Origin: Deltaproteobacteria bacterium | Lineage (GTDB): Bacteria; Desulfobacterota; Desulfobacteria; Desulfobacterales; Desulfatirhabdiaceae | Direction: 5' to 3' | Assembly (NCBI GenBank): GCA_016219185.1 | Contig: JACRBZ010000066.1 | Location: 62,001-126,000 of the forward strand | DNA length: 64,000 nucleotides | Part shown: positions 1-64,000 of the stretch, piece after piece | Numbering within the stretch: the stretch's first letter is position 1 | How the letters are laid out: every line of letters starts with the position of its first letter | Translations under genes and position numbers: made by a program | The notes under the pieces: model-generated | Database searches by the model: none | Seen by the model: only the letters and a program-made list of their open reading frames with translations | What the model was told of the DNA's origin: nothing

Positions 1-2
1 AC

Positions 3-662
3 ACATCCGAAGGACTCGATCCGGAAGTGTCCATTGCCGTGGGCCGCGCCATTCAAACCCTTAAAGACCTGGGGGTCCGCTGCGTCGATGTTTCGCTTCC
101 CCATACCGAATATGCCGTTGCCGCCTATTATGTCATCGCCCCCTGCGAGGCCAGCTCCAATCTGGCCAGATATGACGGCGTCAAATACGGTTTCAGGGAC
201 AAAACAGCCGGCACCCTGATGGAAATGTACCGAAACACCCGCTCCAAGGGATTTGGTCCCGAGGTTCAGCGCCGGATCATTCTGGGAACCTATTCCCTTT
301 CCGCGGGATATTATGATGCCTATTACGGCAAGGCTTCCCAGGTCCGGACCCTGATCATGGACGACTTTAAAAAGGCGTTTCAGCAGTGCGATGTTCTGAT
401 CTCGCCGGTTGCTCCCACGCCGGCCTTTGCCATCGGCGAAAACACGGATGACCCGCTCACCATGTATCTGTCGGACGTGTTCACGCTTTCGGCGAATCTG
501 GCGGGAATTCCGGGCATGTCCGTGCCCTGCGGTTTTTCCGAAAAAGGGCTTCCCATCGGACTTCAGCTCATGGGTCCGCATTTCAGCGAGGGGAGCCTTT
601 TAAAGATCGCATACCATTTTGAACAGACAACCGATTTTCACAATAAAAAGGCGATATTATGA
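3..662 (+). CDS. gatA: Glutamyl-tRNA(Gln)/aspartyl-tRNA(Asn) amidotransferase subunit A, C-terminal part
   Basis: The frame is open from the window edge, so the 5' half of the gene lies outside. The visible 219 or so residues match the C-terminal part of the amidase-signature subunit GatA, with [12 protein letters not shown], the [10 protein letters not shown] region and the closing [16 protein letters not shown]. GatA releases ammonia from glutamine for transamidation of misacylated Glu-tRNA(Gln) in the cytoplasmic GatCAB complex. The catalytic Ser-Ser-Lys part is outside the window and cannot be checked. The stop overlaps the next start by four bases (ATGA), so the downstream small gene is probably co-translated. 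The ORF track starts at an internal GTG (27), which is not the real start. Confidence 0.93.
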
Positions 663-844
663 CAACCATTCTCCCCGAAGGCGAAGATTTGAGAAAAGCA
701 ACCCGATGGATCACCGAGGAGCGCGCGGCTTATCCCCAGAAAACCATCAAGGAGCTGATAGAAGGCGCATGTTTGAAATTTGATCTTTCCCCCCTGGATG
801 CTGAATTTGTCGAACGGTTTGTTCGGGAAAAGCTCTTTAAGTGA
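659..844 (+). CDS. Small conserved-looking hypothetical protein between gatA and mutL
   Basis: This is a 61-residue ORF whose ATG overlaps the gatA stop and whose stop lies three bases before the mutL ATG. That tight packing is the main support for a real gene. The product is charged and probably all helical ([12 protein letters not shown], then a [14 protein letters not shown] tail), with no cysteines, signal peptide or membrane segment. I do not recognise a family. Its position suggests translational coupling with gatA and mutL, but no function can be inferred from that. Confidence 0.7.
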
Positions 845-847
845 ACC

Positions 848-2668
848 ATGTCCAGAATCCGCATCCTTCCCGAAATTCTCTCCAATAAAATCGCGGCAGG
901 TGAAGTGGTTGAACGCCCGGCATCCGTGGTTAAGGAGTTGATTGAGAATTCCCTGGATGCCGGAAGCACCCGGATTGTGGTTGAGGTTGAAAAAGGCGGA
1001 AGATCCCTGATCCGGGTCAGCGACAACGGCAGCGGCATGAGCCGGGACGACGCCTTGTTGTCCATCGAACGGTATGCCACCAGTAAGCTCTATTCGGACA
1101 GCGATCTTTTTGCCATCGACACCCTGGGATTCAGGGGAGAGGCCCTTCCCAGCATTGCCTCGGTATCCAAATTGACGCTGGTCACACGGGAAGAAGCAGC
1201 GGAATGTGGCACGGAAATCGTTCTTGAAGGCGGAAAGCTTCTGAAAGTGCTGGAAACCGGCTCTCCCATCGGTACCCAGGTCACGGTCAAACACCTGTTT
1301 TTCAACACCCCGGTCAGGCAGAAATTTTTAAAAACCATTCCCACGGAAATGGGGCATATTTCGGATGTGATTTCAAACATGGCCCTGGGCTGGCCGAAGA
1401 TTCACTTCAAGCTTATCCATAATGGGTCAATTCTCCAAAACTGGTCTGCGGCGGCAGACCCGGCCAGCCGGATCACCGACATTCTCGGCAAGGATTTTGG
1501 CTCCGGCCTTTTCCCCGTCAAAACCGATTTTCACGAAAAAATCGAAAACGACGGCGTTTCTCTTTCAGGCTGGATGTCACTTCCCCGAATCACCCGAGCC
1601 ACTTCACAGGGTATTTTCGTTTTTGTCAACGGCCGCATGGTTCGCAGCCGGATGGTTCAGCATGCCTTGATTCAGGCTTACGGCGGGCGTCTGATGAAAG
1701 GGCAGTTCCCGCTGGCGGTCCTGTTTATAACGGTTCCCTGCGACCAGGTGGATGTCAATGTTCATCCATCAAAACAGGAAATCCGTTTTTCCCGTCAACA
1801 GGACATTTATGACGCCATTGTTGCCGCGGTTTCAGCCGGGCTTTCCCATGAAGAAAAACCGTCCTGGACCCCGTCCAAACCCCAAGGTCCGACAGCCATA
1901 TCCGAGGAACCGGTTCGAGCTGAAAAAAAATACCCTTACATCATCCCTGCTTCTGACAATAGAGCCCCCGCCACAGTGGCAGACTTGAAATCCGACCGGG
2001 CATCCGCGTCCGCGCAGACGCCTGATCCGCCGGTCCCCTTCAGGCCGCTGAGGCCAAAGGATCAGCCGCAGTTATGGGAAACACCGCAGTCCGTTAATTT
2101 AAATCCCATCGGCCAGTTCTTTGACTCTTACATCATCTGTGAGTCCGGTGAGAATCTGATTCTGCTGGATCAGCATGCGGCTCACGAGCGGATTCTTTAT
2201 GAGAAACTGGCGGACAAGTCCGTGGAACGCCGGATCCCGATCCAGCGGCTCCTGATTCCGGAAACCCTGGATATAGGTTACCGCCAGGCCCTGATCCTTG
2301 AAAAACTCATTCCGGATCTTTGCCAGTACGGATTTGAGATAGAGCTCTTCGGGAAAGATTCATTTGTGATCAAATCCGTACCCATGATCCTATCCGGCAG
2401 GGAAATCAAGCCCCTGGTGATCGAAATGGTGGATCGCATCATGGAGACCGGTTTGACGGCAAACTTGGAAAAATCCCTGGACGCCTGCCTGAAGCTGATG
2501 GCCTGTCACGGCGCCATTCGGGCCAATCAGTCCCTGACCCTTGCGGAGATGGCAACCGTGATCAAGGATCTTGAAGCCTGCAGGATTCCCGCTCATTGTC
2601 CCCATGGCCGGCCCACATGGATTCAGTGGCCCAGACAGGAGATCGAACGGTTGTTCAAACGGACATGA
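848..2668 (+). CDS. mutL: DNA mismatch repair protein MutL
   Basis: The 606-residue product has the N-terminal GHKL ATPase of MutL: the IAAGEVVERPASVVKELIEN motif, DNGSGM and the TLGFRGEALPSIASV motif, followed by the transducer domain. A proline-rich linker of about 80 residues (roughly 335-415) leads to a C-terminal dimerisation domain. That domain carries DQHAAHERILYE, ACHGAIRAN and CPHGRPT, which together match the metal-binding endonuclease site of MutL proteins from bacteria that lack MutH. It therefore probably nicks the daughter strand after MutS recognition. Length is normal. The ATG is three bases past the preceding stop, with only a weak ribosome-binding site, consistent with coupling. 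Confidence 0.97.
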   Translation: MSRIRILPEILSNKIAAGEVVERPASVVKELIENSLDAGSTRIVVEVEKGGRSLIRVSDNGSGMSRDDALLSIERYATSKLYSDSDLFAIDTLGFRGEALPSIASVSKLTLVTREEAAECGTEIVLEGGKLLKVLETGSPIGTQVTVKHLFFNTPVRQKFLKTIPTEMGHISDVISNMALGWPKIHFKLIHNGSILQNWSAAADPASRITDILGKDFGSGLFPVKTDFHEKIENDGVSLSGWMSLPRITRATSQGIFVFVNGRMVRSRMVQHALIQAYGGRLMKGQFPLAVLFITVPCDQVDVNVHPSKQEIRFSRQQDIYDAIVAAVSAGLSHEEKPSWTPSKPQGPTAISEEPVRAEKKYPYIIPASDNRAPATVADLKSDRASASAQTPDPPVPFRPLRPKDQPQLWETPQSVNLNPIGQFFDSYIICESGENLILLDQHAAHERILYEKLADKSVERRIPIQRLLIPETLDIGYRQALILEKLIPDLCQYGFEIELFGKDSFVIKSVPMILSGREIKPLVIEMVDRIMETGLTANLEKSLDACLKLMACHGAIRANQSLTLAEMATVIKDLEACRIPAHCPHGRPTWIQWPRQEIERLFKRT

Positions 2669-2724
2669 CCGCTTACAATCATCGCTGAAAGCTTGCGGCC
2701 GTTAACCCTGGAAAGGAAATGACC

Positions 2725-3837
2725 ATGCAATTTCAAATGCCTGCCTTTCACGCTCCGGATTTCAGCCGCCCGGAACTTCAAAATGCCCCCTGCGTAAGTT
2801 TCTGCCCGGCGCCGGCAAATGGCGTTGCCCCGGATAACTACCACGCCACATCGATATATCCCGAATACCTGCAAATCGAAAAAGGCAACTGGGTCCTGCT
2901 TGAAAAATCCCGAATGGATTGCGTGGTGGTGCTCGGGTCCGGCAATGGCCTTACGGTTACGGAGCTTCGGCGTTTAAATGCCGGCGACCTGGTTGCCTGC
3001 GGCAGAAGCGAAAACGGCGAGGACGGCATTCTGGTTCACACCAAAGCCTTTGATTTTCCGGACCATATGGCCGAAAAATTCGCCTTCCGGTCCCATCTGA
3101 CCCGCGAAACCTCTTTTTCCATTGACTATGATGAGCTGTACCGGTTGATTCATCACGAAAAAGAGCACGGATTCATCGTGTGGGTTCTGGGGCCCGCGAT
3201 CGTCTTTGACCAGGATGCCCGAAACGCTTTTGTCTCACTGATTGAAAACGGCTATGTCCAAGCGCTTCTGGCGGGAAATGCCCTTGCCACGCACGATGTG
3301 GAGGGCGCCATTTTCGGAACCGCGCTGGGTCAGGAAATTTACTCCAAGCGAACGCTTCCGCTGGGCCATTACAAACATCTGGATGCCATCAACCGGATTC
3401 GGTCGGCAGGCTCCATTGAAAAAGCCATTGAAGCGGGACTGGTTCAAAACGGCATCATGCATGCGGTTACCTTAAACCACATTCCCTATGTTCTGGCAGG
3501 CTCCATCCGGGACGACGGACCCCTTCCCGAAGTCACCGGAAACGCCTACGATGCCCAGAACCAGATGCGGGAGCTGACTCAAAAAGCCACGACGGTTATC
3601 GCCATGGCCACGCAGCTTCATACCATTGCCGCCGGCAATATGACGCCATCCTACCAGGTCATGGCGGATCAGCGGGTCAGACCCGTCTATTTTTATTCGG
3701 TGGATATGTCGGAGTTTGCCGCCAGCAAGCTGGCGGACAGGGGGTCTCTCACCGCCAGATCCATTTTAACCAATGTCCAGGACTTTGTGGTCACGGTGGA
3801 AAGAGGACTTCGGGACCGGTTCTCCTGCCCCCCTTGA
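2725..3837 (+). CDS. TIGR00300-type ornithine cyclodeaminase-like protein (LOR/SDH-related)
   Basis: The C-terminal two thirds carries strong family signatures: GNALATHDVEGAIFGTALG, AGSIRDDGPLPEVTGN, a histidine-containing LHTIAAGNMTPS and ADRGSLTARSI. These belong to the TIGR00300 family, which includes the archaeal-type NAD-dependent ornithine cyclodeaminases and the C-terminal domain of cyanobacterial arginine dihydrolase fusions. The N-terminal part resembles the LOR/SDH accessory domain, and no arginine dihydrolase domain is fused here. A role in converting ornithine to proline is inferred from family only. Two in-frame ATGs exist at 2719 and 2725. I chose 2725 because the GGAAAGG upstream is too close to the first. 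It is co-directional with mutL and converges on rarD. Confidence 0.8.
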   Translation: MQFQMPAFHAPDFSRPELQNAPCVSFCPAPANGVAPDNYHATSIYPEYLQIEKGNWVLLEKSRMDCVVVLGSGNGLTVTELRRLNAGDLVACGRSENGEDGILVHTKAFDFPDHMAEKFAFRSHLTRETSFSIDYDELYRLIHHEKEHGFIVWVLGPAIVFDQDARNAFVSLIENGYVQALLAGNALATHDVEGAIFGTALGQEIYSKRTLPLGHYKHLDAINRIRSAGSIEKAIEAGLVQNGIMHAVTLNHIPYVLAGSIRDDGPLPEVTGNAYDAQNQMRELTQKATTVIAMATQLHTIAAGNMTPSYQVMADQRVRPVYFYSVDMSEFAASKLADRGSLTARSILTNVQDFVVTVERGLRDRFSCPP

Positions 3838-3864
3838 CTGTTTTTTCAAAACTGGATGCGTTTG

Positions 3865-4749
3865 TCAGGTGGCCAGGGCGACTCGCCCGCGATGGGCCAG
3901 GAATCCTTCAACGCCGAAGATAATCAGCGCGATCCATACGATCCCGAAGCCGATGAGTTGATCGTGGTTGAACGGTTCCCGATAGATCAGCACCCCGATC
4001 AAAAATTGCAGGGTGGGGGTGATGAATTGCAGGATTCCCACAAGGGAGAGCGGGATGCGCTGCACCGCCGATGCAAACATCAGAAGCGGAACGGTTGTTA
4101 TCAGTCCCGCGCCGGCCATCAGCAGATCGGATCCCGAGCCGGTATGCAGAAATGCCCCCTGGCCCATGCCGTCGGCGTGAACGAGATAGAGCAGGGCGGG
4201 CAGAAGCAAAATGCCCGTCTCCAGGGTCAGGCCGTAGAGAGCGCCAAGCGGGGCCGTTTTTTTGACCAGGCCGTAGAGGCCGAAAGAGAGCGCCAGTGTC
4301 AGGGCAATCCAGGGAAGTCTGCCATAGGTGAAGGTCAAATAGAGGACGCCCAGCGCCGATAGCCCGATTGGAACCCACTGAAAGGAGCGCAAGCGCTCGC
4401 GCAGGAAAATAACACCCAGAAAAATACTGAGCAGAGGGTTGATGAAATATCCCAGACTCGATTCGACGATAAAACCATTGTTGACGGCCCACACATAAAT
4501 CAGCCAGTTGATGCCGACCAGAAGCGCGGCGGCGGTGTAGACGCGGACAACCGACGGCTTCAGAGCGGCCATGCGAAACTCCCGCGACCGGCGCATGAAA
4601 AAGATGATGCCAACCAGAATGAGGCACGACCAAAAAATGCGGTGGCAAATCAATTGCAGCGCTGGGACATGCTTAAGCCATTTCCAATACAGCGGAAACA
4701 GCCCCCATATCACATAAGCTCCCGCAGCACGCCATGTTCCTTTGTTCAA
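3865..4749 (-). CDS. rarD: EamA-family transporter RarD
   Basis: A 294-residue, very hydrophobic protein with about ten predicted membrane segments. The start (GAYVIWGLFPLYWKWLKHV) and the HRIFWS motif are typical of RarD within the DMT/EamA superfamily of inner-membrane transporters. The substrate is unknown. The start codon is TTG at 4749, preceded by AGGAGA at good spacing. No other in-frame start fits. A fragment of this gene is repeated at about 23537-23642. Confidence 0.9.
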   Translation of the reverse strand: MNKGTWRAAGAYVIWGLFPLYWKWLKHVPALQLICHRIFWSCLILVGIIFFMRRSREFRMAALKPSVVRVYTAAALLVGINWLIYVWAVNNGFIVESSLGYFINPLLSIFLGVIFLRERLRSFQWVPIGLSALGVLYLTFTYGRLPWIALTLALSFGLYGLVKKTAPLGALYGLTLETGILLLPALLYLVHADGMGQGAFLHTGSGSDLLMAGAGLITTVPLLMFASAVQRIPLSLVGILQFITPTLQFLIGVLIYREPFNHDQLIGFGIVWIALIIFGVEGFLAHRGRVALAT

Positions 4750-4892
4750 ATATCTCTCCTATAATGCCGCATCACAATAATAAGGTTGATCCGTATAGCA
4801 CCCTTTTAAACGCATAATTCGTTATAGTCAACTCTGTCGGTTCAGTGCTGGATTAAGCCGTATGGGTCAGCCGATTTCGATTCGCTTATTTG

Positions 4893-5025
4893 CTATCCCG
4901 TCACTTCCCTTACCGTGGCGACCAGATTCTTAATAGAAAACGGCTTCTGGATGAAGTGTAAGCCCGGGTCCAGTACCCCGTGATGGGCGCGTTGGCATCC
5001 TGGCTAAGTCCCGGCCGTTCATTAA
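4893..5025 (-). pseudogene. Remnant of a response-regulator receiver domain, probably from a hybrid histidine kinase
   Basis: Reading the minus strand, one frame gives MNGRDLA and another gives HHGVLDPGLHFIQKPF, followed by a short helix and a TAG stop. These are the region after the phospho-acceptor and the final strand-helix (conserved KPF) of receiver domains found at the C-terminus of hybrid sensor kinases. The stretch of about 20 residues normally between them is missing and the frame is shifted. It is therefore a decayed fragment with an internal deletion. No kinase domain is present nearby. Confidence 0.6.
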
Positions 5026-5036
5026 TCTTCTTAAAT

Positions 5037-5165
5037 TCGATACCCCTTTGGAGGCTGCAATATCACTCGGTATGAGCCGCAAAGGCCCGTGGAGACTGGC
5101 GCGAACGCTTGCAACGCTAATCGGCATGACCAATCAATGGCTAAAGAAACCCTTACCCGATTGGC
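5037..5165 (+). pseudogene. Remnant of the C-terminus of a group II intron reverse transcriptase/maturase
   Basis: The translated frame contains EAAISLGMSRKGPWRLART followed by MTNQWLKK. This resembles the C-terminal SRKGPWRLA region of bacterial group II intron-encoded proteins. Only about 40 codons are recognisable. The rest of the reverse transcriptase is absent and the flanks are other debris. A domain V/VI-like intron 3' end lies 1.1 kb downstream on the same strand. Whether both come from the same intron cannot be decided from this window. Confidence 0.5.
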
Positions 5166-5168
5166 CGG

Positions 5169-5420
5169 TCAGTAAATGCAAGCATCTAATATGGAAAGCA
5201 CGTCTGAATGCAACTCATCGTTTCCATGTTCAATTCGTTTGGCGCGACGAGAATGGAAATCGACCGATTTCACCTGCTCAACCATGATAAAACCCGTCAG
5301 TTTGCTGTCTTTTGGGATAGGTACATGAAAAGGGAAGACGCGATCTGTGTTTGTTATTGGGCAAACAATCGCCAAACCGGTGCTTCGGTTGAACAGATCT
5401 TTGCTGACGACACAGAGGGA
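5169..5420 (-). pseudogene. C-terminal part of a split MazF/PemK toxin gene
   Basis: From about LCVVSKDLFN onward the minus-strand ORF reads as the last 80 or so residues of a MazF (ChpB-like) ribonuclease, with TGLAIVCPITNT, FPFHVPIPKDSK and the closing LSILDACIY. The part before it (codons from 5474) is unrelated in-frame sequence. The missing N-terminal 29 residues are found 1.05 kb away on the other strand at 6467, ending at RRP, almost exactly where this piece begins. One ancestral mazF therefore appears to have been broken, plausibly by inversion of the segment between the pieces. Neither half should be an active toxin. Confidence 0.7.
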
Positions 5421-5470
5421 TGCGGATAAGTGCATGGATACAACCTGACTCCACACGCAGGTCAGAATTT

Positions 5471-5815
5471 TCACAAATGAGATGTGGAGTCTGTATTGCG
5501 TATAACGTCAGCGATCCATGCATTTAAACTCTTACCCGAAGCTTTGGCTTGCGTTGCGGCTTTTTCGTATAAATCCTGCTGCAGACGCAGATTGAATCGT
5601 CCAGTGGAGCGTTTGCGAGGATTTACACCGTCTTCATTGCACATATCCAAAAAAACCTTCAAAGATTTGCGGCCTTCTTCGTGCAAGCCCTGGACAGTGG
5701 CGGCATAAAAATCCGCTCCGCCATTCAAGCCGATAAATTCACCCCGAAAGAGGTCGATGTCTGGATCGTATTGGATAACTGCTTTGTAACCGTCAATAAT
5801 CATAACATTGTTCAT
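5471..5815 (-). CDS. hicB: HicB-family antitoxin
   Basis: The 114-residue product has the HicB layout. A degenerate RNase H-like N-terminal domain (YKAVIQYDPDIDLFRGEF) is followed by a ribbon-helix-helix C-terminal domain with RSTGRFNLRLQQDLYEKA and SLNAWIADVI. HicB neutralises the HicA mRNA interferase and autoregulates the operon. I start it at 5815, where the ATG overlaps the hicA stop (ATGA). The longer ORF-track start only adds hicA-overlapping codons. It is followed at once by the broken mazF piece. Confidence 0.85.
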   Translation of the reverse strand: MNNVMIIDGYKAVIQYDPDIDLFRGEFIGLNGGADFYAATVQGLHEEGRKSLKVFLDMCNEDGVNPRKRSTGRFNLRLQQDLYEKAATQAKASGKSLNAWIADVIRNTDSTSHL

Positions 5816-6084
5816 GGTTTCACCCCGTGATCGTTTAACCATCTACGAACACTTTCAAGTGCCCCTTTATCGGTATTGGGAGATGGGTGTGGGCGATGAA
5901 ACACCCGTCGTTCGCCAAAGAGCTTTACCCCGACACGAGATCCTTCGCGTTCCGATATTTCTGCGCCGATATCCCTGAAAAGTGCCTCTATATCCAACCA
6001 CTTTACATTCGCACTTGTGGGACGGGCAAAGATAAGCTCGAGTATCTTGTGGAATTTGCGTTTCACGATAAATTTGTGTGCCAC
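5812..6084 (-). CDS. hicA: HicA-family mRNA interferase toxin
   Basis: A 90-residue protein beginning at a GTG, with the double-stranded-RNA-binding-like HicA pattern. Key parts are the HKILELIFARPTSANVKW helix, the REGSRVGVKLFGERRVFHRPH strand region holding the presumed active-site histidine, and the final ESVRRWLNDHGVKP helix. HicA cleaves mRNA unless bound by HicB, which is encoded directly downstream with a four-base overlap. This is the only toxin-antitoxin pair in the scrap zone that looks intact. A second in-frame GTG a few codons later is an alternative start. Confidence 0.82.
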   Translation of the reverse strand: MAHKFIVKRKFHKILELIFARPTSANVKWLDIEALFRDIGAEISEREGSRVGVKLFGERRVFHRPHPSPNTDKGALESVRRWLNDHGVKP

Positions 6085-6266
6085 AAAATGGCATCATTGT
6101 CAAATTTCTTTTGGTTTTGAAGCATTAATTCTTCTGCTGAATTCTTGCTATCCGGACGCAGATGGGTGTTTACGGCAACGGCCGACACCAAGAAAGGCAA
6201 GCGACTTTACGAATTCGTGCGCCTCTGCTCCATAGCCCCCAATAAGGGTGTTCTTCTGAACTGCTT

Positions 6267-6338
6267 GAGCCGTATTAAGGGAAACTTTTAAGTACGATTC
6301 TTAGGGGGAAAGGGACTGAGAGGCCCCTGAGCTACCCG
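6267..6338 (+). mobile_element. Group II intron 3' end, domains V and VI (remnant)
   Basis: The stretch starting GAGCCGTATTAAGGGAAAC can fold as a domain V hairpin. GAGCCGTA pairs with TACGATTC, there is a GAAA tetraloop, and the AGC triad sits at the base. It is followed by a G-rich and C-rich stem like domain VI (AGGGGGAAAGGGACTGAGAG, then GGCCCCTGAGCTACCCGG) containing the TGA that would hold the branch adenosine. The mismatch in the lower domain V stem suggests decay. The 5' end of the intron was not found. What follows directly is mazE coding sequence, so the intron appears to have entered that gene. Confidence 0.55.
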
Positions 6339-6376
6339 GTTTTCAAAAATTGTCCTTAAGGATACGCGGTCGCCAC

Positions 6377-6466
6377 AGCCTAACGGATCTTGTGACACGT
6401 ATTCCAAAAAGCTACCAGCCCGGTGAAGTTGACTGGGGCGAGCCGGTTGGCAAGGAGGTTTGGTAG
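6377..6466 (+). pseudogene. C-terminal remnant of a MazE/ChpS-like antitoxin
   Basis: The frame ending at TAG 6464-6466 reads SLTDLVTRIPKSYQPGEVDW and finishes PVGKEVW. The PVGKE(A/V)W ending is typical of MazE/ChpBI antitoxins and precedes a mazF start with no gap. The N-terminal DNA-binding domain is missing. Upstream is the intron 3' end. Confidence 0.6.
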
Positions 6467-6556
6467 ATGCCGGCCTATATCCCAAGACAGGGGGACATCA
6501 TTGCGATCACATTTGATCCACAATCCGGTCATGAGCAAAAAGACCGACGACCCGTT
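6467..6556 (+). pseudogene. N-terminal part of the split MazF/PemK toxin
   Basis: The ATG follows the antitoxin stop directly. The peptide MPAYIPRQGDIIAITFDPQS then GHEQKDRRP is the conserved MazF N-terminus (GDI, FDPQSGHEQ, RRP). After RRPV the frame runs into unrelated sequence leading to the AT-rich gene at 6570. The matching C-terminal part is at 5169-5420 on the minus strand. Joined, the two would give about 112 residues, the normal MazF length. Confidence 0.68.
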
Positions 6557-6569
6557 TACCCGGGTGGTG

Positions 6570-7211
6570 CTATTTTAATTTCCTTGAGATATTTGAGAGG
6601 TCATTAAAATTACTTTCATATGTTCTTCTTTGACTTGGATGTTCGAAATCAATAAGCCACTTGTTCCCTGTCTTAAATAACCTTTCTGAAATAGGTTCTA
6701 TCTCATTGAAAATATATGGACAAAATTTAAAAGTGCTACAACAAACAATAATGTCAGGATTTATAATATCAATTTGTCTTCGAAGGTAATCTTTGTCATT
6801 AATTGCATATTTCTTTATATCTTCATCAACGCTATATGCTTCGTTATTATATTCTATTCTCTCAGCATGCTTTTTAATATTTACATATGCAATACATCGA
6901 TTAGGTTCTTCTTTAATCTCTATTGCTGAAGCAAAATCAGGTGTCCTGTCGTTAAATATTTCTGTAATAATAAACGTCCACATTCTCATCCTTCGCCAAA
7001 ATGTATTACTTGTTCCTTCAGGCCCTTTTTCCCCTCTAATGATGTGGAAGTGTCTGTAAGTTTCTTTAAGTAAAAACATAACCTTAGGATTAGCATTCGC
7101 CCATTCATCCTCTATCAAAATCCCGTCTTCACAAAATATTTTATATTCTTGGCGTTTTGCCTTCCATTCATTTAAAAGTGAACCCAATAATTCGTATCGA
7201 TTTTTATTCAT
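6570..7211 (-). CDS. AT-rich hypothetical protein of unknown function
   Basis: A 213-residue intact ORF that is clearly more AT-rich than its neighbours, suggesting recent transfer. Visible features are an N-terminal charged helix, a hydrophobic NPKVMFLLKETY strand, a tryptophan/arginine-rich FWRRMRMW segment and INPDIIVCCSTF near the C-terminus. The strand-plus-loop pattern faintly recalls uracil-DNA-glycosylase-like proteins, but I see no catalytic motif I would trust, so I make no functional call. It sits exactly at the breakpoint of the split mazF gene and may have arrived with that rearrangement. Confidence 0.65.
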   Translation of the reverse strand: MNKNRYELLGSLLNEWKAKRQEYKIFCEDGILIEDEWANANPKVMFLLKETYRHFHIIRGEKGPEGTSNTFWRRMRMWTFIITEIFNDRTPDFASAIEIKEEPNRCIAYVNIKKHAERIEYNNEAYSVDEDIKKYAINDKDYLRRQIDIINPDIIVCCSTFKFCPYIFNEIEPISERLFKTGNKWLIDFEHPSQRRTYESNFNDLSNISRKLK

Positions 7212-7357
7212 GGCTGTTTTACTCCTTGCTTAGGAATTTCAATATAGGAGGGCAAACATATCTGTTGCCCTGACGAATCAATAAGTGCCATAACACCTGC
7301 GGCAACAATGCATGATGTAGTCTTCTTTTCTTTCTGTTGTATACAGAATTGGACGAT

Positions 7358-7579
7358 TCATGCACCAGGCCCTTCAAGAAGGTGAGTGACTCTATGACCA
7401 CAAACGGCGCAACTATAAGATCGCCATCTTTTACCACCCGAATAATTGATAATGCTGACAGCACTTCGGCAGTGTGAGCAAAGGACGTTTGCGAGAATTT
7501 TCTGTTGGAATTCCACAGGGATTGCTGTCCTAAATTTGGAGGCTTCTGGTGAAAATTGCCGTGGTTTTGATTCAGTCAT
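7358..7579 (-). CDS. Small zinc-ribbon-like protein
   Basis: A 73-residue ORF with two CxxC knuckles, CSHC and CAVC, separated by about 20 residues rich in basic and aromatic residues (NYSGGKRWRSYS). This is a zinc-ribbon arrangement. No family is recognised and no partner is obvious. It is co-directional with the AT-rich gene downstream. An overlapping frame (7219-7464) is an alternative, but it lacks motifs. Confidence 0.45.
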   Translation of the reverse strand: MTESKPRQFSPEASKFRTAIPVEFQQKILANVLCSHCRSAVSIINYSGGKRWRSYSCAVCGHRVTHLLEGPGA

Positions 7580-7928
7580 TACAATTGGCCTGTTGTGTCG
7601 CCAAGCTACTGTTTAAATGTTTTCAGGATAAAACTACTTTCTGTATCCCAGCAACTGGCTTCATTCTGTTTAACGTGAATAAGAAATTCAGATGTTCCCA
7701 TGTATGAATATCAGCATTTCAAGTCAACAACAATATTTTCATCCGGAAAGATTTGCTTCTGGTGGAGTATATTACCATAGACTGGCGCATGATCGTTCAC
7801 CCTGGATCACCGGGAACGTTTCAACCAATTTGTTCCGAGCTTTTCTGTTTGGGGAATCAGGTTTGCTGTTATTGACCCCTTGACAAAATATTGGCTCCTC
7901 GCATTCATACAGTGGGAAACCCTGTTGA
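7580..7928. other. Intergenic stretch with no supported gene
   Basis: About 350 bases lie between the zinc-ribbon ORF and the frameshifted gene. One plus-strand ORF of 63 codons (7692-7883) shows no ribosome-binding site or recognisable motif. I see no RNA gene or clear repeat here. Confidence 0.5.
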
Positions 7929-9054
7929 TCAGATACTGGACCTATGTATTATCACTGGGGTTTCTTTGAAGAATCCCTCCTGCTTCCGCAGTTTTTCAAG
8001 CTCCTCTCCGGAAGCGATTTGCGTGGCGGTGCTGCCGCAATACCAGAACAGGCAGAGCACGGCATCATCGGTAAACTTCTCCCGCGTCCATTCCGCCAGC
8101 GGTTCAAATAAGTGTTTGATCCAAAGCTCCGCTCGGGTTTCATACCCCCAGCGCATTCTGTGGATTCTTTCCACATGGACCGTCGCGGAGGCACATGCTG
8201 CACTGGAAACGGCCATCCGGTGTCTGTTCTTCGTACAGGTCAAGATCCATAACGATATCATAGACCTCATTGCGGTAATACGCCAGGATCACGATGTCCC
8301 CTTTTTCGATAAAACAGCAGGAAATGTTTTCTGTGATTCCGTTGAAACGCATGCTGAAAGAGAAGTCATCTTCTTCAGCAAAGTAGGGCTCATGGCTGAA
8401 CAATTGCTTGTTATTTTCAAGCCATTTAAAAAAAAGTTTTTTCTGATAGAACTCCTTTACAGGCGGTGATTTTCGCCGGTTTCCTGCCAGTACCGTTTGT
8501 TGCAGGACCGTCAGGTAACGTGGAATCGGGGCATCCGGCGCAAACAGCTCGCATTCATGAAGATGGTCGTGATCCTTGCCACCCTTGCCGTACAGCACCA
8601 GATAGGAATCATCAGCAGCGTCAAGCATTCCACTTACACCCCCCATTTGTGCGACAAAGGCGGGATCGGGCGGCAAAGCTCTCACAACCCCCAGCACCAG
8701 TTTGTGATGACCAAACTGGACAATGTTACCCAGCTTAAAGCGGCAATCCGCTTCCATGCGGCCTGGAAAACAGTCGAACTTATTGTTGTCATAACCGCCG
8801 TGCATATTGCCATTTCGGTCGAAGATCGTTACCGGATAACTGTAGTCGCCCCGGTACTCCGACATGGGCTCAAGCCGGTAACAGAAAAGATAAGGCCAAT
8901 TGCCAGCAGGGTTGTTTTCTTTCAAAAAACCCTCAGCGCTGGATGCATCCGGGAAATCCCCGATAATGGTTCGACGCAACGGCTTTCCTGGTCGCGGTCC
9001 ATTCTTCTGCCAGAAAGCTGTGAGGCGGCAAAGACAGGTGTTTAATATATTCAC
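7929..9054 (-). pseudogene. Frameshifted hypothetical protein gene, about 370 codons
   Basis: Two overlapping minus-strand ORFs appear to be one gene. The first (8140-9054) ends in an unlikely tail after GRFQCSMC. The second (7929-8270) picks up in another frame with SATVHVERIHRMRWGYETRAE and continues as a well-formed sequence to IIHRSSI. The switch lies near 8185-8200. The product is soluble and rich in aromatic and acidic residues (FPDASSAEGF, YRGDYSYPVTIFDRNG), with no family I recognise. It may be a pseudogene or a sequencing error. Confidence 0.5.
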
Positions 9055-9113
9055 TGCTCGCCCTTTTCAAAAAAATCAAAGTTCGATGAATTTCTGAAGC
9101 CATTTATCGTTTT

Positions 9114-9344
9114 CTAAAACATATTCTTCTCATCTTTAAACTCAAATTTAACGCGATATCCACTATCGCCATCTTCGTCGCAATGATAATATTGCAATAT
9201 TGACTGCCTGATAGCAGCCAACATGCAAACTGGACAACCTTCGGAAAGTTCCCTTAAGTTATTTACGCCTTCTCCGTCACCTTTTCCAAGCGCAGATATC
9301 AACACGGCAATTGGTTTTTGCTCTAACCCTGTAATGTCACACAT
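9114..9344 (-). CDS. Small hypothetical protein with a CPVC motif
   Basis: I place the start at 9344 because GGAGGA lies at correct spacing before that ATG, giving 76 residues rather than the 86 of the ORF track. The peptide begins MCDITGLEQKPIAVL and contains EGCPVCMLAAIRQS, a CxxC that could bind metal or be redox active. There is no signal peptide. Function is unknown. Confidence 0.5.
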   Translation of the reverse strand: MCDITGLEQKPIAVLISALGKGDGEGVNNLRELSEGCPVCMLAAIRQSILQYYHCDEDGDSGYRVKFEFKDEKNMF

Positions 9345-9563
9345 TTTACATTTTCCTCCGGGTTGTTTGTGCATGAGCTTTCGTGTCGTTTAATACGATC
9401 GCCGTTACACCCTGATTTTTTTGCAAAAGTCACAATAAAACCTCCAAACTTGTTTCTTTTTCATTTCCTACCTTCCTCTTGGCTGATTTCGCTCTTGCTT
9501 TTTCATAGATATCCTCTTAATTTTGCGATGACCTGATCAGGGAATCGCTACCAATAAAACGAA

Positions 9564-9908
9564 CTATATGCTTAGGAGACAATTCCCGCAACACCGGCCA
9601 CAGCCGTGTTCCGGAACTGCCGGATATCCCAGAAGCGCGTTGATATCGCGCTTGAGCTTGCTTTCCGCCTTTACTTTCAATTGATCGGAAAGGGATATGA
9701 TGATCTGGGTATGGTCCGGGCTGTTCAGGCGCAGAATAGCCGGACAGGCGCCCGGATGGCTGACCATGATATCCCGAAGCCTGAGCAGGGTCTCCCGCTG
9801 GATCCGGGACAGATCCAGGTTCACAAAAAGGGTTGCGGCCCAGGTTTCATCGGCCTTTTCCTGGGGAATCAGGGTTTTCGCCAGGATTTTGACCGCTTCA
9901 GCTTTTTC
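9564..9908 (-). pseudogene. 3' fragment of DNA polymerase III alpha subunit (dnaE)
   Basis: The frame running from directly after the upstream gene's stop reads KAEAVKILAKTLIPQEKADE, then VNLDLSRIQRETLLRLRDI, ISLSDQLKVKAE and INALLGYPAV. This is the C-terminal end of bacterial DnaE after the OB fold (compare the VKILAETLIPM and NGLLGY motifs). Only about 115 codons are present, without the polymerase, PHP or helix-hairpin-helix domains. It is therefore a stray copy, and the functional gene must be elsewhere. The tail past PEHGCGRCCG diverges from DnaE. Confidence 0.72.
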
Positions 9909-10496
9909 TTACCACCAATCTCCGTCGATTTCGCACAGATTAACATCGGGGTAGCCGTAGTCGCGCACTATTTGTTCGATCGGGAATGCCGCCATTTCCG
10001 GGCTGATCAGCGCCGCCAAGATGTCATCGATGTTGACGATGTTATTCTGAATGATCCCGTTCAATTCGCAGATTTTGTCATAGGCGAGTTTAAACAGACC
10101 GCTCGCTGTCAGTATAAGATCAGAAAACGACAGGACACGTTCGACGCGCATGCGATAACTAAACAGGGTTGCGAAGAACCTTGGCAACCGGACGTCGTCG
10201 GTCCAGGCGCTATGATTCATTTCTTCCGGAAATTCTACCGAGAGCTTTGACAGCAGGGAGTCGTACCGGTGGTGCTCCGAATGAATGAATTTGCCCTCAA
10301 CGAAAGACTGGGGGTCCCATGGAATACCAAACGCTTGAAACAACGCTACCAATTGCCGCCGACGAAACAGGCGCGGCGGGTTGTCGGATAGCAGTTCTTC
10401 TGTCCAGTTGTCGAAATTCGGAGTCATACCCCGAAGGTCGAGAAATCCGAGCAGAAGATCGTGGGCTGTAATCGTTCTATTGTTCGCAATCGTCAT
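9909..10496 (-). CDS. Hypothetical protein downstream of prfH
   Basis: The start at 10496 is chosen because AAAGGGAGA precedes that ATG at correct spacing. The product is 195 residues, soluble, mostly helical, with several tryptophans and prolines (MTPNFDNWTEELLSDNPPRL) and a closing CEIDGDWW. I do not recognise a family. It lies on the same strand as the RNA-repair genes, about 130 bases after prfH, so it may belong to that operon. Immediately after its stop begins the dnaE fragment in the same frame, so the end of this gene is also the edge of the rearranged zone. Confidence 0.6.
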   Translation of the reverse strand: MTIANNRTITAHDLLLGFLDLRGMTPNFDNWTEELLSDNPPRLFRRRQLVALFQAFGIPWDPQSFVEGKFIHSEHHRYDSLLSKLSVEFPEEMNHSAWTDDVRLPRFFATLFSYRMRVERVLSFSDLILTASGLFKLAYDKICELNGIIQNNIVNIDDILAALISPEMAAFPIEQIVRDYGYPDVNLCEIDGDWW

Positions 10497-10625
10497 AACG
10501 CATTCTCCCTTTAACACGGCATCCGTTGCCTAAAAAGACATTCAAATTTTATGGACATCCCCGTAAAAACATATGCCATGCCGGTTTATCCCGGTGATTT
10601 CGGTCCGTTCCCCTTTTTCTCTCGG

Positions 10626-11258
10626 TCAGTTATGTACAAGCTTGAACGCTTGTCCCTCGTACACCCTCACCGGATTGCCCCGCACCAATTCGTTATGGGC
10701 ATCCCATCTTGTCTGTCGGGCCTTGTTCTGTTTTCGCTGCTCGTCACGGGCCACAAGAATTGCAAGCCGCTCCAGGGCCATTTTGCGGTTGGCCATCTGG
10801 GACCTCTCATCACGGGCAATCGCCACAAGTCCGGTAGGCAGATGAAGGGCTCGAACCGACGAGTCTGTGGTGTTGACGTGCTGTCCTCCCGGACCGGAGG
10901 CTCGCATGGTGTCAATACGAACATCCCTGTCGTGAAACGATTCGGTTTTCGGGATCGATAACCGCCGGACACCGACGAACCAGTTATTTCGCTTATGTCC
11001 GTGCCTGAAGGCGGACTTGCCGATCCACTGCACCGTGCCCTCGTATCCGGCGATAAAGGCCTCGCATCTCTCTCCGGCCAGATGGATCAGCGCAGAAAGA
11101 AGCGTCCCTTTCTGGCTGCCATCTTCCTTCTCGATCATTTCGGCTTCAAGCCCCGTCAACCGGACATCCGCCAGGATTGTATCAACCAGGCGGGCAACAA
11201 CCCATGCGCATTCCACGGGCCCGCGTCCTGATGTTATCTGTAACAGAACTTCGCTCAT
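10626..11258 (-). CDS. prfH: Peptide chain release factor homologue PrfH
   Basis: A 210-residue class-I release-factor homologue. It carries the peptidyl-tRNA hydrolysis motif in [17 protein letters not shown], followed by THLPTGL-like sequence and the basic [14 protein letters not shown] helix. It lacks the codon-recognition domain of RF1/RF2, as expected for PrfH. PrfH is typically paired with an RtcB2 ligase, and the family is linked to rescue of ribosomes cut in the 16S decoding centre. Here its start overlaps the rtcB stop by four bases, so the two are translationally coupled. Confidence 0.93.
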
Positions 11259-12385
11259 CGTTCCCGCACCTTATAAGTCAGAAGCGGGGAAAACGAGGCA
11301 ATGACCCGAACGAGTCCAAAGGAAACCATGTCGCCAATCACACTTTCTATGTCTTTGTACGCCTGGGGGGCCTCTTCGTAGAGAAGCTCTTTGTCCTCGC
11401 AGATGACATAGCTTCCCAGCTTAGTTCTGGTAAGGGAGTCGGCGCGGTAGCGCTCCCGAAGACGGCCTTTGCACTCCGACCGAATCCACTTACGCCCAGC
11501 CCCATGAGCCACGGACCAAAGATTGTGTTCCTGATCGCCAATCGGGGTCACAAGATAACTGTATGAACCCCGCGAACCAGGGATGATTACCGCACCACTG
11601 TCGGATGCCGCAGCCCCTTTCCGATGAAGAAAACGACCCGGGGATTTATTATCGATGGGAGTCAAGGAATTGTGGCAGCAGTCCACAATCTTCCGGTAGC
11701 CGCTGTGAAGCTGTTCAAGAAAACGGTGGGCGATCAATTCGCGATTTGCCCGTGCCCACAGGACTGCATTGTTATGACCGGCAAGATAGGCAAATGCCTC
11801 ATCGCTTCCCATCTTCAGACTGCCGGCTTTGAAGCGATCCGTGTGGCTGCGAAGCAGTGACTCCCCAAGGCCCCTGGAGCCGGAGTGAACGATGAGGAAT
11901 AGCGCATCCTCATCGAGTCGCATTTTTCGGGAAAGCTCCCTGTCCTTGATTTCTCCTATCCGGACAAGCTCGGCAAAATGGTTGCCGTGTCCGATGGTCC
12001 CCGCTGCATCGAGAAAAACCGGCTGTGCGGATCGTTCCTCCAGCCACACTGCAGCATCGCCATCCCAGGGTTCCTCCAATCCTTTCAGTTTTTTGAACCA
12101 TTTTTCAGGCTTGGCTTTTGCACATGTCAGCCCGGTAGCGAACAGGGATATTCCGCATCCGACATCCGATCCTACAAGATGAGGATAGAACTCTCCTTCG
12201 GTGAGCATGGCCGCCCCGACCGGTATTCCTTTTCCCGGAAAAAGGTCGGGAAAACCTACGACCTTCATCATACCGGAAAAGGAGGCCACCCTTTCGAGTT
12301 GACGGAGAGATTCCCCCTCGATCCAGGTGCCTGGAGTGGTCAAAAGAGTTATTCTTTTTGCATTGTTCATAACGTTCGAGTTCAC
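11255..12385 (-). CDS. rtcB: RNA ligase RtcB2 (PrfH-associated)
   Basis: The 376-residue product shows the RtcB metal and guanylylation motifs in order: [42 protein letters not shown], the [20 protein letters not shown] region, and [10 protein letters not shown] with the histidine nucleophile. RtcB joins 2',3'-cyclic phosphate or 3'-phosphate ends to 5'-hydroxyl ends using GTP and Mn2+. It is shorter than RtcB1 and paired with prfH, which marks the RtcB2 branch. The GTG at 12385 overlaps the sir2 stop. An ATG at 12370 is an alternative start. Confidence 0.93.
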
Positions 12386-13086
12386 CTTGATGCCATAAAA
12401 GGATGTTGCTGAAGTGCCTCCGATGCGGGCAGCCGAATGGTTTCATGATAAAGAGAGGACAGTTTGGTGGCCTCCGGATTGATTTCAACGCACCAAGCCC
12501 CGTAATCTCTGGCCAGTTCCGGAAAACCGGCTGCCGGCCAGATAATGGCCGAAGTTCCGATGGAGACAAAGAGATTGCAGTGAGAAACCACATCATCGGC
12601 TCTTTTCATGACCTGCTCATTCATTGCGTCATCAAACCAGGTGATATCCGGACGGAGCCACGCATCGCAATGGGGACAGGTGTAATGGCGATATGTTTCT
12701 CCCATATCTTCAAAAATTCCATGAACCGGACAGCGCATCCGCCATATGCTTCCATGAATCTCGATGACATTCCGGCTTCCGGCACGCTGGTGCATTCCAT
12801 CGATATTCTGGGTGACGATGATCACTTCAGGGTGCTGGTTTTCGATGGCTGTCAGCACCGCATGGCCTGCGTGAGGATGGCACGAAAGCAGTAAGTTGCG
12901 CCGCATTTCATGATATGCCAAAACTTTTTCTGGATATTTTTCGAAAGCTTTCTGGCAGGCTACATCCTGATAATCATACTGGTCCCAGATGCCGCCTTTT
13001 CCCCTGTAAGTCGGTACGCCGCTTTCAGCGGACATTCCCGCGCCGGTAAAAAAGACGATTCGTGAATAAGATTGAAGGCTATTCAT
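12382..13086 (-). CDS. Sir2-family NAD-dependent protein deacylase
   Basis: The 234-residue product carries the sirtuin core: FFTGAGMSAESGVPTYRG for NAD binding, TQNIDGMHQRAG, the catalytic IEIHG and IGTSAIIWPAAGFPELA. The zinc module is C-x2-H in place of one CxxC (CPVHG), then CPHC. I start it at 13086 after AAGGAGC rather than at the longer ORF start. It looks like a CobB-type deacylase rather than a defence NADase fusion. The stop overlaps the rtcB GTG start, tying it to the RNA-repair genes. A link to RNA repair is positional only. Confidence 0.9.
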   Translation of the reverse strand: MNSLQSYSRIVFFTGAGMSAESGVPTYRGKGGIWDQYDYQDVACQKAFEKYPEKVLAYHEMRRNLLLSCHPHAGHAVLTAIENQHPEVIIVTQNIDGMHQRAGSRNVIEIHGSIWRMRCPVHGIFEDMGETYRHYTCPHCDAWLRPDITWFDDAMNEQVMKRADDVVSHCNLFVSIGTSAIIWPAAGFPELARDYGAWCVEINPEATKLSSLYHETIRLPASEALQQHPFMASR

Positions 13087-13229
13087 ATGATCTGCTCCTT
13101 GCTGTCTTGCAGTGGTTAACATTTAAGTTTTGACTGAAATACTCACCAGTCTGGAGCAGGTCGCTTCCATGTTTCTCAAAAACCATGAATGCCATGTGCT
13201 CTCCTTTTCTCAGACAGGGGGGATGTCTG

Positions 13230-15548
13230 TTATATTATTCCATGACACTCAAAATTTTCGGCCGGTTCTCCGGTCAAAAAGGTGTAAGCATTTCTGTAGA
13301 GAAAATATTCTCGTTGTAGAAGAACTTGAATAAATTGCTCAACCAAGTCGGCGGTCCATAAAGAATCAGATGGCGGCAGGTTCATCCAATTCGCCCGATC
13401 TTCCTGTGGTATGGCGCTCCAAGACCAAGATATATCGCTTGCCTCTTGCTCAAAACAGCCGAATAACGGGTGTCCGCCAAGAGATTCCAAAATAGATTCC
13501 ATTGACATTTTCTCTGTTACAGAATCGTTACTGTCAGACCGATTCAAGCGCTTCGGCCAATAGCGGTAGTTACCTGTTATATTGGGCAAGTTTTTGCGAA
13601 AGCACCAATCTTTAACAAAGTGCGTTGTTGCATGGTAATCATCTTTAAAGAAGACACTGCATCCCTGCCTCAATACTTCCTCGTCCAACGCAATACGGAG
13701 TAAACGATTTCGTGCCACAATATGATCCGCGTCAAAAGGACGGCCCTTGCCAAAAAGAGATGGAATATGTTTTGGTTCTACTTTTCCATACATTTCATAT
13801 AGTCCTTCCCGCTGGTTCCACATCAGAATGAAATCACTGATTCCGGAATAGACCGAATTTCTCAAGATTAAACGTTTTGCAGTCAGAGTGACAACCTCAG
13901 TGGGTGTGGGTAATGCCTTGCGATCAGGCATAACATCCTCGACTTCACCGCTTTCTCTCAGCGAAGGCTCGCTCCACTGAAAACCCAGACCTTGAAGAAG
14001 TTTGTTTTGTCCTTCATCTTTAAAAATTTTATCAAGTATTTCAGCAAATGAAAAATGGCCTGTCGTATTTACTTGATCGAACATCTCTCGGTTTAAAACA
14101 GTATGTTGGGGCATATTTGTCAGGCCATTGGCAAATAGAATCCACCGCAACATTTCGTCTCTGTGTGCGCTATCGGGCGGCTGACTCCCCGAGTATTTCA
14201 ATTGCCATAACAACAGGGGGTGAAGTGTAATCGGCGCGACGCCTTCCCTGTCACGTGAGAACTTGGCGAGTTGAACCAGAGGAAAACCGTTTGGATTGCT
14301 CTGTGGATCGAACTTCAATATCCGGAAAACACGGTCGAATGCAAAACCAAGAATGGTTTGTTCAGGATCACCAGCGAGAGGTTCACAATATGTCCTTAAT
14401 CGTTTTATAAAGCTTGCCCAGACATCTCCGTTCTTTTTTAGCGATTGTAAACGTTCAACACTCAATTCGCTCAAATCGTGCTTATCGGCTTTTTCCATAT
14501 CATCCGGCTTCCGTTCTTCACCTATATGCGAAGCGGTCTTAACTTCCGCCAAAGCCACCCGAGCCAATGCGTGGATGACATCTTCAGTTTCCAGCAAACA
14601 ACCATACCCGGATTTTTGAAAACTGGCGAGCGCATCGTTTCCTTCTTTTCCAAGCACTAACATCAGCTTGGAGACTGCAAGCTGTCGAGGGCTGATTTGC
14701 AAGCCTCCACGTCCGATACGTTCAAACAAGGCGTATCCACCGCCTTCATCCTGTTCCAAGTCGTTCAGATCGATATACTGTAGGGTCAACCTGGCTTTGC
14801 CGATGCGTTTCAATCCATTGATAACTTTTTGGAGAACCTCGGGGTTCGGTTCGCGTAATAGCCTTCCATATTTATCTGAAATTGCCCGCTGAGTTTGGAT
14901 AAGTTCATCGATATGATTATTCAAGCCATCTGACGAGGTATCGAGTGTGAGCAATACCGAGAGCGGAACGGGACAACCGGCCTCCCAGGGGAAAGTCGTG
15001 TCCGGAGGAATTTCGTAAAATTCCTTGCCCGCATGTTCCGTCCTTTGCATACATTCCCATATTTCCTGAAAAGATCGGTCGTGCAGAGGATGGAAATCAT
15101 GTTCACCACTTGCCTCCATGCGAAACCCAAATGGAAAAGCTCGGGTGCATGGGTGCAGCCAATACTGAAAGCGCAAAGGATGATATTTTTCCGGTGGCGC
15201 AAGGTCCACCCATAACCTGATACCAGGATCTTTGCCTGCCCCGGCTATAATAGCCCATAATCGTTGCTGTCCATCAAGCACGGCATAATAGGCTTCGGTA
15301 TCGTCTGAAACGACTTTACACCTCGCTTTATCTCCAGCCAATGCACGGCCGGAACCATCGCCTTTGACCAGCAGGAATGAAGGTAAAGGAAAGCCTCGCA
15401 ACAGCGAGTCCCACAGGGCGCAAATACGACCTACCGACCATACGGCATCGCGTTGATATAGCGGCAAACGCAATTTCTTTTCATCGAGACAATCAAGTAT
15501 TCCCGAAATGGGAACTTCCGTGACATATCGGTCTTTAAACCATTCCAT
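13230..15548 (-). CDS. DUF262 and HNH endonuclease domain protein (GmrSD-like)
   Basis: A 772-residue protein. The N-terminal DUF262 (ParB/sulfiredoxin-like nucleotide-binding) domain shows RLPLYQRDAVW and AVLDGQQRLWAI, the (D/E)GQQR motif found in type IV restriction GmrS and BrxU-type proteins. A long helical middle follows. Near residues 610-700 an HNH-like module contains GRPFDADHIVARNRLL and NITGNYRYWPKRLNRSDSND. The typical HxxP of DUF1524 is not evident. GmrSD-like enzymes are NTP-dependent nucleases that attack modified phage DNA. The start at 15548 (ATG) follows AAAGGTG. It lies 44 bases after pnkp on the same strand, which is an unusual neighbour. Confidence 0.82.
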   Translation of the reverse strand: MEWFKDRYVTEVPISGILDCLDEKKLRLPLYQRDAVWSVGRICALWDSLLRGFPLPSFLLVKGDGSGRALAGDKARCKVVSDDTEAYYAVLDGQQRLWAIIAGAGKDPGIRLWVDLAPPEKYHPLRFQYWLHPCTRAFPFGFRMEASGEHDFHPLHDRSFQEIWECMQRTEHAGKEFYEIPPDTTFPWEAGCPVPLSVLLTLDTSSDGLNNHIDELIQTQRAISDKYGRLLREPNPEVLQKVINGLKRIGKARLTLQYIDLNDLEQDEGGGYALFERIGRGGLQISPRQLAVSKLMLVLGKEGNDALASFQKSGYGCLLETEDVIHALARVALAEVKTASHIGEERKPDDMEKADKHDLSELSVERLQSLKKNGDVWASFIKRLRTYCEPLAGDPEQTILGFAFDRVFRILKFDPQSNPNGFPLVQLAKFSRDREGVAPITLHPLLLWQLKYSGSQPPDSAHRDEMLRWILFANGLTNMPQHTVLNREMFDQVNTTGHFSFAEILDKIFKDEGQNKLLQGLGFQWSEPSLRESGEVEDVMPDRKALPTPTEVVTLTAKRLILRNSVYSGISDFILMWNQREGLYEMYGKVEPKHIPSLFGKGRPFDADHIVARNRLLRIALDEEVLRQGCSVFFKDDYHATTHFVKDWCFRKNLPNITGNYRYWPKRLNRSDSNDSVTEKMSMESILESLGGHPLFGCFEQEASDISWSWSAIPQEDRANWMNLPPSDSLWTADLVEQFIQVLLQREYFLYRNAYTFLTGEPAENFECHGII

Positions 15549-15592
15549 CACATCACCTTTATTCAGTTACGTTATAGCCATACCGTCATGGA

Positions 15593-18232
15593 TCAGAGTC
15601 TTGGGTCAACCGGTTCACTCTCCAAAGCCAGCACCCCGAAAACGCATTCGTGCACTCGCCTGAGCGGCTCTTTTCGCACAAAGCGCTCCAGGGCTTCCAC
15701 GCCAAGCGCAAACTCCCTTAAGGCAAGGGAGCGCTTTGGCCCCAACGATCTTGATCGAAGCCTGTCAAGATTTTCTTCGAGCGTGTATTCAGGACCGTAG
15801 ATGATCCGCAGGTATTCGCGACCGCGACACTTGACGGCAGGCTGAACCAGGCCCTTCTTCCCTCTGCTTATGAAGTCATGGGGCTTTACCACCATGCCTT
15901 CGCCCCCCTTTCCGGTAAGATCTTCCCACCACCTGCATGCGGCCGCCATGCTTTGTTCATCGTCTACATCAACGACGCTGAAAGATGTGGATAGCAGGAT
16001 TTCCTCTGAAGCCGCACAAATCCTTGAAATGATGTTCATGTGCCATTTGTGATCCTTGTCCACATGAACCTGGCCCTCGGTGGCAAGAACATGAAATGGA
16101 GCAATCCGCAGGTCTTTGAGTGAATTCACTGGCCAGCAGTATTGTTGATAGGCCGTGATGTAGCTCTCAACGGTGTCTTTGCGCGCCTCGCATTTTTTCA
16201 AGAGATCATCGATCTTGAATTCGCGGGCTGTACCTTCGGCTGACGGCTTGAAGCCGATATCGAGGTCAATCCGGGATCCAGCCATCCGAAGATTTTCGAT
16301 GGCCGCTGAAAGGGATGCCGTTGCAGCAGCGCCCACAGCGGCGTATTGTGTTTTTAAGAGCTCTTTGGCTTTCTCCGACCATGGCATCAGTTCGCAGTCC
16401 AGACATATCCATTCAGTCGAGAATTCGGACCAGAAGTCCAAAGCATCGAGTGCGCCGCGGATGATCGCCAGAAGTTCCTGTTCAAGGGCAAGGTCGCTGA
16501 AAAACCGCCGACCGGTCCGGGTGTAAACAATGCCGATTCCCTCGTTTCGAACACCGAAACAGCGCATGGCGGCAGCCTCGTTTTTGCACACGATCACGAC
16601 CGCTCGGGAGCCCATGTGTTTCACCTGACAAACGACGCGAGGGATGCCATTGGCGCGGTAATAGGAAAAAGCCTCTTGCGGATACTCAAGATAGCCTTCC
16701 CTCCGGCTCGTTTCGGTCGGAGACATGGTGGGCGGCAGGTAGATGAGCCATTTGGGATTTGCCGCATAACGGCTCATGACCTCCAGGGCCGCAATGGCAT
16801 TGGCCTCGCGGATGGTTACATTCGAACGAAGGCGGGTGGTCACCAAACGCTTGCCCAGAACATCTTCGGCATCGAGCAGGTCATCGTGGTACTGCTGGGA
16901 TGTCATGGCGGCTGATTCCGATTCTCCGCCCTGATGCTTGAACGGCCGTGCCGGTTCACAGTATATGCGCCGGGCAGGGACTGAAACCAGTTCTTTTTCA
17001 GGATAACGCAGGGCGGTGAGTTTACCGCCAAAGACACAGCCGGTATCGATGTTGATGGTCCTGTTCAGCCATTCAGCCTCGGGTACGGGCGTATGGCCAT
17101 GGACCACAATGGCGGGCCCGCGATATTCGGCGGCCCAGTTGTGCCTTACGGGAAGGCCGAACGCATCGATCTCACCGGTTGTCTCGCCAAACAGACAGAA
17201 TTCTCGAACCCTCGCAGATCCGCGACCCTGCATTTCTTGCTTCAGGCCGGCATGGGCCACGACAAGTCTGCCGCCGTCCAGAACGTAATGACTGATCAGA
17301 CCATCGATAAAGCGCTTGATCTCCCCAATGAAAGCGCCTCCCGCGTCCTTGTCCAGAGCGTCTATTTCCCGCATGGTTTCCGCAAGGCCGTGGGTGATCT
17401 GCACGTCCTTTCCGTTGAGCTTCCGAAGGAATTTTATGTCATGGTTTCCAGGCACACAGAGGGCGCTGCCGGAATTGACCATGTTGGTGACGAGCCTGAG
17501 AGTTGCAAGTATTGCCGGACCCCGGTCCACGATATCGCCAAGGAAAATCATCATCCGGCCTTCGGGATGCGAGTAAATCGGACCGGCCATGGGGTTTTCC
17601 GGATTCCGGCTGCCTGGCGTATATCCGAGCTTTTCAAGAAGTTCCGTGAGCTCATCGAAGCAGCCGTGAAGGTCTCCGACGATATCGAAGGGTCCCTTGA
17701 GATTGTTCCTGTCGTTCCACATGGCTACCCTTTCGACGATTGTGCCATTGGCATCCGCCTCAGTTGAAATCGTATGGATGTGCCTGAATCCTTCCTTTTT
17801 CAGACCGCGCAAGGAACGGAGAAGCTGTGAATGCTGCTGCCTGATGACATGACCTCCAAAATCCCTGTCGGGGCGCGACCTGTTCCGATCCTGACAGATT
17901 TTTTCAGGAAGATCGAAGACGATGGCCACGGGGATGGCATGGTATTCCCGCGCCAGGGAAATGAGGGGTTTTCTGGCCTCGGGCTGCACATGGGTAGCAT
18001 CCACAACGGTGAGTCTGCCCGCGGCGAGCCTTTTGGATGCGATGAAGTGCAGCACTTGAAAAGCCGCGTCTGTTGCAGCCTGATTGGTCTCATCATCCGA
18101 TACGAGAGCGCGGCAATAGTCGGACGACAAAATCTCGGTTCCTTTGAAGCACTTCTTCGCGAAAGACGACTTCCCGGAGCCTGACACCCCGATAAGCACC
18201 ACAAGGGATAATTTGGGTATTTTTATTTCCAT
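15593..18232 (-). CDS. pnkp: Polynucleotide kinase-phosphatase-adenylyltransferase Pnkp (RNA repair)
   Basis: At 879 residues this matches the length of characterised bacterial Pnkp. The N-terminal 5'-OH kinase has the P-loop GVSGSGKSS and SSDYCR. The central metallophosphoesterase (2',3'-phosphatase) has DIVGDLHGC, FLGDIVDRGP, PGNHD and VVHGHTP. The C-terminal ligase-like adenylyltransferase has the nucleophile lysine in VKHMGSRAV and later motifs GMVVKPHD and LVQPAVKCRG. Pnkp heals and, with Hen1, seals broken tRNA or other RNA. I chose the start at 18232 (AGGTAGGA upstream). The longer ORF overlaps the hen1 end. Confidence 0.95.
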   Translation of the reverse strand: MEIKIPKLSLVVLIGVSGSGKSSFAKKCFKGTEILSSDYCRALVSDDETNQAATDAAFQVLHFIASKRLAAGRLTVVDATHVQPEARKPLISLAREYHAIPVAIVFDLPEKICQDRNRSRPDRDFGGHVIRQQHSQLLRSLRGLKKEGFRHIHTISTEADANGTIVERVAMWNDRNNLKGPFDIVGDLHGCFDELTELLEKLGYTPGSRNPENPMAGPIYSHPEGRMMIFLGDIVDRGPAILATLRLVTNMVNSGSALCVPGNHDIKFLRKLNGKDVQITHGLAETMREIDALDKDAGGAFIGEIKRFIDGLISHYVLDGGRLVVAHAGLKQEMQGRGSARVREFCLFGETTGEIDAFGLPVRHNWAAEYRGPAIVVHGHTPVPEAEWLNRTINIDTGCVFGGKLTALRYPEKELVSVPARRIYCEPARPFKHQGGESESAAMTSQQYHDDLLDAEDVLGKRLVTTRLRSNVTIREANAIAALEVMSRYAANPKWLIYLPPTMSPTETSRREGYLEYPQEAFSYYRANGIPRVVCQVKHMGSRAVVIVCKNEAAAMRCFGVRNEGIGIVYTRTGRRFFSDLALEQELLAIIRGALDALDFWSEFSTEWICLDCELMPWSEKAKELLKTQYAAVGAAATASLSAAIENLRMAGSRIDLDIGFKPSAEGTAREFKIDDLLKKCEARKDTVESYITAYQQYCWPVNSLKDLRIAPFHVLATEGQVHVDKDHKWHMNIISRICAASEEILLSTSFSVVDVDDEQSMAAACRWWEDLTGKGGEGMVVKPHDFISRGKKGLVQPAVKCRGREYLRIIYGPEYTLEENLDRLRSRSLGPKRSLALREFALGVEALERFVRKEPLRRVHECVFGVLALESEPVDPRL

Positions 18233-18254
18233 TTTTATTCCTACCTTCACCAGG

Positions 18255-19661
18255 TTATCCAGCGAGAGTAAAAATGCACAATTGGGTCGGAGAACCATAT
18301 CGTTCATCCACCGGACCGACTGGGGAAAATTTCGTGTCATAGCCATATCTTCTTGAGACTGTCATTGCCCAATCGTGGAATTCCCGGCGCGTCCACTCAA
18401 AACGATGGTCCTTGTGGCGGAGCCTATCGACCCCATTATTCTCCCACAGGACGTTGTATTCACGGTTCGGTGTCGTGAGAACGATTGTGCCGGGACGGGC
18501 GAACTCAAAGAGCATTCTTCCGAAGGACTCCAGGCGCGGCGCATCGAGGTGTTCCACCACCTCCACGACAGCAGCGGCGTCGTATCCATCAAGACGCCTG
18601 TCCCGGTACATGACAGAGCCATGCAAAAGCTCAATCCGTTCCTTCTGCCCGGTTGGCAGCTCGTTCAGGCGCAGGCGTTCGGAGGCGATCTCCAATGCCC
18701 GGAACGAAACATCCAGTCCGACGATCTTAGTGAACTGCTTTTCCTTAAGAAGCAACCGTAGCAACTTTCCTTTTCCGCAGCCAAGATCGAGAACACGCTC
18801 GGCGCTGGATGCTCTCAGAATCTCCATGACTGCCTCAAGCCGTTCTTCATCGAGGTTTATCGCCCTTTCCATCGTATCTTCAGAATGCGCATCATTCCTG
18901 TCGTTATCCGCCTCCTGCTCGGCAGGGTTGATATCCATCAGTCTGGCAAGCGCTTCCTCGGCGTAGCTCCGTTGATATTTGAGATATCGTTTTGCGATGT
19001 TTTCCCTTTCAGGATGCGCCGCAAGCCATCCTTCGCCGTGTCTCAACAGCTTATCGATTTCATTTCTGTCTACATAGTAGTGTTTCTGGTTATCGAGGAC
19101 GGGAATGAGCACGTAGAGGTGTTTGAAAAGCTCGACCACCGTTGTCTTTTTTGAAATCTCCACCGTGTAATAGATGCTGTCTCCCCACTCGGAGAACTTT
19201 CTGTCCAGCTCATGACGCCGTGCCTTGACATTGTAGCCAAGGGGCTCAAAGAGTCCATGCAGGAACTGTTCACCACTGCGACAGGGCAAAACCGACATCT
19301 TGGCTGACAGGGGCATCCTGGCATCCACCAGTTCAGGCTTTTGTCTACATCTGCCGTTGAGCGTCTGGCCAAAGCACCGCGAGAGGGCCACACTCATGAA
19401 CGAAGAAATCACGTAGGGTCGATCGTTTACATACTGTTCAAGAGGTGTCCCGGCATTGGCGTTGTTTTTGCCTCTCACGAGGTCCACGGGATCAACATCA
19501 AGCAGGATGGCGACGGTGCACGCCTCGGCCGTTGCCACCGGATAGAACACATGCACGGTACCGAAATGCAGCCTGGTTGCCTGACACCGATAAGGATTCT
19601 TGTGTAGCAGGTATCCCAGGTCTGTTGCCGGTTTATGCGTTGTTGTCAGCGTCAGGAGCAT
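18255..19661 (-). CDS. hen1: 3'-terminal RNA ribose 2'-O-methyltransferase Hen1
   Basis: The 468-residue product begins MLLTLTTTHKPATDLGYLLH, the characteristic start of bacterial Hen1. The N-terminal half activates Pnkp ligation in known systems. The C-terminal methyltransferase shows the SAM loop VLDLGCGKGKLLR, the metal-binding EVVEHLD and TTPNREYN. Hen1 methylates the 2'-OH at the break before sealing, making repaired RNA resistant to a second cut. The start follows AAGGT. An alternative ATG lies two codons upstream. Pnkp begins 22 bases downstream, completing the classical repair cassette. Confidence 0.95.
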   Translation of the reverse strand: MLLTLTTTHKPATDLGYLLHKNPYRCQATRLHFGTVHVFYPVATAEACTVAILLDVDPVDLVRGKNNANAGTPLEQYVNDRPYVISSFMSVALSRCFGQTLNGRCRQKPELVDARMPLSAKMSVLPCRSGEQFLHGLFEPLGYNVKARRHELDRKFSEWGDSIYYTVEISKKTTVVELFKHLYVLIPVLDNQKHYYVDRNEIDKLLRHGEGWLAAHPERENIAKRYLKYQRSYAEEALARLMDINPAEQEADNDRNDAHSEDTMERAINLDEERLEAVMEILRASSAERVLDLGCGKGKLLRLLLKEKQFTKIVGLDVSFRALEIASERLRLNELPTGQKERIELLHGSVMYRDRRLDGYDAAAVVEVVEHLDAPRLESFGRMLFEFARPGTIVLTTPNREYNVLWENNGVDRLRHKDHRFEWTRREFHDWAMTVSRRYGYDTKFSPVGPVDERYGSPTQLCIFTLAG

Positions 19662-19681
19662 CGTCATTACCTTGTAATTAA

Positions 19682-20029
19682 TTATGTTTTTTCTTTGAAT
19701 TGCGCATAGATATAATTGGGCGCCATGTCGAAAAACTTGAGCAATGCCGGACAAAGCCAGCCTTCCATGTCCAGAAGTTTGGAATAGTACCAGTTGCCAT
19801 CGGATTCTTCACGTCGCCGCTGAAATTCAATCTGATGTCCAGGAAACGGGGTTGACGAAAACAATAGGGTAAATCCTTTTTCTGCATTATTGATTTCAGC
19901 CACCATCTTTTCGATAACGTCGTCGGCGCCGGAAACAAATGGCTCTTGAAACAATCCCAATCTCTCATCGTCAAATACCCATGTGCCATTATATTTGTAT
20001 GGGTGTATCACGTTGATTACGTTAGCCAT
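19682..20029 (-). CDS. DUF6717-like protein, first gene of the RNA-repair run
   Basis: A 115-residue soluble protein with a strong AAAAGGAGA ribosome-binding site. It opens MANVINVIHPYKYNGTWVFD and contains GADDVIEKM and a TPFPGHQIEFQRRREE stretch, resembling the DUF6717 family of unknown function. Its stop is 20 bases before the hen1 start on the same strand, so it is likely the leading gene of the operon. No role is known. Co-transcription with hen1-pnkp is inferred. Confidence 0.72.
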   Translation of the reverse strand: MANVINVIHPYKYNGTWVFDDERLGLFQEPFVSGADDVIEKMVAEINNAEKGFTLLFSSTPFPGHQIEFQRRREESDGNWYYSKLLDMEGWLCPALLKFFDMAPNYIYAQFKEKT

Positions 20030-20050
20030 GGCATGATCTCCTTTTGAAAC

Positions 20051-20067
20051 GTAGATTTCAGATCTAC
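20051..20067. promoter_or_regulatory. Inverted repeat upstream of the RNA-repair operon
   Basis: GTAGAT-TTCAG-ATCTAC is a perfect six-base inverted repeat with a five-base spacer, 22 bases before the DUF6717 start. The spacing suits an operator or the stem of a leader hairpin. No regulator gene stands next to it, and I found no convincing -35/-10 pair. Confidence 0.35.
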
Positions 20068-20187
20068 TGTTGCATTAATAAATCTATGAAATTTGACGAC
20101 TCGTAAAACGTCAGGATGCAGCGTTGCATGTCATCCGGCCTGCTTACACAACCGTCCGTCAATGAAGAATGGATTACAGCCTGCACG

Positions 20188-20598
20188 TTATCTCATCCTG
20201 AGGTTAAAAGCTTGTTCTCCCCAATAAGCATTACTGCCACCATCGTTCATGCCCAATTTGTAGTCTTCAGGACACCTTTTACTTCCATCCCATACTGTAA
20301 TCGTGATATTAGAATCTGTACCCGTAATTGCAGCCAATACATTAGGAGCAGTAAGAGTTACACCGTGCCCACCATTCAAATCCGAAATCAAAGGCATTCC
20401 AACATGACTCGGTATCGCAAAGTAATCGGTTATAGCCTGAGCGATACTATAGGCATCGCACTCTGTAGCAGCGCAGTAAGTTTTATTCCTGTAAGAGATA
20501 AAGTTAGGAATTGCGATTGCAGCCAGAATGCCAATGATTGCTATGACAATCATGAGTTCAATAAGAGTAAATCCTTTTAAATTCCGAGTCGTCGTAAT
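20188..20598 (-). CDS. Type IV pilin (PilA-like) with apparent ATT start codon
   Basis: The reading frame encodes a class III signal, TTTRNLKG followed by FTLIELMIVIAIIGILAAIA, the pilin processing site and hydrophobic helix. The mature part is about 127 residues with three cysteines. No ATG, GTG or TTG exists between the upstream in-frame TGA and the signal. The only codon at proper spacing after AGGAGG is ATT at 20598. The ORF track therefore starts inside the helix at 20553. Either ATT is used, as in infC, or the start has mutated and the gene is silent. The other pilus genes are 30 kb away. Confidence 0.75.
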   Translation of the reverse strand: MTTTRNLKGFTLIELMIVIAIIGILAAIAIPNFISYRNKTYCAATECDAYSIAQAITDYFAIPSHVGMPLISDLNGGHGVTLTAPNVLAAITGTDSNITITVWDGSKRCPEDYKLGMNDGGSNAYWGEQAFNLRMR

Positions 20599-20640
20599 GT
20601 GACCTCCTAATTGCTTATTGAATATCTGAAAAAGAATATT

Positions 20641-21135
20641 TCATCTGATTTCCGGTGCCGGATTTTCAAAACGGGTATATGATTTCAGAAATGTGAGCGG
20701 TGCAAGACCCGTAGGTCCATTGACGATATGGTTGGCTTTTTCAATGAGCCGACGCAAACAACCTTTGTCATGGATGATTCTGGCATAATGAACGGCATTG
20801 ACGGCGATAGGAACCGATTCCAGAATCTGTATGATACTGGATATGCCGCCCATGGTCTCAAGATGCCCCTTTACTTTCAGGGCATTGGCCAGGGTCACCA
20901 GGTCAACAGGCTCCCCCTTGCCAAAGAGTTCCAGCATGGTTGCGTAAATTTTTTGATGGGCGGAGCGATAAAAATCATCCGCAGCCAGAACTTCGACAAT
21001 GTCCATCAGGGTGCTGTTATCATGAAGAATAGCGCTGATAATGGCTTCTTCAGCTTCGAGATTGTGGGGAGGAAGGTGGTAAAGAGAAGGATCTTGTTGG
21101 GATTTCATAAGGGCATTCTTTCGGTTGACATCCAT
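20641..21135 (-). pseudogene. 5' fragment of replicative DNA helicase (dnaB)
   Basis: Residues from SLYHLPPHNLEAEEAIISAI through DDFYRSAHQKIYATMLELF, EPVDLVTLANAL and ISSIIQILESVPIAVNAVHY are the N-terminal primase-interacting domain of DnaB. After LIEKANHIV the sequence becomes unrelated and stops. The RecA-like helicase domain is absent, so this is a truncated copy and not functional as a helicase. It may still be expressed and could in principle interfere, but that is speculation. The likely start is at 21135. The ORF upstream of it belongs to a duplicated leader shared with the WYL gene. Confidence 0.75.
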
Positions 21136-21465
21136 TCGTTGCTCTTCCTGGAATTGATCCGCATAAATATTTTCACTGTTTGAAAGTACTATATCACGGT
21201 AGCGTTCCATATAACGGAACGACTATTCATCTTTTTTCAAGGGGTATGATGTCGGAAAAATGGACTGAACACAGGAGATATGGGGAGCAACTGATTAGCC
21301 TGTTTGTCAGGCTTCTCTTCACCGGAGCGGGCTATTCCCAGATGGAATTATCCAAGAAACTCGGCTGCTCCAAACAAACGGTCATCAGGCTTGTCAATTA
21401 CATCCGGACGGCCTATGGCGTGGACATTGAGATGTGAAACCCTTTACGGAACATCTACTGATCCG
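21131..21465. repeat. Copy 1 of a duplicated WYL-gene leader and 5' region
   Basis: This stretch matches 21962-22400 closely. Shared landmarks are CATCCATTCGTT, GATCCGCAT, CACTGTTTGAAAG / CATTGTTTGAAAG, GGTAGCGTTCCAT, a CATCTTTTT block and then the start of a WYL regulator. The match resumes at TTTACGGAACATCT after a gap, so copy 1 has lost part of the coding region. Confidence 0.65.
21246..21437 (+). pseudogene. Truncated copy of a WYL-domain HTH regulator
   Basis: About 62 codons match the N-terminal winged-helix part of the intact gene at 22081: SEKWTEHRRYGEQLISLFVR and LGCSKQTVIRLVNYIR. It stops after YGVDIEM. The following bases match codons about 50 residues further into the intact gene (FTEHLL), showing an internal deletion with a frame change. 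The WYL effector domain is gone. Confidence 0.7.
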
Positions 21466-21483
21466 CAGCACACTGGCCATAGG

Positions 21484-21894
21484 TCATATACCGCCGCTTT
21501 TCAGAAAGATTCTAAGGAAGATATCATTTATATCTCCACGAATAATCCGTGAAGTTTTCAGTGGATGATTATAAAAATACGCAAATGCATCAATCTGAGA
21601 TCCATCATTTAACAATATGCAATTGATCTCTTTTCGCACATATAAAGAATGTTGTGCAGCTTTCGGGTTGTAACCTTTAATTTTGTCCAATGTCTTAAGC
21701 TTCTTGCTGTCAATGTCATATAGCTCACCGTAGGCAGAACCGTTTTCACTTTCGATCGTGGGATAATCGCCAAAATCATATGCCAAATCATATGGATGAC
21801 CGGTAGTAAATCCCACACCCAAGAAATGAGTGTCGGATAATACCGGATTTCCACTCATGCCATTCAGAAGCGATCCATAAATGAATAGGTTCAT
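21484..21894 (-). CDS. Gamma-glutamylcyclotransferase-like (GGCT/AIG2) protein
   Basis: The start at 21894 follows GGAGGAAAAA, giving 136 residues rather than the longer ORF. MNLFIYGSLLNG holds the YGSL substrate-binding motif, and SAYGELYDID holds the expected catalytic glutamate. Both are hallmarks of the GGCT-like fold, whose members cyclise gamma-glutamyl peptides or amines. The substrate is unknown. The gene sits between the two copies of the WYL leader on the opposite strand, and the region upstream of its start lies within copy 2. Confidence 0.78.
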   Translation of the reverse strand: MNLFIYGSLLNGMSGNPVLSDTHFLGVGFTTGHPYDLAYDFGDYPTIESENGSAYGELYDIDSKKLKTLDKIKGYNPKAAQHSLYVRKEINCILLNDGSQIDAFAYFYNHPLKTSRIIRGDINDIFLRIFLKSGGI

Positions 21895-21961
21895 TTTTTC
21901 CTCCTTCAATCTTGATGGGTTGATAATGGCCTCTGGGAAAAGTCGTTTCCCTTGAGCATGC

Positions 21962-22400
21962 ATCCATTCGTTAATCTTCTTGAACCCGATCCGCATGAAA
22001 TGTTTTCATTGTTTGAAAGCATGATAACATGGTAGCGTTCCATGTCGCAGAATGATTAATCATCTTTTTAAGGGGAGGGCATGATGCCGAAAAAATTGGA
22101 TGATCACAAGAGTTACGGGGAGAAACTGATCAGCCTGTTTGCCAGGCTGCTATTTTCCAACGCGAGCTATTCACTTATAGAATTGTCCAGAATGCTCGGT
22201 TGTTCAAAACAGAGCGTCATCAGGCTGATCGATGATATCCGGATGGCCTATAGCGTGGAAATTGAAGAAACCATTCAGGGAAACAGAAAATATTACCGCA
22301 TCGTCAAGCAGGGAAAAGCAACGCCCGTAATTCCGTTGACCGAGTCGGAACTTACCGCCTTGCAGATGTGCAAGACATTTACGGAACATCTCTTGGGTGA
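21962..22400. repeat. Copy 2 of the WYL leader and 5' region (intact gene)
   Basis: This is the partner of 21131-21465, with the same order of landmarks up to TTTACGGAACATCTC. It contains the region upstream of the intact WYL gene, so both copies probably carried the same promoter. Confidence 0.65.
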
Positions 22401-23094
22401 TCAGTTTTATCTTGAGGCTACCCGGGCCTTGGAGAAAAACCTGTCCTTGACAGCAAGCGCAGGTGGATTACCGTCTCGCCATTTTGCCTCCTTCAGCACG
22501 GGAACGATCGATTATACCCCCCACCAGGAACAAATCCGCATCCTGATCGAGGCCATGAAAGCGATGAATACCTGTCGGATCACATACCAGGCGATAATGG
22601 AAAAGAAGGCCAAAACCTATCATATCAGCCCGCTGAAGATATTCTCCTATCGGGATACCCTGTATCTCCACGCTCGATTGGCCAGAGAACCGGGCAAAAC
22701 TTACAGGGAACCGGATTTCGATCCATTGCTGGCGATTCACCGGTTATTAAAGGTGGAAATGACAGACCGGGGTTTTGAATACCCGGCGGATTATGATTTT
22801 GAGGAAGTTTTCAATAAAAACTTTGGTGTCATAAAGGATAATTGTTTCGAGGCAGAGGTGGAGTTCACCGGCTGGGCGGCACGACACGTGGCTGAGCGGA
22901 CCTGGAGCCCGGATCAGAAAATCACAAATATTGATGACGATAAAATTCGTCTTACATTGTTCGTCACATCGGATGTGGAATTGATCGCTTGGATTCAGTC
23001 TTTTGGCGATGCGGCAAGAGTAATAGAGCCGGATTGGCTGGTGAAAGAAATCAAAAATAAAGTAAAAAGGACAGCGGCTCTGTACAAAAAATAA
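22081..23094 (+). CDS. HTH/WYL-domain transcriptional regulator
   Basis: A 337-residue protein. The N-terminal winged helix-turn-helix is YSLIELSRMLGCSKQSVIRL. The WYL region shows KTYHISPLKIFSYRDTLYLHAR and PDFDPLLAIHRLLKVEM. The C-terminal WCX part has FEAEVEFTGWAARHVAERTW. WYL proteins are ligand-responsive regulators, often of defence, DNA repair or stress genes, and may bind nucleic acid. Start at ATG 22081 follows AGGGGAGGG. Its target is not evident. The nearest defence-like locus is the RNA-repair island 2 kb away. Confidence 0.9.
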   Translation: MMPKKLDDHKSYGEKLISLFARLLFSNASYSLIELSRMLGCSKQSVIRLIDDIRMAYSVEIEETIQGNRKYYRIVKQGKATPVIPLTESELTALQMCKTFTEHLLGDQFYLEATRALEKNLSLTASAGGLPSRHFASFSTGTIDYTPHQEQIRILIEAMKAMNTCRITYQAIMEKKAKTYHISPLKIFSYRDTLYLHARLAREPGKTYREPDFDPLLAIHRLLKVEMTDRGFEYPADYDFEEVFNKNFGVIKDNCFEAEVEFTGWAARHVAERTWSPDQKITNIDDDKIRLTLFVTSDVELIAWIQSFGDAARVIEPDWLVKEIKNKVKRTAALYKK

Positions 23095-23204
23095 TTGAAT
23101 GATGAAAAACCATGGCCACCACGCCTGCTTTTAGTGATCACTGTGGATATATAGGTGGAGCGGATTTTCGCGATATCATATATTTACATGGCCGTAGCCA
23201 AGTA

Positions 23205-23536
23205 TATAACGGTAGAAAATAGCCAATGTTTTCTTTTCGAAAACATTGGCTATGATGGAGGGAATTGACCTGAAAGACTGAATGACAAAAATGAAAAATT
23301 ACATTTTCATATTCAGTTTTTCATCATCAGTTGCGCGACCGCCTTTTCCAGGCCGTCGATGGACAGTTCAAACATGGGAAAGATGCGGCCGATGGCCGAA
23401 ATGCTCGGAGTGTAATTCCACATGGAAACCGGGGCCGGATTTAGCCAGACACAGTGCTTGAAGGTTTCGGACAAAAATTTCAGCCGCTCGATGCTGGGTT
23501 TGGAAGTGCGCTCTTCAATGTGATGGAGCCGTCCTG
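23205..23536 (-). pseudogene. Partial duplicate of the VWA-protein gene 3' end and its terminator
   Basis: The minus-strand frame gives [20 protein letters not shown], then WNYTPSISAIGRIFPMFELS and the same AVAQLMMKN ending as the intact gene at 26050-27243. The similarity continues downstream through the terminator-like hairpin (23221-23251, a perfect 13-base stem, AGCCAATGTTTTC). Only about 75 codons of coding sequence are present, so this is a stray 3' copy. At its upstream edge it is fused to a rarD fragment. Confidence 0.8.
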
Positions 23537-23642
23537 GGCCCGATGGGAAGCCACTGAAAGGGGCGCAAGCGCTCGCGCAGGAAAATGACACCCAGAAAAA
23601 TACTGAGCAGGGAATTGATGAAATACCCGGCTCGATTCGACA
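23537..23642. repeat. Duplicate of an internal rarD fragment
   Basis: About 105 bases match rarD positions 4362-4467, including GCGCAAGCGCTCGCGCAGGA and ACACCCAGAAAAATACTGAG, with a few substitutions and a 2-base indel near the end. It abuts the VWA fragment without a gap, so two unrelated gene pieces have been joined. No coding function is expected. A G10 run follows at 23668. Confidence 0.8.
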
Positions 23643-23715
23643 TCATCCTTGTCCAGAGATGGATACAGGGGGGGGGGTGAACTCCCATCACCCGATTATA
23701 AATAATTTCATATGG

Positions 23716-24519
23716 TTATTTGCAAAGCAATCTTTGGAGTTCAGATAGTTGTACACGCGAAGTCAAATCAACACTCAAAGGCGTAACAGACACAAACCTG
23801 TCAATTGCAAAAGCATAAATATCTGATTCAGGGTCAAGTTCCGCCCCATTAATATTTATGATAGTTTTTCCATCACCTATTCTGCTTTTAATTGTAGGAT
23901 TTTCGATGGCTTTTGAATAATAACTTACCTTTGCTAACCTGGTGATTTTGAATTCAGTTAACAGAGTGGCATCACTAGGGACGTCAATTTTCAAAACATC
24001 GACATCGGATTGTATTTTTTTCGATAATAGAGATTTTGCAAAACGATTCAGGAAAAATGATGATGCCGTCCAATCCTGATCCGTATATCTGTGATGGGAT
24101 TCAATATCGGTTTGTTTGGATATTGCTATACCAGGTATGCCAGAGCTCGCCCCTTCAAGTGCTGCACCGATAGTGCCTGAGCTTGTAATGTTGATTCCAA
24201 GATTTTCTCCATAATTAATTCCAGAAACAAGCAAATCAGGAATATTTTCTTTGAATATCGTTCTTAAACTATGTCTGACAATTAGAGCAGGTGAACACTC
24301 ACAGTGATAAGCTGGAATTTCCCTTCCGTTTATTTGATATTCAATGGGTTTGAGACATGATAATTTGTCTCCGGTTAAGCCACGCCCGGTTCCTGTTTGC
24401 TGATGGCTTGGAGCAACAATTGTTACATTTCCAATGTCTATCACTGCCTTAACTGCAGCTCGGAGACCAGGTGATTCAATTCCATCATCATTCGTTATTA
24501 AGATATTGTAATTTCGCAT
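23716..24519 (-). CDS. surE: 5'/3'-nucleotidase SurE
   Basis: The 267-residue product has the SurE active-site pattern: ILITNDDGIESPGL near the N-terminus, VAPSHQQTGTG, LVSGINYGENLG and SSGTIGAALEG. SurE enzymes dephosphorylate nucleoside 5'- and 3'-monophosphates using a divalent metal held by the two aspartates. Length is normal. It is clearly more AT-rich than the core genes here and lies directly next to a probable attC site, so it may be a mobile cassette copy rather than the housekeeping gene, which usually sits beside pcm or rpoS. Confidence 0.9.
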   Translation of the reverse strand: MRNYNILITNDDGIESPGLRAAVKAVIDIGNVTIVAPSHQQTGTGRGLTGDKLSCLKPIEYQINGREIPAYHCECSPALIVRHSLRTIFKENIPDLLVSGINYGENLGINITSSGTIGAALEGASSGIPGIAISKQTDIESHHRYTDQDWTASSFFLNRFAKSLLSKKIQSDVDVLKIDVPSDATLLTEFKITRLAKVSYYSKAIENPTIKSRIGDGKTIININGAELDPESDIYAFAIDRFVSVTPLSVDLTSRVQLSELQRLLCK

Positions 24520-24537
24520 TAACTTTTGATTTATTGA

Positions 24538-24598
24538 TTCTAACGCTGGGCATCAGTAGGCGCGCGCTTTTGCGATCTGCTGTATGCCTTTGTTAGCA
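24538..24598. mobile_element. Probable integron attC recombination site
   Basis: The 61-base segment runs TTCTAAC-GCTGGGCATCAG ... CTGCTGTATGCC-TTTGTTAGCA. The outer TAAC/GTTA core sites and inner GGCATCAG / CTGTATGCC boxes form the imperfect palindrome typical of attC sites, with a GC-rich centre (GGCGCGCGCTTTTGCGATC) as the variable loop. It lies between surE and the HEPN-like gene, as expected for a cassette boundary. No integrase gene or second attC site was found in the window. Confidence 0.62.
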
Positions 24599-24695
24599 AT
24601 GCATTTTTGAGATTCAGGTAAAGATCCTTCGCACTATTATTCACCATATATACGAAAATTATTAGCTGAAAATAAGTTCTGATATAACAATTTAA

Positions 24696-25213
24696 TTATT
24701 CTCTGAGCTGCTTCAGTTCACGAAGGAATGAAGACGGTTCAAACCCATTTGGTCCAGACCACGGTTGTCCTTCCTTATTCTGTGGATATCTGTATTTTTG
24801 ATCATGAGGATTGTCCTTCTCAAACTTTTCAATTATGATTTTATATTCTTTTACTTTGTCTGGCTCGATATTAGAAAAATCTGGCTCCTCTGATGTAATA
24901 AATAGAAGATAGAACATGTATTTTTTACCCGGATAGAGATTTTTGTATCTGTTGTTGAGAGTCCCGATGTTATGTGTTGTCCCCACATTTTCCTCGGGAA
25001 CCGATTTTAAAATCGCGCCCTTTAGAAATAATTCGGTTGCGTGAAATGCAAGATACAATACAACGGAGCCCCTTACATATGTTGCCTTCTTGGTCGATCT
25101 TGCCAGTACAGTACATAAGCGAATAGCTGAAGATATGCGTTTGAAAATGTCGAAAACTGCTCGGGCACAGCCAAATTCACAACTTCTGAGTCGATTAACA
25201 TGTTCCATTCCAT
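24696..25213 (-). pseudogene. HEPN-like hypothetical protein, probably frameshifted near its N-terminus
   Basis: The body contains VRGSVVLYLAFHATELFLKG, resembling the helix of HEPN-type proteins, then a polar C-terminal half. The ORF-track start (25208) gives an odd N-terminus. Starting from the ATG at 25213, preceded by GAGGGG, the other frame gives a more natural sequence (AVPEQFSTFSNAYLQ) that would join the main frame near 25130 with one indel. It follows parE by about ten bases on the same strand and precedes the attC site. AT-rich. It is either a decayed gene or a sequencing error, and I would not assign a function. Confidence 0.5.
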
Positions 25214-25223
25214 GGATTGCCCC

Positions 25224-25541
25224 TCACACTGCTAATAATATTCGTTCTGCCTGTATTTCATCTACAGGCAGAATTTGTTTTCTATGCCGAACAGTAAGCA
25301 TTGATATTTTGTCTTTCTCAACTCTGTAAATGATACGATAATTTCCATAAATCAATTCACGAATATCTTCTCTTTGTATTTCTGGAACTATCCGACCACT
25401 CTTTGGTGAAGATTTGAGGAGTTGAACCTTGTCGAACAAGGTTTCTACCCATTTTGCTGCAGCCAAAGGATTGTCCCGAGCTATGTATTCTGAAATTTCT
25501 GTTGCCCTGTCTATCGCGAGAGGGGACCATATGATTTTCAT
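25224..25541 (-). CDS. parE: ParE/RelE-superfamily toxin
   Basis: A 105-residue protein with the ParE pattern: IIWSPLAIDRATEISEYIA, SPKSGRIVPEIQREDIRELI and YGNYRIIYRVEKDKISMLTV followed by RHRK. ParE toxins poison gyrase, while RelE relatives cleave ribosome-bound mRNA. The sequence favours ParE because of the EIQREDIRELIYGNYRI segment. It is encoded directly after a Phd/YefM-type antitoxin with a four-base overlap. Intact. Confidence 0.85.
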   Translation of the reverse strand: MKIIWSPLAIDRATEISEYIARDNPLAAAKWVETLFDKVQLLKSSPKSGRIVPEIQREDIRELIYGNYRIIYRVEKDKISMLTVRHRKQILPVDEIQAERILLAV

Positions 25542-25819
25542 TTTCCGATCCGTCCCAGAATTGCAGCCTTGGCTTCATTATGTTCAATGCCAGCCCCAGC
25601 ATTAATTTGTGCTATGGCTGTTTGTACGTCCTCCAATAACTCAATCTTTTCTTGCATGGATTCATACTCTGCAACATCAAGTAATACAGCGACACCTTTG
25701 CCATGCTGGGTAATGACTAGCGGTCTCTTTGTGTCATGCACTTGTTTTAGAAAAGAAGCAATTCCAGTTCGGAACTCTGACATTGGACGAATGTCTTGAT
25801 CGATTTTTAATCTCTGCAT
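25538..25819 (-). CDS. Phd/YefM-family antitoxin
   Basis: Starting at 25819 after AAGAGGT, the 93-residue product reads MQRLKIDQDIRPMSEFRTGI and then RPLVITQHGKGVAVLLDVAEY. This is the DNA-binding fold of Phd/YefM antitoxins, with a disordered toxin-binding C-terminus (NEAKAAILGRIGK). The ORF track adds 20 upstream codons that overlap the promoter. It should repress its own operon and neutralise ParE. Confidence 0.87.
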   Translation of the reverse strand: MQRLKIDQDIRPMSEFRTGIASFLKQVHDTKRPLVITQHGKGVAVLLDVAEYESMQEKIELLEDVQTAIAQINAGAGIEHNEAKAAILGRIGK

Positions 25820-25849
25820 AATGCACCTCTTGGTAGTTTTTTTTAGTAC

Positions 25850-25879
25850 ATTATACCGTACGTCATATCGTTTAATCAA
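25850..25879 (-). promoter_or_regulatory. Promoter of the phd-parE operon
   Basis: On the minus strand TTGATT and TATAAT are separated by 18 bases, ending about 30 bases before the antitoxin start. The spacer holds TACGTACGG-like dyad sequence that may be the Phd operator. Confidence 0.55.
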
Positions 25880-25969
25880 GTTTGTTCTTGTTGAGCATAA
25901 TGCTCATCCGACTCCAAACTATTGCGTACGCCCGGCACGGGCGTGAACTAATCATTCTTGAAAAAACCA

Positions 25970-26005
25970 ATGATTCCTTTTCGAAATCATTGGTTGTGAT
26001 GAGGG
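25970..26005 (-). terminator. Rho-independent terminator of the moxR-VWA operon
   Basis: On the minus strand AACCAATGATT and AATCATTGGTT form an 11-base stem followed by a T run (TTTTTTC), 45 bases after the VWA gene stop. A copy of this hairpin exists at 23221-23251. Confidence 0.75.
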
Positions 26006-26049
26006 ATTGGCTTGAAAAACTGAAACGATGGATAATTATAAATCCATTA

Positions 26050-27243
26050 TCAGTTTTTCATCATCAACTGCGCGACTGCCTTTTCCAGGCCGTCGATGGA
26101 CAGTTCAAACATGGGGAAGATGCGGCCGATGGTTGAAATGCTCGGGGTGTAATTCCACATGGAGACCGGGGCCGGATTCAGCCAGACGCAGTGCTTGAAG
26201 GTTTCGGACAAAAATTTCAGCCGTTCGATGCTGGGTTTGGAAGTGCGTTCTTCAATGTGAATGGAGCCGTCTCTGGCCATGAGTTCATAAGGGGCCATGC
26301 TGGCATCCCCGAGCAGAATCAGCCGGGTGTCCGGGTCAAAGGCGGCAAATTCCTCCACTCGCTTGGGTTCCTTGTATCGGGACGCGTCTTTCCAGAGGGT
26401 ATCATAGATGGTGTTGTGGAAAAAAAATGTCTTGATGTCTTTGAACTGGGCTTTGGCGTAATCAAACAGGGTCTGCACCACCTCGACATATGGATCCATG
26501 GACCAGCCGCCGTTGTCGATGGCCAGAATCACCTTGAGCCGGTCTTTCAGGCTTCGGTCAAAGACGATTTCAATTTCCCCGGCGTTTTTCATGGTCTGGT
26601 AAATGGTGGATTCCACATTCACACGGTCCTTGGGACCGGAGGGGACCAGGTGTCGCAGGCGTTTGATGGCCTCTCCGACCATGGCCTGGGTCAGGGGGCC
26701 GTCCAGGGAATAATCCTTGTACCGCCGCTCCATGGCGACCTTTATGGCGGAACGGTTCCGGGACATGCCGCCCACCCGCATGCCGCCGGGGTGATGTCCG
26801 GAATGACCCACAGGGGACGTGCCGCCGGTTCCGATCCACTTGCTGCCGCCGTCGTGCCGCTCGGTTTGTTCTTTGAGGCGCTCCTTGAAATATTCGATGA
26901 GCTCCTCGGGCGTCATTTTTTTCAGCTCCGCTTCATCGATGCCCAGGGCATCCGCCAGGAGTTTGGGGTCCTGCAGCCAGGTGTCCAGCAGATTTCTGGC
27001 CATTTCATCCAGGGCAAACCCCTCCTGATCCGGCATTTCCGTGCCCTTGAAATGATGGGCAAACACCTGATCGAACAGATCGAAATACCGCTCGCTCTTC
27101 ACCAGTATGCATCGGGAGGCTGTGTAAAAATCTCCAAGGCTGCCGACCAGTCCCTGCCGAAGCGCCCGATGCAGGGTCAAAAACGACGTGGGGCTTACGG
27201 GGATGCCGGCTTCCTTGATCTGATAAAAAAAATCCACAAACAT
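26050..27243 (-). CDS. VWA-domain protein of the CoxE-like family
   Basis: A 397-residue cytoplasmic protein. The N-terminal half (FVDFFYQIKEAGIPVSPTSF) and a glycine-rich linker near residue 145 lead to a von Willebrand factor A-like domain with VILAIDNGGWSMDPYVEV. The MIDAS motif is DNGGWS rather than the usual DxSxS. Downstream, a small MoxR/VWA chaperone logic is expected: these pairs act in metal insertion or complex assembly, but the client is unknown here. It follows the moxR gene by about 70 bases on the same strand. Its 3' end is duplicated at 23205-23536. Confidence 0.85.
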   Translation of the reverse strand: MFVDFFYQIKEAGIPVSPTSFLTLHRALRQGLVGSLGDFYTASRCILVKSERYFDLFDQVFAHHFKGTEMPDQEGFALDEMARNLLDTWLQDPKLLADALGIDEAELKKMTPEELIEYFKERLKEQTERHDGGSKWIGTGGTSPVGHSGHHPGGMRVGGMSRNRSAIKVAMERRYKDYSLDGPLTQAMVGEAIKRLRHLVPSGPKDRVNVESTIYQTMKNAGEIEIVFDRSLKDRLKVILAIDNGGWSMDPYVEVVQTLFDYAKAQFKDIKTFFFHNTIYDTLWKDASRYKEPKRVEEFAAFDPDTRLILLGDASMAPYELMARDGSIHIEERTSKPSIERLKFLSETFKHCVWLNPAPVSMWNYTPSISTIGRIFPMFELSIDGLEKAVAQLMMKN

Positions 27244-27311
27244 AGGCTGTTTCCTATCGCAACCGTACCACGGTACGTGAAGGTTGGGATTTGATCATGA
27301 TTTCAGTCAAT

Positions 27312-28169
27312 CTAAAACAATCGCCTGCGGTTGACGGCATTGGCCGCGCGGGTAAAATCCTGGCTTTTTTTAAAGAGAATGCCCATAAATGGGACATCGC
27401 CTTTAGCCAGCCGGCTGGGTTTAAAATCCGGATCCGCGGACAATGCCCGGACCCAGTTGAGCAGCTCCCGGGTTGCCGGACGTTTTTCAACCGCCTCGAG
27501 TTCCCGGAGCTTGTAAAACGCGGCAATGGCGTTTTCCGTCAGTTCATTGTCCAGTTCCGGAAAATGCACTTTGACAATCTGTCGCATCATCTTGGGGTCC
27601 GGAAAGGCGATGTGATGAAAATTGCACCGGCCCAGAAACGGATCCGACAAGTCCTTCTTGGCATTGGAGGTAATGATGAACACCGGCCGGTGCCGGGCCT
27701 GGATGGTTTTGTCGATTTCAATGATGTCGAACTCCATCTGATCCAGGACATCCAGCATGTCATCCTGAAAATCCGTATCCGCCTTGTCGATTTCATCGAT
27801 CAGCAGCACCGTTCGGGTATCGGCGGTAAAAGCCTGGCCGATTTTGCCCATCTTGATATAATCCTCGATATTGCTGACATCCCGTTTGGAGTCGCCGAAA
27901 CGGCTGTCGTTAAGGCGGGTCAGGGTGTCGTACTGATAAAGAGCTTCCACCAGTTTCATACTGGATTTGACATTGAGAATGATCAGCGGCATGTGAAGAA
28001 CCTCTGCAATGGCATGGGCCAGCATGGTCTTGCCGGTCCCCGGCTCTCCTTTTAAAAGCAGCGGCATTTCCAGCGCCATCGAGATATTGACGATCCTTGC
28101 CAGCTCTTCATCCAGAACATAGCGCTTTGCGCCTGTAAATAAATTGCAATCCGATGCGGTTGTGGTCAT
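27312..28169 (-). CDS. MoxR-family AAA+ ATPase
   Basis: The 285-residue product has Walker A GEPGTGKTMLA, Walker B VLLIDEIDKAD, sensor-like VFIITSNAKKDLSDPFLGRC and a small C-terminal lid. It lacks other domains. MoxR ATPases act as chaperones together with VWA proteins. The VWA gene directly downstream supports that pairing. It is transcribed divergently from aprBA, with a 600-base region between. Confidence 0.9.
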   Translation of the reverse strand: MTTTASDCNLFTGAKRYVLDEELARIVNISMALEMPLLLKGEPGTGKTMLAHAIAEVLHMPLIILNVKSSMKLVEALYQYDTLTRLNDSRFGDSKRDVSNIEDYIKMGKIGQAFTADTRTVLLIDEIDKADTDFQDDMLDVLDQMEFDIIEIDKTIQARHRPVFIITSNAKKDLSDPFLGRCNFHHIAFPDPKMMRQIVKVHFPELDNELTENAIAAFYKLRELEAVEKRPATRELLNWVRALSADPDFKPSRLAKGDVPFMGILFKKSQDFTRAANAVNRRRLF

Positions 28170-28469
28170 AAGTTCCCTATAATGTGATTATTGTTCTTCA
28201 TCGCAAGAAATGAAAATTTCCGGATATGTCTGTCTTTGATTTTTCGATCTTGACCTTCATGGCGCTTGAATATACAGTACCAAATTGGTCAACCAAAACC
28301 TTTCCCCATATTCCAATGGCATTTGTCGGAATAATACCGTGTTTAATGCATCCCGATTTCAATATTATGGAGTTATTATTTTTTTGGCAAGATATTTACC
28401 GCGAAAAAACGGTTGCCTCCCTTCGGAACACTCGGAAATTGAGCGTTGAAAGTCAATTGCCAAAAGTGC

Positions 28470-28498
28470 TTGACAAGAAAAACACCGGGTGATATTCA
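28470..28498 (+). promoter_or_regulatory. Candidate aprBA promoter, and contents of the 28170-28768 intergenic region
   Basis: TTGACA and TATTCA stand 17 bases apart. A transcript from here would carry a leader of about 260 bases before aprB. The leader contains the inverted repeat CCATTTG...CAAATGG (28547-28570) and an AT-rich stretch. The rest of the region holds only a weak 88-codon ORF (28226-28492) without motifs. The -10 match is imperfect, so the site is tentative. Confidence 0.4.
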
Positions 28499-28768
28499 TG
28501 CAACCTTATATATATTATTGTGTTGTAATTTAAAGTAATTATCATGCCATTTGAGATAGATTCCAAATGGTTATATCAGGTCGATTTTTTATGGTTCTTT
28601 TAATTGAGCACTTTTAACCCATTCGCTGCAAATAGACAGCGGCCTACTGCAGCGGCCGCAGACAAATGAAGGGAGGTGCTGAACAGACCTAATCTTAGGC
28701 TACCGGAATTTGCATTCGCGTATTAACTTGAACTTATGAAAAGCCAAAAAACAATGGAGGTATCTTAA

Positions 28769-29203
28769 ATGCCAAGTTTTGTAATTGCAGAAAAATGTGA
28801 TGGTTGCAAAGGCGGAGACAAAACCGCATGTATGTACATTTGCCCAAATGATCTGATGGTTCTCGATCCCAACGCCATGAAAGCGTACAATCAGGAACCC
28901 GATCAGTGCTGGGAATGTTTTTCCTGCGTAAAAATTTGCCCCACCCAGGCCATTGAAGTCCGTGGCTATTCTGATTTCGTACCGCTGGGAAGCAGCATCA
29001 TGCCGCTGATGAGCACCGAAGATGTCGTCTGGACCTGCAAGTTCAGAAACGGACTCATCAAACGCTTCAAGTTCCCCATCCGCACCACTCCGGAAGGCCA
29101 GGCCAATGGTTATCTGTCATTGAAAGGCAAAGATCTGGACAGCCAGCTCCTTTCAACGGAAGAAGCAGACGGCTACAAAATGATTAAACCGACATTGGTC
29201 TAA
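28769..29203 (+). CDS. aprB: Adenylylsulfate reductase, beta subunit
   Basis: A 144-residue iron-sulfur protein with two [4Fe-4S] motifs, CDGCKGGDKTACMYICP and CWECFSCVKICP, and the AprB C-terminal tail that wraps AprA. It passes electrons to the FAD of AprA for reduction of APS to sulfite and AMP in the cytoplasm, the key energy step of sulfate respiration. A good GGAGG site precedes ATG 28769. aprA follows 68 bases downstream. Confidence 0.97.
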   Translation: MPSFVIAEKCDGCKGGDKTACMYICPNDLMVLDPNAMKAYNQEPDQCWECFSCVKICPTQAIEVRGYSDFVPLGSSIMPLMSTEDVVWTCKFRNGLIKRFKFPIRTTPEGQANGYLSLKGKDLDSQLLSTEEADGYKMIKPTLV

Positions 29204-29271
29204 CCCATCAGCATCGGATTATTTATTCAATCATCTCTTTGAATCAAATATAATTTTGAGGAGGATATAAC

Positions 29272-31245
29272 ATGGCATTACCGAACAAAATTTTGGGTGA
29301 AATCAAGGCCGAAAGAGATCCAAAAGTTGTAGAACGCGAAGTTGATATTCTTATTGTCGGCGGCGGCATGGCTGCCTGCGGTACGGCATTTGAAGTCAAA
29401 AAATGGGCCGCAGACGGCACCAAGATCCTGCTTTGCGACAAAGCCGCCATGGACAGAAGCGGTGCTGTGGCACAGGGCCTTTCCGCCATCAACACTTATG
29501 TTGGCACCAACAGCCCGGAAGACTATGTCCGGATGGTTCGTAACGACTTGATGGGTCTGGTTCGTGAAGACCTTATTTTCGACCTTGGTCGCCACGTGGA
29601 TGACTCTGTTCATCTCTTTGAAGAATGGGGACTTCCTGTTTGGAAAAAAGATGAAGCCGGAAAAACCCTGGACGGTAAAAAAGGCCTTGAAATGGGCTCC
29701 CTGAAAGGCGGGGCACAGCCGGTTCGCACCGGTAAATGGCAGATCATGATCAACGGCGAATCTTACAAGAGAATCGTTGCTGAAGCTGCCAAGACGGCTC
29801 TGGGTAATGACAATATCATCGAACGCTGCTTCATCGTCGAGCTTCTGCTGGATGCCAACAATGCCAATCAGGTTGCCGGTGCAGTGGGCTTCTCGGTTCG
29901 CGAAAACATCGTTTATATCATCAAAGCCAAAACCATCATGGTTGCCTGCGGCGGCGCTGTCAATATTTATCAGCCCCGTTCCGTCGGTGAAGGTAAAGGC
30001 CGCGCATGGTATCCGGTATGGAACGCTGGTTCCACCTACACCATGGCCATGAAAGTCGGCGCTGAACTTTCCATGATGGAAAACCGTTTCACCCCGGCCC
30101 GTTTTAAAGACGGTTACGGCCCGGTTGGTGCATGGTTCCTGCTGTTCAAAGCCAAGACCCTCAATGGTCTGGGTGAAAACTTTGCAGCCAGCGACGCCGC
30201 CAAGGCAGAACTTGCAAAATACGCTCCGTACGGCACTGCAGCGGTGACCCCGACCTGTCTGCGTAACCACCTGATGCTGTTTGAAATGAAGGCAGGACGC
30301 GGCCCGATCATCATGGATACGGTTACGGCCCTGGCAGCTCTTGGAAAAACCATGGACAAGAAAGAACTCAAACACCTTGAGTCCGAAGCATGGGAAGATT
30401 TCCTGGATATGACCTGCGGTCAGGCCAACCTGTGGTGCGCCACCAACACCGAGCCTGAAAAGAAAAACTCCGAAGTTATGCCGACCGAACCGTATTTGCT
30501 GGGTTCACACTCCGGCTGCTGCGGCATGTGGGTTTCCGGTCCGGATGAAGACTGGGTCCCGGCTGCCTACAAATGGGGACACAAAGGCAAAGTTTATAAC
30601 CGCATGACCACGGTTGTCGGTCTCTTTACCTCAGGTGACGGCGTTGGCTGCTCAGGCCACAAATTCTCCTCCGGTTCACATGCCGAAGGCCGTATTGTTG
30701 CCAAACAGATGGTGAAATTCGTCCGCGACAACGCGGATTTCAAACCCGCCATCAAAGAGTCTGCCGCAGCACTGGTTGACATGGTTTACAAACCGGTCAG
30801 AACCTATCTGGACAACTGCGCATACACCACTGCGGTTGATATCAACCCCAACTATGTAAAACCCTCCGGCATGGCCCTTCGCCTGATGAAGGCCACCCAT
30901 GAATACGGCGCTGGAACGGCAACATTCTATCAGACCAGTTCCAAGAGTCTTGAAATCGTCATGGATCTTCTGGCAACCATGCGCGAAGACTGCGAGAAAC
31001 TGGGCGCCGGCGACCTTCATGAACTGATGAGAGCATGGGAAATCAAACACCGTATCTGGACGGTCGAAGCTCACCTTCGTCACATCCAGTTCCGAAAAGA
31101 AACCCGTTATCCCGGATTCTACTATCAGGCAGATTATCCCGGACAGGATGATGCCAACTGGTTCTGCTTTGTCAACTCCAAATATGATCCGGCTGCGGGC
31201 ACATGGGATGTCTTCAAGAAAGACTACATCAAACTGATTGCCTAA
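29272..31245 (+). CDS. aprA: Adenylylsulfate reductase, alpha subunit
   Basis: A 657-residue flavoprotein of the fumarate reductase superfamily. Near residue 28 is the dinucleotide-binding ILIVGGGMAACGTAFE, and later SGAVAQGLSAINTY and the FTSGDGVGCSGHKFSSGSHA region. It binds FAD and APS and forms the catalytic AprAB heterodimer. Strong GGAGG ribosome-binding site. Codon use is biased and clean, as expected for a highly expressed gene. A terminator follows, separating it from qmoA. Confidence 0.98.
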   Translation: MALPNKILGEIKAERDPKVVEREVDILIVGGGMAACGTAFEVKKWAADGTKILLCDKAAMDRSGAVAQGLSAINTYVGTNSPEDYVRMVRNDLMGLVREDLIFDLGRHVDDSVHLFEEWGLPVWKKDEAGKTLDGKKGLEMGSLKGGAQPVRTGKWQIMINGESYKRIVAEAAKTALGNDNIIERCFIVELLLDANNANQVAGAVGFSVRENIVYIIKAKTIMVACGGAVNIYQPRSVGEGKGRAWYPVWNAGSTYTMAMKVGAELSMMENRFTPARFKDGYGPVGAWFLLFKAKTLNGLGENFAASDAAKAELAKYAPYGTAAVTPTCLRNHLMLFEMKAGRGPIIMDTVTALAALGKTMDKKELKHLESEAWEDFLDMTCGQANLWCATNTEPEKKNSEVMPTEPYLLGSHSGCCGMWVSGPDEDWVPAAYKWGHKGKVYNRMTTVVGLFTSGDGVGCSGHKFSSGSHAEGRIVAKQMVKFVRDNADFKPAIKESAAALVDMVYKPVRTYLDNCAYTTAVDINPNYVKPSGMALRLMKATHEYGAGTATFYQTSSKSLEIVMDLLATMREDCEKLGAGDLHELMRAWEIKHRIWTVEAHLRHIQFRKETRYPGFYYQADYPGQDDANWFCFVNSKYDPAAGTWDVFKKDYIKLIA

Positions 31246-31287
31246 TGATGGATATTTTCATTGACTTAGTTTAGCAGGATTATCACG

Positions 31288-31325
31288 CCTCCAGGTATCT
31301 TCAGATGCCTGGAGGTTTTTTTTAA
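31288..31325 (+). terminator. Rho-independent terminator after aprA
   Basis: CCTCCAGGTATC-TTCA-GATGCCTGGAGG forms a near-perfect stem followed by eight or more T residues, 42 bases after the aprA stop. Confidence 0.92.
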
Positions 31326-31331
31326 ACCATG

Positions 31332-31359
31332 TTTTAAGTTTTAAGTTTTAAGTTTTAAG
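31332..31359. repeat. Tandem heptamer repeat, four units of TTTTAAG
   Basis: Four perfect copies of TTTTAAG follow the aprA terminator. A loosely complementary A/C-rich stretch (ACCTAAAACCTAACACTTAAACC) lies 20-50 bases downstream. No function is evident. Confidence 0.7.
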
Positions 31360-31454
31360 CCTGACACGGGCAACAGCACCTAGAACCTAAAACCTAACAC
31401 TTAAACCTGTAACAGAAAAACAAACCCAAACCTTATAATGCACGGAGGGATAGC

Positions 31455-32732
31455 ATGACAGCAGACAAAGCAGCCCCTGCTAGTGGAAGCATTTTGGTAG
31501 TTGGTGGCGGGATCAGCGGACTGACCACTGCCATCGAAGCTGCCGAAGTGGGATACGAGGTGTTCCTGGTCGAAAAAAATCCTTACCTGGGCGGAAGAGT
31601 AGCGCAGTTGAATCAGTATTTCCCAAAGCTATGTCCTCCGTCCTGCGGTCTTGAGATTAATTTTCGAAGAATCAAGGACAATCCCAAAATCAAAGTGCTG
31701 ACACTGGCCGAAGTCGAGAAAATCAGCGGTACCCCGGGAAATTACGATGCCGATATCCGCATCAGCCCCCGATATGTTAATGAAAATTGCACCTGCTGCG
31801 GCGAATGCGCTGCGGCCTGTCAGGCGGAAGTATCCTCGGATTTCAATTTCGGCATGAACAAGATCAAGGGAGCCTATCTTCCCAATGATTTGTCCCTGCC
31901 GGCCCGATTTGTTCTTTCTCCGCAGATCATCGGCACAGAAGATGCCAAAAGGTGCAAGGAAGCCTGCAAGTATGATGCGGTTGACCTGGACATGGCCGCT
32001 AAAACCATCAGTCTGAAAGTGGGCGCCGTGGTGTGGGCAACCGGTTGGACGCCTTACGACGCCGGCAAGATCGACAATCTCGGCTTTGGCCGCTATCCCA
32101 ATATCATCACCAACATGATGCTGGAAAGACTGGCTTCCACCAATGGCCCCACCAGCGGGAAAATCACCCGTCCCTCGGACCAGAAGGCGCCGGAAAGCAT
32201 TGCCTTTGTCCAGTGCGCCGGCTCCCGCGATGAAAACCACTTGCCGTACTGCTCCTATATCTGTTGTATGGCTTCCCTCAAACATGCCACCTACATTCGC
32301 GAACAGTATCCGGATGCAAAGATCTTTATTTTCTATATCGATCTTCGGACCCCGGGCTATCGTTACGAAAAATTTTACGAGAATATCAAGGCAGATAAAA
32401 ATGTCTTCTTTATCAAGGGAAAAGTTGCCGAAGTCAGCGAAGACCCCAGTTCCCGCAACGTTACGGTCGTGGCTGAAAACGCCGTAACCGGCGAGAAAAT
32501 CCGCCAGACCGTTGATCTGGTCGTCCTGGCAACCGGTATGCAGCCGACAACGGCCCTTGCCAAACATCCAGCCGATCTGACTTATAATGAAGACGGCTTT
32601 ATCGTGAATGATTTTGTCAAAGGCGGAATGTTTGCTGCTGGATGCGCCAATAAGCCTGCGGACGTGGTGTCATCCAATCAGAATGCGACGGGCATGGCCC
32701 TTAAAGCCATTCAAACTCTGGTAAGGAGGTAA
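31455..32732 (+). CDS. qmoA: Quinone-interacting membrane-bound oxidoreductase subunit QmoA
   Basis: A 425-residue HdrA-like flavoprotein. The FAD-binding N-terminus is ILVVGGGISGLTTAIEAAEV with YLGGRVAQLN, followed by LCPPSCGLEINFRR and a cysteine cluster CTCCGECAAAC, then SIAFVQCAGSRDE. QmoABC passes electrons from menaquinol toward AprAB. A GGAGG site precedes ATG 31455, and qmoB follows with 10 bases between. Length is typical. Confidence 0.95.
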   Translation: MTADKAAPASGSILVVGGGISGLTTAIEAAEVGYEVFLVEKNPYLGGRVAQLNQYFPKLCPPSCGLEINFRRIKDNPKIKVLTLAEVEKISGTPGNYDADIRISPRYVNENCTCCGECAAACQAEVSSDFNFGMNKIKGAYLPNDLSLPARFVLSPQIIGTEDAKRCKEACKYDAVDLDMAAKTISLKVGAVVWATGWTPYDAGKIDNLGFGRYPNIITNMMLERLASTNGPTSGKITRPSDQKAPESIAFVQCAGSRDENHLPYCSYICCMASLKHATYIREQYPDAKIFIFYIDLRTPGYRYEKFYENIKADKNVFFIKGKVAEVSEDPSSRNVTVVAENAVTGEKIRQTVDLVVLATGMQPTTALAKHPADLTYNEDGFIVNDFVKGGMFAAGCANKPADVVSSNQNATGMALKAIQTLVRR

Positions 32733-32742
32733 GAGGTTAACC

Positions 32743-35049
32743 ATGGATAAAAAATATGGCGTTTATATCTGCACGGGTTGCGGAATCGGAGATGCCCTGG
32801 ACATTGACGGCCTGTGCGCTACGGTCAAAAAAGCACGCAAAACAGCCAAGACGCATCCGTTTCTTTGCGGTCAGGACGGCGTTGCCATGCTTAAAAAAGA
32901 CATCAGCGAAGAAGGCGTCAACACCCTGGTCATAGCTGCCTGCTCCCGCCGGGTCAATTTTGATGTTTTCCGTTTTGACGGATGCATCGTGGATCGGGTG
33001 AACCTGAGAGAACAGGTGGTATGGTCCCATCCCAAAGGCGACAAATCCCTTGAAATAAACCATACACAGATGCTGGCCAATGACTACCTCAAGATGGGTA
33101 TGATCAAGGTTGAAAAAATTCAACTCCCCGATCCGTATAAGCTGGAAAATTTTACCAAGAAGATTCTGGTCATCGGCGGCGGCATCACCGGTATTTCCGC
33201 GGCACTGGATGCGGCAAAAGTCGGTTATGATGTCACGATCGTTGAAAAAGAAGCCAAACTCGGTGGTTATGCCACCAAAATCCGCAAACAACTGCCCGTC
33301 AAGCAGCCCTACACCAGCCTGATTTCCCCGATGATCGCAGATAAAATCCGTGAAGTCGAGTCCTTCTCCAACATCACGGTAAAAACAAATACAACCGTGG
33401 CCCGTATTGCCGGTCAGCCTGGCGATTTTACCGTGACTCTGAAAAAACCCGGTGAAGCACTGGAATTTGATGTTCCGTTTCCGCTGCCACCGGAAATGAA
33501 AGTGGATGCCAGCGGCAAGGATCTGGATAAGGACAAACTGAACGAGCTGTATAAAGAATTCAACAAGGGTAAAAACGACATTCTGTCTTTTGATCCCAAT
33601 GGAGAGAAATTCGGTGCCGTGGTTCTGGCTGCCGGCTGGCGGCCCTATTTACCTGCTGAAGGTGAATTCGCCCACCTTGGCTATGGCGCCATTGCCGATG
33701 TGGTCACCAATCACCAGTTCGAAGAAATCGCGGCCAAGGGAAAGATTCTGCGCCCCTCGGACGGCAAGGAAGCCCAGTCCGTCGTTTTTATTCAAAGCCC
33801 CGGACAGGGGGATGACAAGGACTTTGCCTATACGGGTTCCATCACCAGCATGGTTGCGCTGAAACAGGCCAAATATGTGCGGGAAGATTTCCCGGACGGC
33901 AAGGCCTATATCTTCTATCAGCACATGAGAACCCCCGGACTTCAGGAACTTTTCTACAAAAGCCTTCAGCAGGACCCCGGCATTTTTCTCACCAAGGGAG
34001 AAGTGATCAACGTTTCTCAAAACGGATCCGGCTTGATTGTTGAAGCCGACAATACCCTTTTGGGAGAGAAAATTCAGGTAAAGGCCGACATGGTCGTTCT
34101 GGGAACCGGCATGGTGCCGGCTACCGTGGATGATCCGGTGGTGAATCTGGCTTACCGTCAGGGACCCGGATTCCGGGATAATGCCATTTTCAATGGATAT
34201 GCGGATTCCAATTTCATCTGCTTTCCCTATGAAACCCAGAGAACCGGGGTCTATGCGGCAGGATGCATCCGCCGCGGCCTGACCATGGAAGAATCCATGG
34301 AAGATGCTACTGGCGCGGCCCTGAAAGCCATTCAGTGCGTTGAGTCCACCAACCGCGGAGTTGCGGTTCACCCGAGGTCCGGCGACATGTCTTTTCCGGA
34401 TTTCTTTTTTCAGAGATGCACCCAGTGCAAGCGATGCACCGAGGAATGTCCGTTCGGGGCACTGGATGATGATGAAAAAGGTACGCCAAAGCCAAATCCC
34501 ACCCGCTGCAGACGCTGCGGAACCTGCATGGGTGCCTGCCCCGAGCGGATCATCGGCTTTGCGGATTACAATATCGACAGCATCGGCTCCATGGTCAAGG
34601 CCATCGAGGTTCCCTCGACCGACGACTTTGATGATCCGCCGATGCGGATTCTGGGCCTGGTCTGTGAAAATGATGCGTATCCGGCCATCGACATTGCGGG
34701 CCTTAACCGGCTGCAGTTTTCCGCGGATGTCCGGCTGATTCCGATTCGCTGCCTGGGGTCCGTCAATGTCATCTGGATCAAGGAAGCCCTGTCCAAAGGC
34801 ATGGACGGCGTCTTTGTTCTGGGCTGCAAGCACGGCGATGACTACCAGTGCCATTTTGTCAAGGGCAGTGAACTGGCCAGCATCCGGATGAAAAAGATCG
34901 GCGAGGCTCTGGCAAGTCTGGCTCTTGAAGTGGAGCGGGTTGCCCAGTTTGAAATTGCCATCGATGAATTCGATAAAGTCCCCGTAATCATCAACGATTT
35001 TGTCAAACTCGTCACGGATATGGGACCGAACCCCTTGAAGGGTTTCTAA
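32743..35049 (+). CDS. qmoB: Quinone-interacting membrane-bound oxidoreductase subunit QmoB
   Basis: A 768-residue protein. It begins with a cysteine-containing YICTGCGIGDAL region, then an HdrA-like FAD domain (KILVIGGGITGISAALDAAK). Around residue 560 there are two ferredoxin motifs, CTQCKRCTEECPFG and CRRCGTCMGACPE, and the C-terminus is MvhD-like with LGCKHGDDYQCH. This domain order is the QmoB signature. It is cytoplasmic and binds QmoA and the membrane subunit QmoC, encoded 100 bases downstream. Confidence 0.95.
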   Translation: MDKKYGVYICTGCGIGDALDIDGLCATVKKARKTAKTHPFLCGQDGVAMLKKDISEEGVNTLVIAACSRRVNFDVFRFDGCIVDRVNLREQVVWSHPKGDKSLEINHTQMLANDYLKMGMIKVEKIQLPDPYKLENFTKKILVIGGGITGISAALDAAKVGYDVTIVEKEAKLGGYATKIRKQLPVKQPYTSLISPMIADKIREVESFSNITVKTNTTVARIAGQPGDFTVTLKKPGEALEFDVPFPLPPEMKVDASGKDLDKDKLNELYKEFNKGKNDILSFDPNGEKFGAVVLAAGWRPYLPAEGEFAHLGYGAIADVVTNHQFEEIAAKGKILRPSDGKEAQSVVFIQSPGQGDDKDFAYTGSITSMVALKQAKYVREDFPDGKAYIFYQHMRTPGLQELFYKSLQQDPGIFLTKGEVINVSQNGSGLIVEADNTLLGEKIQVKADMVVLGTGMVPATVDDPVVNLAYRQGPGFRDNAIFNGYADSNFICFPYETQRTGVYAAGCIRRGLTMEESMEDATGAALKAIQCVESTNRGVAVHPRSGDMSFPDFFFQRCTQCKRCTEECPFGALDDDEKGTPKPNPTRCRRCGTCMGACPERIIGFADYNIDSIGSMVKAIEVPSTDDFDDPPMRILGLVCENDAYPAIDIAGLNRLQFSADVRLIPIRCLGSVNVIWIKEALSKGMDGVFVLGCKHGDDYQCHFVKGSELASIRMKKIGEALASLALEVERVAQFEIAIDEFDKVPVIINDFVKLVTDMGPNPLKGF

Positions 35050-35148
35050 ATAAACTAGCCTAAAAGGCTGATGACGGACGGCAAAAGGAGATTGAATCAC
35101 TTCAGCCGTCCGTCATCCGCCTTTCAGTTTTTTTAAGGAGGATTTATC

Positions 35149-36282
35149 ATGTCTGATGCGTATCTTGTTGAGCCAGATGTGGGGTTTATCAAAGAAGTTG
35201 CCGCACTTGGCGGAGGCGATCTGAAGAAATGCTACCAGTGTGCCACCTGCTCCGTGGTTTGTCCCATTTCCCCGGATAATAAGCCTTTTCCAAGAAAGGA
35301 AATGATTGCGGCATCCTGGGGACTAAAAGACAAACTGATCGGAAATGCCGATATCTGGCTGTGCCACAATTGCGGTGATTGTTCGACGCGATGCCCGCGC
35401 GGCGCAAAACCCGGCGATGTGCTTTCGGCCATTCGTGCTTATGCGATCACCGAATATGCAATTCCCAAGGCTCTGGGAAAAGCGGTGAACGACCCCAAAA
35501 AACTTCCGATGCTCATGGGAATTCCCGTAGCGATATTTATCGTTCTTGGCCTCATTACCGGACTGCTGCACTTTTTTCCGGAAGGAGATGAAATCGTCCA
35601 TTCGCATTTTTTCTCTTCCTGGCTCGTGGACATGATCATGGTTCCGCTTTCGATCTGGGCGGTGGCCATTTTTGCGCTGGGTCTCAAACGGTTTCTGGCC
35701 GATATTCACGCCAATGCGCTTCTGGAAGGAAAGACCGATAAGAAATCGATTGATCCCCTGGAATTTGGAAAAGCATTTTTCCGCATCATTCCCACGATCC
35801 TGAAACATGACAAATTCAATGAATGTACGGAGAACCGGGAACGGTCCACTGCGCACATGATGGTGCTGTTCGGATTTATCGGACTCTTTGTCGTTACCAG
35901 CATTTTCTTCGTCGTTCTGTATATATTCCAGATTCACGGGCCGTATTCCCAGCTCAATCCGGTCAAGTGGCTGGCCAATTTCAGCGGTATTGCGCTGGTT
36001 ATCGGCTGCGTGCTGATGATAAAAAGCAGGCTTTCCCAGAAAGATTCCGTTTCCGCTTACAAGGACTGGTCTCTTTTAGGCCTTGCCCTGGGATTGGGCC
36101 TGACCGGCATGCTGACGGAAATGACACGGCTCGGCGGGCTGGCGGGGTTGTCTTATGCCATGTATTTCATCCACCTGGTTTTCGTATTCTGTTTGTTTGC
36201 CTATCTGCCTTTTTCCAAACTGGCGCATCTGGTTTATCGGACGGTGGCCATGACTTACGCGGAATACGCCAATCGGAAATAA
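35149..36282 (+). CDS. qmoC: Quinone-interacting membrane-bound oxidoreductase subunit QmoC
   Basis: The 377-residue product joins an HdrC-like ferredoxin part (CYQCATCSVVCPI and CHNCGDCSTRCPRG in the first 90 residues) to an HdrE-like cytochrome b part with about six membrane segments (for example MGIPVAIFIVLGLITGLLHF and AHMMVLFGFIGLFVVTSIFF). It anchors the Qmo complex and oxidises menaquinol. AGGAGG precedes ATG 35149. A terminator follows at 36396. Confidence 0.95.
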   Translation: MSDAYLVEPDVGFIKEVAALGGGDLKKCYQCATCSVVCPISPDNKPFPRKEMIAASWGLKDKLIGNADIWLCHNCGDCSTRCPRGAKPGDVLSAIRAYAITEYAIPKALGKAVNDPKKLPMLMGIPVAIFIVLGLITGLLHFFPEGDEIVHSHFFSSWLVDMIMVPLSIWAVAIFALGLKRFLADIHANALLEGKTDKKSIDPLEFGKAFFRIIPTILKHDKFNECTENRERSTAHMMVLFGFIGLFVVTSIFFVVLYIFQIHGPYSQLNPVKWLANFSGIALVIGCVLMIKSRLSQKDSVSAYKDWSLLGLALGLGLTGMLTEMTRLGGLAGLSYAMYFIHLVFVFCLFAYLPFSKLAHLVYRTVAMTYAEYANRK

Positions 36283-36300
36283 TGACCGTGGGATGTTTCC

Positions 36301-36345
36301 GGGGGGGGGCTGGTAACACGAAATCCCCCCTTACTCCCCTTGCCT
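36301..36345. repeat. G9 run with partly complementary C runs after qmoC
   Basis: A run of nine G is followed by ATCCCCCC and ACTCCCC, able to fold back. A similar G6/C6 fold-back occurs at 44785-44828. This may be a small dispersed repeat, but with two loose copies the case is weak. Confidence 0.3.
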
Positions 36346-36395
36346 GAGTGCGGGAATTTGTTTTTTTAAATCCACTGATATTGATGACATAAAAG

Positions 36396-36432
36396 AGCCC
36401 CTTTTCTTAAATGGAAAGGGGCTTTTTTATTT
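36396..36432 (+). terminator. Rho-independent terminator after qmoC
   Basis: AGCCCCTTTTC and GGAAAGGGGCT form a stem with a TTAAAT loop and are followed by TTTTTATTTTT, 114 bases after the qmoC stop. This closes the sulfate-reduction block. Confidence 0.88.
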
Positions 36433-36646
36433 TTGACTCCCGATGTTTTTGCTGAAAATGTTTTTGCAAAGACTATGATAAACATTTAGAATACAATAAA
36501 GTGAATTTAATAATCCATTTTAGAATTCCGGTATAATCGATCCAACTGCGCGTTCAATTTGCTGCTGGCGCTGCTGGTTTTTATGATTTGAAAACCGGAG
36601 CATGGCTTGTTATTTTTTTCTCTTTTACCCGACACCGATATCTCCA

Positions 36647-39619
36647 ATGACCTTAAAAAACAGCGAACTTCCAAACGAATTCTATTCCCAGTTTAAAATG
36701 TTCCATGAGATCATGTCCATCAAGGTCCGGGAGATCCTTCTGATTTCCAGCCCTTATGACGCCTATATCATGGAAGAGGACCGCAGTCTGGCGTCTCGTA
36801 TCGTCAATGAGTATATCGGCCTGAATCTGAGCCTGCCGCCACGGGTCACCCGGACATCTTCCGGCCGGAACGCGCTGACCCTTCTAGAGCAAAAAACGTT
36901 TGAAATGGTCATCACGATGCCGAATGTCGATGATATGGACGCCCAGACACTGGGCGTTAAAATCAAGGCAAAGCATCCCGATCTTCCGGTCATTCTGCTC
37001 AGCCACAGCCTCCGGTCCATCTTCCCTCAGGGTGAATATCGGAAATTGATGGGCATTGATAAAGTATTTATCTGGTCCGGGAATTCAGATCTCCTGCTCG
37101 CGCTGGTTAAAAACGCCGAAGATCGGCTGAATGTTGACCGGGATACCCAGCGGGCCATGGTCCGGGTGCTGATTCTGGTAGAAGACTCGCCTCAGTATTA
37201 TTCTTCTTTTCTGCCGCTGATTTACAAGGAAATCGTAAAACAGACCCAGGCGGTATTGGGGGTCGGACTGAACGAAGAACACCGGCTTCTGCGCATGCGA
37301 TCCAGGCCGAAAATCATGCTGGCCGAAACGTATGAAGAAGCCATGAATCTCTTCCGGAAATACCGCTCCTATTTGATCGGCATCATATCCGACACCCGAA
37401 TTCCCCGAAACGGCAAACTGGATGACCACGCAGGCGCGGATATTCTGGCCTTCATGAAACAGGAAATTCCGGACCTGCCGATTCTGATGCTTAGTTCGGA
37501 TCCGCATAACCGGATGAAGGCTGACCGCATTCCTGCGATATTTCTGGACAAAAATTCACCCAATCTGCTGATCGAACTACAGGATTTTTTTCTGAACCAC
37601 CTGGGTTTTGGTGATTTTGTTTTCAGGTTGCCGGACAGAACGGAAATTGACAGGGCATCGAGCCTGAGAACACTTGAACTCAAAATATCCCGGATTCCGG
37701 ACGAATCCCTGCTGTACCATGCCAGCCGGAATCATTTTTCCAACTGGCTGATGGCCCGTTCCGAATTCGCCCTGGCATCTACGTTCCGGAAAGTTCAGGC
37801 CAGTGAATTCCAGAATACGGCGGAACTGCGTCAATACATCATTTCCGGTCTGCACACGGTCAGAAAGCTTCAGCAAAAAGGGGTGGTGGCCCAGTTCAGA
37901 GCACAGACCTTTGATTCCGACATCATGGATTTCGTTAAAATCGGGGACGGATCCCTGGGCGGAAAAGCCAGAGGCCTTGCATTCATGTCTGTCCTGTTGC
38001 TTCAGCACCCCGCGCTCTTGATCGCTTATCCGCAGGTGTCCATACAAATTCCCAAAACCCTGGTCGTCACCACCCAGGGTTTTGAATCGTTTATCGCATT
38101 AAACCATCTGCAGTATTGCGCAAAAAACGATTTTTCAGACCAGGATATCTCGGAAATATTTTTAAAGGCGGAAATGCCGGAGTGGCTGGTATCCGATCTG
38201 GAGGCATTTCTGGTTCAGGTTCATTATCCCCTGTCCATCCGGTCTTCCAGTCTTCTGGAAGATGCGCAGTTTCAACCCTATGCAGGTCTGTACAAGACTT
38301 ACATGATTCCCAACAATCACCCGGATCCGACCATACGGCTCAGGCAATTGATCAATGCCATCAAGCTGGTCTATGCCTCGACTTATTATGAGGACCCCAG
38401 GTCGTTTGCCCGCAACTCGGTCAGTCAGCCCCAGGAAGAATCCATGGCCGTGATCATTCAACAACTGACCGGCGAGGTTTACGGGGACTATTTTTATCCT
38501 GCATTGTCCGGTGTGGTCCAGTCCCATAATTTTTATCCGGTTTCCCATATGAAATCCGAGGACGGCATTGCCCATATCGCCATTGGCATGGGAAAGACCG
38601 TTGTGGAAGGCGAAAAATCCGTCAGGTTTTCCCCCAGATATCCCCGGATTTTACCGCAGTTTACCACGGTCGAAGACATTTTGAGCAATTGCCAGCGATA
38701 TTTTTATGCGCTCAAGGTCCGGGACTATCCGGATGCGCTGAATTTCGACCGATATGCCAATCTCGAAAAACGGGAAGTAGACGAGGCGCAAGCCGAGTAT
38801 CCCATTCGAGTGCTTTCCAGCGTCTATATTCCGGACGAACACCGGATTCGGGACAGCGGCCATTTGCCGGGTTCCAAAATTGCCTCATTTGCATCCATAC
38901 TCAAGCACAATTTATTCCCCCTTCCCCAATTGCTTTCCGATCTGCTGGATCTTGGTAGAAAGGGCATGGGATGCCCGGTGGAAATCGAGTTTAGCGTCAA
39001 TCTGGGAACCGAAGACCAGCGGAAAAACGAATTCTATTTTCTTCAGATGCGGCCCATGGCTACCGAAATCGACCAGCAGGATGTGGTCATTACAGACGAT
39101 GACCTTCAAAAGCCCCTGTGTTTTTCCCGGCACGCACTGGGCAATGGAAAGTTTGGCTCTATTTCTGACATCGTTTATGTGAAGCCGCTGGAATTTCAAA
39201 TCAATGCCACCGAGCAGATGGCCGATGAGATCGGCAGGATCAATGCCATGCTGAGCCGGGAAAAGCGGCCTTTTCTGCTGATCGGCCCGGGAAGATGGGG
39301 AACGGCGGACAGGTGGCTGGGCATTCCGGTCCAATGGCGAAATATCTCGGGCGTGGGCGCCATCATTGAATTGAAGAACAGCCAGATCCATGCCGATCCT
39401 TCCCAGGGCTCCCATTTTTTTCAGAATATCACTTCCCTCGGCATCCCCTATATCACGGTGGCTGAAGATTCGGACGATACCCTGGATTGGAAACGGGTGG
39501 AAGCCTATTCATCCGTTCAGGAAACCCGGTATATCCGGCATGTCAGGCTCGACCATCCGGTGATCATAAAAATTCAGGGGAAGAAATCCATCGGCGTGAT
39601 TTACGAACTTAACCCTTAA
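36647..39619 (+). CDS. PEP/pyruvate-binding domain protein with two receiver-like domains
   Basis: The product of about 990 residues begins with a degenerate receiver-like domain (REILLISSPYDAYIMEEDRS). A second receiver domain follows (VLILVEDSP ... GIISDTRIPRNG ... ILMLSSDP, aspartate present). The rest resembles the ATP-grasp N-terminal domain of PEP synthase/PPDK, with GDGSLGGKARGLAFM, SIRSSSLLEDAQFQPYAGLY and IGMGKTVVEGE. The swivelling phosphohistidine and PEP-binding domains are missing, so it is not a complete PEP synthase. A -10-like TATAAT lies at 36532. I prefer the ATG at 36647 over 36602, though neither has a good ribosome-binding site. Confidence 0.8.
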   Translation: MTLKNSELPNEFYSQFKMFHEIMSIKVREILLISSPYDAYIMEEDRSLASRIVNEYIGLNLSLPPRVTRTSSGRNALTLLEQKTFEMVITMPNVDDMDAQTLGVKIKAKHPDLPVILLSHSLRSIFPQGEYRKLMGIDKVFIWSGNSDLLLALVKNAEDRLNVDRDTQRAMVRVLILVEDSPQYYSSFLPLIYKEIVKQTQAVLGVGLNEEHRLLRMRSRPKIMLAETYEEAMNLFRKYRSYLIGIISDTRIPRNGKLDDHAGADILAFMKQEIPDLPILMLSSDPHNRMKADRIPAIFLDKNSPNLLIELQDFFLNHLGFGDFVFRLPDRTEIDRASSLRTLELKISRIPDESLLYHASRNHFSNWLMARSEFALASTFRKVQASEFQNTAELRQYIISGLHTVRKLQQKGVVAQFRAQTFDSDIMDFVKIGDGSLGGKARGLAFMSVLLLQHPALLIAYPQVSIQIPKTLVVTTQGFESFIALNHLQYCAKNDFSDQDISEIFLKAEMPEWLVSDLEAFLVQVHYPLSIRSSSLLEDAQFQPYAGLYKTYMIPNNHPDPTIRLRQLINAIKLVYASTYYEDPRSFARNSVSQPQEESMAVIIQQLTGEVYGDYFYPALSGVVQSHNFYPVSHMKSEDGIAHIAIGMGKTVVEGEKSVRFSPRYPRILPQFTTVEDILSNCQRYFYALKVRDYPDALNFDRYANLEKREVDEAQAEYPIRVLSSVYIPDEHRIRDSGHLPGSKIASFASILKHNLFPLPQLLSDLLDLGRKGMGCPVEIEFSVNLGTEDQRKNEFYFLQMRPMATEIDQQDVVITDDDLQKPLCFSRHALGNGKFGSISDIVYVKPLEFQINATEQMADEIGRINAMLSREKRPFLLIGPGRWGTADRWLGIPVQWRNISGVGAIIELKNSQIHADPSQGSHFFQNITSLGIPYITVAEDSDDTLDWKRVEAYSSVQETRYIRHVRLDHPVIIKIQGKKSIGVIYELNP

Positions 39620-40987
<1,368 letters not shown>

Positions 40988-40993
40988 GGGTTA

Positions 40994-41019
40994 GGGATCA
41001 AGGGTCAACCTTTGATCCC
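40994..41019. terminator. Possible bidirectional terminator between gdhA and the NtrC-type gene
   Basis: GGGATCAA-GGGTCAACCT-TTGATCCC forms an eight-base stem just after the gdhA stop and overlapping the end of the convergent gene. There is no long T run on either side, so the strength is uncertain. Confidence 0.45.
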
Positions 41020-42381
41020 GTATTTCTTGATTTTCTGGTTCAGGCCGCTTTTCCCGATTCCCAGAAGGTCGGCGGCATGGGACTGCACATTGCGGGAGAT
41101 GGCCAGAGCCCTTTCAATCATGGCTTTTTCCACCATATCTAGGGTTTCATACAATTTGGCGTTATCCGAAATACCATCCAGGTGAAGGGAATGGCCGATG
41201 CTTTTTTTGAATTCCTTGGGCAGGTCGGAAACCCGGATGATATTTCCGGGACAGAGAACCATGGCTCTTTCGATGGCATTTTCAAGTTCCCGGACATTTC
41301 CCGGCCAGTTGTACCCGTAAAGCAGGCGATCCACTTCCTGATCCACGCCGGTCACCTGCTGGCCCGGCCTGCGCTCTGACGCGTATTTTTCAATCATATG
41401 ATCCACCAGCAGACGGATATCCTCAACACGCTCTCTTAGCGGCGGCAGCGCAAGATAAAGGACATTCAGCCGGTAATACAGATCTTCCCGAAAACGCCCC
41501 TGTTCGGTCTCATGTTTCAGGTTTTTATTGGTTGCTGCAATAATCCGGATATTGACTGGAACCGGTTTTACGCCGCCGACGCGTTCGAATGCCCTTTCCT
41601 GTAATACGCGAAGGAGTTTTACCTGAAGATTCTGTGAAAGCTCTCCGATTTCATCCAGGAAAAGCGTGCCTCCGTCAGCCAGTTCAAAGCGCCCTTTTTT
41701 CATGGCAATGGCGCCGGTGAAGGCGCCTTTTTCATGCCCGAAAAGCTCACTTTCAAGAAGATTTTCAGAAAGGGCCGAACAATTGACGGCGATAAAGGGT
41801 CTGTCTTTGCGGGGGCTGTTAAAATGAATGGACTTGGCTACCAGTTCTTTTCCGGTCCCGCTTTCGCCTTCAATCAACACCGTTGCGGAAGAAGGCGCCA
41901 TTTTTTTAATCAGCTCGAATACCTCCTGCATGCGCTTGCTTTTTCCAACGATATTGCCGAAATTATACCGGGTTTCAACCACATCTCTGAGTCTGAGGTT
42001 TTCCTTGACAACCTGGTACATATCAATGGCTTTTTTGACAAAAATAATCAGGCCCTCATTGTCAAATGGCTTGAGGATATAATTATAAGCTCCTTTTTGC
42101 ATGGCTTCTACGGCCTTTTCAACCGTTCCGTATGCCGTCATCATCATGACGGGCAAATGCGGATTGATGGCCTTTATCTTTTCCAGAAGCTCAATGCCGT
42201 CCATCACCGGCATTTTCATGTCGGTCAGGACCAGGTCCACGTCCGCATTCGCGTGATTCAAAATCTCCAGCGCTTCCATGCCGCTGTTGGCGGTCAAGGT
42301 TTCATAGCCGACATCCTGGAGCACGGCACTTAAAATGAGCGGATAATTTTTTTCATCGTCAACGATCAGAATCGTTTCCAT
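41005..42381 (-). CDS. Sigma-54-dependent response regulator (NtrC family)
   Basis: A 458-residue protein: receiver domain with VLTDMKMPVMDG, AAA+ domain with GESGTGKELVA, the sigma-54-contacting EKGAFTGA loop and GGTLFLDEIGEL, and a Fis-type helix-turn-helix (SHAADLLGIGKSGLNQKIKK). It activates transcription from sigma-54 promoters when phosphorylated. It is the last gene of the oxidative-stress run, eight bases after the flavoprotein gene. A sigma-54-like site lies at the head of the run (47473). That it controls the cluster is inferred. No partner kinase is visible. Confidence 0.93.
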   Translation of the reverse strand: METILIVDDEKNYPLILSAVLQDVGYETLTANSGMEALEILNHANADVDLVLTDMKMPVMDGIELLEKIKAINPHLPVMMMTAYGTVEKAVEAMQKGAYNYILKPFDNEGLIIFVKKAIDMYQVVKENLRLRDVVETRYNFGNIVGKSKRMQEVFELIKKMAPSSATVLIEGESGTGKELVAKSIHFNSPRKDRPFIAVNCSALSENLLESELFGHEKGAFTGAIAMKKGRFELADGGTLFLDEIGELSQNLQVKLLRVLQERAFERVGGVKPVPVNIRIIAATNKNLKHETEQGRFREDLYYRLNVLYLALPPLRERVEDIRLLVDHMIEKYASERRPGQQVTGVDQEVDRLLYGYNWPGNVRELENAIERAMVLCPGNIIRVSDLPKEFKKSIGHSLHLDGISDNAKLYETLDMVEKAMIERALAISRNVQSHAADLLGIGKSGLNQKIKKYGIKG

Positions 42382-42389
42382 GCCATTCC

Positions 42390-43568
42390 TTACATGGCCA
42401 GGCCGATTTTTTTACCCAGCTCAAAACAGGCTGCAATGGCCTTTTCATCCGGTACGTACTGAACCTTCATTCCCGGATCGATCATTTCAAACTTCATGCC
42501 CTCAAGTTCCTGGGTGAGGAGCTTGACCGCTTCACCGCTCCAGCCGTAAGAGCCGAAGGCAGCCCCGACTTTGTTTTTGGGTTTAAGGCCCTTCATATAG
42601 GTCAGAAAGTCTCCCAAAGTCGGGAAAAGGCCGTTGTTCAGGGTTGGAGACCCGATCACAACGGCTCTGGCATCCAGCACCTCCGTCATGATATCGCTGC
42701 GATCCCATTTTCGAAGATGCATGGGATGAACGGCGACACCCTGTTCGCTGAGGCCCCCGGCAATGGCATGTGCCATTTTTTCGGTACTGTGCCACATGGT
42801 GTCATAGACGATCACCGCCTTTCGAGCGGTTTCCTGGCGGCCCCACCGGACATAGGCGTCGATGATCTTGCCCGGATCTTTCCGCCAGAGAATGCCATGG
42901 TCCGGACAGATCATGCGGATGTCCAGCCCCATGGCCGTCACCTGTTCCACCAGCTTAAGAATCAGCGGCGCATAAGGAAGAAGGATGTTCGCAAAATATT
43001 TTTTGGCATGGGGCATGATGTCATCACGCATGCAATCGTCAAATTTTTCGAACCCCGCATAATGCTGGCCGAATGCATCGCTGGAAAACAAAATCTTTTC
43101 TTCATTCAGATACGTAAACATGCTGTCCGGCCAGTGAAGCATCCGGGTTTCCATAAAAGTCAGCGTATGATGGCCAAGACTCAAGGTCTCGCCGTTTTCA
43201 ACAGCATGATAATTAAAATGCTGCGGATAATGCAGGGACAGGTTTTTCTGGCCCATTTTTGAACAGAACAGGGGTTTGTTCTCGCCAACCCGGTGCATGA
43301 TCCGTGCAAGCCCCCCCGAATGATCCATCTCGGTATGATTGCTGATCACCACATCGATCTTTCCGGGATCAACAATCCGAGTGATATTCTCAATTAATTC
43401 ATCCGAGAACTCTTCTTTAACCGTGTCAACCAATGCGATTTTGTCGTCCACAATCAAAAACGCGTTATAGCTGCTCCCCAGATGGGTGGAATACCCGTGA
43501 AAATCCCGGATATTCCAGTCATTCACACCGACATCATAAATTCCTTTTGCGATTTCAACCGGTTTCAT
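42390..43568 (-). CDS. A-type diiron flavoprotein (rubredoxin:oxygen oxidoreductase/FprA family)
   Basis: The 392-residue product has an N-terminal metallo-beta-lactamase-like diiron domain with the ligands SNHTEMDHSG, a later LHW, SSDAFGQHY and PDHG. A flavodoxin domain follows (VIVYDTMWHSTEKMA, GSPTLNNGLFPTL). These enzymes reduce O2 to water or NO to N2O using electrons from rubredoxin. The rubredoxin gene lies nine bases upstream on the same strand, so the redox pair is co-encoded, as in the rub-roo operons of Desulfovibrio. Confidence 0.93.
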   Translation of the reverse strand: MKPVEIAKGIYDVGVNDWNIRDFHGYSTHLGSSYNAFLIVDDKIALVDTVKEEFSDELIENITRIVDPGKIDVVISNHTEMDHSGGLARIMHRVGENKPLFCSKMGQKNLSLHYPQHFNYHAVENGETLSLGHHTLTFMETRMLHWPDSMFTYLNEEKILFSSDAFGQHYAGFEKFDDCMRDDIMPHAKKYFANILLPYAPLILKLVEQVTAMGLDIRMICPDHGILWRKDPGKIIDAYVRWGRQETARKAVIVYDTMWHSTEKMAHAIAGGLSEQGVAVHPMHLRKWDRSDIMTEVLDARAVVIGSPTLNNGLFPTLGDFLTYMKGLKPKNKVGAAFGSYGWSGEAVKLLTQELEGMKFEMIDPGMKVQYVPDEKAIAACFELGKKIGLAM

Positions 43569-43576
43569 AAATTTGC

Positions 43577-43735
43577 CTACTCTTTTTCAAAATCGGATTT
43601 GGCCGCGCCGCATATCGGGCATTCCCAACTATCCGGAATATCCTCAAATCTGGTTCCGGGTTTTACGCCACTGTCGGGGTCACCCAGAGCCGGGTCATAA
43701 ACATAACCGCACACCGTACATACATATCTGTCCAT
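43577..43735 (-). CDS. Rubredoxin
   Basis: Starting at 43735 after AGGAGGA, the 52-residue product is [20 protein letters not shown] and continues to [16 protein letters not shown]. It has the four-cysteine iron site CxxCG and CPxCG. It is the likely electron donor to the diiron flavoprotein directly downstream. The ORF track start adds eight upstream codons without support. Confidence 0.95.
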
Positions 43736-43780
43736 TCGTATCCTCCTGGTATTTTGCAAGAAAGTTCGAGTGTTGTACTC

Positions 43781-44746
43781 CTAAGCCATACCCTTTATAA
43801 ACTCAGCCACCCTTGCTTCAATGGCGTCTCGTACGCGACGCGCGGCATTCAAATCTTCAGGCGCGGTAAAATTCCACAATTCCCGAGGAATGCCATCCAG
43901 CACCACGGCCGTGTCGTCTCTTCCCATCGAAATGATCAGCCCGGGTTTTTCCGTTGTCAGCACCGCGTTTATCGATGCAGTCTGGCGGAATCCCATGTCA
44001 ATCCCCTTTTCCTGCATGGCTTCGACCATGAGGGGATTGAGCTTTTCAGCAGGCTGACTGCCTGCGGTGAGCACATCCAGTTTGTCCCCTGCAAGAATCT
44101 GCGCAAATGCCCCGGCCATCTGGCTGAGGCAGGCATTTTCCCGGCAGGTGAACAGTATTTTTTTTCTTCCCTGAAATGGTTCCAAAAGCGTTGCAACTGC
44201 TGCCTGAACATCATCCCGAAGCGTTGCGTGTCGCTCCATATCCCCGGGTTTTTCAATTTCCCGGTAGGTCAGGCTGCCGACGTACTCGGCACCGACTGCA
44301 TCATAAAAATATTTCATGGTCAGGTGCAGCCCATCAAACAGATTTTTCCCGCGGGTTGCACCCACGGCCAGGGTATATCCCCTTCGCCATTTTCGGTTGG
44401 GGTCCGTAAGGTGAAGTTTGTATTTTCGAGCCCAGAGGGTCTGACTTCGATCAATCAATGCCTTAAGCTGTGCCGTTGTATTGTAAAAAAAAATCGGGGT
44501 AGCGGTAACAATGACATCGGCTTTTCTGAGCAGCGGGTAAATCTCATGCTTCATATCATCATCAATCGGGCAAATCCCTTTTTTTTCACAGAGAACATAT
44601 TCCATGCAGGGATCTATCTTTTTCTGACAGACCTCGATCATCTGCGTGTTGGCGCCCAGTCTTCGGGATTCTTCCAGGAACGCCGAAAGAAGAAACCGGG
44701 TGTTCCCTTTTTTTCTGGGGCTTCCCTGAAGTCCTAGTACAAACAT
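43781..44746 (-). CDS. NADPH-dependent FMN reductase-like domain fused to an LMW-phosphatase/ArsC-like domain
   Basis: Residues 1-185 form a flavodoxin-like FMN reductase (VLGLQGSPRKKGNTRFLL, PIFFYNTTAQLKALIDR) with extra cysteines (CEKKGICPIDDD), recalling iron-sulfur flavoproteins. Residues from about 195 form a low-molecular-weight phosphatase/arsenate-reductase fold with FTCRENACLSQMAGAFAQ. In active members the loop is Cx5R. Here the arginine position is leucine, so phosphatase or arsenate reductase activity is doubtful. It lies in the oxidative-stress run just before rubredoxin. Confidence 0.8.
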   Translation of the reverse strand: MFVLGLQGSPRKKGNTRFLLSAFLEESRRLGANTQMIEVCQKKIDPCMEYVLCEKKGICPIDDDMKHEIYPLLRKADVIVTATPIFFYNTTAQLKALIDRSQTLWARKYKLHLTDPNRKWRRGYTLAVGATRGKNLFDGLHLTMKYFYDAVGAEYVGSLTYREIEKPGDMERHATLRDDVQAAVATLLEPFQGRKKILFTCRENACLSQMAGAFAQILAGDKLDVLTAGSQPAEKLNPLMVEAMQEKGIDMGFRQTASINAVLTTEKPGLIISMGRDDTAVVLDGIPRELWNFTAPEDLNAARRVRDAIEARVAEFIKGMA

Positions 44747-44784
44747 CTGATTCTTTCCTTAGTGATCGCCCGCTTTTTAAAAAA

Positions 44785-44828
44785 AGGTCGGGGGGATTTT
44801 GAAACCGAGTCCAGGAATCCCCCCCTTA
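44785..44828. repeat. G-rich/C-rich inverted repeat
   Basis: GGGGGGATT and AATCCCCCC are separated by 17 bases, between the cytochrome gene and the FMN-reductase fusion. It may act as a weak intercistronic hairpin. Compare the similar unit at 36301. Confidence 0.45.
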
Positions 44829-44876
44829 AGCAATCATATTTTGCAATGTGTCATGGCCGAAGAGCGGGCTGCCGGT

Positions 44877-45218
44877 CTATTTTACATGGCATTGCGCGCA
44901 GGTCACGGGACCTGATTTTTCTCCGGCCTCTTTCTTTGCTTTGTGGCACTTCACGCACTGCTTGTTCATGACCTGTTTCTGGGCAAGGGTTCCTTTTTGC
45001 TTTAAGTCCTGAATGGAGCCCGCCTGCTGGGGAAAAAGATCATGGCAGAGCATGCAGTCCTTAAGCGCTTCCTGGTGCTGATGGTGGGGAAATTTCACGT
45101 CCCCCTGATTTCCGGATGGAATCACCATCTCTGTTGCCCCATTGTTGGTTTCGGCAATGGACAGCCCTGCAACCCATAGCGTGGCGGCACATATCAATAG
45201 AACCATGCATTTCCGCAT
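44877..45218 (-). CDS. Periplasmic cytochrome c3/c7-like protein with three heme motifs
   Basis: A 113-residue protein with a signal peptide (MVLLICAATLWVAGLSIA) and three CxxCH heme sites: CMLCH, CVKCH and CAQCH near the C-terminus. Extra histidines (FPHHQHQE) can serve as sixth ligands. This is the pattern of class III or c7-type cytochromes of sulfate and metal reducers. It probably carries electrons in the periplasm and sits within the oxidative-stress run. Confidence 0.88.
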   Translation of the reverse strand: MRKCMVLLICAATLWVAGLSIAETNNGATEMVIPSGNQGDVKFPHHQHQEALKDCMLCHDLFPQQAGSIQDLKQKGTLAQKQVMNKQCVKCHKAKKEAGEKSGPVTCAQCHVK

Positions 45219-45280
45219 ATATTATCCCCTTGATGATTCACCGAATGGGAGCGCCGGGTAAATTTCCTTGGTCCGATGGA

Positions 45281-45484
45281 TCATGATGGTATCGTTGAGG
45301 TCGCCGAACCGGAAAGCGTGCACTGGGTAAAATCGATTTCTTTCCCGCAGGATTTGCATGTATGTTTTTTATCAAATTCATCCGAAAAAATCTCAAGCTC
45401 TTTTGAACAAGAAGGACAGTTGCAGGAAAACGATTTCAAATTCTTGAATTCTTGAAAACCCGGACAATGTAATGGTGTTGTCAT
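45281..45484 (-). CDS. Small zinc-ribbon or iron-binding protein
   Basis: A 67-residue ORF with CNCPSC and CKSCGKEI knuckles plus outlying cysteines (LHCPGF, FTQC). GGAGGA precedes the ATG at good spacing. It lies 12 bases after the short flavodoxin gene on the same strand. It probably binds one metal. I do not know a named family. Confidence 0.65.
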   Translation of the reverse strand: MTTPLHCPGFQEFKNLKSFSCNCPSCSKELEIFSDEFDKKHTCKSCGKEIDFTQCTLSGSATSTIPS

Positions 45485-45495
45485 AATTTCCTCCT

Positions 45496-45756
45496 TTAGG
45501 TGGTCAATAATTTAGCAATCTCTCTGCCATAGTCCTGAGCCATCTGAATGCCGCCGCCCAGAGAACTGGCTTTGAGGCGCAGCGGCGCTCCAAACGCCAG
45601 GGCGTCATATCCATTCAGTTCATTGGCATTCTTTATATCACCGGCTTTCATTATGTCAACATCAACTCCGGAAAAGCGCAAGCCTTCAGCGATTAATCTG
45701 CCGATATTTTCGGTTTCTCCGGTTCGTGTTGCATATACGATAAGCGTTTTTGGCAT
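45496..45756 (-). CDS. Shortened flavodoxin (internal deletion)
   Basis: The 86-residue product starts like a normal flavodoxin, MPKTLIVYATRTGETENIG with the FMN phosphate loop, and continues to GYDALAFGAP. It then jumps directly to the usual flavodoxin C-terminus LRLKASSLGGGIQMAQDYGR. About 60 central residues that shape the isoalloxazine site are missing, with the frame kept. It probably does not bind FMN normally. The ORF track start is extended upstream, but 45756 fits best. Confidence 0.75.
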   Translation of the reverse strand: MPKTLIVYATRTGETENIGRLIAEGLRFSGVDVDIMKAGDIKNANELNGYDALAFGAPLRLKASSLGGGIQMAQDYGREIAKLLTT

Positions 45757-45776
45757 AACATACTCCCAAACGAATA

Positions 45777-45938
45777 TTATTTTTTGGCGATGCGTTTGTC
45801 CATGCCATCGTCTTTGCAATCGGGCGTGTAGCAGGAGTTATCCAGAAATTCACATTTTTCCTTGCAGGACGGACACTGGTCCGGCGGAGCGTCCGTTGTA
45901 AAGGTGTAACCGCAATTTTGACATTTCCAGCTTGTCAT
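45777..45938 (-). CDS. Rubredoxin-like protein
   Basis: Starting at 45938 after GGAGGGA, the 53-residue product MTSWKCQNCGYTFTTDAPPD contains CQNCG and CPSCKEKC, a rubredoxin-like domain as found at the end of rubrerythrins, with a cysteine-rich tail (DNSCYTPDC). It is probably an electron-transfer or iron-sensing partner in the stress run. Confidence 0.78.
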   Translation of the reverse strand: MTSWKCQNCGYTFTTDAPPDQCPSCKEKCEFLDNSCYTPDCKDDGMDKRIAKK

Positions 45939-46043
45939 ATTCCCTCCTTTTAAACAGGCGGGGCAGAGGTAAAGAAGGCAGAGGATATATCGGAACATCT
46001 TCTTTCTTTGCCTCAAGCCTTTCTGCGTTGAATTTGCTGATCC

Positions 46044-46418
46044 TTATGCCTTCCAGAGGCCGTGAAGATTACAATACTCTCTTGCGGTAACTGTTGCGGC
46101 ATCCAGCGTAAATGTAGCTTCAGGAACCTGACCGGGATTCAGAAACTGTCGATAGGCCTTGCCATCGGCAATGATTTCAATCCATTCAATAAAATGTTTT
46201 TCTTCCATGGGGTGAGCGACACTGCCAACTTTCACCTTGAAGCCGCCCGGCACCTTTTCGATTACCGGAACATGTTTTTCCTTTGCCGCGTCAACAGTGT
46301 TTTCAACCGTCTGTTTCATGGGCTGGCCGCAACAAACAAGCTCACCACCACCGGCATGAAGGACTTCAACGATATTGCCGCAGATCTCACATTTATAAAC
46401 TTGAAGTTTCTCGGTCAT
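46044..46418 (-). CDS. dfx: Desulfoferrodoxin (superoxide reductase)
   Basis: The 124-residue product has the N-terminal desulforedoxin-type site [20 protein letters not shown] plus VCCGQPM, and the catalytic C-terminal domain with [27 protein letters not shown] and EYCNLHGLW. This is a 2Fe superoxide reductase. It reduces superoxide to peroxide in the cytoplasm without releasing oxygen. AAAGGAGA precedes ATG 46418. It follows rubrerythrin, which can remove the peroxide. Confidence 0.95.
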
Positions 46419-46499
46419 ACAATCTCCTTTCAACTGGTTAATATATGGATTTCGGATATTCTGGTTTGCCCCGTTCAAGGGGGGAAAGCCGAGGGATCG

Positions 46500-47075
46500 T
46501 TAATAATTTTCTCCCAGAAGCTCATAATGGGCCTGGGTATGGGCACAGGCCGGACACATGTCCGGCGCTTCTTCGCTTTCATGAAGATAACCGCAGTTCC
46601 GACATCGCCAGGTCACTTTTTTGTCTTTTTTGAATACTTTTCCAGTCTGAACATTGGCTGCCAGATCCCTGTAACGCTTTTCATGCTGTTTTTCAGCAAC
46701 CGAAACTTTTTCAAAAACCATGGCAACGGTTTCAAAACCTTCTGCTCTGGCGACTTTGGCAAACCCCGGGTAAAGGTCCGTGTGCTCTTCATGTTCCCCT
46801 GCTGCCGCTGCCAGCAGGTTTTCAAGGGTTGTTCCCACAGCGCCGGCTGGAAAACAAGACGTTATCTCCATCATGCCGCCTTCCAGAAAATTGAAGAACC
46901 GTTTGGCGTGTTCTTTTTCCTGATTGGCTGTTTCGGTAAAAATATCGGCAATCTGGACATAACCTTCCTTGGCGGCCTTGCTGGCAAAATAAGTATAGCG
47001 ATTTCTCGCCTGGGATTCACCCGCAAAAGCCTTCAGCAGATTTTTTTCAGTTTGAGTTCCTGTGATACCGGGCAC
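46500..47075 (-). CDS. rbr: Rubrerythrin
   Basis: The GTG at 47075 follows AAGGAGG and gives 191 residues. The ferritin-like diiron domain shows LLKAFAGESQARNRYTYFA, ANQEKEHAKRF and AAAGEHEEHTDLYP. The C-terminal rubredoxin domain has WRCRNCGYLHES and CPACAHTQAHYE. Rubrerythrin reduces hydrogen peroxide to water with electrons from rubredoxin. The ORF track extends upstream over the preceding gene. Confidence 0.95.
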   Translation of the reverse strand: MPGITGTQTEKNLLKAFAGESQARNRYTYFASKAAKEGYVQIADIFTETANQEKEHAKRFFNFLEGGMMEITSCFPAGAVGTTLENLLAAAAGEHEEHTDLYPGFAKVARAEGFETVAMVFEKVSVAEKQHEKRYRDLAANVQTGKVFKKDKKVTWRCRNCGYLHESEEAPDMCPACAHTQAHYELLGENY

Positions 47076-47088
47076 GTATTTCCTCCTT

Positions 47089-47367
47089 TTAAGTTGATAT
47101 TTTTCTTTTATCCTCATGCCACCAGCCTTTTTGCTGGTGGGCTTTTTTTTCCTGTTCTGCAATTTTTTTCAACCGGTATGCTGCGTCCCGCAGTATACCA
47201 TACATAATTCCGCAGCCGACATCCTCTCTTTCTACATCACCCTGATCCGCAAGTGCAATCATCTCGTCTACGAGTTTGAGTGTCCGGTTAATGTTGGTAT
47301 CGCAGGGTTTCACGGCAATGGCTTTCTTTCTATTAAAAGTTGTCTGAATTATTGTTTCCAATGTCAT
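47089..47367 (-). CDS. Small conserved-looking hypothetical protein heading the stress run
   Basis: A 92-residue soluble protein with two cysteines (VKPCDTNIN and VGCGIMYGILRDAAYRL) and a basic C-terminus. Its stop is 14 bases before the rubrerythrin start. No family recognised. As the first gene after the sigma-54-like site, it is probably part of the oxidative-stress transcript. Confidence 0.7.
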   Translation of the reverse strand: MTLETIIQTTFNRKKAIAVKPCDTNINRTLKLVDEMIALADQGDVEREDVGCGIMYGILRDAAYRLKKIAEQEKKAHQQKGWWHEDKRKIST

Positions 47368-47472
47368 TGACTTAAGGAATTCATCCGGAAAAGTCCTGTC
47401 TTTGAAAAAGGGGGACTTTTGCTTTAAATGGCAATCGGATCAATTGATTTATTCGATTACTATAGTTGCTTA

Positions 47473-47487
47473 TCAATTTTCGTGCCA
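47473..47487 (-). promoter_or_regulatory. Candidate sigma-54 promoter for the oxidative-stress cluster
   Basis: On the minus strand TGGCAC-GAAAA-TTGA matches the -24/-12 consensus TGGCAC-N5-TTGC except for the last base. It lies about 105 bases before the first gene of the run, and the run ends with a sigma-54 activator gene. The rest of the 47368-47775 gap is AT-rich, with no gene. Confidence 0.5.
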
Positions 47488-47691
47488 TGGAAAAACATTA
47501 TCTTGAAATTTATATATTTTAAATATATACAAGCTGTTATATAATATAAAATATTCTATTCGAAAACAGGGTCCATTTTAATCTCTCAGGATGATACAGC
47601 ATCAGAAAGACATATTCATCTCCTGGAAGAAGATAACCTGTTATGATTTATTGTTAATAAATATTTTATCATCTGTGCGCCTTCAAATTTA

Positions 47692-47730
47692 GATACACTT
47701 GTGTATCATGAGACACAATGACCATGTCTC
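47692..47730. promoter_or_regulatory. Two adjacent palindromes upstream of the AsmA-like gene
   Basis: GATACAC-TT-GTGTATC is a perfect seven-base dyad. It is followed after two bases by GAGACA-N9-TGTCTC. Both lie 45-85 bases before the AsmA-like start and look like operators. The regulator is unknown. Confidence 0.5.
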
Positions 47731-47775
47731 AAAACCGGTCTGCCGGTGAACCATTGTTGGCGCAGCAGGAGGAAT

Positions 47776-50031
47776 ATGACATTTCGAACCCTTAGACGCA
47801 TTATCCTGGCACTTTTTCTGGCTGTCTTATGTTCCGGAACCGGTTTATTTCTGATGATGCGCAATCCATCGGTGCAGCGCTACGGACTCACTCGGATTTC
47901 ACGGGAAATCGGCTATGACCTGAATGCCGGAAGCATGGGTTTGAGCTTGGGAATAAAACCCGGCATCCGTGTTCAGGACATTCAGGTCAGCACAAAGCAG
48001 GGAAAGGTGTTGCTGTCCGCATCCGTTCTTACCCTTACCCCGCATCTTTCCGATCTTTTTCTTTCAGGCGCCGGGACCTTTTTTTCCGGGTCTGTTGAAG
48101 CCAGAAACCTGAGGTTTCAACTGGATGAATCCGGTGGAATCAAAGATTATGCCCTGCCTCAAGTTGTTTTTCAGGGGAAATATGACCTGAACAAGCGGCT
48201 GCTGCAGATCGCATCCCTGAAAATCATCACTCCCGAGACATCCTTGTCGGCAACAGGACATGTTCAGCTCAGCCCCACAGCATCTCCTTATCTGGACCTG
48301 TCCGTTTCCAGCCCGTTTATGACGGTTGATACCTTAAAATCCCTGCTTCCGGCGCTGCTGCTCCCCGAATGGATCGACCGCGAACTGCTTTCCGTGATTA
48401 AAAAAGGCGATATCCGAATGGATACTGTTTCGCTGAAGGGCGATCTGGAACAGATTAAAACCCTGGATCAACTGGAACATGCAAAGGTTCTGGGTTTGAA
48501 TCTGACCCTGCGAAACCTGGTGATGCAACGCCCTGATGGGAACACTCCGGAGCTTCGGGATGTCTTCTGCGCCTTAAGCATCAAGGACGGAGCGCTTTCA
48601 CTGGATGGCCTTTCCGGCCGCCTTTTGCAATCCGCTTTTCAAAACTCATCCGTTGACATTCCAAATATATACGCAGACCGCATGCATTATCTGACCAAGA
48701 CTGAAGCAAGCCTTAGCTTATCGGATGTGAATCATCTGAAAAACCTGTCGTTTTTTCCTGCGGATGTTCAGCAGGAAATCCGGGCGCTGCAAGAGATCGA
48801 CGGTACTGCCGACATCCGTGCATCGATTGAGTATGAAACCGGCCAGCCTTTTCCGAAAATCATCACCAGCGCCATCTCGCTGCAATCCATCAAGGTGGCT
48901 CACCCGCTGTTGCGGCTGCCGTTGATTCTCGAAACCGCTGCAATCGATTCGGAACCCGATCAACCCATGCAATTTTCAGGACGCGGATCCTGGGGAAAGA
49001 GCGAATTTCAGGTTCAGGGCACTGCCGATAGTACCTGTGAACACGTATCCGCAAGGGCAACCACCCGAGCGGATGTCAGGGAAGTGATTGAATTGGGGCT
49101 GCCGCATGCAGTGATCGGCGACTGGATTTACGGTCCGCTCGATGCCGAAGGTCTGTTGAGTAACGGTTGTGCAATCCTTGATTCTGCCAGGATCGATATG
49201 GGAAAAGGGTATCTGCGGTTCAAGGGCAGGCAGGCCAATTTGGGATTTGGCCGCCTTGCACCCGAAATGCATTGGATCGGTCATATTCATCTTGTTCAAG
49301 AACGGGCGCAAAACCTGATTCAACTGATTCACCCCGGTGCTGATTTGCTTGATGGCAGTGTCTCGGTGGAAGGTGTGTTGACACTGAAAAATTCAGACGG
49401 AACCGGCGCTTTTTCCGGATTGGACGGTCATGCCACATTGGTGGTGGAAAAAGGCTGGATTCGCCAGAACAATGTCATTTTGAATGCGCTGGCCCTGATC
49501 AGTCTGGAGAATATTTTCAAACCGGGCACATCCGGAGTTCAGGATGGGCGGCTCTATTTTGATCGGATTGAAGGAGATATCGAAATTGAAAAGGGGAAGA
49601 TTCTGGTTCAGAATCTGACCTTGAAAAGCCCTGCGATAAATGTTGCTGGAGCCGGAACCATTGACCTGAATCGGGATCATCTCCAGCTCAGGATCGGGCT
49701 TGAACCCTTGGGGATGGCGGACAAACTTGTCAGCAGTATCCCGGTAATCGGAAATATTCTGACTGGAAAAGAAAAATCCCTCATCGTGTATTCCCTGGAT
49801 GTTACCGGCTCGCTGTCAAATCCACAGATCAAAAATGTTCCCATGAAAAACCTGGGGGAAAGCGCTCTTGGATATCTTGAACGGTTGGTGTATACCCCGG
49901 AACGCATCATGAAGTCCTTGAAATCCCTGAAGGGCCCTGCCCGGCCGGTTTTTCCGGATTACCATGCGGAATTTGATCGGATGGCTCCCGGACCCTGTCC
50001 CCCGTCTCCTATCATATCTGTTCCCAGGTGA
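47776..50031 (+). CDS. AsmA-like/DUF3971-type envelope protein
   Basis: I start at 47776, where AGGAGG precedes the ATG, giving 751 residues. A single N-terminal anchor (ILALFLAVLCSGTGLFLMM) is followed by a long beta-rich periplasmic region with repeated LKNSDGTG-, ARNLRFQL- and VQNLTLKSPAINVAGAGTID-type strands. The AsmA C-terminal pattern is LSNPQIKNVPMKNLGESALG. Such proteins form bridge-like lipid-transfer grooves between inner and outer membranes. The substrate is not known. The 3' end overlaps the end of convergent pilB by 20 bases. Confidence 0.82.
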   Translation: MTFRTLRRIILALFLAVLCSGTGLFLMMRNPSVQRYGLTRISREIGYDLNAGSMGLSLGIKPGIRVQDIQVSTKQGKVLLSASVLTLTPHLSDLFLSGAGTFFSGSVEARNLRFQLDESGGIKDYALPQVVFQGKYDLNKRLLQIASLKIITPETSLSATGHVQLSPTASPYLDLSVSSPFMTVDTLKSLLPALLLPEWIDRELLSVIKKGDIRMDTVSLKGDLEQIKTLDQLEHAKVLGLNLTLRNLVMQRPDGNTPELRDVFCALSIKDGALSLDGLSGRLLQSAFQNSSVDIPNIYADRMHYLTKTEASLSLSDVNHLKNLSFFPADVQQEIRALQEIDGTADIRASIEYETGQPFPKIITSAISLQSIKVAHPLLRLPLILETAAIDSEPDQPMQFSGRGSWGKSEFQVQGTADSTCEHVSARATTRADVREVIELGLPHAVIGDWIYGPLDAEGLLSNGCAILDSARIDMGKGYLRFKGRQANLGFGRLAPEMHWIGHIHLVQERAQNLIQLIHPGADLLDGSVSVEGVLTLKNSDGTGAFSGLDGHATLVVEKGWIRQNNVILNALALISLENIFKPGTSGVQDGRLYFDRIEGDIEIEKGKILVQNLTLKSPAINVAGAGTIDLNRDHLQLRIGLEPLGMADKLVSSIPVIGNILTGKEKSLIVYSLDVTGSLSNPQIKNVPMKNLGESALGYLERLVYTPERIMKSLKSLKGPARPVFPDYHAEFDRMAPGPCPPSPIISVPR

Positions 50032-51829
50032 CCCGGAGGACTTCCTGATAGGTGGTTTCACCTCCCAGGAGCTTTTTAACGGCATTCTCCCTGAGGGAGA
50101 TCATTCCCTGAGAAATGGCCTCATGCCTCAGGACATCCAAATCCACATTGCTGTTTGTCAGGCGTTTCATGGCCTCTGAATACGCCAAAACCTCATAGAT
50201 GGCGACTCTTCCATGATAACCGGTTCCTCGGCAGCGATCGCAGCCCTTTCCTCGGAACAGACGGATGATTCCGCTCCGGCGGGTTGCAAGACCCATTTGC
50301 AGCAGTTCCGCGGCATCCATTTCAAAGGCTTCCTTGCAGTGAGGGCATATTTTTCGAACCAGTCGCTGGGACAGTATGCCCACCAGGGTTGCCTGAATCA
50401 GAAATGCCGGCACGCCGAGATCCAGCAGCCGGATGACGGTGGAAGGCGCATCGTTGGTGTGAATGGTCGACAACACGAGATGCCCGGTAAGGGCCGCCTG
50501 AATGGCATTCTGGGCGGTTTCCAGATCCCGCATTTCTCCGACCATGATGATGTCCGGGTCCTGTCTCAAAATGTTACGCAGAATCGTTGCAAAGGTGATT
50601 CCGATCGCAGGCTGCACCGCAATCTGGTTAAAATCCTCATGCACCATTTCAATAGGATCTTCAATGGTGGTAATGTTGAGGGTGGAGGAAGACAATTCCT
50701 TGAGCGTGGAATAGAGGGTGGTGGATTTTCCGCTTCCCGTTGGGCCGCAGACCAGCACAATTCCGTGGGGCAGCTTGATGAAATGGTTGTAGCGGATCAA
50801 ATCCGTTTGGCTGAACCCCAGTTTATCCAGATCCTGGAATAGAATGTCCGGATCCATGACGCGCATGACCACTTTTTCGCCAAATGCAACCGGAATCGTC
50901 GAAATACGGATTTCAACCTCTACTCCCGCCTTGCTGGTCTTGATTCTTCCATCCTGCGGCCGCCGTTTCTCGGACATATCCATACGGGAGAGATTTTTAA
51001 TGCGGCTGACAATTGCCGGATGCACGTTCCTGGGAAGCCGGTAAATGGTGTGAAGCAAACCGTCAATCCGCATCCGGACCAGACTGACATCCCGTTTGGG
51101 CTCGATGTGAATATCGCTTGCCCGCTGATCCAGCGCATAGGTGAACAAGTGATTGACGGCATTGATAATGTGCTGATCATTGGATGGAACCTCGTCCGCG
51201 GATTTCAAACGGACATACTGCTCCAGATTGCTCAGATCAACGCCGGTACTTCCAAAGCGGTTTTCGGCTTCTGAAATGAAATGCCTGAAGCCATAGAACT
51301 CACTGATGTACTTTATGATATCCGACCGGGAGCTGAAAACCACCTCCACCTTCATCTGGCTGGCGCGGGAAATATCATTGATGGCTTCATGGTCAAAGGG
51401 ATTGGCCATTGCAACGGTCAGGGTGTTATTCTGAATGGAAAGCGGCAGCATCAGGTTTTTGAAAGCAAATGACCGGGGAATGGTCGTTGTCACCTGGGTT
51501 AAATCCAGCTTCAGGGGGTCTATTTTCCGATAGGGAACCTGCCACGCTTCAGCCATGATCCGGCACAGGGTATCTTCGTCCAGAAGGCGTGAAGGAGAAT
51601 CCGCGCGGGTAAGGTTCAAGGATGCCAGCACATCAATGGCGGTCAGGGACGCGCTGTCTTTCTGGTGGTCCCCATTGCCGGACGGGGAGTGCTTTTTCTC
51701 AAGCTTCTGCAAAAGGCCATCATAATGCCTGCGTATTTCCCTTGCATTATGCTCGGAGATGGCCCCTTTCGTCAGCAATACTTTCAGGATATCATCAGGG
51801 GATGACAAACGCCGCGCTGCTATGGTCAT
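50012..51829 (-). CDS. pilB: Type IV pilus assembly ATPase PilB (GspE family)
   Basis: A 605-residue extension ATPase. The N-terminal MshEN-like domain has LLDEDTLCRIMAEAWQVPYR, and the central part has ASDIHIEP. Walker A is LVCGPTGSGKSTTLYSTL, the Asp box and Walker B follow (QDPDIIMVGEMRD, TGHLVLSTIHTND), and the zinc motif pairs CPHC with CDRCRGTGYHGR. It powers pilin polymerisation at the inner membrane. It is the only assembly motor seen. No pilT, pilC or secretin is in the window. Confidence 0.94.
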   Translation of the reverse strand: MTIAARRLSSPDDILKVLLTKGAISEHNAREIRRHYDGLLQKLEKKHSPSGNGDHQKDSASLTAIDVLASLNLTRADSPSRLLDEDTLCRIMAEAWQVPYRKIDPLKLDLTQVTTTIPRSFAFKNLMLPLSIQNNTLTVAMANPFDHEAINDISRASQMKVEVVFSSRSDIIKYISEFYGFRHFISEAENRFGSTGVDLSNLEQYVRLKSADEVPSNDQHIINAVNHLFTYALDQRASDIHIEPKRDVSLVRMRIDGLLHTIYRLPRNVHPAIVSRIKNLSRMDMSEKRRPQDGRIKTSKAGVEVEIRISTIPVAFGEKVVMRVMDPDILFQDLDKLGFSQTDLIRYNHFIKLPHGIVLVCGPTGSGKSTTLYSTLKELSSSTLNITTIEDPIEMVHEDFNQIAVQPAIGITFATILRNILRQDPDIIMVGEMRDLETAQNAIQAALTGHLVLSTIHTNDAPSTVIRLLDLGVPAFLIQATLVGILSQRLVRKICPHCKEAFEMDAAELLQMGLATRRSGIIRLFRGKGCDRCRGTGYHGRVAIYEVLAYSEAMKRLTNSNVDLDVLRHEAISQGMISLRENAVKKLLGGETTYQEVLRVTWEQI

Positions 51830-51831
51830 AT

Positions 51832-52065
51832 CTAATAGAGTCCAGTAACAATTTGAATCTTCTCGTTAAGCATCGCGATGAGTTCGGTGGGGAAATACAC
51901 AGCCTTTCCTTCAACCTTGGTGATTGGTGCGACGATGACCAGTGGACCACTTCGATTGGCTGCATCCGGTGAGATGATGACGCATGGACGGGTCTTTTTG
52001 ATTTCAGCTCCCATTGTCGGATCCAGGTTGGCCCAGTACACATCGCCTCTTTTAGGATAACTCAT
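51832..52065 (-). pseudogene. MazF/PemK toxin with internal deletion
   Basis: Starting at 52065, MSYPKRGDVYWANLDPTMGA and RPCVIISPDAANRSGPLVIV are a normal MazF N-terminus. After VYFPTEL the sequence jumps to MLNEKIQIVTGLY, the usual final helix. About 35 residues containing the LDKDS...Q(I/L)R.IDK catalytic segment are missing, with the frame kept. At 77 residues it is unlikely to cleave RNA. The start overlaps the antitoxin stop by four bases. Confidence 0.75.
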
Positions 52066-52310
52066 TTCCAATTCTCCAATGTGGAGTCCTCCCATTGTGA
52101 GTTCACTAAAAGATCTTCGGCGGCGGATTCCAGGCAAGCCTTTTCCAATTGCTGATAAGCCCATTCCTTTTTCAGGTCATGCAGGTAGCGTCGACACGCT
52201 TCTTCAAAAAACTCCCTTCGGGTTTTAAATGGATTCGATCGTTCGATCTCTTCCACTAAAGACTTATGAAAAAGCGTAGTGGTTTTTATCATTTCGTGGT
52301 TATGATGCAT
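52062..52310 (-). CDS. MazE-type antitoxin (ribbon-helix-helix-like)
   Basis: An 82-residue protein with TTTLFHKSLVEEIERS, a helix of the ribbon-helix-helix type, and an acidic, tryptophan-containing C-terminus (VNSQWEDSTLENWK) suited to toxin binding. It is directly upstream of the damaged mazF with an ATGA overlap. GGGAG precedes the ATG. It may still act as a repressor. Confidence 0.7.
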   Translation of the reverse strand: MHHNHEMIKTTTLFHKSLVEEIERSNPFKTRREFFEEACRRYLHDLKKEWAYQQLEKACLESAAEDLLVNSQWEDSTLENWK

Positions 52311-52604
52311 TTTAATTAGACTCCCGAGTTAAGGTTGACGATGCCATATCTGGCTTCGAAACCTTCCAATTCTTCGGAAAAGCCAGATTCTTGGAAAAGG
52401 CAACATCTGCAATTCCGATCTTGAGTGCCAACTGGCTTAACATGTCGTATTAACCTACTCGTCATATAACTCAAATATATCACAGGGCACCAAAGAATCA
52501 AGAAGCTGTTCATCGGCCGTGTCAGAACTGGCGGATTCGAAAAGAATTCCTTATTCCTCCTATTCGAATCCACTGATTATATATTACACGGTATCGGGCT
52601 GGGT
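52311..52604. other. Intergenic stretch, possible degenerate coding sequence
   Basis: A minus-strand ORF (52316-52573) shows no motif, and its frame reads across AT-rich, promoter-like sequence. Another frame gives a short IADVAFSKNLAFPKNW-like peptide. I cannot identify a gene here. It probably holds the promoter of the mazEF remnant. Confidence 0.4.
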
Positions 52605-53231
52605 TTATGGGGATAACGGTTGGGGGGGTTGAGGCGCAGGGGCCAGCCGTTTTTTGACACTCGCGTCAAAGGTGTCGGCTTCTTTTTGAAATACGGCCCG
52701 CCGCTTTTCATAGTCATCCACCCGCACATCCAGGGCGCTCACTTTTTCATTATAGGCCTTGATGGCGGCATTTCCGGAAAGGGTTTTCCTTTCTTCGGAA
52801 AGGGCCAGCGATTCTTTTACGAACTGAGCATTTTCTGCGTCCAAGGCGGTTTTGATTTTCAGAAGCTGGTCAATCCGGGACGGATCAGTCGAAATATCCT
52901 CTGATTGCGATGAGTCCGCAGCCGAATCGCCGCTCTGAGGTTTTTCCGACATCTTCAGGTTCTGACCGTTCGTGGTGTTTCGGCCAGAAGGTTGTTCAGC
53001 CGCTGAAGGTACGGCAGGGGAGGGCGCGTTTTCATAAACAGATATCCCCTGCCGCTGTTTTTCCGGAACATCGGCAAGATTGTCCGTAAAGCGGATCACC
53101 CCGCCGGCATCCTTATACCGGTACATCTCCGCCCAAATCGGATGTGATGAAAGGAACACTCCCATCATTGCGATGAGAGCAAAACGTTTCATTCTCCAAG
53201 AACTCCGAGCAATAAAGCTCAACACCATCAT
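52605..53231 (-). CDS. DUF4124-domain periplasmic protein
   Basis: The product carries an export signal (MKRFALIAMMGVFLSSHPIW) and then EMYRYKDAGGVIRFTDNLAD, the DUF4124 motif. A low-complexity Ser/Gln linker and a coiled-coil C-terminal region (IDQLLKIKTALDAENAQFVK) follow. Two starts are possible. 53231 has GAGGAG at good spacing and 53192 gives the shorter signal peptide. It is co-directional with pilY1 and may be part of the pilus region. Function is unknown. Confidence 0.75.
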   Translation of the reverse strand: MMVLSFIARSSWRMKRFALIAMMGVFLSSHPIWAEMYRYKDAGGVIRFTDNLADVPEKQRQGISVYENAPSPAVPSAAEQPSGRNTTNGQNLKMSEKPQSGDSAADSSQSEDISTDPSRIDQLLKIKTALDAENAQFVKESLALSEERKTLSGNAAIKAYNEKVSALDVRVDDYEKRRAVFQKEADTFDASVKKRLAPAPQPPQPLSP

Positions 53232-53244
53232 GTAAGCGATCTCC

Positions 53245-53643
53245 TCAGTTGGCGGGGTCAGTTGAGTGAGGTGACATTTTTTTAATGCTTTCAGCCTTGA
53301 TAGCGCCCCCGGAAAGTATAACCCCTTTCACCAGCACCCGTTGTCCTTTCGTGAAATCGTCTAATTTAATTTCTCCATCATTTTGATCCAGCAACGCTGT
53401 CTTGAACTTACTTCCCGCAATGAACTTTGTAATAACAATTCGTTTTTCCCCGACAATTATAAAGGATTCTTTCTGATTTACTTCCATCACCAATGCATTG
53501 ATTGTAACATCCTCCGCATCATCAGGATCGATCGTCGAGTCTGTGGCTGCAGTCGAAGGATTCAGGTAAAAAAATCCCAATATCCATACGGTCAGCAATC
53601 CCAATAAAAAAACATTTCTAAAGGTTCTTTTACAAAAATTCAT
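53245..53643 (-). CDS. Exported hypothetical protein, DUF5666-like
   Basis: A 132-residue protein with a signal or anchor (VFLLGLLTVWILGFFYLNPS) followed by a small beta-rich domain: INALVMEVNQKESFIIVG, TKGQRVLVKGVILSGGAIKA. This recalls OB-like DUF5666 repeats of secreted proteins. It lies 13 bases before the pilY1 end and 14 bases before the next gene, so it is likely in the pilus transcript. Confidence 0.65.
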   Translation of the reverse strand: MNFCKRTFRNVFLLGLLTVWILGFFYLNPSTAATDSTIDPDDAEDVTINALVMEVNQKESFIIVGEKRIVITKFIAGSKFKTALLDQNDGEIKLDDFTKGQRVLVKGVILSGGAIKAESIKKMSPHSTDPAN

Positions 53644-53655
53644 TAACCCCTCCCC

Positions 53656-56637
53656 CTATTGTAAAATCTGGCGCCAATAATACATGTTCATATCCGTTGT
53701 TGCTACTGGAGTTTCGGTTCTAACACCGCCTTCGGTACCGGTAAAAATTTTTGATATTCCGCCGGGAAGTATGGCAACAAACGGAGATGACGCAATGGAA
53801 GTTCCAATCACTTTACTGCGATCTGTTTTGCCCTTCTCTACAACATTGCCATCAGCATCCTGCTCTACCGCAGTGCTGTAGTTATAGACAGCAGCTCCAG
53901 TACGATAATTGAGGGCATAGAATCTCGATTGTCCTCTTCCGGCAGCGGCGGCACATGGATCGGAAGTGGAAACGGCGCCGGTTTCAGGTGTATAGGTCGT
54001 AAAATATAACACACCACCAAAGATGGTCACTGAAGATGTCATCTTCTCACCTGGATTTTCCAATCGAATATACCAACCTTTTGAATTCTCAAGTGCAACC
54101 TGAGTCGCTGCCTGCTGTACCGCAGTACCCAACACGATCAGGTCGTCGGTAACATCCGTCAAATCGGATTCGGTGAACGTGGCAGGGGCTGGCGTTTTCC
54201 ATTCGTTTTTGATGCCGTATATCCGATTGACGACAGTAGTGTCATTAGGATGTTCCCTGTCGCCGGTGCCGAAGAAAATCATATCTCCATAAATTTCTTT
54301 CTCCGCATCCGGTGCATAAAATATCTTTCTTTTAACATTATCCACGGCTGATGCTGAAAAAAGAGTTCTCTTGGACCAGGTGCCGCTTCCAGCGTCGTCC
54401 TCAAAGGCAAACATCTTTCCGGCAAGGTCCCCTGCATAGACTCTATTGACATAGCCGTCCCCATCGCTGTCAAATCCGGACACATCCACAATACAGTTGG
54501 TCATGTCAGTATTATTTCCAGCATTCACATTCAGGTTGCCGACCGTTCCATCGGAAACTCTTAAGGTAAACACTGCTCTGCCCTTCGTGTCGGAAGCCGC
54601 GGGAATGGCTGCATCCTGGTTGACGTCATACCCTCCGGCCATTAAAAACACCGTATCGTATCCGCTGCTGGATGTTTTGATCTTGGCGATGGCGGGGGTG
54701 CTCCACGATTGGCCAAGTGGCGCGGTGCTGCCCAGGAGATTTGGATTTATCTGGTAACGAAAAGAGGGAGATGCCGGGTCTGTGACAGTCAGCGCGTAGT
54801 AGTTAGATCCTCCCCGACGCTCTCCAAAAAAGAGAATCTTCTGACTGGTGTCCGTGTATAATACCGGCGAACCATCCACAAAATAGTCGTGAGTGGTGGT
54901 GGAATCTGAAAGCATTTTCAAACGACTAAGCTGATCCGGCGGTATGAACCCCCACTGTTCAGCGCCGGTACTGTCATTAAAAGCGTGCATCATGCCGTCA
55001 TTGCTTCCCGCAAAAATATATGAATCGGATGCATACTGAACAACCAAGGGCTGAGAATGAAGAATGTCGCCCAATATCCAGGTCCGGTTGGTGCCGATAA
55101 TATCGGTGATCACGGCGGTTCTTTCCGTGCTGCTTGTCACATCCAGATCAGTGGCAGTAAGGGCGGTATTGGTTTCAGAAAAAGCATTGGACACATCTGT
55201 AAGAGATGTTTTGGTTCCTTTATAGGTATAAAGATTCCGGGTGGCCTGATCCTGAAGGACCGCTCCGACGCCTCCTTTGACAACATTCGGACCATCAGCC
55301 GAACTTGACCAGTATGATTTGGCATTATCCTTGATAGAACCGTCGGAAAGTGTAGCGATAACGCTGTTCGCATCAACTATTTCACCGGACGAATCCAAGC
55401 CGTATTTTTTGATGTTTCCCACCCATCTGCCGTCTTGCTGGGGCTTAAAGAAGCCCAGGTAAAGCTTGTCCCCTGCGTAGGTTCGGTTCATCTTGCTGAC
55501 TGGTACCACCGGCGAGACAAACACGGCATTTACATCGGCTATGGCGGAAATAATATCCTTAAACGCATTCTGAAGTCCGGAGGCGCTGTATGCGGTGTAG
55601 TATTTTCCGCCACCGTTGTCTGCCGTATCCTGCAACAACTGCTGGGCGCTCGTAAACCCGATGGTATAGGTGATGATATTCTGGCGTTCAAATGAACTTC
55701 CCGCAGCCCCCAGGTCGGATCGGATATCGTTAACATACAAATACTTAGCAACATCATCCAGGTAATCCGTACCGTAGTCGGCATAACTACCCGGATCCTT
55801 ACCGTCTTTGTCGTAATCGCCGATTTTATCGCCGTTAATATACAGGCTATTAGTGAGCTTGGGAGAGTTGTCATAGGTTGGTTCGCCGTCTGTCATAAGG
55901 ATAATGTAATTCTTCTGGCACGTGTATTGTATGGGGCTGGTATAGGTGGTATTGCTGTTAAACCAACTGGGCTTGCCCGCAAAATACAGTCCGGCCTCGG
56001 CCAGCGTCTCGGCAAGAGGGGTCCAACCATCGGCCGTAAGGTTAGCGATGGCAGTGGTCAGTTCCGCTTTGCTCGCTCCGATTTCCTTTACGATTCGCCC
56101 GCCACTATTAGTTTCACTGCTATTATAATTGAACCGCATGAGTCCAAACCGCACGTTATCCGTGTCATTGATAAGGTTGGTGATCACCTCCTTGGCCACG
56201 TCAATCCGAGTCCTTAAGCTTGAACCGCCAGCCTTATCGTAATTGAGATAGTTTCCCATATACAGTGTCTTTTTGCCTCCTGTGCACGAGAGGTCGCTGG
56301 TTTTGATATTCATACTCACAGTACCTAATGTTTGCAAGTTGTTTACACCCGTGCAAGAAATATTGGCGATGTTATTTGTGAGTAAAGTTTTATAGCTCCC
56401 ATAATAGACCGAATTTGTGGTGTAGGTTCCGGAATAAATTTTATTGGGGTCATAATACTCTCCGGGCACGTCTTTGGTTGACATGCTGCCCGACGAGTCA
56501 AAAATAATAAGTATGTTGGGCTGTACAGAGGTTGTTATCGTTCCATAAATATCGGTGTCGTCTGCCCGGACGATGGCCGTAGGTCCGGATAGACACAATG
56601 CAAGAATAAGGATTGCTATTGATATGACTTTTTTCAT
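53656..56637 (-). CDS. pilY1: Type IV pilus-associated adhesin/tip protein PilY1
   Basis: A 993-residue secreted protein: signal peptide, then a VWA domain with an intact MIDAS (ILIIFDSSGSMSTKD ... LMTDGEPTYDNS). The PilY1 beta-propeller has FAGSNDGMMHAFNDSTGAEQ and a calcium-binding-like loop (SGFDSDGDGYVNRVYAGD). PilY1 sits at the pilus tip, promotes assembly with minor pilins, and may mediate adhesion or mechanosensing. It is the last large gene of the fimT-pilV-pilW-pilX-pilY1 order, the classical minor-pilin operon. Length is in the family range. Confidence 0.92.
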   Translation of the reverse strand: MKKVISIAILILALCLSGPTAIVRADDTDIYGTITTSVQPNILIIFDSSGSMSTKDVPGEYYDPNKIYSGTYTTNSVYYGSYKTLLTNNIANISCTGVNNLQTLGTVSMNIKTSDLSCTGGKKTLYMGNYLNYDKAGGSSLRTRIDVAKEVITNLINDTDNVRFGLMRFNYNSSETNSGGRIVKEIGASKAELTTAIANLTADGWTPLAETLAEAGLYFAGKPSWFNSNTTYTSPIQYTCQKNYIILMTDGEPTYDNSPKLTNSLYINGDKIGDYDKDGKDPGSYADYGTDYLDDVAKYLYVNDIRSDLGAAGSSFERQNIITYTIGFTSAQQLLQDTADNGGGKYYTAYSASGLQNAFKDIISAIADVNAVFVSPVVPVSKMNRTYAGDKLYLGFFKPQQDGRWVGNIKKYGLDSSGEIVDANSVIATLSDGSIKDNAKSYWSSSADGPNVVKGGVGAVLQDQATRNLYTYKGTKTSLTDVSNAFSETNTALTATDLDVTSSTERTAVITDIIGTNRTWILGDILHSQPLVVQYASDSYIFAGSNDGMMHAFNDSTGAEQWGFIPPDQLSRLKMLSDSTTTHDYFVDGSPVLYTDTSQKILFFGERRGGSNYYALTVTDPASPSFRYQINPNLLGSTAPLGQSWSTPAIAKIKTSSSGYDTVFLMAGGYDVNQDAAIPAASDTKGRAVFTLRVSDGTVGNLNVNAGNNTDMTNCIVDVSGFDSDGDGYVNRVYAGDLAGKMFAFEDDAGSGTWSKRTLFSASAVDNVKRKIFYAPDAEKEIYGDMIFFGTGDREHPNDTTVVNRIYGIKNEWKTPAPATFTESDLTDVTDDLIVLGTAVQQAATQVALENSKGWYIRLENPGEKMTSSVTIFGGVLYFTTYTPETGAVSTSDPCAAAAGRGQSRFYALNYRTGAAVYNYSTAVEQDADGNVVEKGKTDRSKVIGTSIASSPFVAILPGGISKIFTGTEGGVRTETPVATTDMNMYYWRQILQ

Positions 56638-56698
56638 GATACATCCTCTGCAATAGAGATGATTGAAGATATATAGCGCTATTCTGGCTTGTCTGCCT

Positions 56699-57220
56699 TT
56701 AAAATTTGTTAAAAACCTTCCACACCCCTGCTTGTACCTGGGTATTTCCGGGTATCGAAGTCACCGTAACACCATACCGGTGTACTTCAAACTTCCCCAT
56801 ACTGTACCCTGACCCGGCCGGAGGGGGGCCGGTGTGCGAACTTGTGGGAAGACTGTTGGCAGCCGAACTCAGGCCGGCAACAGGCGTTCCTGTCTTTTCG
56901 ATATCTCGGATTTCCGCTATGGCATCATTTGTTCCGCCATTAAAGTTTACGGCGGTCGTGAAATTTGCCGTTGTTTGGCTCGCAAGCAGATAGGCATTGG
57001 TCAGCCAAACATTAGAGCGCTCCAGCGTATCGAGAAGTCCGCCTTCAGCTTTATAAAACTCATCCACAAGTCGCCTTTCGTTGGAAGCAAGCTGTACCTC
57101 CGTAGTCGATGTTTGTGTGGCACCAATGCCTAAAATAGTAATTATGGCCAGCATCAATAGGACAATGACCATTGCCATGCCGTTTTCATTATTCAATGTA
57201 TTTTTAACTGTTGCTGCCAT
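56699..57220 (-). CDS. pilX: Type IV pilus minor pilin PilX-like
   Basis: Starting at 57220 after GGGAGG, the product has the PilX N-terminus NENGMAMVIVLLMLAIITIL followed by TEVQLASNERRLVDEFYKAEGG. PilX members lack a typical FTLIE signal and have an E-containing hydrophobic helix. It helps initiate pilus assembly with PilY1, encoded directly downstream. Confidence 0.85.
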   Translation of the reverse strand: MAATVKNTLNNENGMAMVIVLLMLAIITILGIGATQTSTTEVQLASNERRLVDEFYKAEGGLLDTLERSNVWLTNAYLLASQTTANFTTAVNFNGGTNDAIAEIRDIEKTGTPVAGLSSAANSLPTSSHTGPPPAGSGYSMGKFEVHRYGVTVTSIPGNTQVQAGVWKVFNKF

Positions 57221-57241
57221 AACATTCCTCCCAAAATCCAA

Positions 57242-57862
57242 TTACATCCCCAGGTTCCTGCAACTGATCCGGGTTTGCAGCGTTCTGGAAATATCCTTTC
57301 TTTTATAATCCTTGCCCTGACAGGTGATGGAAATATCCACCGTTCGGATGTTGGCCAGATTGGAAGCTGACACGGGCAGGACGATGGCAATGCCGTCGAC
57401 ATCCCGATATATGAACGATAAGGCGCTCACATTGTCGATCAGGGTCTCTGTCGCCGGAGGTGGCGGTGTGCCAAGATCGGCCCCTTCATAAAGACAGAGC
57501 CTGTTGCCATCATACTCATAAGTCAGACGTTCACGATTGATATTCTCAATAGCCCCATTCATATTTCTGTCTGCGGTAAACCGGATTTTGGTGGCCGTGG
57601 CTGCTTCGATGCCCGCTACGGCAGTGCCCATCGGATCCAGCCCGGCTATCCGGATATCTCTGACCATGAAATCAAGGCCGATACGCGCCCGTTGCTGCGT
57701 ATCGGTAACAGCGTCCTGGGTGAAATACGTCTGATTGGCAGAGAAAAAAATGCCGTAAATGGCTCCCATAACAATGCCTGTCATGGCAATGGCGATCATA
57801 ACTTCTATAAGGGTAAAACCCTTCGGGTTGGATTTGCATAATCGGTGTGGTTTATTTCCCAT
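57242..57862 (-). CDS. pilW: Type IV pilus minor pilin PilW-like
   Basis: A 206-residue prepilin with cleavage motif NPKG followed by FTLIEVMIAIAMTGIVMGAI, then ARIGLDFMVRDIRIAGLDP, the PilW signature. It is one of the minor pilins priming the pilus tip. It is tightly packed between pilV and pilX. Confidence 0.88.
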   Translation of the reverse strand: MGNKPHRLCKSNPKGFTLIEVMIAIAMTGIVMGAIYGIFFSANQTYFTQDAVTDTQQRARIGLDFMVRDIRIAGLDPMGTAVAGIEAATATKIRFTADRNMNGAIENINRERLTYEYDGNRLCLYEGADLGTPPPPATETLIDNVSALSFIYRDVDGIAIVLPVSASNLANIRTVDISITCQGKDYKRKDISRTLQTRISCRNLGM

Positions 57863-58287
57863 CAGGTTCCGCCTCCTCTTGTGATGGTGCTCATCACCAC
57901 GGTGCGGTTGTTCCAGGCAACTGTAACATTTATCAGTTGCGAAAAAGGCGTATTATTAACAATCGTCCAGGTTCGGGTGAAGATTCCGCCATTCTGACCC
58001 CTTTCGTTAATGGGATTATTTGGATCGGCATAAGCTCCAGCCGTCAGGGCAGGAGAGCCAAAATCCGCGATTTTTAAAGTCTCGGTCTGCATCTGGGCCA
58101 GCATCGTCGCCGTGGAATATGCATTTCCGACTCTGTTGCTGCTGCTTGCAGTTATCAGCAGGTTCGCTACTGCCAGCAGGCCTATAGCAAAGATAGAAAT
58201 AGCGATCAGAATTTCCAAAATCGAAAAACCGTTTTCGCCTGACAATTTTTTTTCATCTAAAAAAAATGAGTTGTTATTGATCAACAT
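57862..58287 (-). CDS. pilV: Type IV pilus minor pilin PilV-like
   Basis: A prepilin with a somewhat longer leader ending GENG and the helix FSILEILIAISIFAIGLLAV, then QMQTETLKIADFGS. The ATG at 58287 is preferred. The ORF track start at 58305 is TTG. It overlaps the end of fimT, and its stop overlaps the pilW start, so translation is coupled. Confidence 0.82.
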   Translation of the reverse strand: MLINNNSFFLDEKKLSGENGFSILEILIAISIFAIGLLAVANLLITASSSNRVGNAYSTATMLAQMQTETLKIADFGSPALTAGAYADPNNPINERGQNGGIFTRTWTIVNNTPFSQLINVTVAWNNRTVVMSTITRGGGT

Positions 58288-58810
58288 TTTCCCAAGGCCC
58301 CCCAAGAGTCGTGCTGGTCTGAATCCTTACGGTTCCCACCATCGAAAGCGAAATCCCTCGAAAATTGTGTTTTGTATTCTCCATGTACACGTGTCCCGGA
58401 TCAGTTGGAAGCCCGCTGCCGTTAAAGCTGCATCGGGTTGCAGCATTAAAAACGACCTCGCGCATGGTAACTCCAGCAGGAAGGGTTGCCGATTGTAACA
58501 GTGCCTCCCCGCCATCCCGTATCCCGTTGCTGGCGATACCGCCTCCGGCTCCGTTATCCACAAAAATCTCATAGCTGTTGGTGGCAATGCGGAAGACCAC
58601 GGCAACGGTAGCGTTTTCACGGATCGCTCTGAGCTTGGCCATATTCATATTTGATTTCAAATCCCGTACAGCAGCTTTCATCCGATTATCTGACACCCAG
58701 CTCATATAATTCGGTATAGCAACAGCGGACACGATTCCGACGATCGCAATCACTACCATCGTCTCGAGTAATGTAAACCCCTTGTCTTTTCGCATGCCCA
58801 ATAAATCCAT
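58274..58810 (-). CDS. fimT: Type IV pilus minor pilin FimT/GspH-like
   Basis: A 178-residue prepilin with leader RKDKG and FTLLETMVVIAIVGIVSAVA, followed by the GspH-type segment VRDLKSNMNMAKLRAIRENA. It opens the minor-pilin operon. Starts at 58810 and 58795 are both possible, and the shorter leader is more typical. Confidence 0.88.
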   Translation of the reverse strand: MDLLGMRKDKGFTLLETMVVIAIVGIVSAVAIPNYMSWVSDNRMKAAVRDLKSNMNMAKLRAIRENATVAVVFRIATNSYEIFVDNGAGGGIASNGIRDGGEALLQSATLPAGVTMREVVFNAATRCSFNGSGLPTDPGHVYMENTKHNFRGISLSMVGTVRIQTSTTLGGPWENVDQ

Positions 58811-59560
58811 TCAATCCGTTAACTCAGAAGCAGCTCATATTCATCATAACCTTGAGCGGGCGTGTTTGCCAAAATCTTAAGAAATTTCAAAAAATTGACG
58901 GGCTCAAGGAAGGAGGCGCCAGCAAACGTGTCATCGCAATAGTCATCTGTTCAAAATCCAAAATTGCCTACTTCATTAGCGTATCTGTGTTATCTTTTAA
59001 AAAGATATTCGAATGACCATAGCCAAATCATTTCTTTATGTTTGCGCCAAGAGGGCATTCTACAATCCGCGATATGCAATGCTCAATCAATCCGTATCGT
59101 TTTGCACGTTTCGGTCAAAGACCTCCGCGGCAAGGATATGATATAAAAAAAGAAGAACATCTTCTTAACGTTATATGCGCGTAAACATCAAGAAGTTTTT
59201 GCCGGAAAAATGAACCCAGCATGAATTTGTTGTTCACGTACGGCTAAAAATTAGCAAGCAAATAGCATGCCGCTATTTATGAAGATGCCAAATATCAGCA
59301 ATACATTGCAAGGTGTCAAGGCGCTATTTCTAAAAAACCATTTTCATAATCAAGCATAGAGGGCATCGAGCGTGTCTTCGGCATGCAACATGACGCCGGT
59401 TGGTTAAAACCGATTTCTCGTCATCGTGGGGAAAAAAAGAACCATCGACAAAAAATGTAAACTTTTCGTCGGTTTTTTGACAAACAGACATATACCAGAG
59501 CGACGTATTGCCTTTCGGCAGGACGCCGACATCCGATAGCAGTTGAGGTGCGAAGGACAA
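58811..59560. other. Long non-coding or degenerate stretch
   Basis: About 750 bases upstream of the minor-pilin operon. An inverted repeat CCTTGAGC...GCTCAAGG (about 58850 and 58912) may matter for the promoter. The minus-strand ORF 59330-59560 contains NTSLWYMSVCQKTDEKFTFF and continues in another frame to a plausible end (LHAEDTLDALYA). It looks like a frameshifted 3' remnant of an unknown gene. I see nothing else here. Confidence 0.4.
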
Positions 59561-60042
59561 TCAGTGTTCTTTTTCAGGCGATTGGGCAACCGCCATAACA
59601 GTTTGGATGTCAACATCCAGAAGACGCGCAACTTCCTCGGCGTCAATTCCATGCAAAAGGAGTTTTCTGATGCTATGATAAATGCCTTGCTGTATTCCCT
59701 GCTGCAAGCTTTCTGCTTTTATTAAATCGTAAGCTGCGGATTCTATCATGATGTCTCTCCTTCTGTTGAGCAATTTCACGGGAAGATCCGGCAGCTAAAC
59801 GAGCCTGGACAAAATCGTCATGGAAGTCAGCATGTCTGCCTTGTCCATACGGCTCATGTCACTGTAATAAATCAACTCTTCAGCCTGAAGCAGAACTTCT
59901 TTGCCATGCGTTTACAGAAACTGTTTCCTGGGGTAGTTCGTTCAAGAACGACACTGTGCGCAACATCGATTCCCAGAAAATACGTCAGCAGCGCCTCCCT
60001 GCATTTTTCAATCAGCACCTTACCTGCAATGTCATATTTCAT
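59561..60042 (-). pseudogene. Rpn/YhgA-family recombination-promoting nuclease remnant
   Basis: The minus strand starts MKYDIAGKVLIEKCREALLT, YFLGIDVAHSVVL, typical of the N-terminus of these PD-(D/E)XK transposase-like nucleases. It then passes directly, with a frame change, into EVLLQAEELIYYSDMSRMDK and ADMLTSMTIL near the C-terminus, one in-frame TAG, and RRRDIMIESAAYDLIKAE plus the LLDVDIQTVMAVAQSPEKEH tail. The central catalytic part (about 100 codons) is deleted. Confidence 0.65.
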
Positions 60043-60113
60043 GATGTCATCCTGAACATCAAGCAGAGTTCTTCCGCCGATAAATAGTCCGCATCATTCA
60101 CCCCCTTACCCGA

Positions 60114-60335
60114 TTAGGCTGCTTGTGCCACTTGCTCGGCGAGGCGCTCTGGCAGAGGTATAGCCAGGAAAAATGATTCGGGATACAGATAATCATCTCC
60201 TGGTTCATCAACGACGCGCACTTGATGATGCTTCGCCGCGTCTGAATCTGGCAGAACCTGATAAAGCTTTCGTGGCTCCAGCGACACTTCGTAGCCGGAA
60301 TTATGAATACAAACAACAAACTGATAACTGGTCAT
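60114..60335 (-). CDS. Small hypothetical protein
   Basis: Starting at 60335 after TTGGAG, the 73-residue product reads MTSYQFVVCIHNSGYEVSLE and continues to RVVDEPGDDYLYPESFFLAI. It resembles a small beta-rich family often found near toxin-antitoxin loci, but I cannot name it. The coding potential (SD site, no rare runs) supports a real gene. Confidence 0.6.
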   Translation of the reverse strand: MTSYQFVVCIHNSGYEVSLEPRKLYQVLPDSDAAKHHQVRVVDEPGDDYLYPESFFLAIPLPERLAEQVAQAA

Positions 60336-60403
60336 GTTTTTACTCCAAATATCGCTTGATCTTGAACTCCCGCTTTCCAAAGCTTTGGCGTTCCCCGGAT
60401 TTT

Positions 60404-60725
60404 TCATGCACCCCTTTGATATTTCCTGACGCTCAAACTATATCCCAAAGCGTTCAGGATTGTGCCTACGGTACTTAGCCGGGGGTTTCCTTTGGCAGAA
60501 AGCGCCTTGTATAAGCTCTGTCTGTTAAGATTTGCAGTTTTGGCAAGTGTAGAAATACCCCCCCCCCTGTGCTTCTGCTATGGTCCTTAAAGCCAATAAG
60601 AATGCTTCCGTGTTTCCATCTTTTGCATATTCTTCCAGAGCTGTTTCAATATATCCGTCCGATTCATCAGGATTATTTTTAAGGTCATCAACCACTACGG
60701 ACCTCCAGGCTTTATATTTGTTCAT
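60404..60725 (-). pseudogene. HigA-type antitoxin (TIGR02684-like) interrupted at a G10 tract
   Basis: The antitoxin starts at 60725 after GGAGG and reads MNKYKAWRSVVVDDLKNNPD to LRTIAEAQGG. The frame then meets ten consecutive G (C on the plus strand, 60558-60567) and ends after 20 wrong residues. With nine G the frame continues ISTLAKTANLNRQSLYKALS, then GNPRLSTVGTILNALGYSLS, the helix-turn-helix part of this family. In this sequence the antitoxin is therefore off. This may be slippage-driven switching or a homopolymer sequencing error. Confidence 0.75.
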
Positions 60726-61029
60726 GATATTGCCTCCAATATTCTTTGGCTTTTTTGATATCTCTGGATTGAGTTGCTTTAATCCCACCATAAAGCAAAA
60801 AAATCGTATTTCCCGATTCTCCAAAATAAATACGGTATCCAGGCCCGAAGAAGGATCTCAATTCATAAACATCACCCCCAACTGATTCGTAATCGCCATA
60901 ATTTCCCAATTCCAATCTATCCAGTCTTGTCCGGATTCTGTTTTTGGCAGCCTTATCCAGGGTATTGAACCAATCCAAAAATGGCTCTCTGCCGACCGTG
61001 TTCATATATACCCATACTTGTTTAGGCAT
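60712..61029 (-). CDS. HigB/RelE-superfamily toxin (phage Gp49-like)
   Basis: A 105-residue protein with GREPFLDWFNTLDKAAKNRI, GDVYELRSFFGPGYRIYFG and LLYGGIKATQSRDIKKAKEY. This is the addiction-module killer pattern (TIGR02683-like) that pairs with the antitoxin family encoded downstream. The genes overlap by 14 bases, with toxin first, as usual for higBA. The toxin is intact while the antitoxin frame is broken, which would be lethal unless the frame is restored or another antitoxin acts. Confidence 0.85.
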   Translation of the reverse strand: MPKQVWVYMNTVGREPFLDWFNTLDKAAKNRIRTRLDRLELGNYGDYESVGGDVYELRSFFGPGYRIYFGESGNTIFLLYGGIKATQSRDIKKAKEYWRQYHEQI

Positions 61030-61171
61030 GAAAGGTTCTGGCGGTTGATAACTCCCTATGTGCTATTTTGTAGTCGATAAGCGACAAAAATCAAGGCTAT
61101 TTCCCCAACTCACTGCCACCCAGATGTTAAAGAAGATCTGGAAAGCATTGCCCTCCCTCGGCACAAAGGAT

Positions 61172-62455
61172 CTATCTGCGAATCTCATACCATGACGACA
61201 TTGCCACATCCTTTGTCAGATATTTGTCTTTCAGGGCGATATCAAAATAAAAATTTCCGGAGTTTTTCACGTCAACGGTTTTGGCAAGAATGGCACCGTA
61301 AATCGCTGCGTGGTTAAAGATATCAAGGTCGGCAAAGGGCACATAAACAACGCCGTAAAACGCGCTTGAGTTTGATAATGATACCGGATCGGATCTGTCC
61401 GATAAAATGGCAAATTTCTTGGGATCCCCGCTATCATGGGTAATCGTCCCGTTTTTTCCATTTAATCCTCCGGATATGAAAAGATTGACCGGTCCAGCCG
61501 AGGTGTCGATATTCAGGGTTGCGCCGGTTTTTAATTCAATATTCGTAAAATAATAATTGGCGCCTCCGGATTTTCCGACCAGTGTAACGGATTCTCCGAT
61601 TCCAAGTATCAGGTCAGCCGGAATCGTCCTATTATCACCGAATATGCGACAGTTATTCAGTTTTTCCGCATACTCACCGCCAACAATGCCCAGAGGATCC
61701 GGCTCTACGCGCCCAACAGTCCGGACAGCATTGCCTGTGCCATAAATCCGGGGTTCGGGAGTTCCGGTTGGATTGTAGACGGCGGCTATTGTTTCAGCGC
61801 TACCAAGTCCGATATGGCCGTGAACTTCGGTGTTGCCGGACAGGGACACGCTTTGGTTGGAACCGATGTCACACTGGTTTGTCCCATCATCACCCACTGG
61901 GGTTAAAGAGACGGAACTGTCATATCCATAGAAATTTGAAAATTCCGGCGCTGTGATTCCCTTGTTGCCAAATGCTCCAAATTTAAAGGCGGAACGGTTT
62001 TTAAAGGTGGCGCGAATGTCCGCATCCGCATTTCTATAGCTGTAGCCGCGAACGGCGAACTGGTAGGTATTTGCGGCGATTCGGGTCAGGACGGGCGCAC
62101 CGGTCGGCAGATATTCAAAACGGATATCCGTGATGTCAGGGTCGGACGACATCAAGAAAGATGACAAGGATATGGCATCTCCATCCGTTGCCGGAAGCAC
62201 CAACGCGGCAGCCTTAAGATCTTTTTGGATTGATGCAAGTGCAAAATGAACCCCAGCCTCGGCACTGTAAAATGCTTTCCTGGACACTTCGTGATTGAGG
62301 GCTGTCGCCGAGTCGTTTGCTGTAATGATGCAGGCGATTGTACCCAGTATTGACATGATCAGGACAAACATGAGGGCCGTGAATAATACCACTCCCCGGT
62401 CATTGTCTGAATTTTTCGTAAGGTCCAAAACATGTTCTCCCTGTGTTGCGAACAT
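61172..62455 (-). CDS. PilX-N-terminal pilus protein with large beta-rich domain
   Basis: The 427-residue product has a PilX-like N-terminus, DNDRGVVLFTALMFVLIMSI, then NHEVSRKAFYSAEAGVHFAL. The following 350 residues, rich in Gly, Asn and Ser, contain repeated beta strands (FGAFGNKGITAPEFSNFYGY, SGNTEVHGHIGLG) as in DUF7305-type surface domains. It is a much longer relative of pilX at 56699 and probably displays its C-terminal domain on a pilus or pseudopilus. It follows the pilW-like gene in the second minor-pilin cluster. Confidence 0.78.
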   Translation of the reverse strand: MFATQGEHVLDLTKNSDNDRGVVLFTALMFVLIMSILGTIACIITANDSATALNHEVSRKAFYSAEAGVHFALASIQKDLKAAALVLPATDGDAISLSSFLMSSDPDITDIRFEYLPTGAPVLTRIAANTYQFAVRGYSYRNADADIRATFKNRSAFKFGAFGNKGITAPEFSNFYGYDSSVSLTPVGDDGTNQCDIGSNQSVSLSGNTEVHGHIGLGSAETIAAVYNPTGTPEPRIYGTGNAVRTVGRVEPDPLGIVGGEYAEKLNNCRIFGDNRTIPADLILGIGESVTLVGKSGGANYYFTNIELKTGATLNIDTSAGPVNLFISGGLNGKNGTITHDSGDPKKFAILSDRSDPVSLSNSSAFYGVVYVPFADLDIFNHAAIYGAILAKTVDVKNSGNFYFDIALKDKYLTKDVAMSSWYEIRR

Positions 62456-62489
62456 ACGTTACGAATTGCCTTGAATCACGCTCCGCCTG

Positions 62490-63104
62490 TCAACGCAAAC
62501 TCAGATTTCGGGGAAAAACTTCTTCTGTAAGTGTCAGGGTTGCGGTTCCGATGCCCGGATTGTGGGGGTCAGTTTTTATCGTCCTTGCGGTTATGGTGAT
62601 TCTGATTTTACGAATCGCTTCATCCGTTGCAGCGGGGTTGTCATCCGCGTCAAAATAAGAAAAGGAGAAACCTTGAATATTTTCAGCAAAAGGCTGGGCT
62701 CCTCCGCCGGTATTCCTTCGAATCATGTTATTGGTTGAATCAAAGGTATAAATGATCATCTCATTCTCATCGTCCGTATCTCCATCGCCTGTCAGATCAG
62801 CCAGAATCTCCAGGCGGGCAATTGTATTGGGTATGCCGACAAAATTCGGATTTGCGGAGTTGTCCCGCTGCATGGGATTTTCGGGATTGAAATATCCGGC
62901 CATTCGCACTTCCCGGCCGATCATATCCATTGCGGCCCTGGCAATCTGCGTCATTTCAATGACCTGTTCCTGTGAGTTGTACGCTTTTCTCTGCAGAATA
63001 AACGTGCTGGTGAGCGCTCCCAGAACGATCATTCCGATTGATAGCGCAATCATCAATTCAAGCAACGTCAGTCCGTGCGAGGTGTTGACAGAAAAATTCG
63101 GCAT
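62490..63104 (-). CDS. PilW-like minor pilin (second cluster)
   Basis: A 204-residue prepilin. The leader ends SHG with LTLLELMIALSIGMIVLGAL, followed by MTQIARAAMDMIGREVRMAG. The C-terminal domain contains an acidic, calcium-loop-like DLTGDGDTDDENE. The signal uses L after the cleavage glycine instead of F, which is tolerated in minor pilins. Confidence 0.85.
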   Translation of the reverse strand: MPNFSVNTSHGLTLLELMIALSIGMIVLGALTSTFILQRKAYNSQEQVIEMTQIARAAMDMIGREVRMAGYFNPENPMQRDNSANPNFVGIPNTIARLEILADLTGDGDTDDENEMIIYTFDSTNNMIRRNTGGGAQPFAENIQGFSFSYFDADDNPAATDEAIRKIRITITARTIKTDPHNPGIGTATLTLTEEVFPRNLSLR

Positions 63105-63172
63105 TTATGTCGCCTCCCGTTATCTGCCCCTACACGATAATTCCGAAGAAAAACGCCGGATCGTCCTTACTG

Positions 63173-63568
63173 CTAATCCGGGCCGGTATTGGATATCAAG
63201 GACTGGAGCCGTACCCATCGGTTGTTATTATTCCAGTACACGTCCACCGAGATGAGTTTGATATCCGTATCCGGTTTATCAATCTTAATGTCGGTAATCC
63301 GTTTGTATGAAGGATAATTTGCCATGTCGTCATAGGCTTCGGTAACGGTCTGATCCGTTGAAGGCAGGTTTAAGTATCCCTTTGTAATCATTTCTTCCAT
63401 TTTGCCCTGAGCCAGGGTGATGGCCACGGTCTTCTCGGCGCTGTTTCTGTTGATGGTTACGGTGATGTTGATCAGACTGGCCATTCCCAGCAAAACGATG
63501 GATAAGACAGCCATCGCGATAAAGACTTCGATAAGGTTATAACCAAAATTATTGTAAAATTTACGCAT
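63173..63568 (-). CDS. PilV-like minor pilin (second cluster)
   Basis: Starting at 63568, the 131-residue prepilin reads MRKFYNNFGYNLIEVFIAMA and continues VLSIVLLGMASLINITVTIN, then TLAQGKMEEM. The cleavage motif is FG followed by YNLIEV, a variant of the normal GFTLIE. It belongs to the second minor-pilin cluster. Confidence 0.78.
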   Translation of the reverse strand: MRKFYNNFGYNLIEVFIAMAVLSIVLLGMASLINITVTINRNSAEKTVAITLAQGKMEEMITKGYLNLPSTDQTVTEAYDDMANYPSYKRITDIKIDKPDTDIKLISVDVYWNNNNRWVRLQSLISNTGPD

Positions 63569-63657
63569 ATGAATTCTGTAATTAACAAATAAAACACTCG
63601 TTTTCGGAAATAATGGACGAAACAAATCTCATTTTTCGGAAGGCGGCTTCTATGGCG

Positions 63658-64000
63658 CTAATTTATCTTAACGCGGCCGGTAATGGCTATCGTAATTTTT
63701 TTAATGCCGCTGGAATTCTGCAATGTCAGTGTTCGGGGTGATGTGGTTCCCCTCGATGAGAATAACACGCTGGTAAAACTCAGGACCGTTCCCGGATAAT
63801 CCGGCTGTAAATCCTTGATGCTTGCGGGTTTGCTTCCGACAGTCACCGAATATGAATGATTGTTCAAATACCTTACCACCACACTGACGTTTTCCTTGAC
63901 AGATGACATCCGTGCCGCAACCAGATCGCTCATGACCTGATGCGCAGCACCATTCAGGCGAATTTTTGGAATCCAGGCGTTGTAATTGAGAATTGAAATG
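63658..64000 (-). CDS. FimT/GspH-like prepilin, C-terminal part (runs off the window)
   Basis: The frame is open to the window edge, giving RLNGAAHQVMSDLVAARMSS and onward to the C-terminal ITIAITGRVKIN. The first part matches the post-helix region of GspH/FimT pilins (compare the AARQVMSDLMAARMQA-type motif). The N-terminal prepilin signal lies beyond 64000. It should be the first gene of the second minor-pilin cluster. Confidence 0.78.
   Translation of the reverse strand, partial: ISILNYNAWIPKIRLNGAAHQVMSDLVAARMSSVKENVSVVVRYLNNHSYSVTVGSKPASIKDLQPDYPGTVLSFTSVLFSSRGTTSPRTLTLQNSSGIKKITIAITGRVKIN

What the first reader, a model, noticed from the sequence alone, without database searches (positions are those of the whole stretch)
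23716..25879. Probable integron cassette boundary: attC-like site between surE and a HEPN-like gene, beside phd-parE
The 61-base palindrome has TAAC/GTTA cores and the GGCATCAG-type inner boxes of attC sites. The flanking genes are AT-rich, and toxin-antitoxin pairs are frequent cassette cargo that stabilise integron arrays. No integrase is visible, so it may be an orphan (CALIN-like) cluster or a single cassette inserted at a secondary site. A surE cassette would be unusual.
Basis: partly seen in the sequence, partly recalled or inferred. Interest (0 to 1): 0.6.

Follow-up and report, generated by a model that had tools for sequence, protein, structure and literature searches.

The report
Decayed integron cassette array, attC confirmed
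The palindrome is a genuine integron recombination site (attC) marking the edge of a captured gene cassette, in a small, decaying, integrase-less array in a sulfate reducer; this is ordinary for its order, though the boundaries can be read almost base by base.

Summary
Window 24538-24598 is an attC site; its gene-sense strand is minus, the same as phd, parE, the HEPN-like gene and surE. A covariance model trained on 12 attC sites from relatives, without this site, finds it at 31.0 bits (E 3e-5 in 183 kb); nothing else in the window is significant. The decisive evidence is cassette homology: two IMG/VR contigs share 90.7% DNA identity with window 24542-25235 only, starting at the crossover point of one attC and ending at that of the next. 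The HEPN-like gene is therefore one gene cassette (24544-25235). Relatives of phd-parE in the order also sit between attC sites, with the parE stop codon inside the attC. In the window that attC has collapsed to about 20 bases and ParE reads seven codons onward. The HEPN-like gene is frameshifted and has a premature stop. surE follows the intact attC, but its own attC is missing and its cassette status is unproven. An integron integrase lies 66 kb away on the same contig but lacks its catalytic C-terminus; about 20 or more further attC sites are elsewhere in the genome. This is a decaying single-attC remnant: a new member of a known kind.

The parts
24538..24598 (-). attC site of the HEPN-like cassette (gene-sense strand minus): R'' GCTAAC, L'' GGCATACAGCAG with one extrahelical A (a T on the recombining bottom strand, which is the window + strand), L' CTACTGATGCC, R' GTTAGA; crossover G^TT between 24544 and 24543
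   Evidence: CM R1, trained without it: 31.0 bits, E 2.9e-5, E 9.6e-7 with filters off; DNA fold of the + strand shows R-box pairing and the one-base bulge
24544..25235 (-). HEPN-like gene cassette, crossover to crossover
   Evidence: 90.7% identical to L150/L151 over window 24542-25235 only, ending at the crossovers of two flanking attC sites there
24696..25208 (-). HEPN-like ORF, probably a pseudogene: 4-nt deletion near the 5' end and CAA->TAA near the 3' end relative to L150
   Evidence: nucleotide alignment, protein alignment; 4 of 292 genomes of the order, the own one included, have a match
25229..25253 (-). collapsed attC of the phd-parE cassette: R'' GCAGAAC (GCATAAC in relatives), no hairpin arms, then crossover A^TTAGCA; the parE stop (TAA inside R'') has become GAA
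   Evidence: comparison with relatives whose parE stop lies in an intact attC
25224..25541 (-). parE toxin gene; native end after ...DEIQA, extended by seven codons (ERILLAV) into the HEPN-cassette leader
   Evidence: Pfam PF05016; most relatives end at residue 98
25538..25819 (-). phd antitoxin gene
   Evidence: Pfam PF02604, TIGR01552
25849..25879 (-). in-cassette promoter TTGATT-18-TATAAT of phd-parE, with GTAC-type symmetry retained in relatives
   Evidence: consensus scan, upstream alignment of relatives
25895..25909 (-). probable right-arm remnant of the attC before phd (GGATGAGC^ATTATGC); cassette start about 25900
   Evidence: relatives have ...GTTATGCC at this position; not found by the CM; inference
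23716..24519 (-). surE-like nucleotidase gene directly after the attC (start codon about 24 nt past the crossover); its own attC is missing
   Evidence: TIGR00087; rare: 4 of 292 genomes of the order at 1e-40 including the own one, only the own genome of 395 across the phylum at 1e-50
23217..23537 (-). second copy of the vWA gene 3' end plus terminator hairpin (87% identical to about 25956-26281), flanking the array on its far side
   Evidence: blastn
23538..23641 (-). internal fragment of an EamA/RarD-type transporter gene that directly follows the vWA gene in a same-genus genome
   Evidence: blastn to L097/L122, Pfam EamA

Best explanation
This is a short, decaying integron cassette array on the minus strand without an adjacent integrase: [phd-parE cassette, attC collapsed] - [HEPN-like cassette, attC intact] - [surE-like gene, attC lost or never present]. 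Working mechanism (established for integrons, inferred here): the bottom strand of the attC (window + strand) folds into a hairpin with an extrahelical T. An integrase supplied in trans could cut at G^TT and join the cassette to another attC, an attI or a genomic attG site. Phd-ParE has its own promoter and probably acts as an addiction module. Shown here: attC identity and polarity, exact ends of the HEPN-like cassette, cassette membership of phd-parE relatives, loss of the phd-parE attC hairpin, HEPN-like gene decay, truncated intI on the same contig. Inferred: past IntI-mediated capture, remaining recombination competence of the attC, ParE activity despite its longer tail, surE as a cassette.
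For: CM hit of 31 bits, blind to this site, on the gene-sense strand. Training sites come from arrays next to intI and show paired changes (32 cells with changes on both sides against 13.0 in shuffles). Homology with L150/L151 confined to crossover-to-crossover. Four other HEPN-like relatives have attC beside or near the gene (L143, L144, L145, L148). phd-parE relatives have attC at the parE stop (L153, L154, L155, L158, L164, L181), and three of these also upstream of phd. intI relic at C44:19904-20839 ending ...VVQELMCPIL, so without the C-terminal His and Tyr. Other attC clusters in the genome. 135 of 292 genomes of the order carry intI above the curated cut-off. The HEPN-like cassette is absent from seven same-genus genomes.
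Against: Only one attC passes the model in this locus. No attC is found after surE or before phd. Crossover bases at the two decayed junctions read A^TT, not G^TT. surE relatives do not lie near attC. The vWA 3'-end duplication on the far side shows that a non-integron rearrangement also shaped the locus.
Confidence: 0.92

Rival explanations
1. A single cassette inserted by IntI at a genomic secondary (attG) site near the 3' end of a native phd-parE operon, with surE as the other flank.
For: The junction inside the parE 3' end lacks a recognisable attC and reads A^TT; insertion of cassettes at attG sites is established (Loot et al. 2024, cited in PMC12901181).
Against: phd-parE relatives are themselves attC-bounded cassettes whose parE stop sits in R'', and the window keeps a recognisable R'' (GCAGAAC) exactly there.
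Confidence: 0.08
2. A chance palindrome or an ordinary terminator/repeat between unrelated genes.
For: Inverted-repeat scores of this size occur by chance; the folding z-score is weak.
Against: Model score of 31 bits on the correct strand, no T-run after the hairpin, and cassette-exact homology with attC-flanked DNA elsewhere.
Confidence: 0.01
3. The array reached this place by homologous or illegitimate recombination of a DNA piece carrying a vWA 3' end (single-crossover type), not by integrase action at this locus. This concerns how the array arrived and is compatible with the cassette reading.
For: vWA 3' end plus terminator is present on both sides of the array, 87% identical, with a broken EamA fragment at the far junction.
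Against: The duplication could be older or younger than the array; no donor was found.
Confidence: 0.4

Closest known systems
CALIN (cluster of attC sites lacking an integron integrase; IntegronFinder 2.0, PMC9024848)
   Same: attC-bounded cassettes with no adjacent intI, genes in the attC orientation
   Different: only one attC is still recognisable, below the default threshold of two; that paper states that single-attC CALINs can be true positives
Toxin-antitoxin cassettes of sedentary chromosomal integrons (e.g. the 19 in Vibrio cholerae; PMC11023631)
   Same: a TA pair with its own promoter inside a cassette
   Different: this phd-parE cassette has lost its attC hairpin and its toxin gene reads into the next cassette
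'Integron cassette HEPN' family, PDB 3JRT (Anantharaman et al. 2013, PMC3710099)
   Same: an all-helical HEPN-like protein carried as an integron cassette
   Different: no sequence match to 3JRT, only a marginal structural match (probability 0.08); no Rx4-6H motif seen among the invariant columns

Membership tests
Integron gene cassette / attC | R''/R' core boxes with paired L''/L' arms and extrahelical base(s), found by a structure model | tested here: met
Integron gene cassette / attC | attC polarity matches the cassette gene, attC downstream of the gene | tested here: met
   attC on the minus strand, 98 nt after the HEPN-like stop
Integron gene cassette / attC | cassette ends at the G^TT crossover points | tested here: met
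   homology with L150 ends at both crossovers
Integron gene cassette / attC | recombination by IntI | not testable with these tools
   needs an assay
CALIN | at least two attC sites close together (default threshold) | tested here: not met
   one model hit; second and third sites collapsed
Complete integron | intact intI with attI beside the array | tested here: not met
   intI is 66 kb away and C-terminally truncated; no other TIGR02249 match above cut-off in the draft genome
phd-parE as an integron cassette | relatives bounded by attC on both sides | tested here: met
   L155, L158, L181
surE as an integron cassette | attC downstream, or relatives in arrays | tested here: not met
   no attC at 23641-23716, none near relatives
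HEPN superfamily | HEPN helical fold | tested here: inconclusive
   AlphaFold2 mean pLDDT 78; best PDB match sacsin HEPN, probability 0.92, E 0.22
HEPN superfamily | Rx4-6H catalytic motif (absent in some HEPN families) | tested here: inconclusive
   no such motif seen among the invariant columns of 10 relatives

The most novel reading that the evidence does not exclude
Loss of the attC hairpin between parE and the HEPN-like gene has fused an addiction module and its neighbour into one composite cassette with a single attC, so the pair would move together, with ParE now terminating on the neighbour's leader sequence. This would be a natural example of how multi-gene cassettes arise by attC collapse.
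Probability: 0.3. Interest if true: 0.4.

Novelty: new member of a known kind. Interest (0 to 1): 0.3.

Why it matters
It confirms from raw sequence a single-attC remnant that default integron annotation would drop, and shows a way to prove such sites: cassette-exact homology. It also documents decay stages (dead intI, collapsed attC, frameshifted cargo) and an unnamed HEPN-like cassette family found in Desulfobacterales, Nitrospira and Sulfuritalea. It does not change the understanding of integrons.

Tried and rejected
Ungapped inverted-repeat scanning missed the site because of the extrahelical base; gapped scanning found it but not above chance. Rfam gave nothing relevant. DNA search for a second copy in the genome found none, as expected for a single cassette. 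The C71 recombinase next to attC sites was considered as a live integrase and rejected: TIGR02249 below cut-off, and the contig ends inside it. Genomes without a strong intI match were tried as negative controls for the model, but they carry attC clusters of their own, so they were no use as controls. Viral-contig search for ParE found no relative; the one for SurE found only a 30% match with no attC. Literature search for surE cassettes gave no relevant paper, since the gene name is also an English word.

Full report
Observation. The palindrome is at 24538-24598. The genes around it, all on the minus strand, are phd (25538-25819), parE (25224-25541), a HEPN-like ORF (24696-25208) and surE (23716-24519). 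They have 38-40% G+C against 52-56% in neighbouring core genes.

Is it attC? Simple palindrome statistics do not decide: sequences with the same dinucleotide content give arms as good, and the fold of the + strand is only 1.2 sd better than shuffles. I therefore searched 292 genomes of the order for the integron integrase (135 above the curated cut-off), fetched arrays beside intI and picked 12 short attC sites from them. A covariance model was built from these without the window site. The training set shows many paired changes (32 cells against 13.0 +- 2.7 in shuffles). The model hits window 24598-24538 minus at 31.0 bits, E 2.9e-5 over 183 kb; with filters off, the next match in the region has 11 bits. 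Polarity is right: gene, then attC, on the same strand, with the extra unpaired base in the left arm of the gene-sense strand.

Proof of the cassette. A search for relatives of the HEPN-like protein found eight loci in genome contigs and two in IMG/VR contigs. In L150 and L151 the gene lies between two attC sites, 3932-3979 and 4611-4672. DNA homology with the window is 90.7% and covers only window 24542-25235 = L150 3974-4668. Its ends are the TT of the upstream attC (L150 ...CGAG^TTAGCAG) and the GTT of the downstream attC. This is the signature of one mobile cassette. Relatives in L143, L144, L145 and L148 are beside or near attC too, while seven same-genus genomes lack the cassette.

The neighbour parE. 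The cassette start (TTAGCAG, 25235) lies inside the called parE ORF. Most ParE relatives end at residue 98 (...DEI-x-A) with a TAA that is part of the attC R'' box (GGCATAAC...), and the model finds attC there in L153, L154, L155, L158, L164 and L181; L155, L158 and L181 also have one upstream of phd. In the window the corresponding sequence is GGCAGAACGAATATTA^TTAGCAG (25229-25253). R'' is recognisable, the stop has become GAA, the arms of the hairpin are gone, and ParE continues seven codons to a TGA in the next cassette's leader. So phd-parE is a second cassette whose attC has collapsed. Before phd, GGATGAGC^ATTATGC (25895-25909) matches where relatives have the end of the previous attC, but this is inference.

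Decay. Against L150, the HEPN-like gene has a 4-nt deletion near its start and a CAA->TAA change near its end, so it is probably inactive. The intI gene on the same contig, 66 kb away, ends ...VVQELMCPIL and lacks the C-terminal catalytic His and Tyr. Other integrase fragments are on C47 and C16. Further attC sites occur in clusters on C15, C33, C29, C55, C58, C71 and other contigs.

surE. It starts about 24 nt after the crossover, as cassette genes do, but it has no attC of its own, and its rare relatives (3 other genomes of 292 in the order) have none nearby. I put surE as a cassette at about even odds.

Flanks. The end of the vWA gene with its terminator occurs on both sides of the array (23217-23537 and about 25956-26281, 87% identical). 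The far copy is joined to a fragment of an EamA-type gene that in G220 directly follows vWA. A single-crossover-like integration or an old tandem duplication would explain this; neither is shown.

Known context. Integrase-less attC clusters are common, and single-attC ones can be real (PMC9024848; PMC9668308). TA cassettes with their own promoters are known (PMC11023631), as are HEPN cassettes (PMC3710099). The HEPN label here rests on a weak structural match. Verdict: real and correctly interpreted; a new member of a known kind.

Noticed in passing
window 15593-19754 (-): Adjacent Pnkp (kinase-phosphatase-ligase) and Hen1 genes: a bacterial Pnkp/Hen1 RNA-repair pair (PNKP_ligase E 1.2e-180, Hen1_L E 4.2e-108).
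   Followed up: partly
window 23217-23641: Duplicate of the vWA gene 3' end and terminator fused to an internal fragment of an EamA-type transporter gene; scar of a rearrangement.
   Followed up: partly
L150/L151 (IMG/VR UViG_3300038679_000373 and 3300037046_000297): Contigs classed as viral that carry integron attC sites, the HEPN-like cassette and a HEPN/Toprim-type gene next to it; either phage-borne cassettes or misclassified bacterial DNA.
   Followed up: no
G000:C44:19904-20839 (L017:14904-15839): Integron integrase relic truncated before the C-terminal catalytic residues, with no attC array beside it.
   Followed up: partly
G010:C1:1822165-1836161; G070 scattered sites: Genomes without a strong intI match nevertheless carry attC clusters or scattered single attC sites.
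   Followed up: no
L142-L149: Unnamed HEPN-like protein family (no Pfam or NCBIfam model) in Desulfobacterales, Nitrospira, Sulfuritalea and Desulfurivibrio, several members next to attC.
   Followed up: partly
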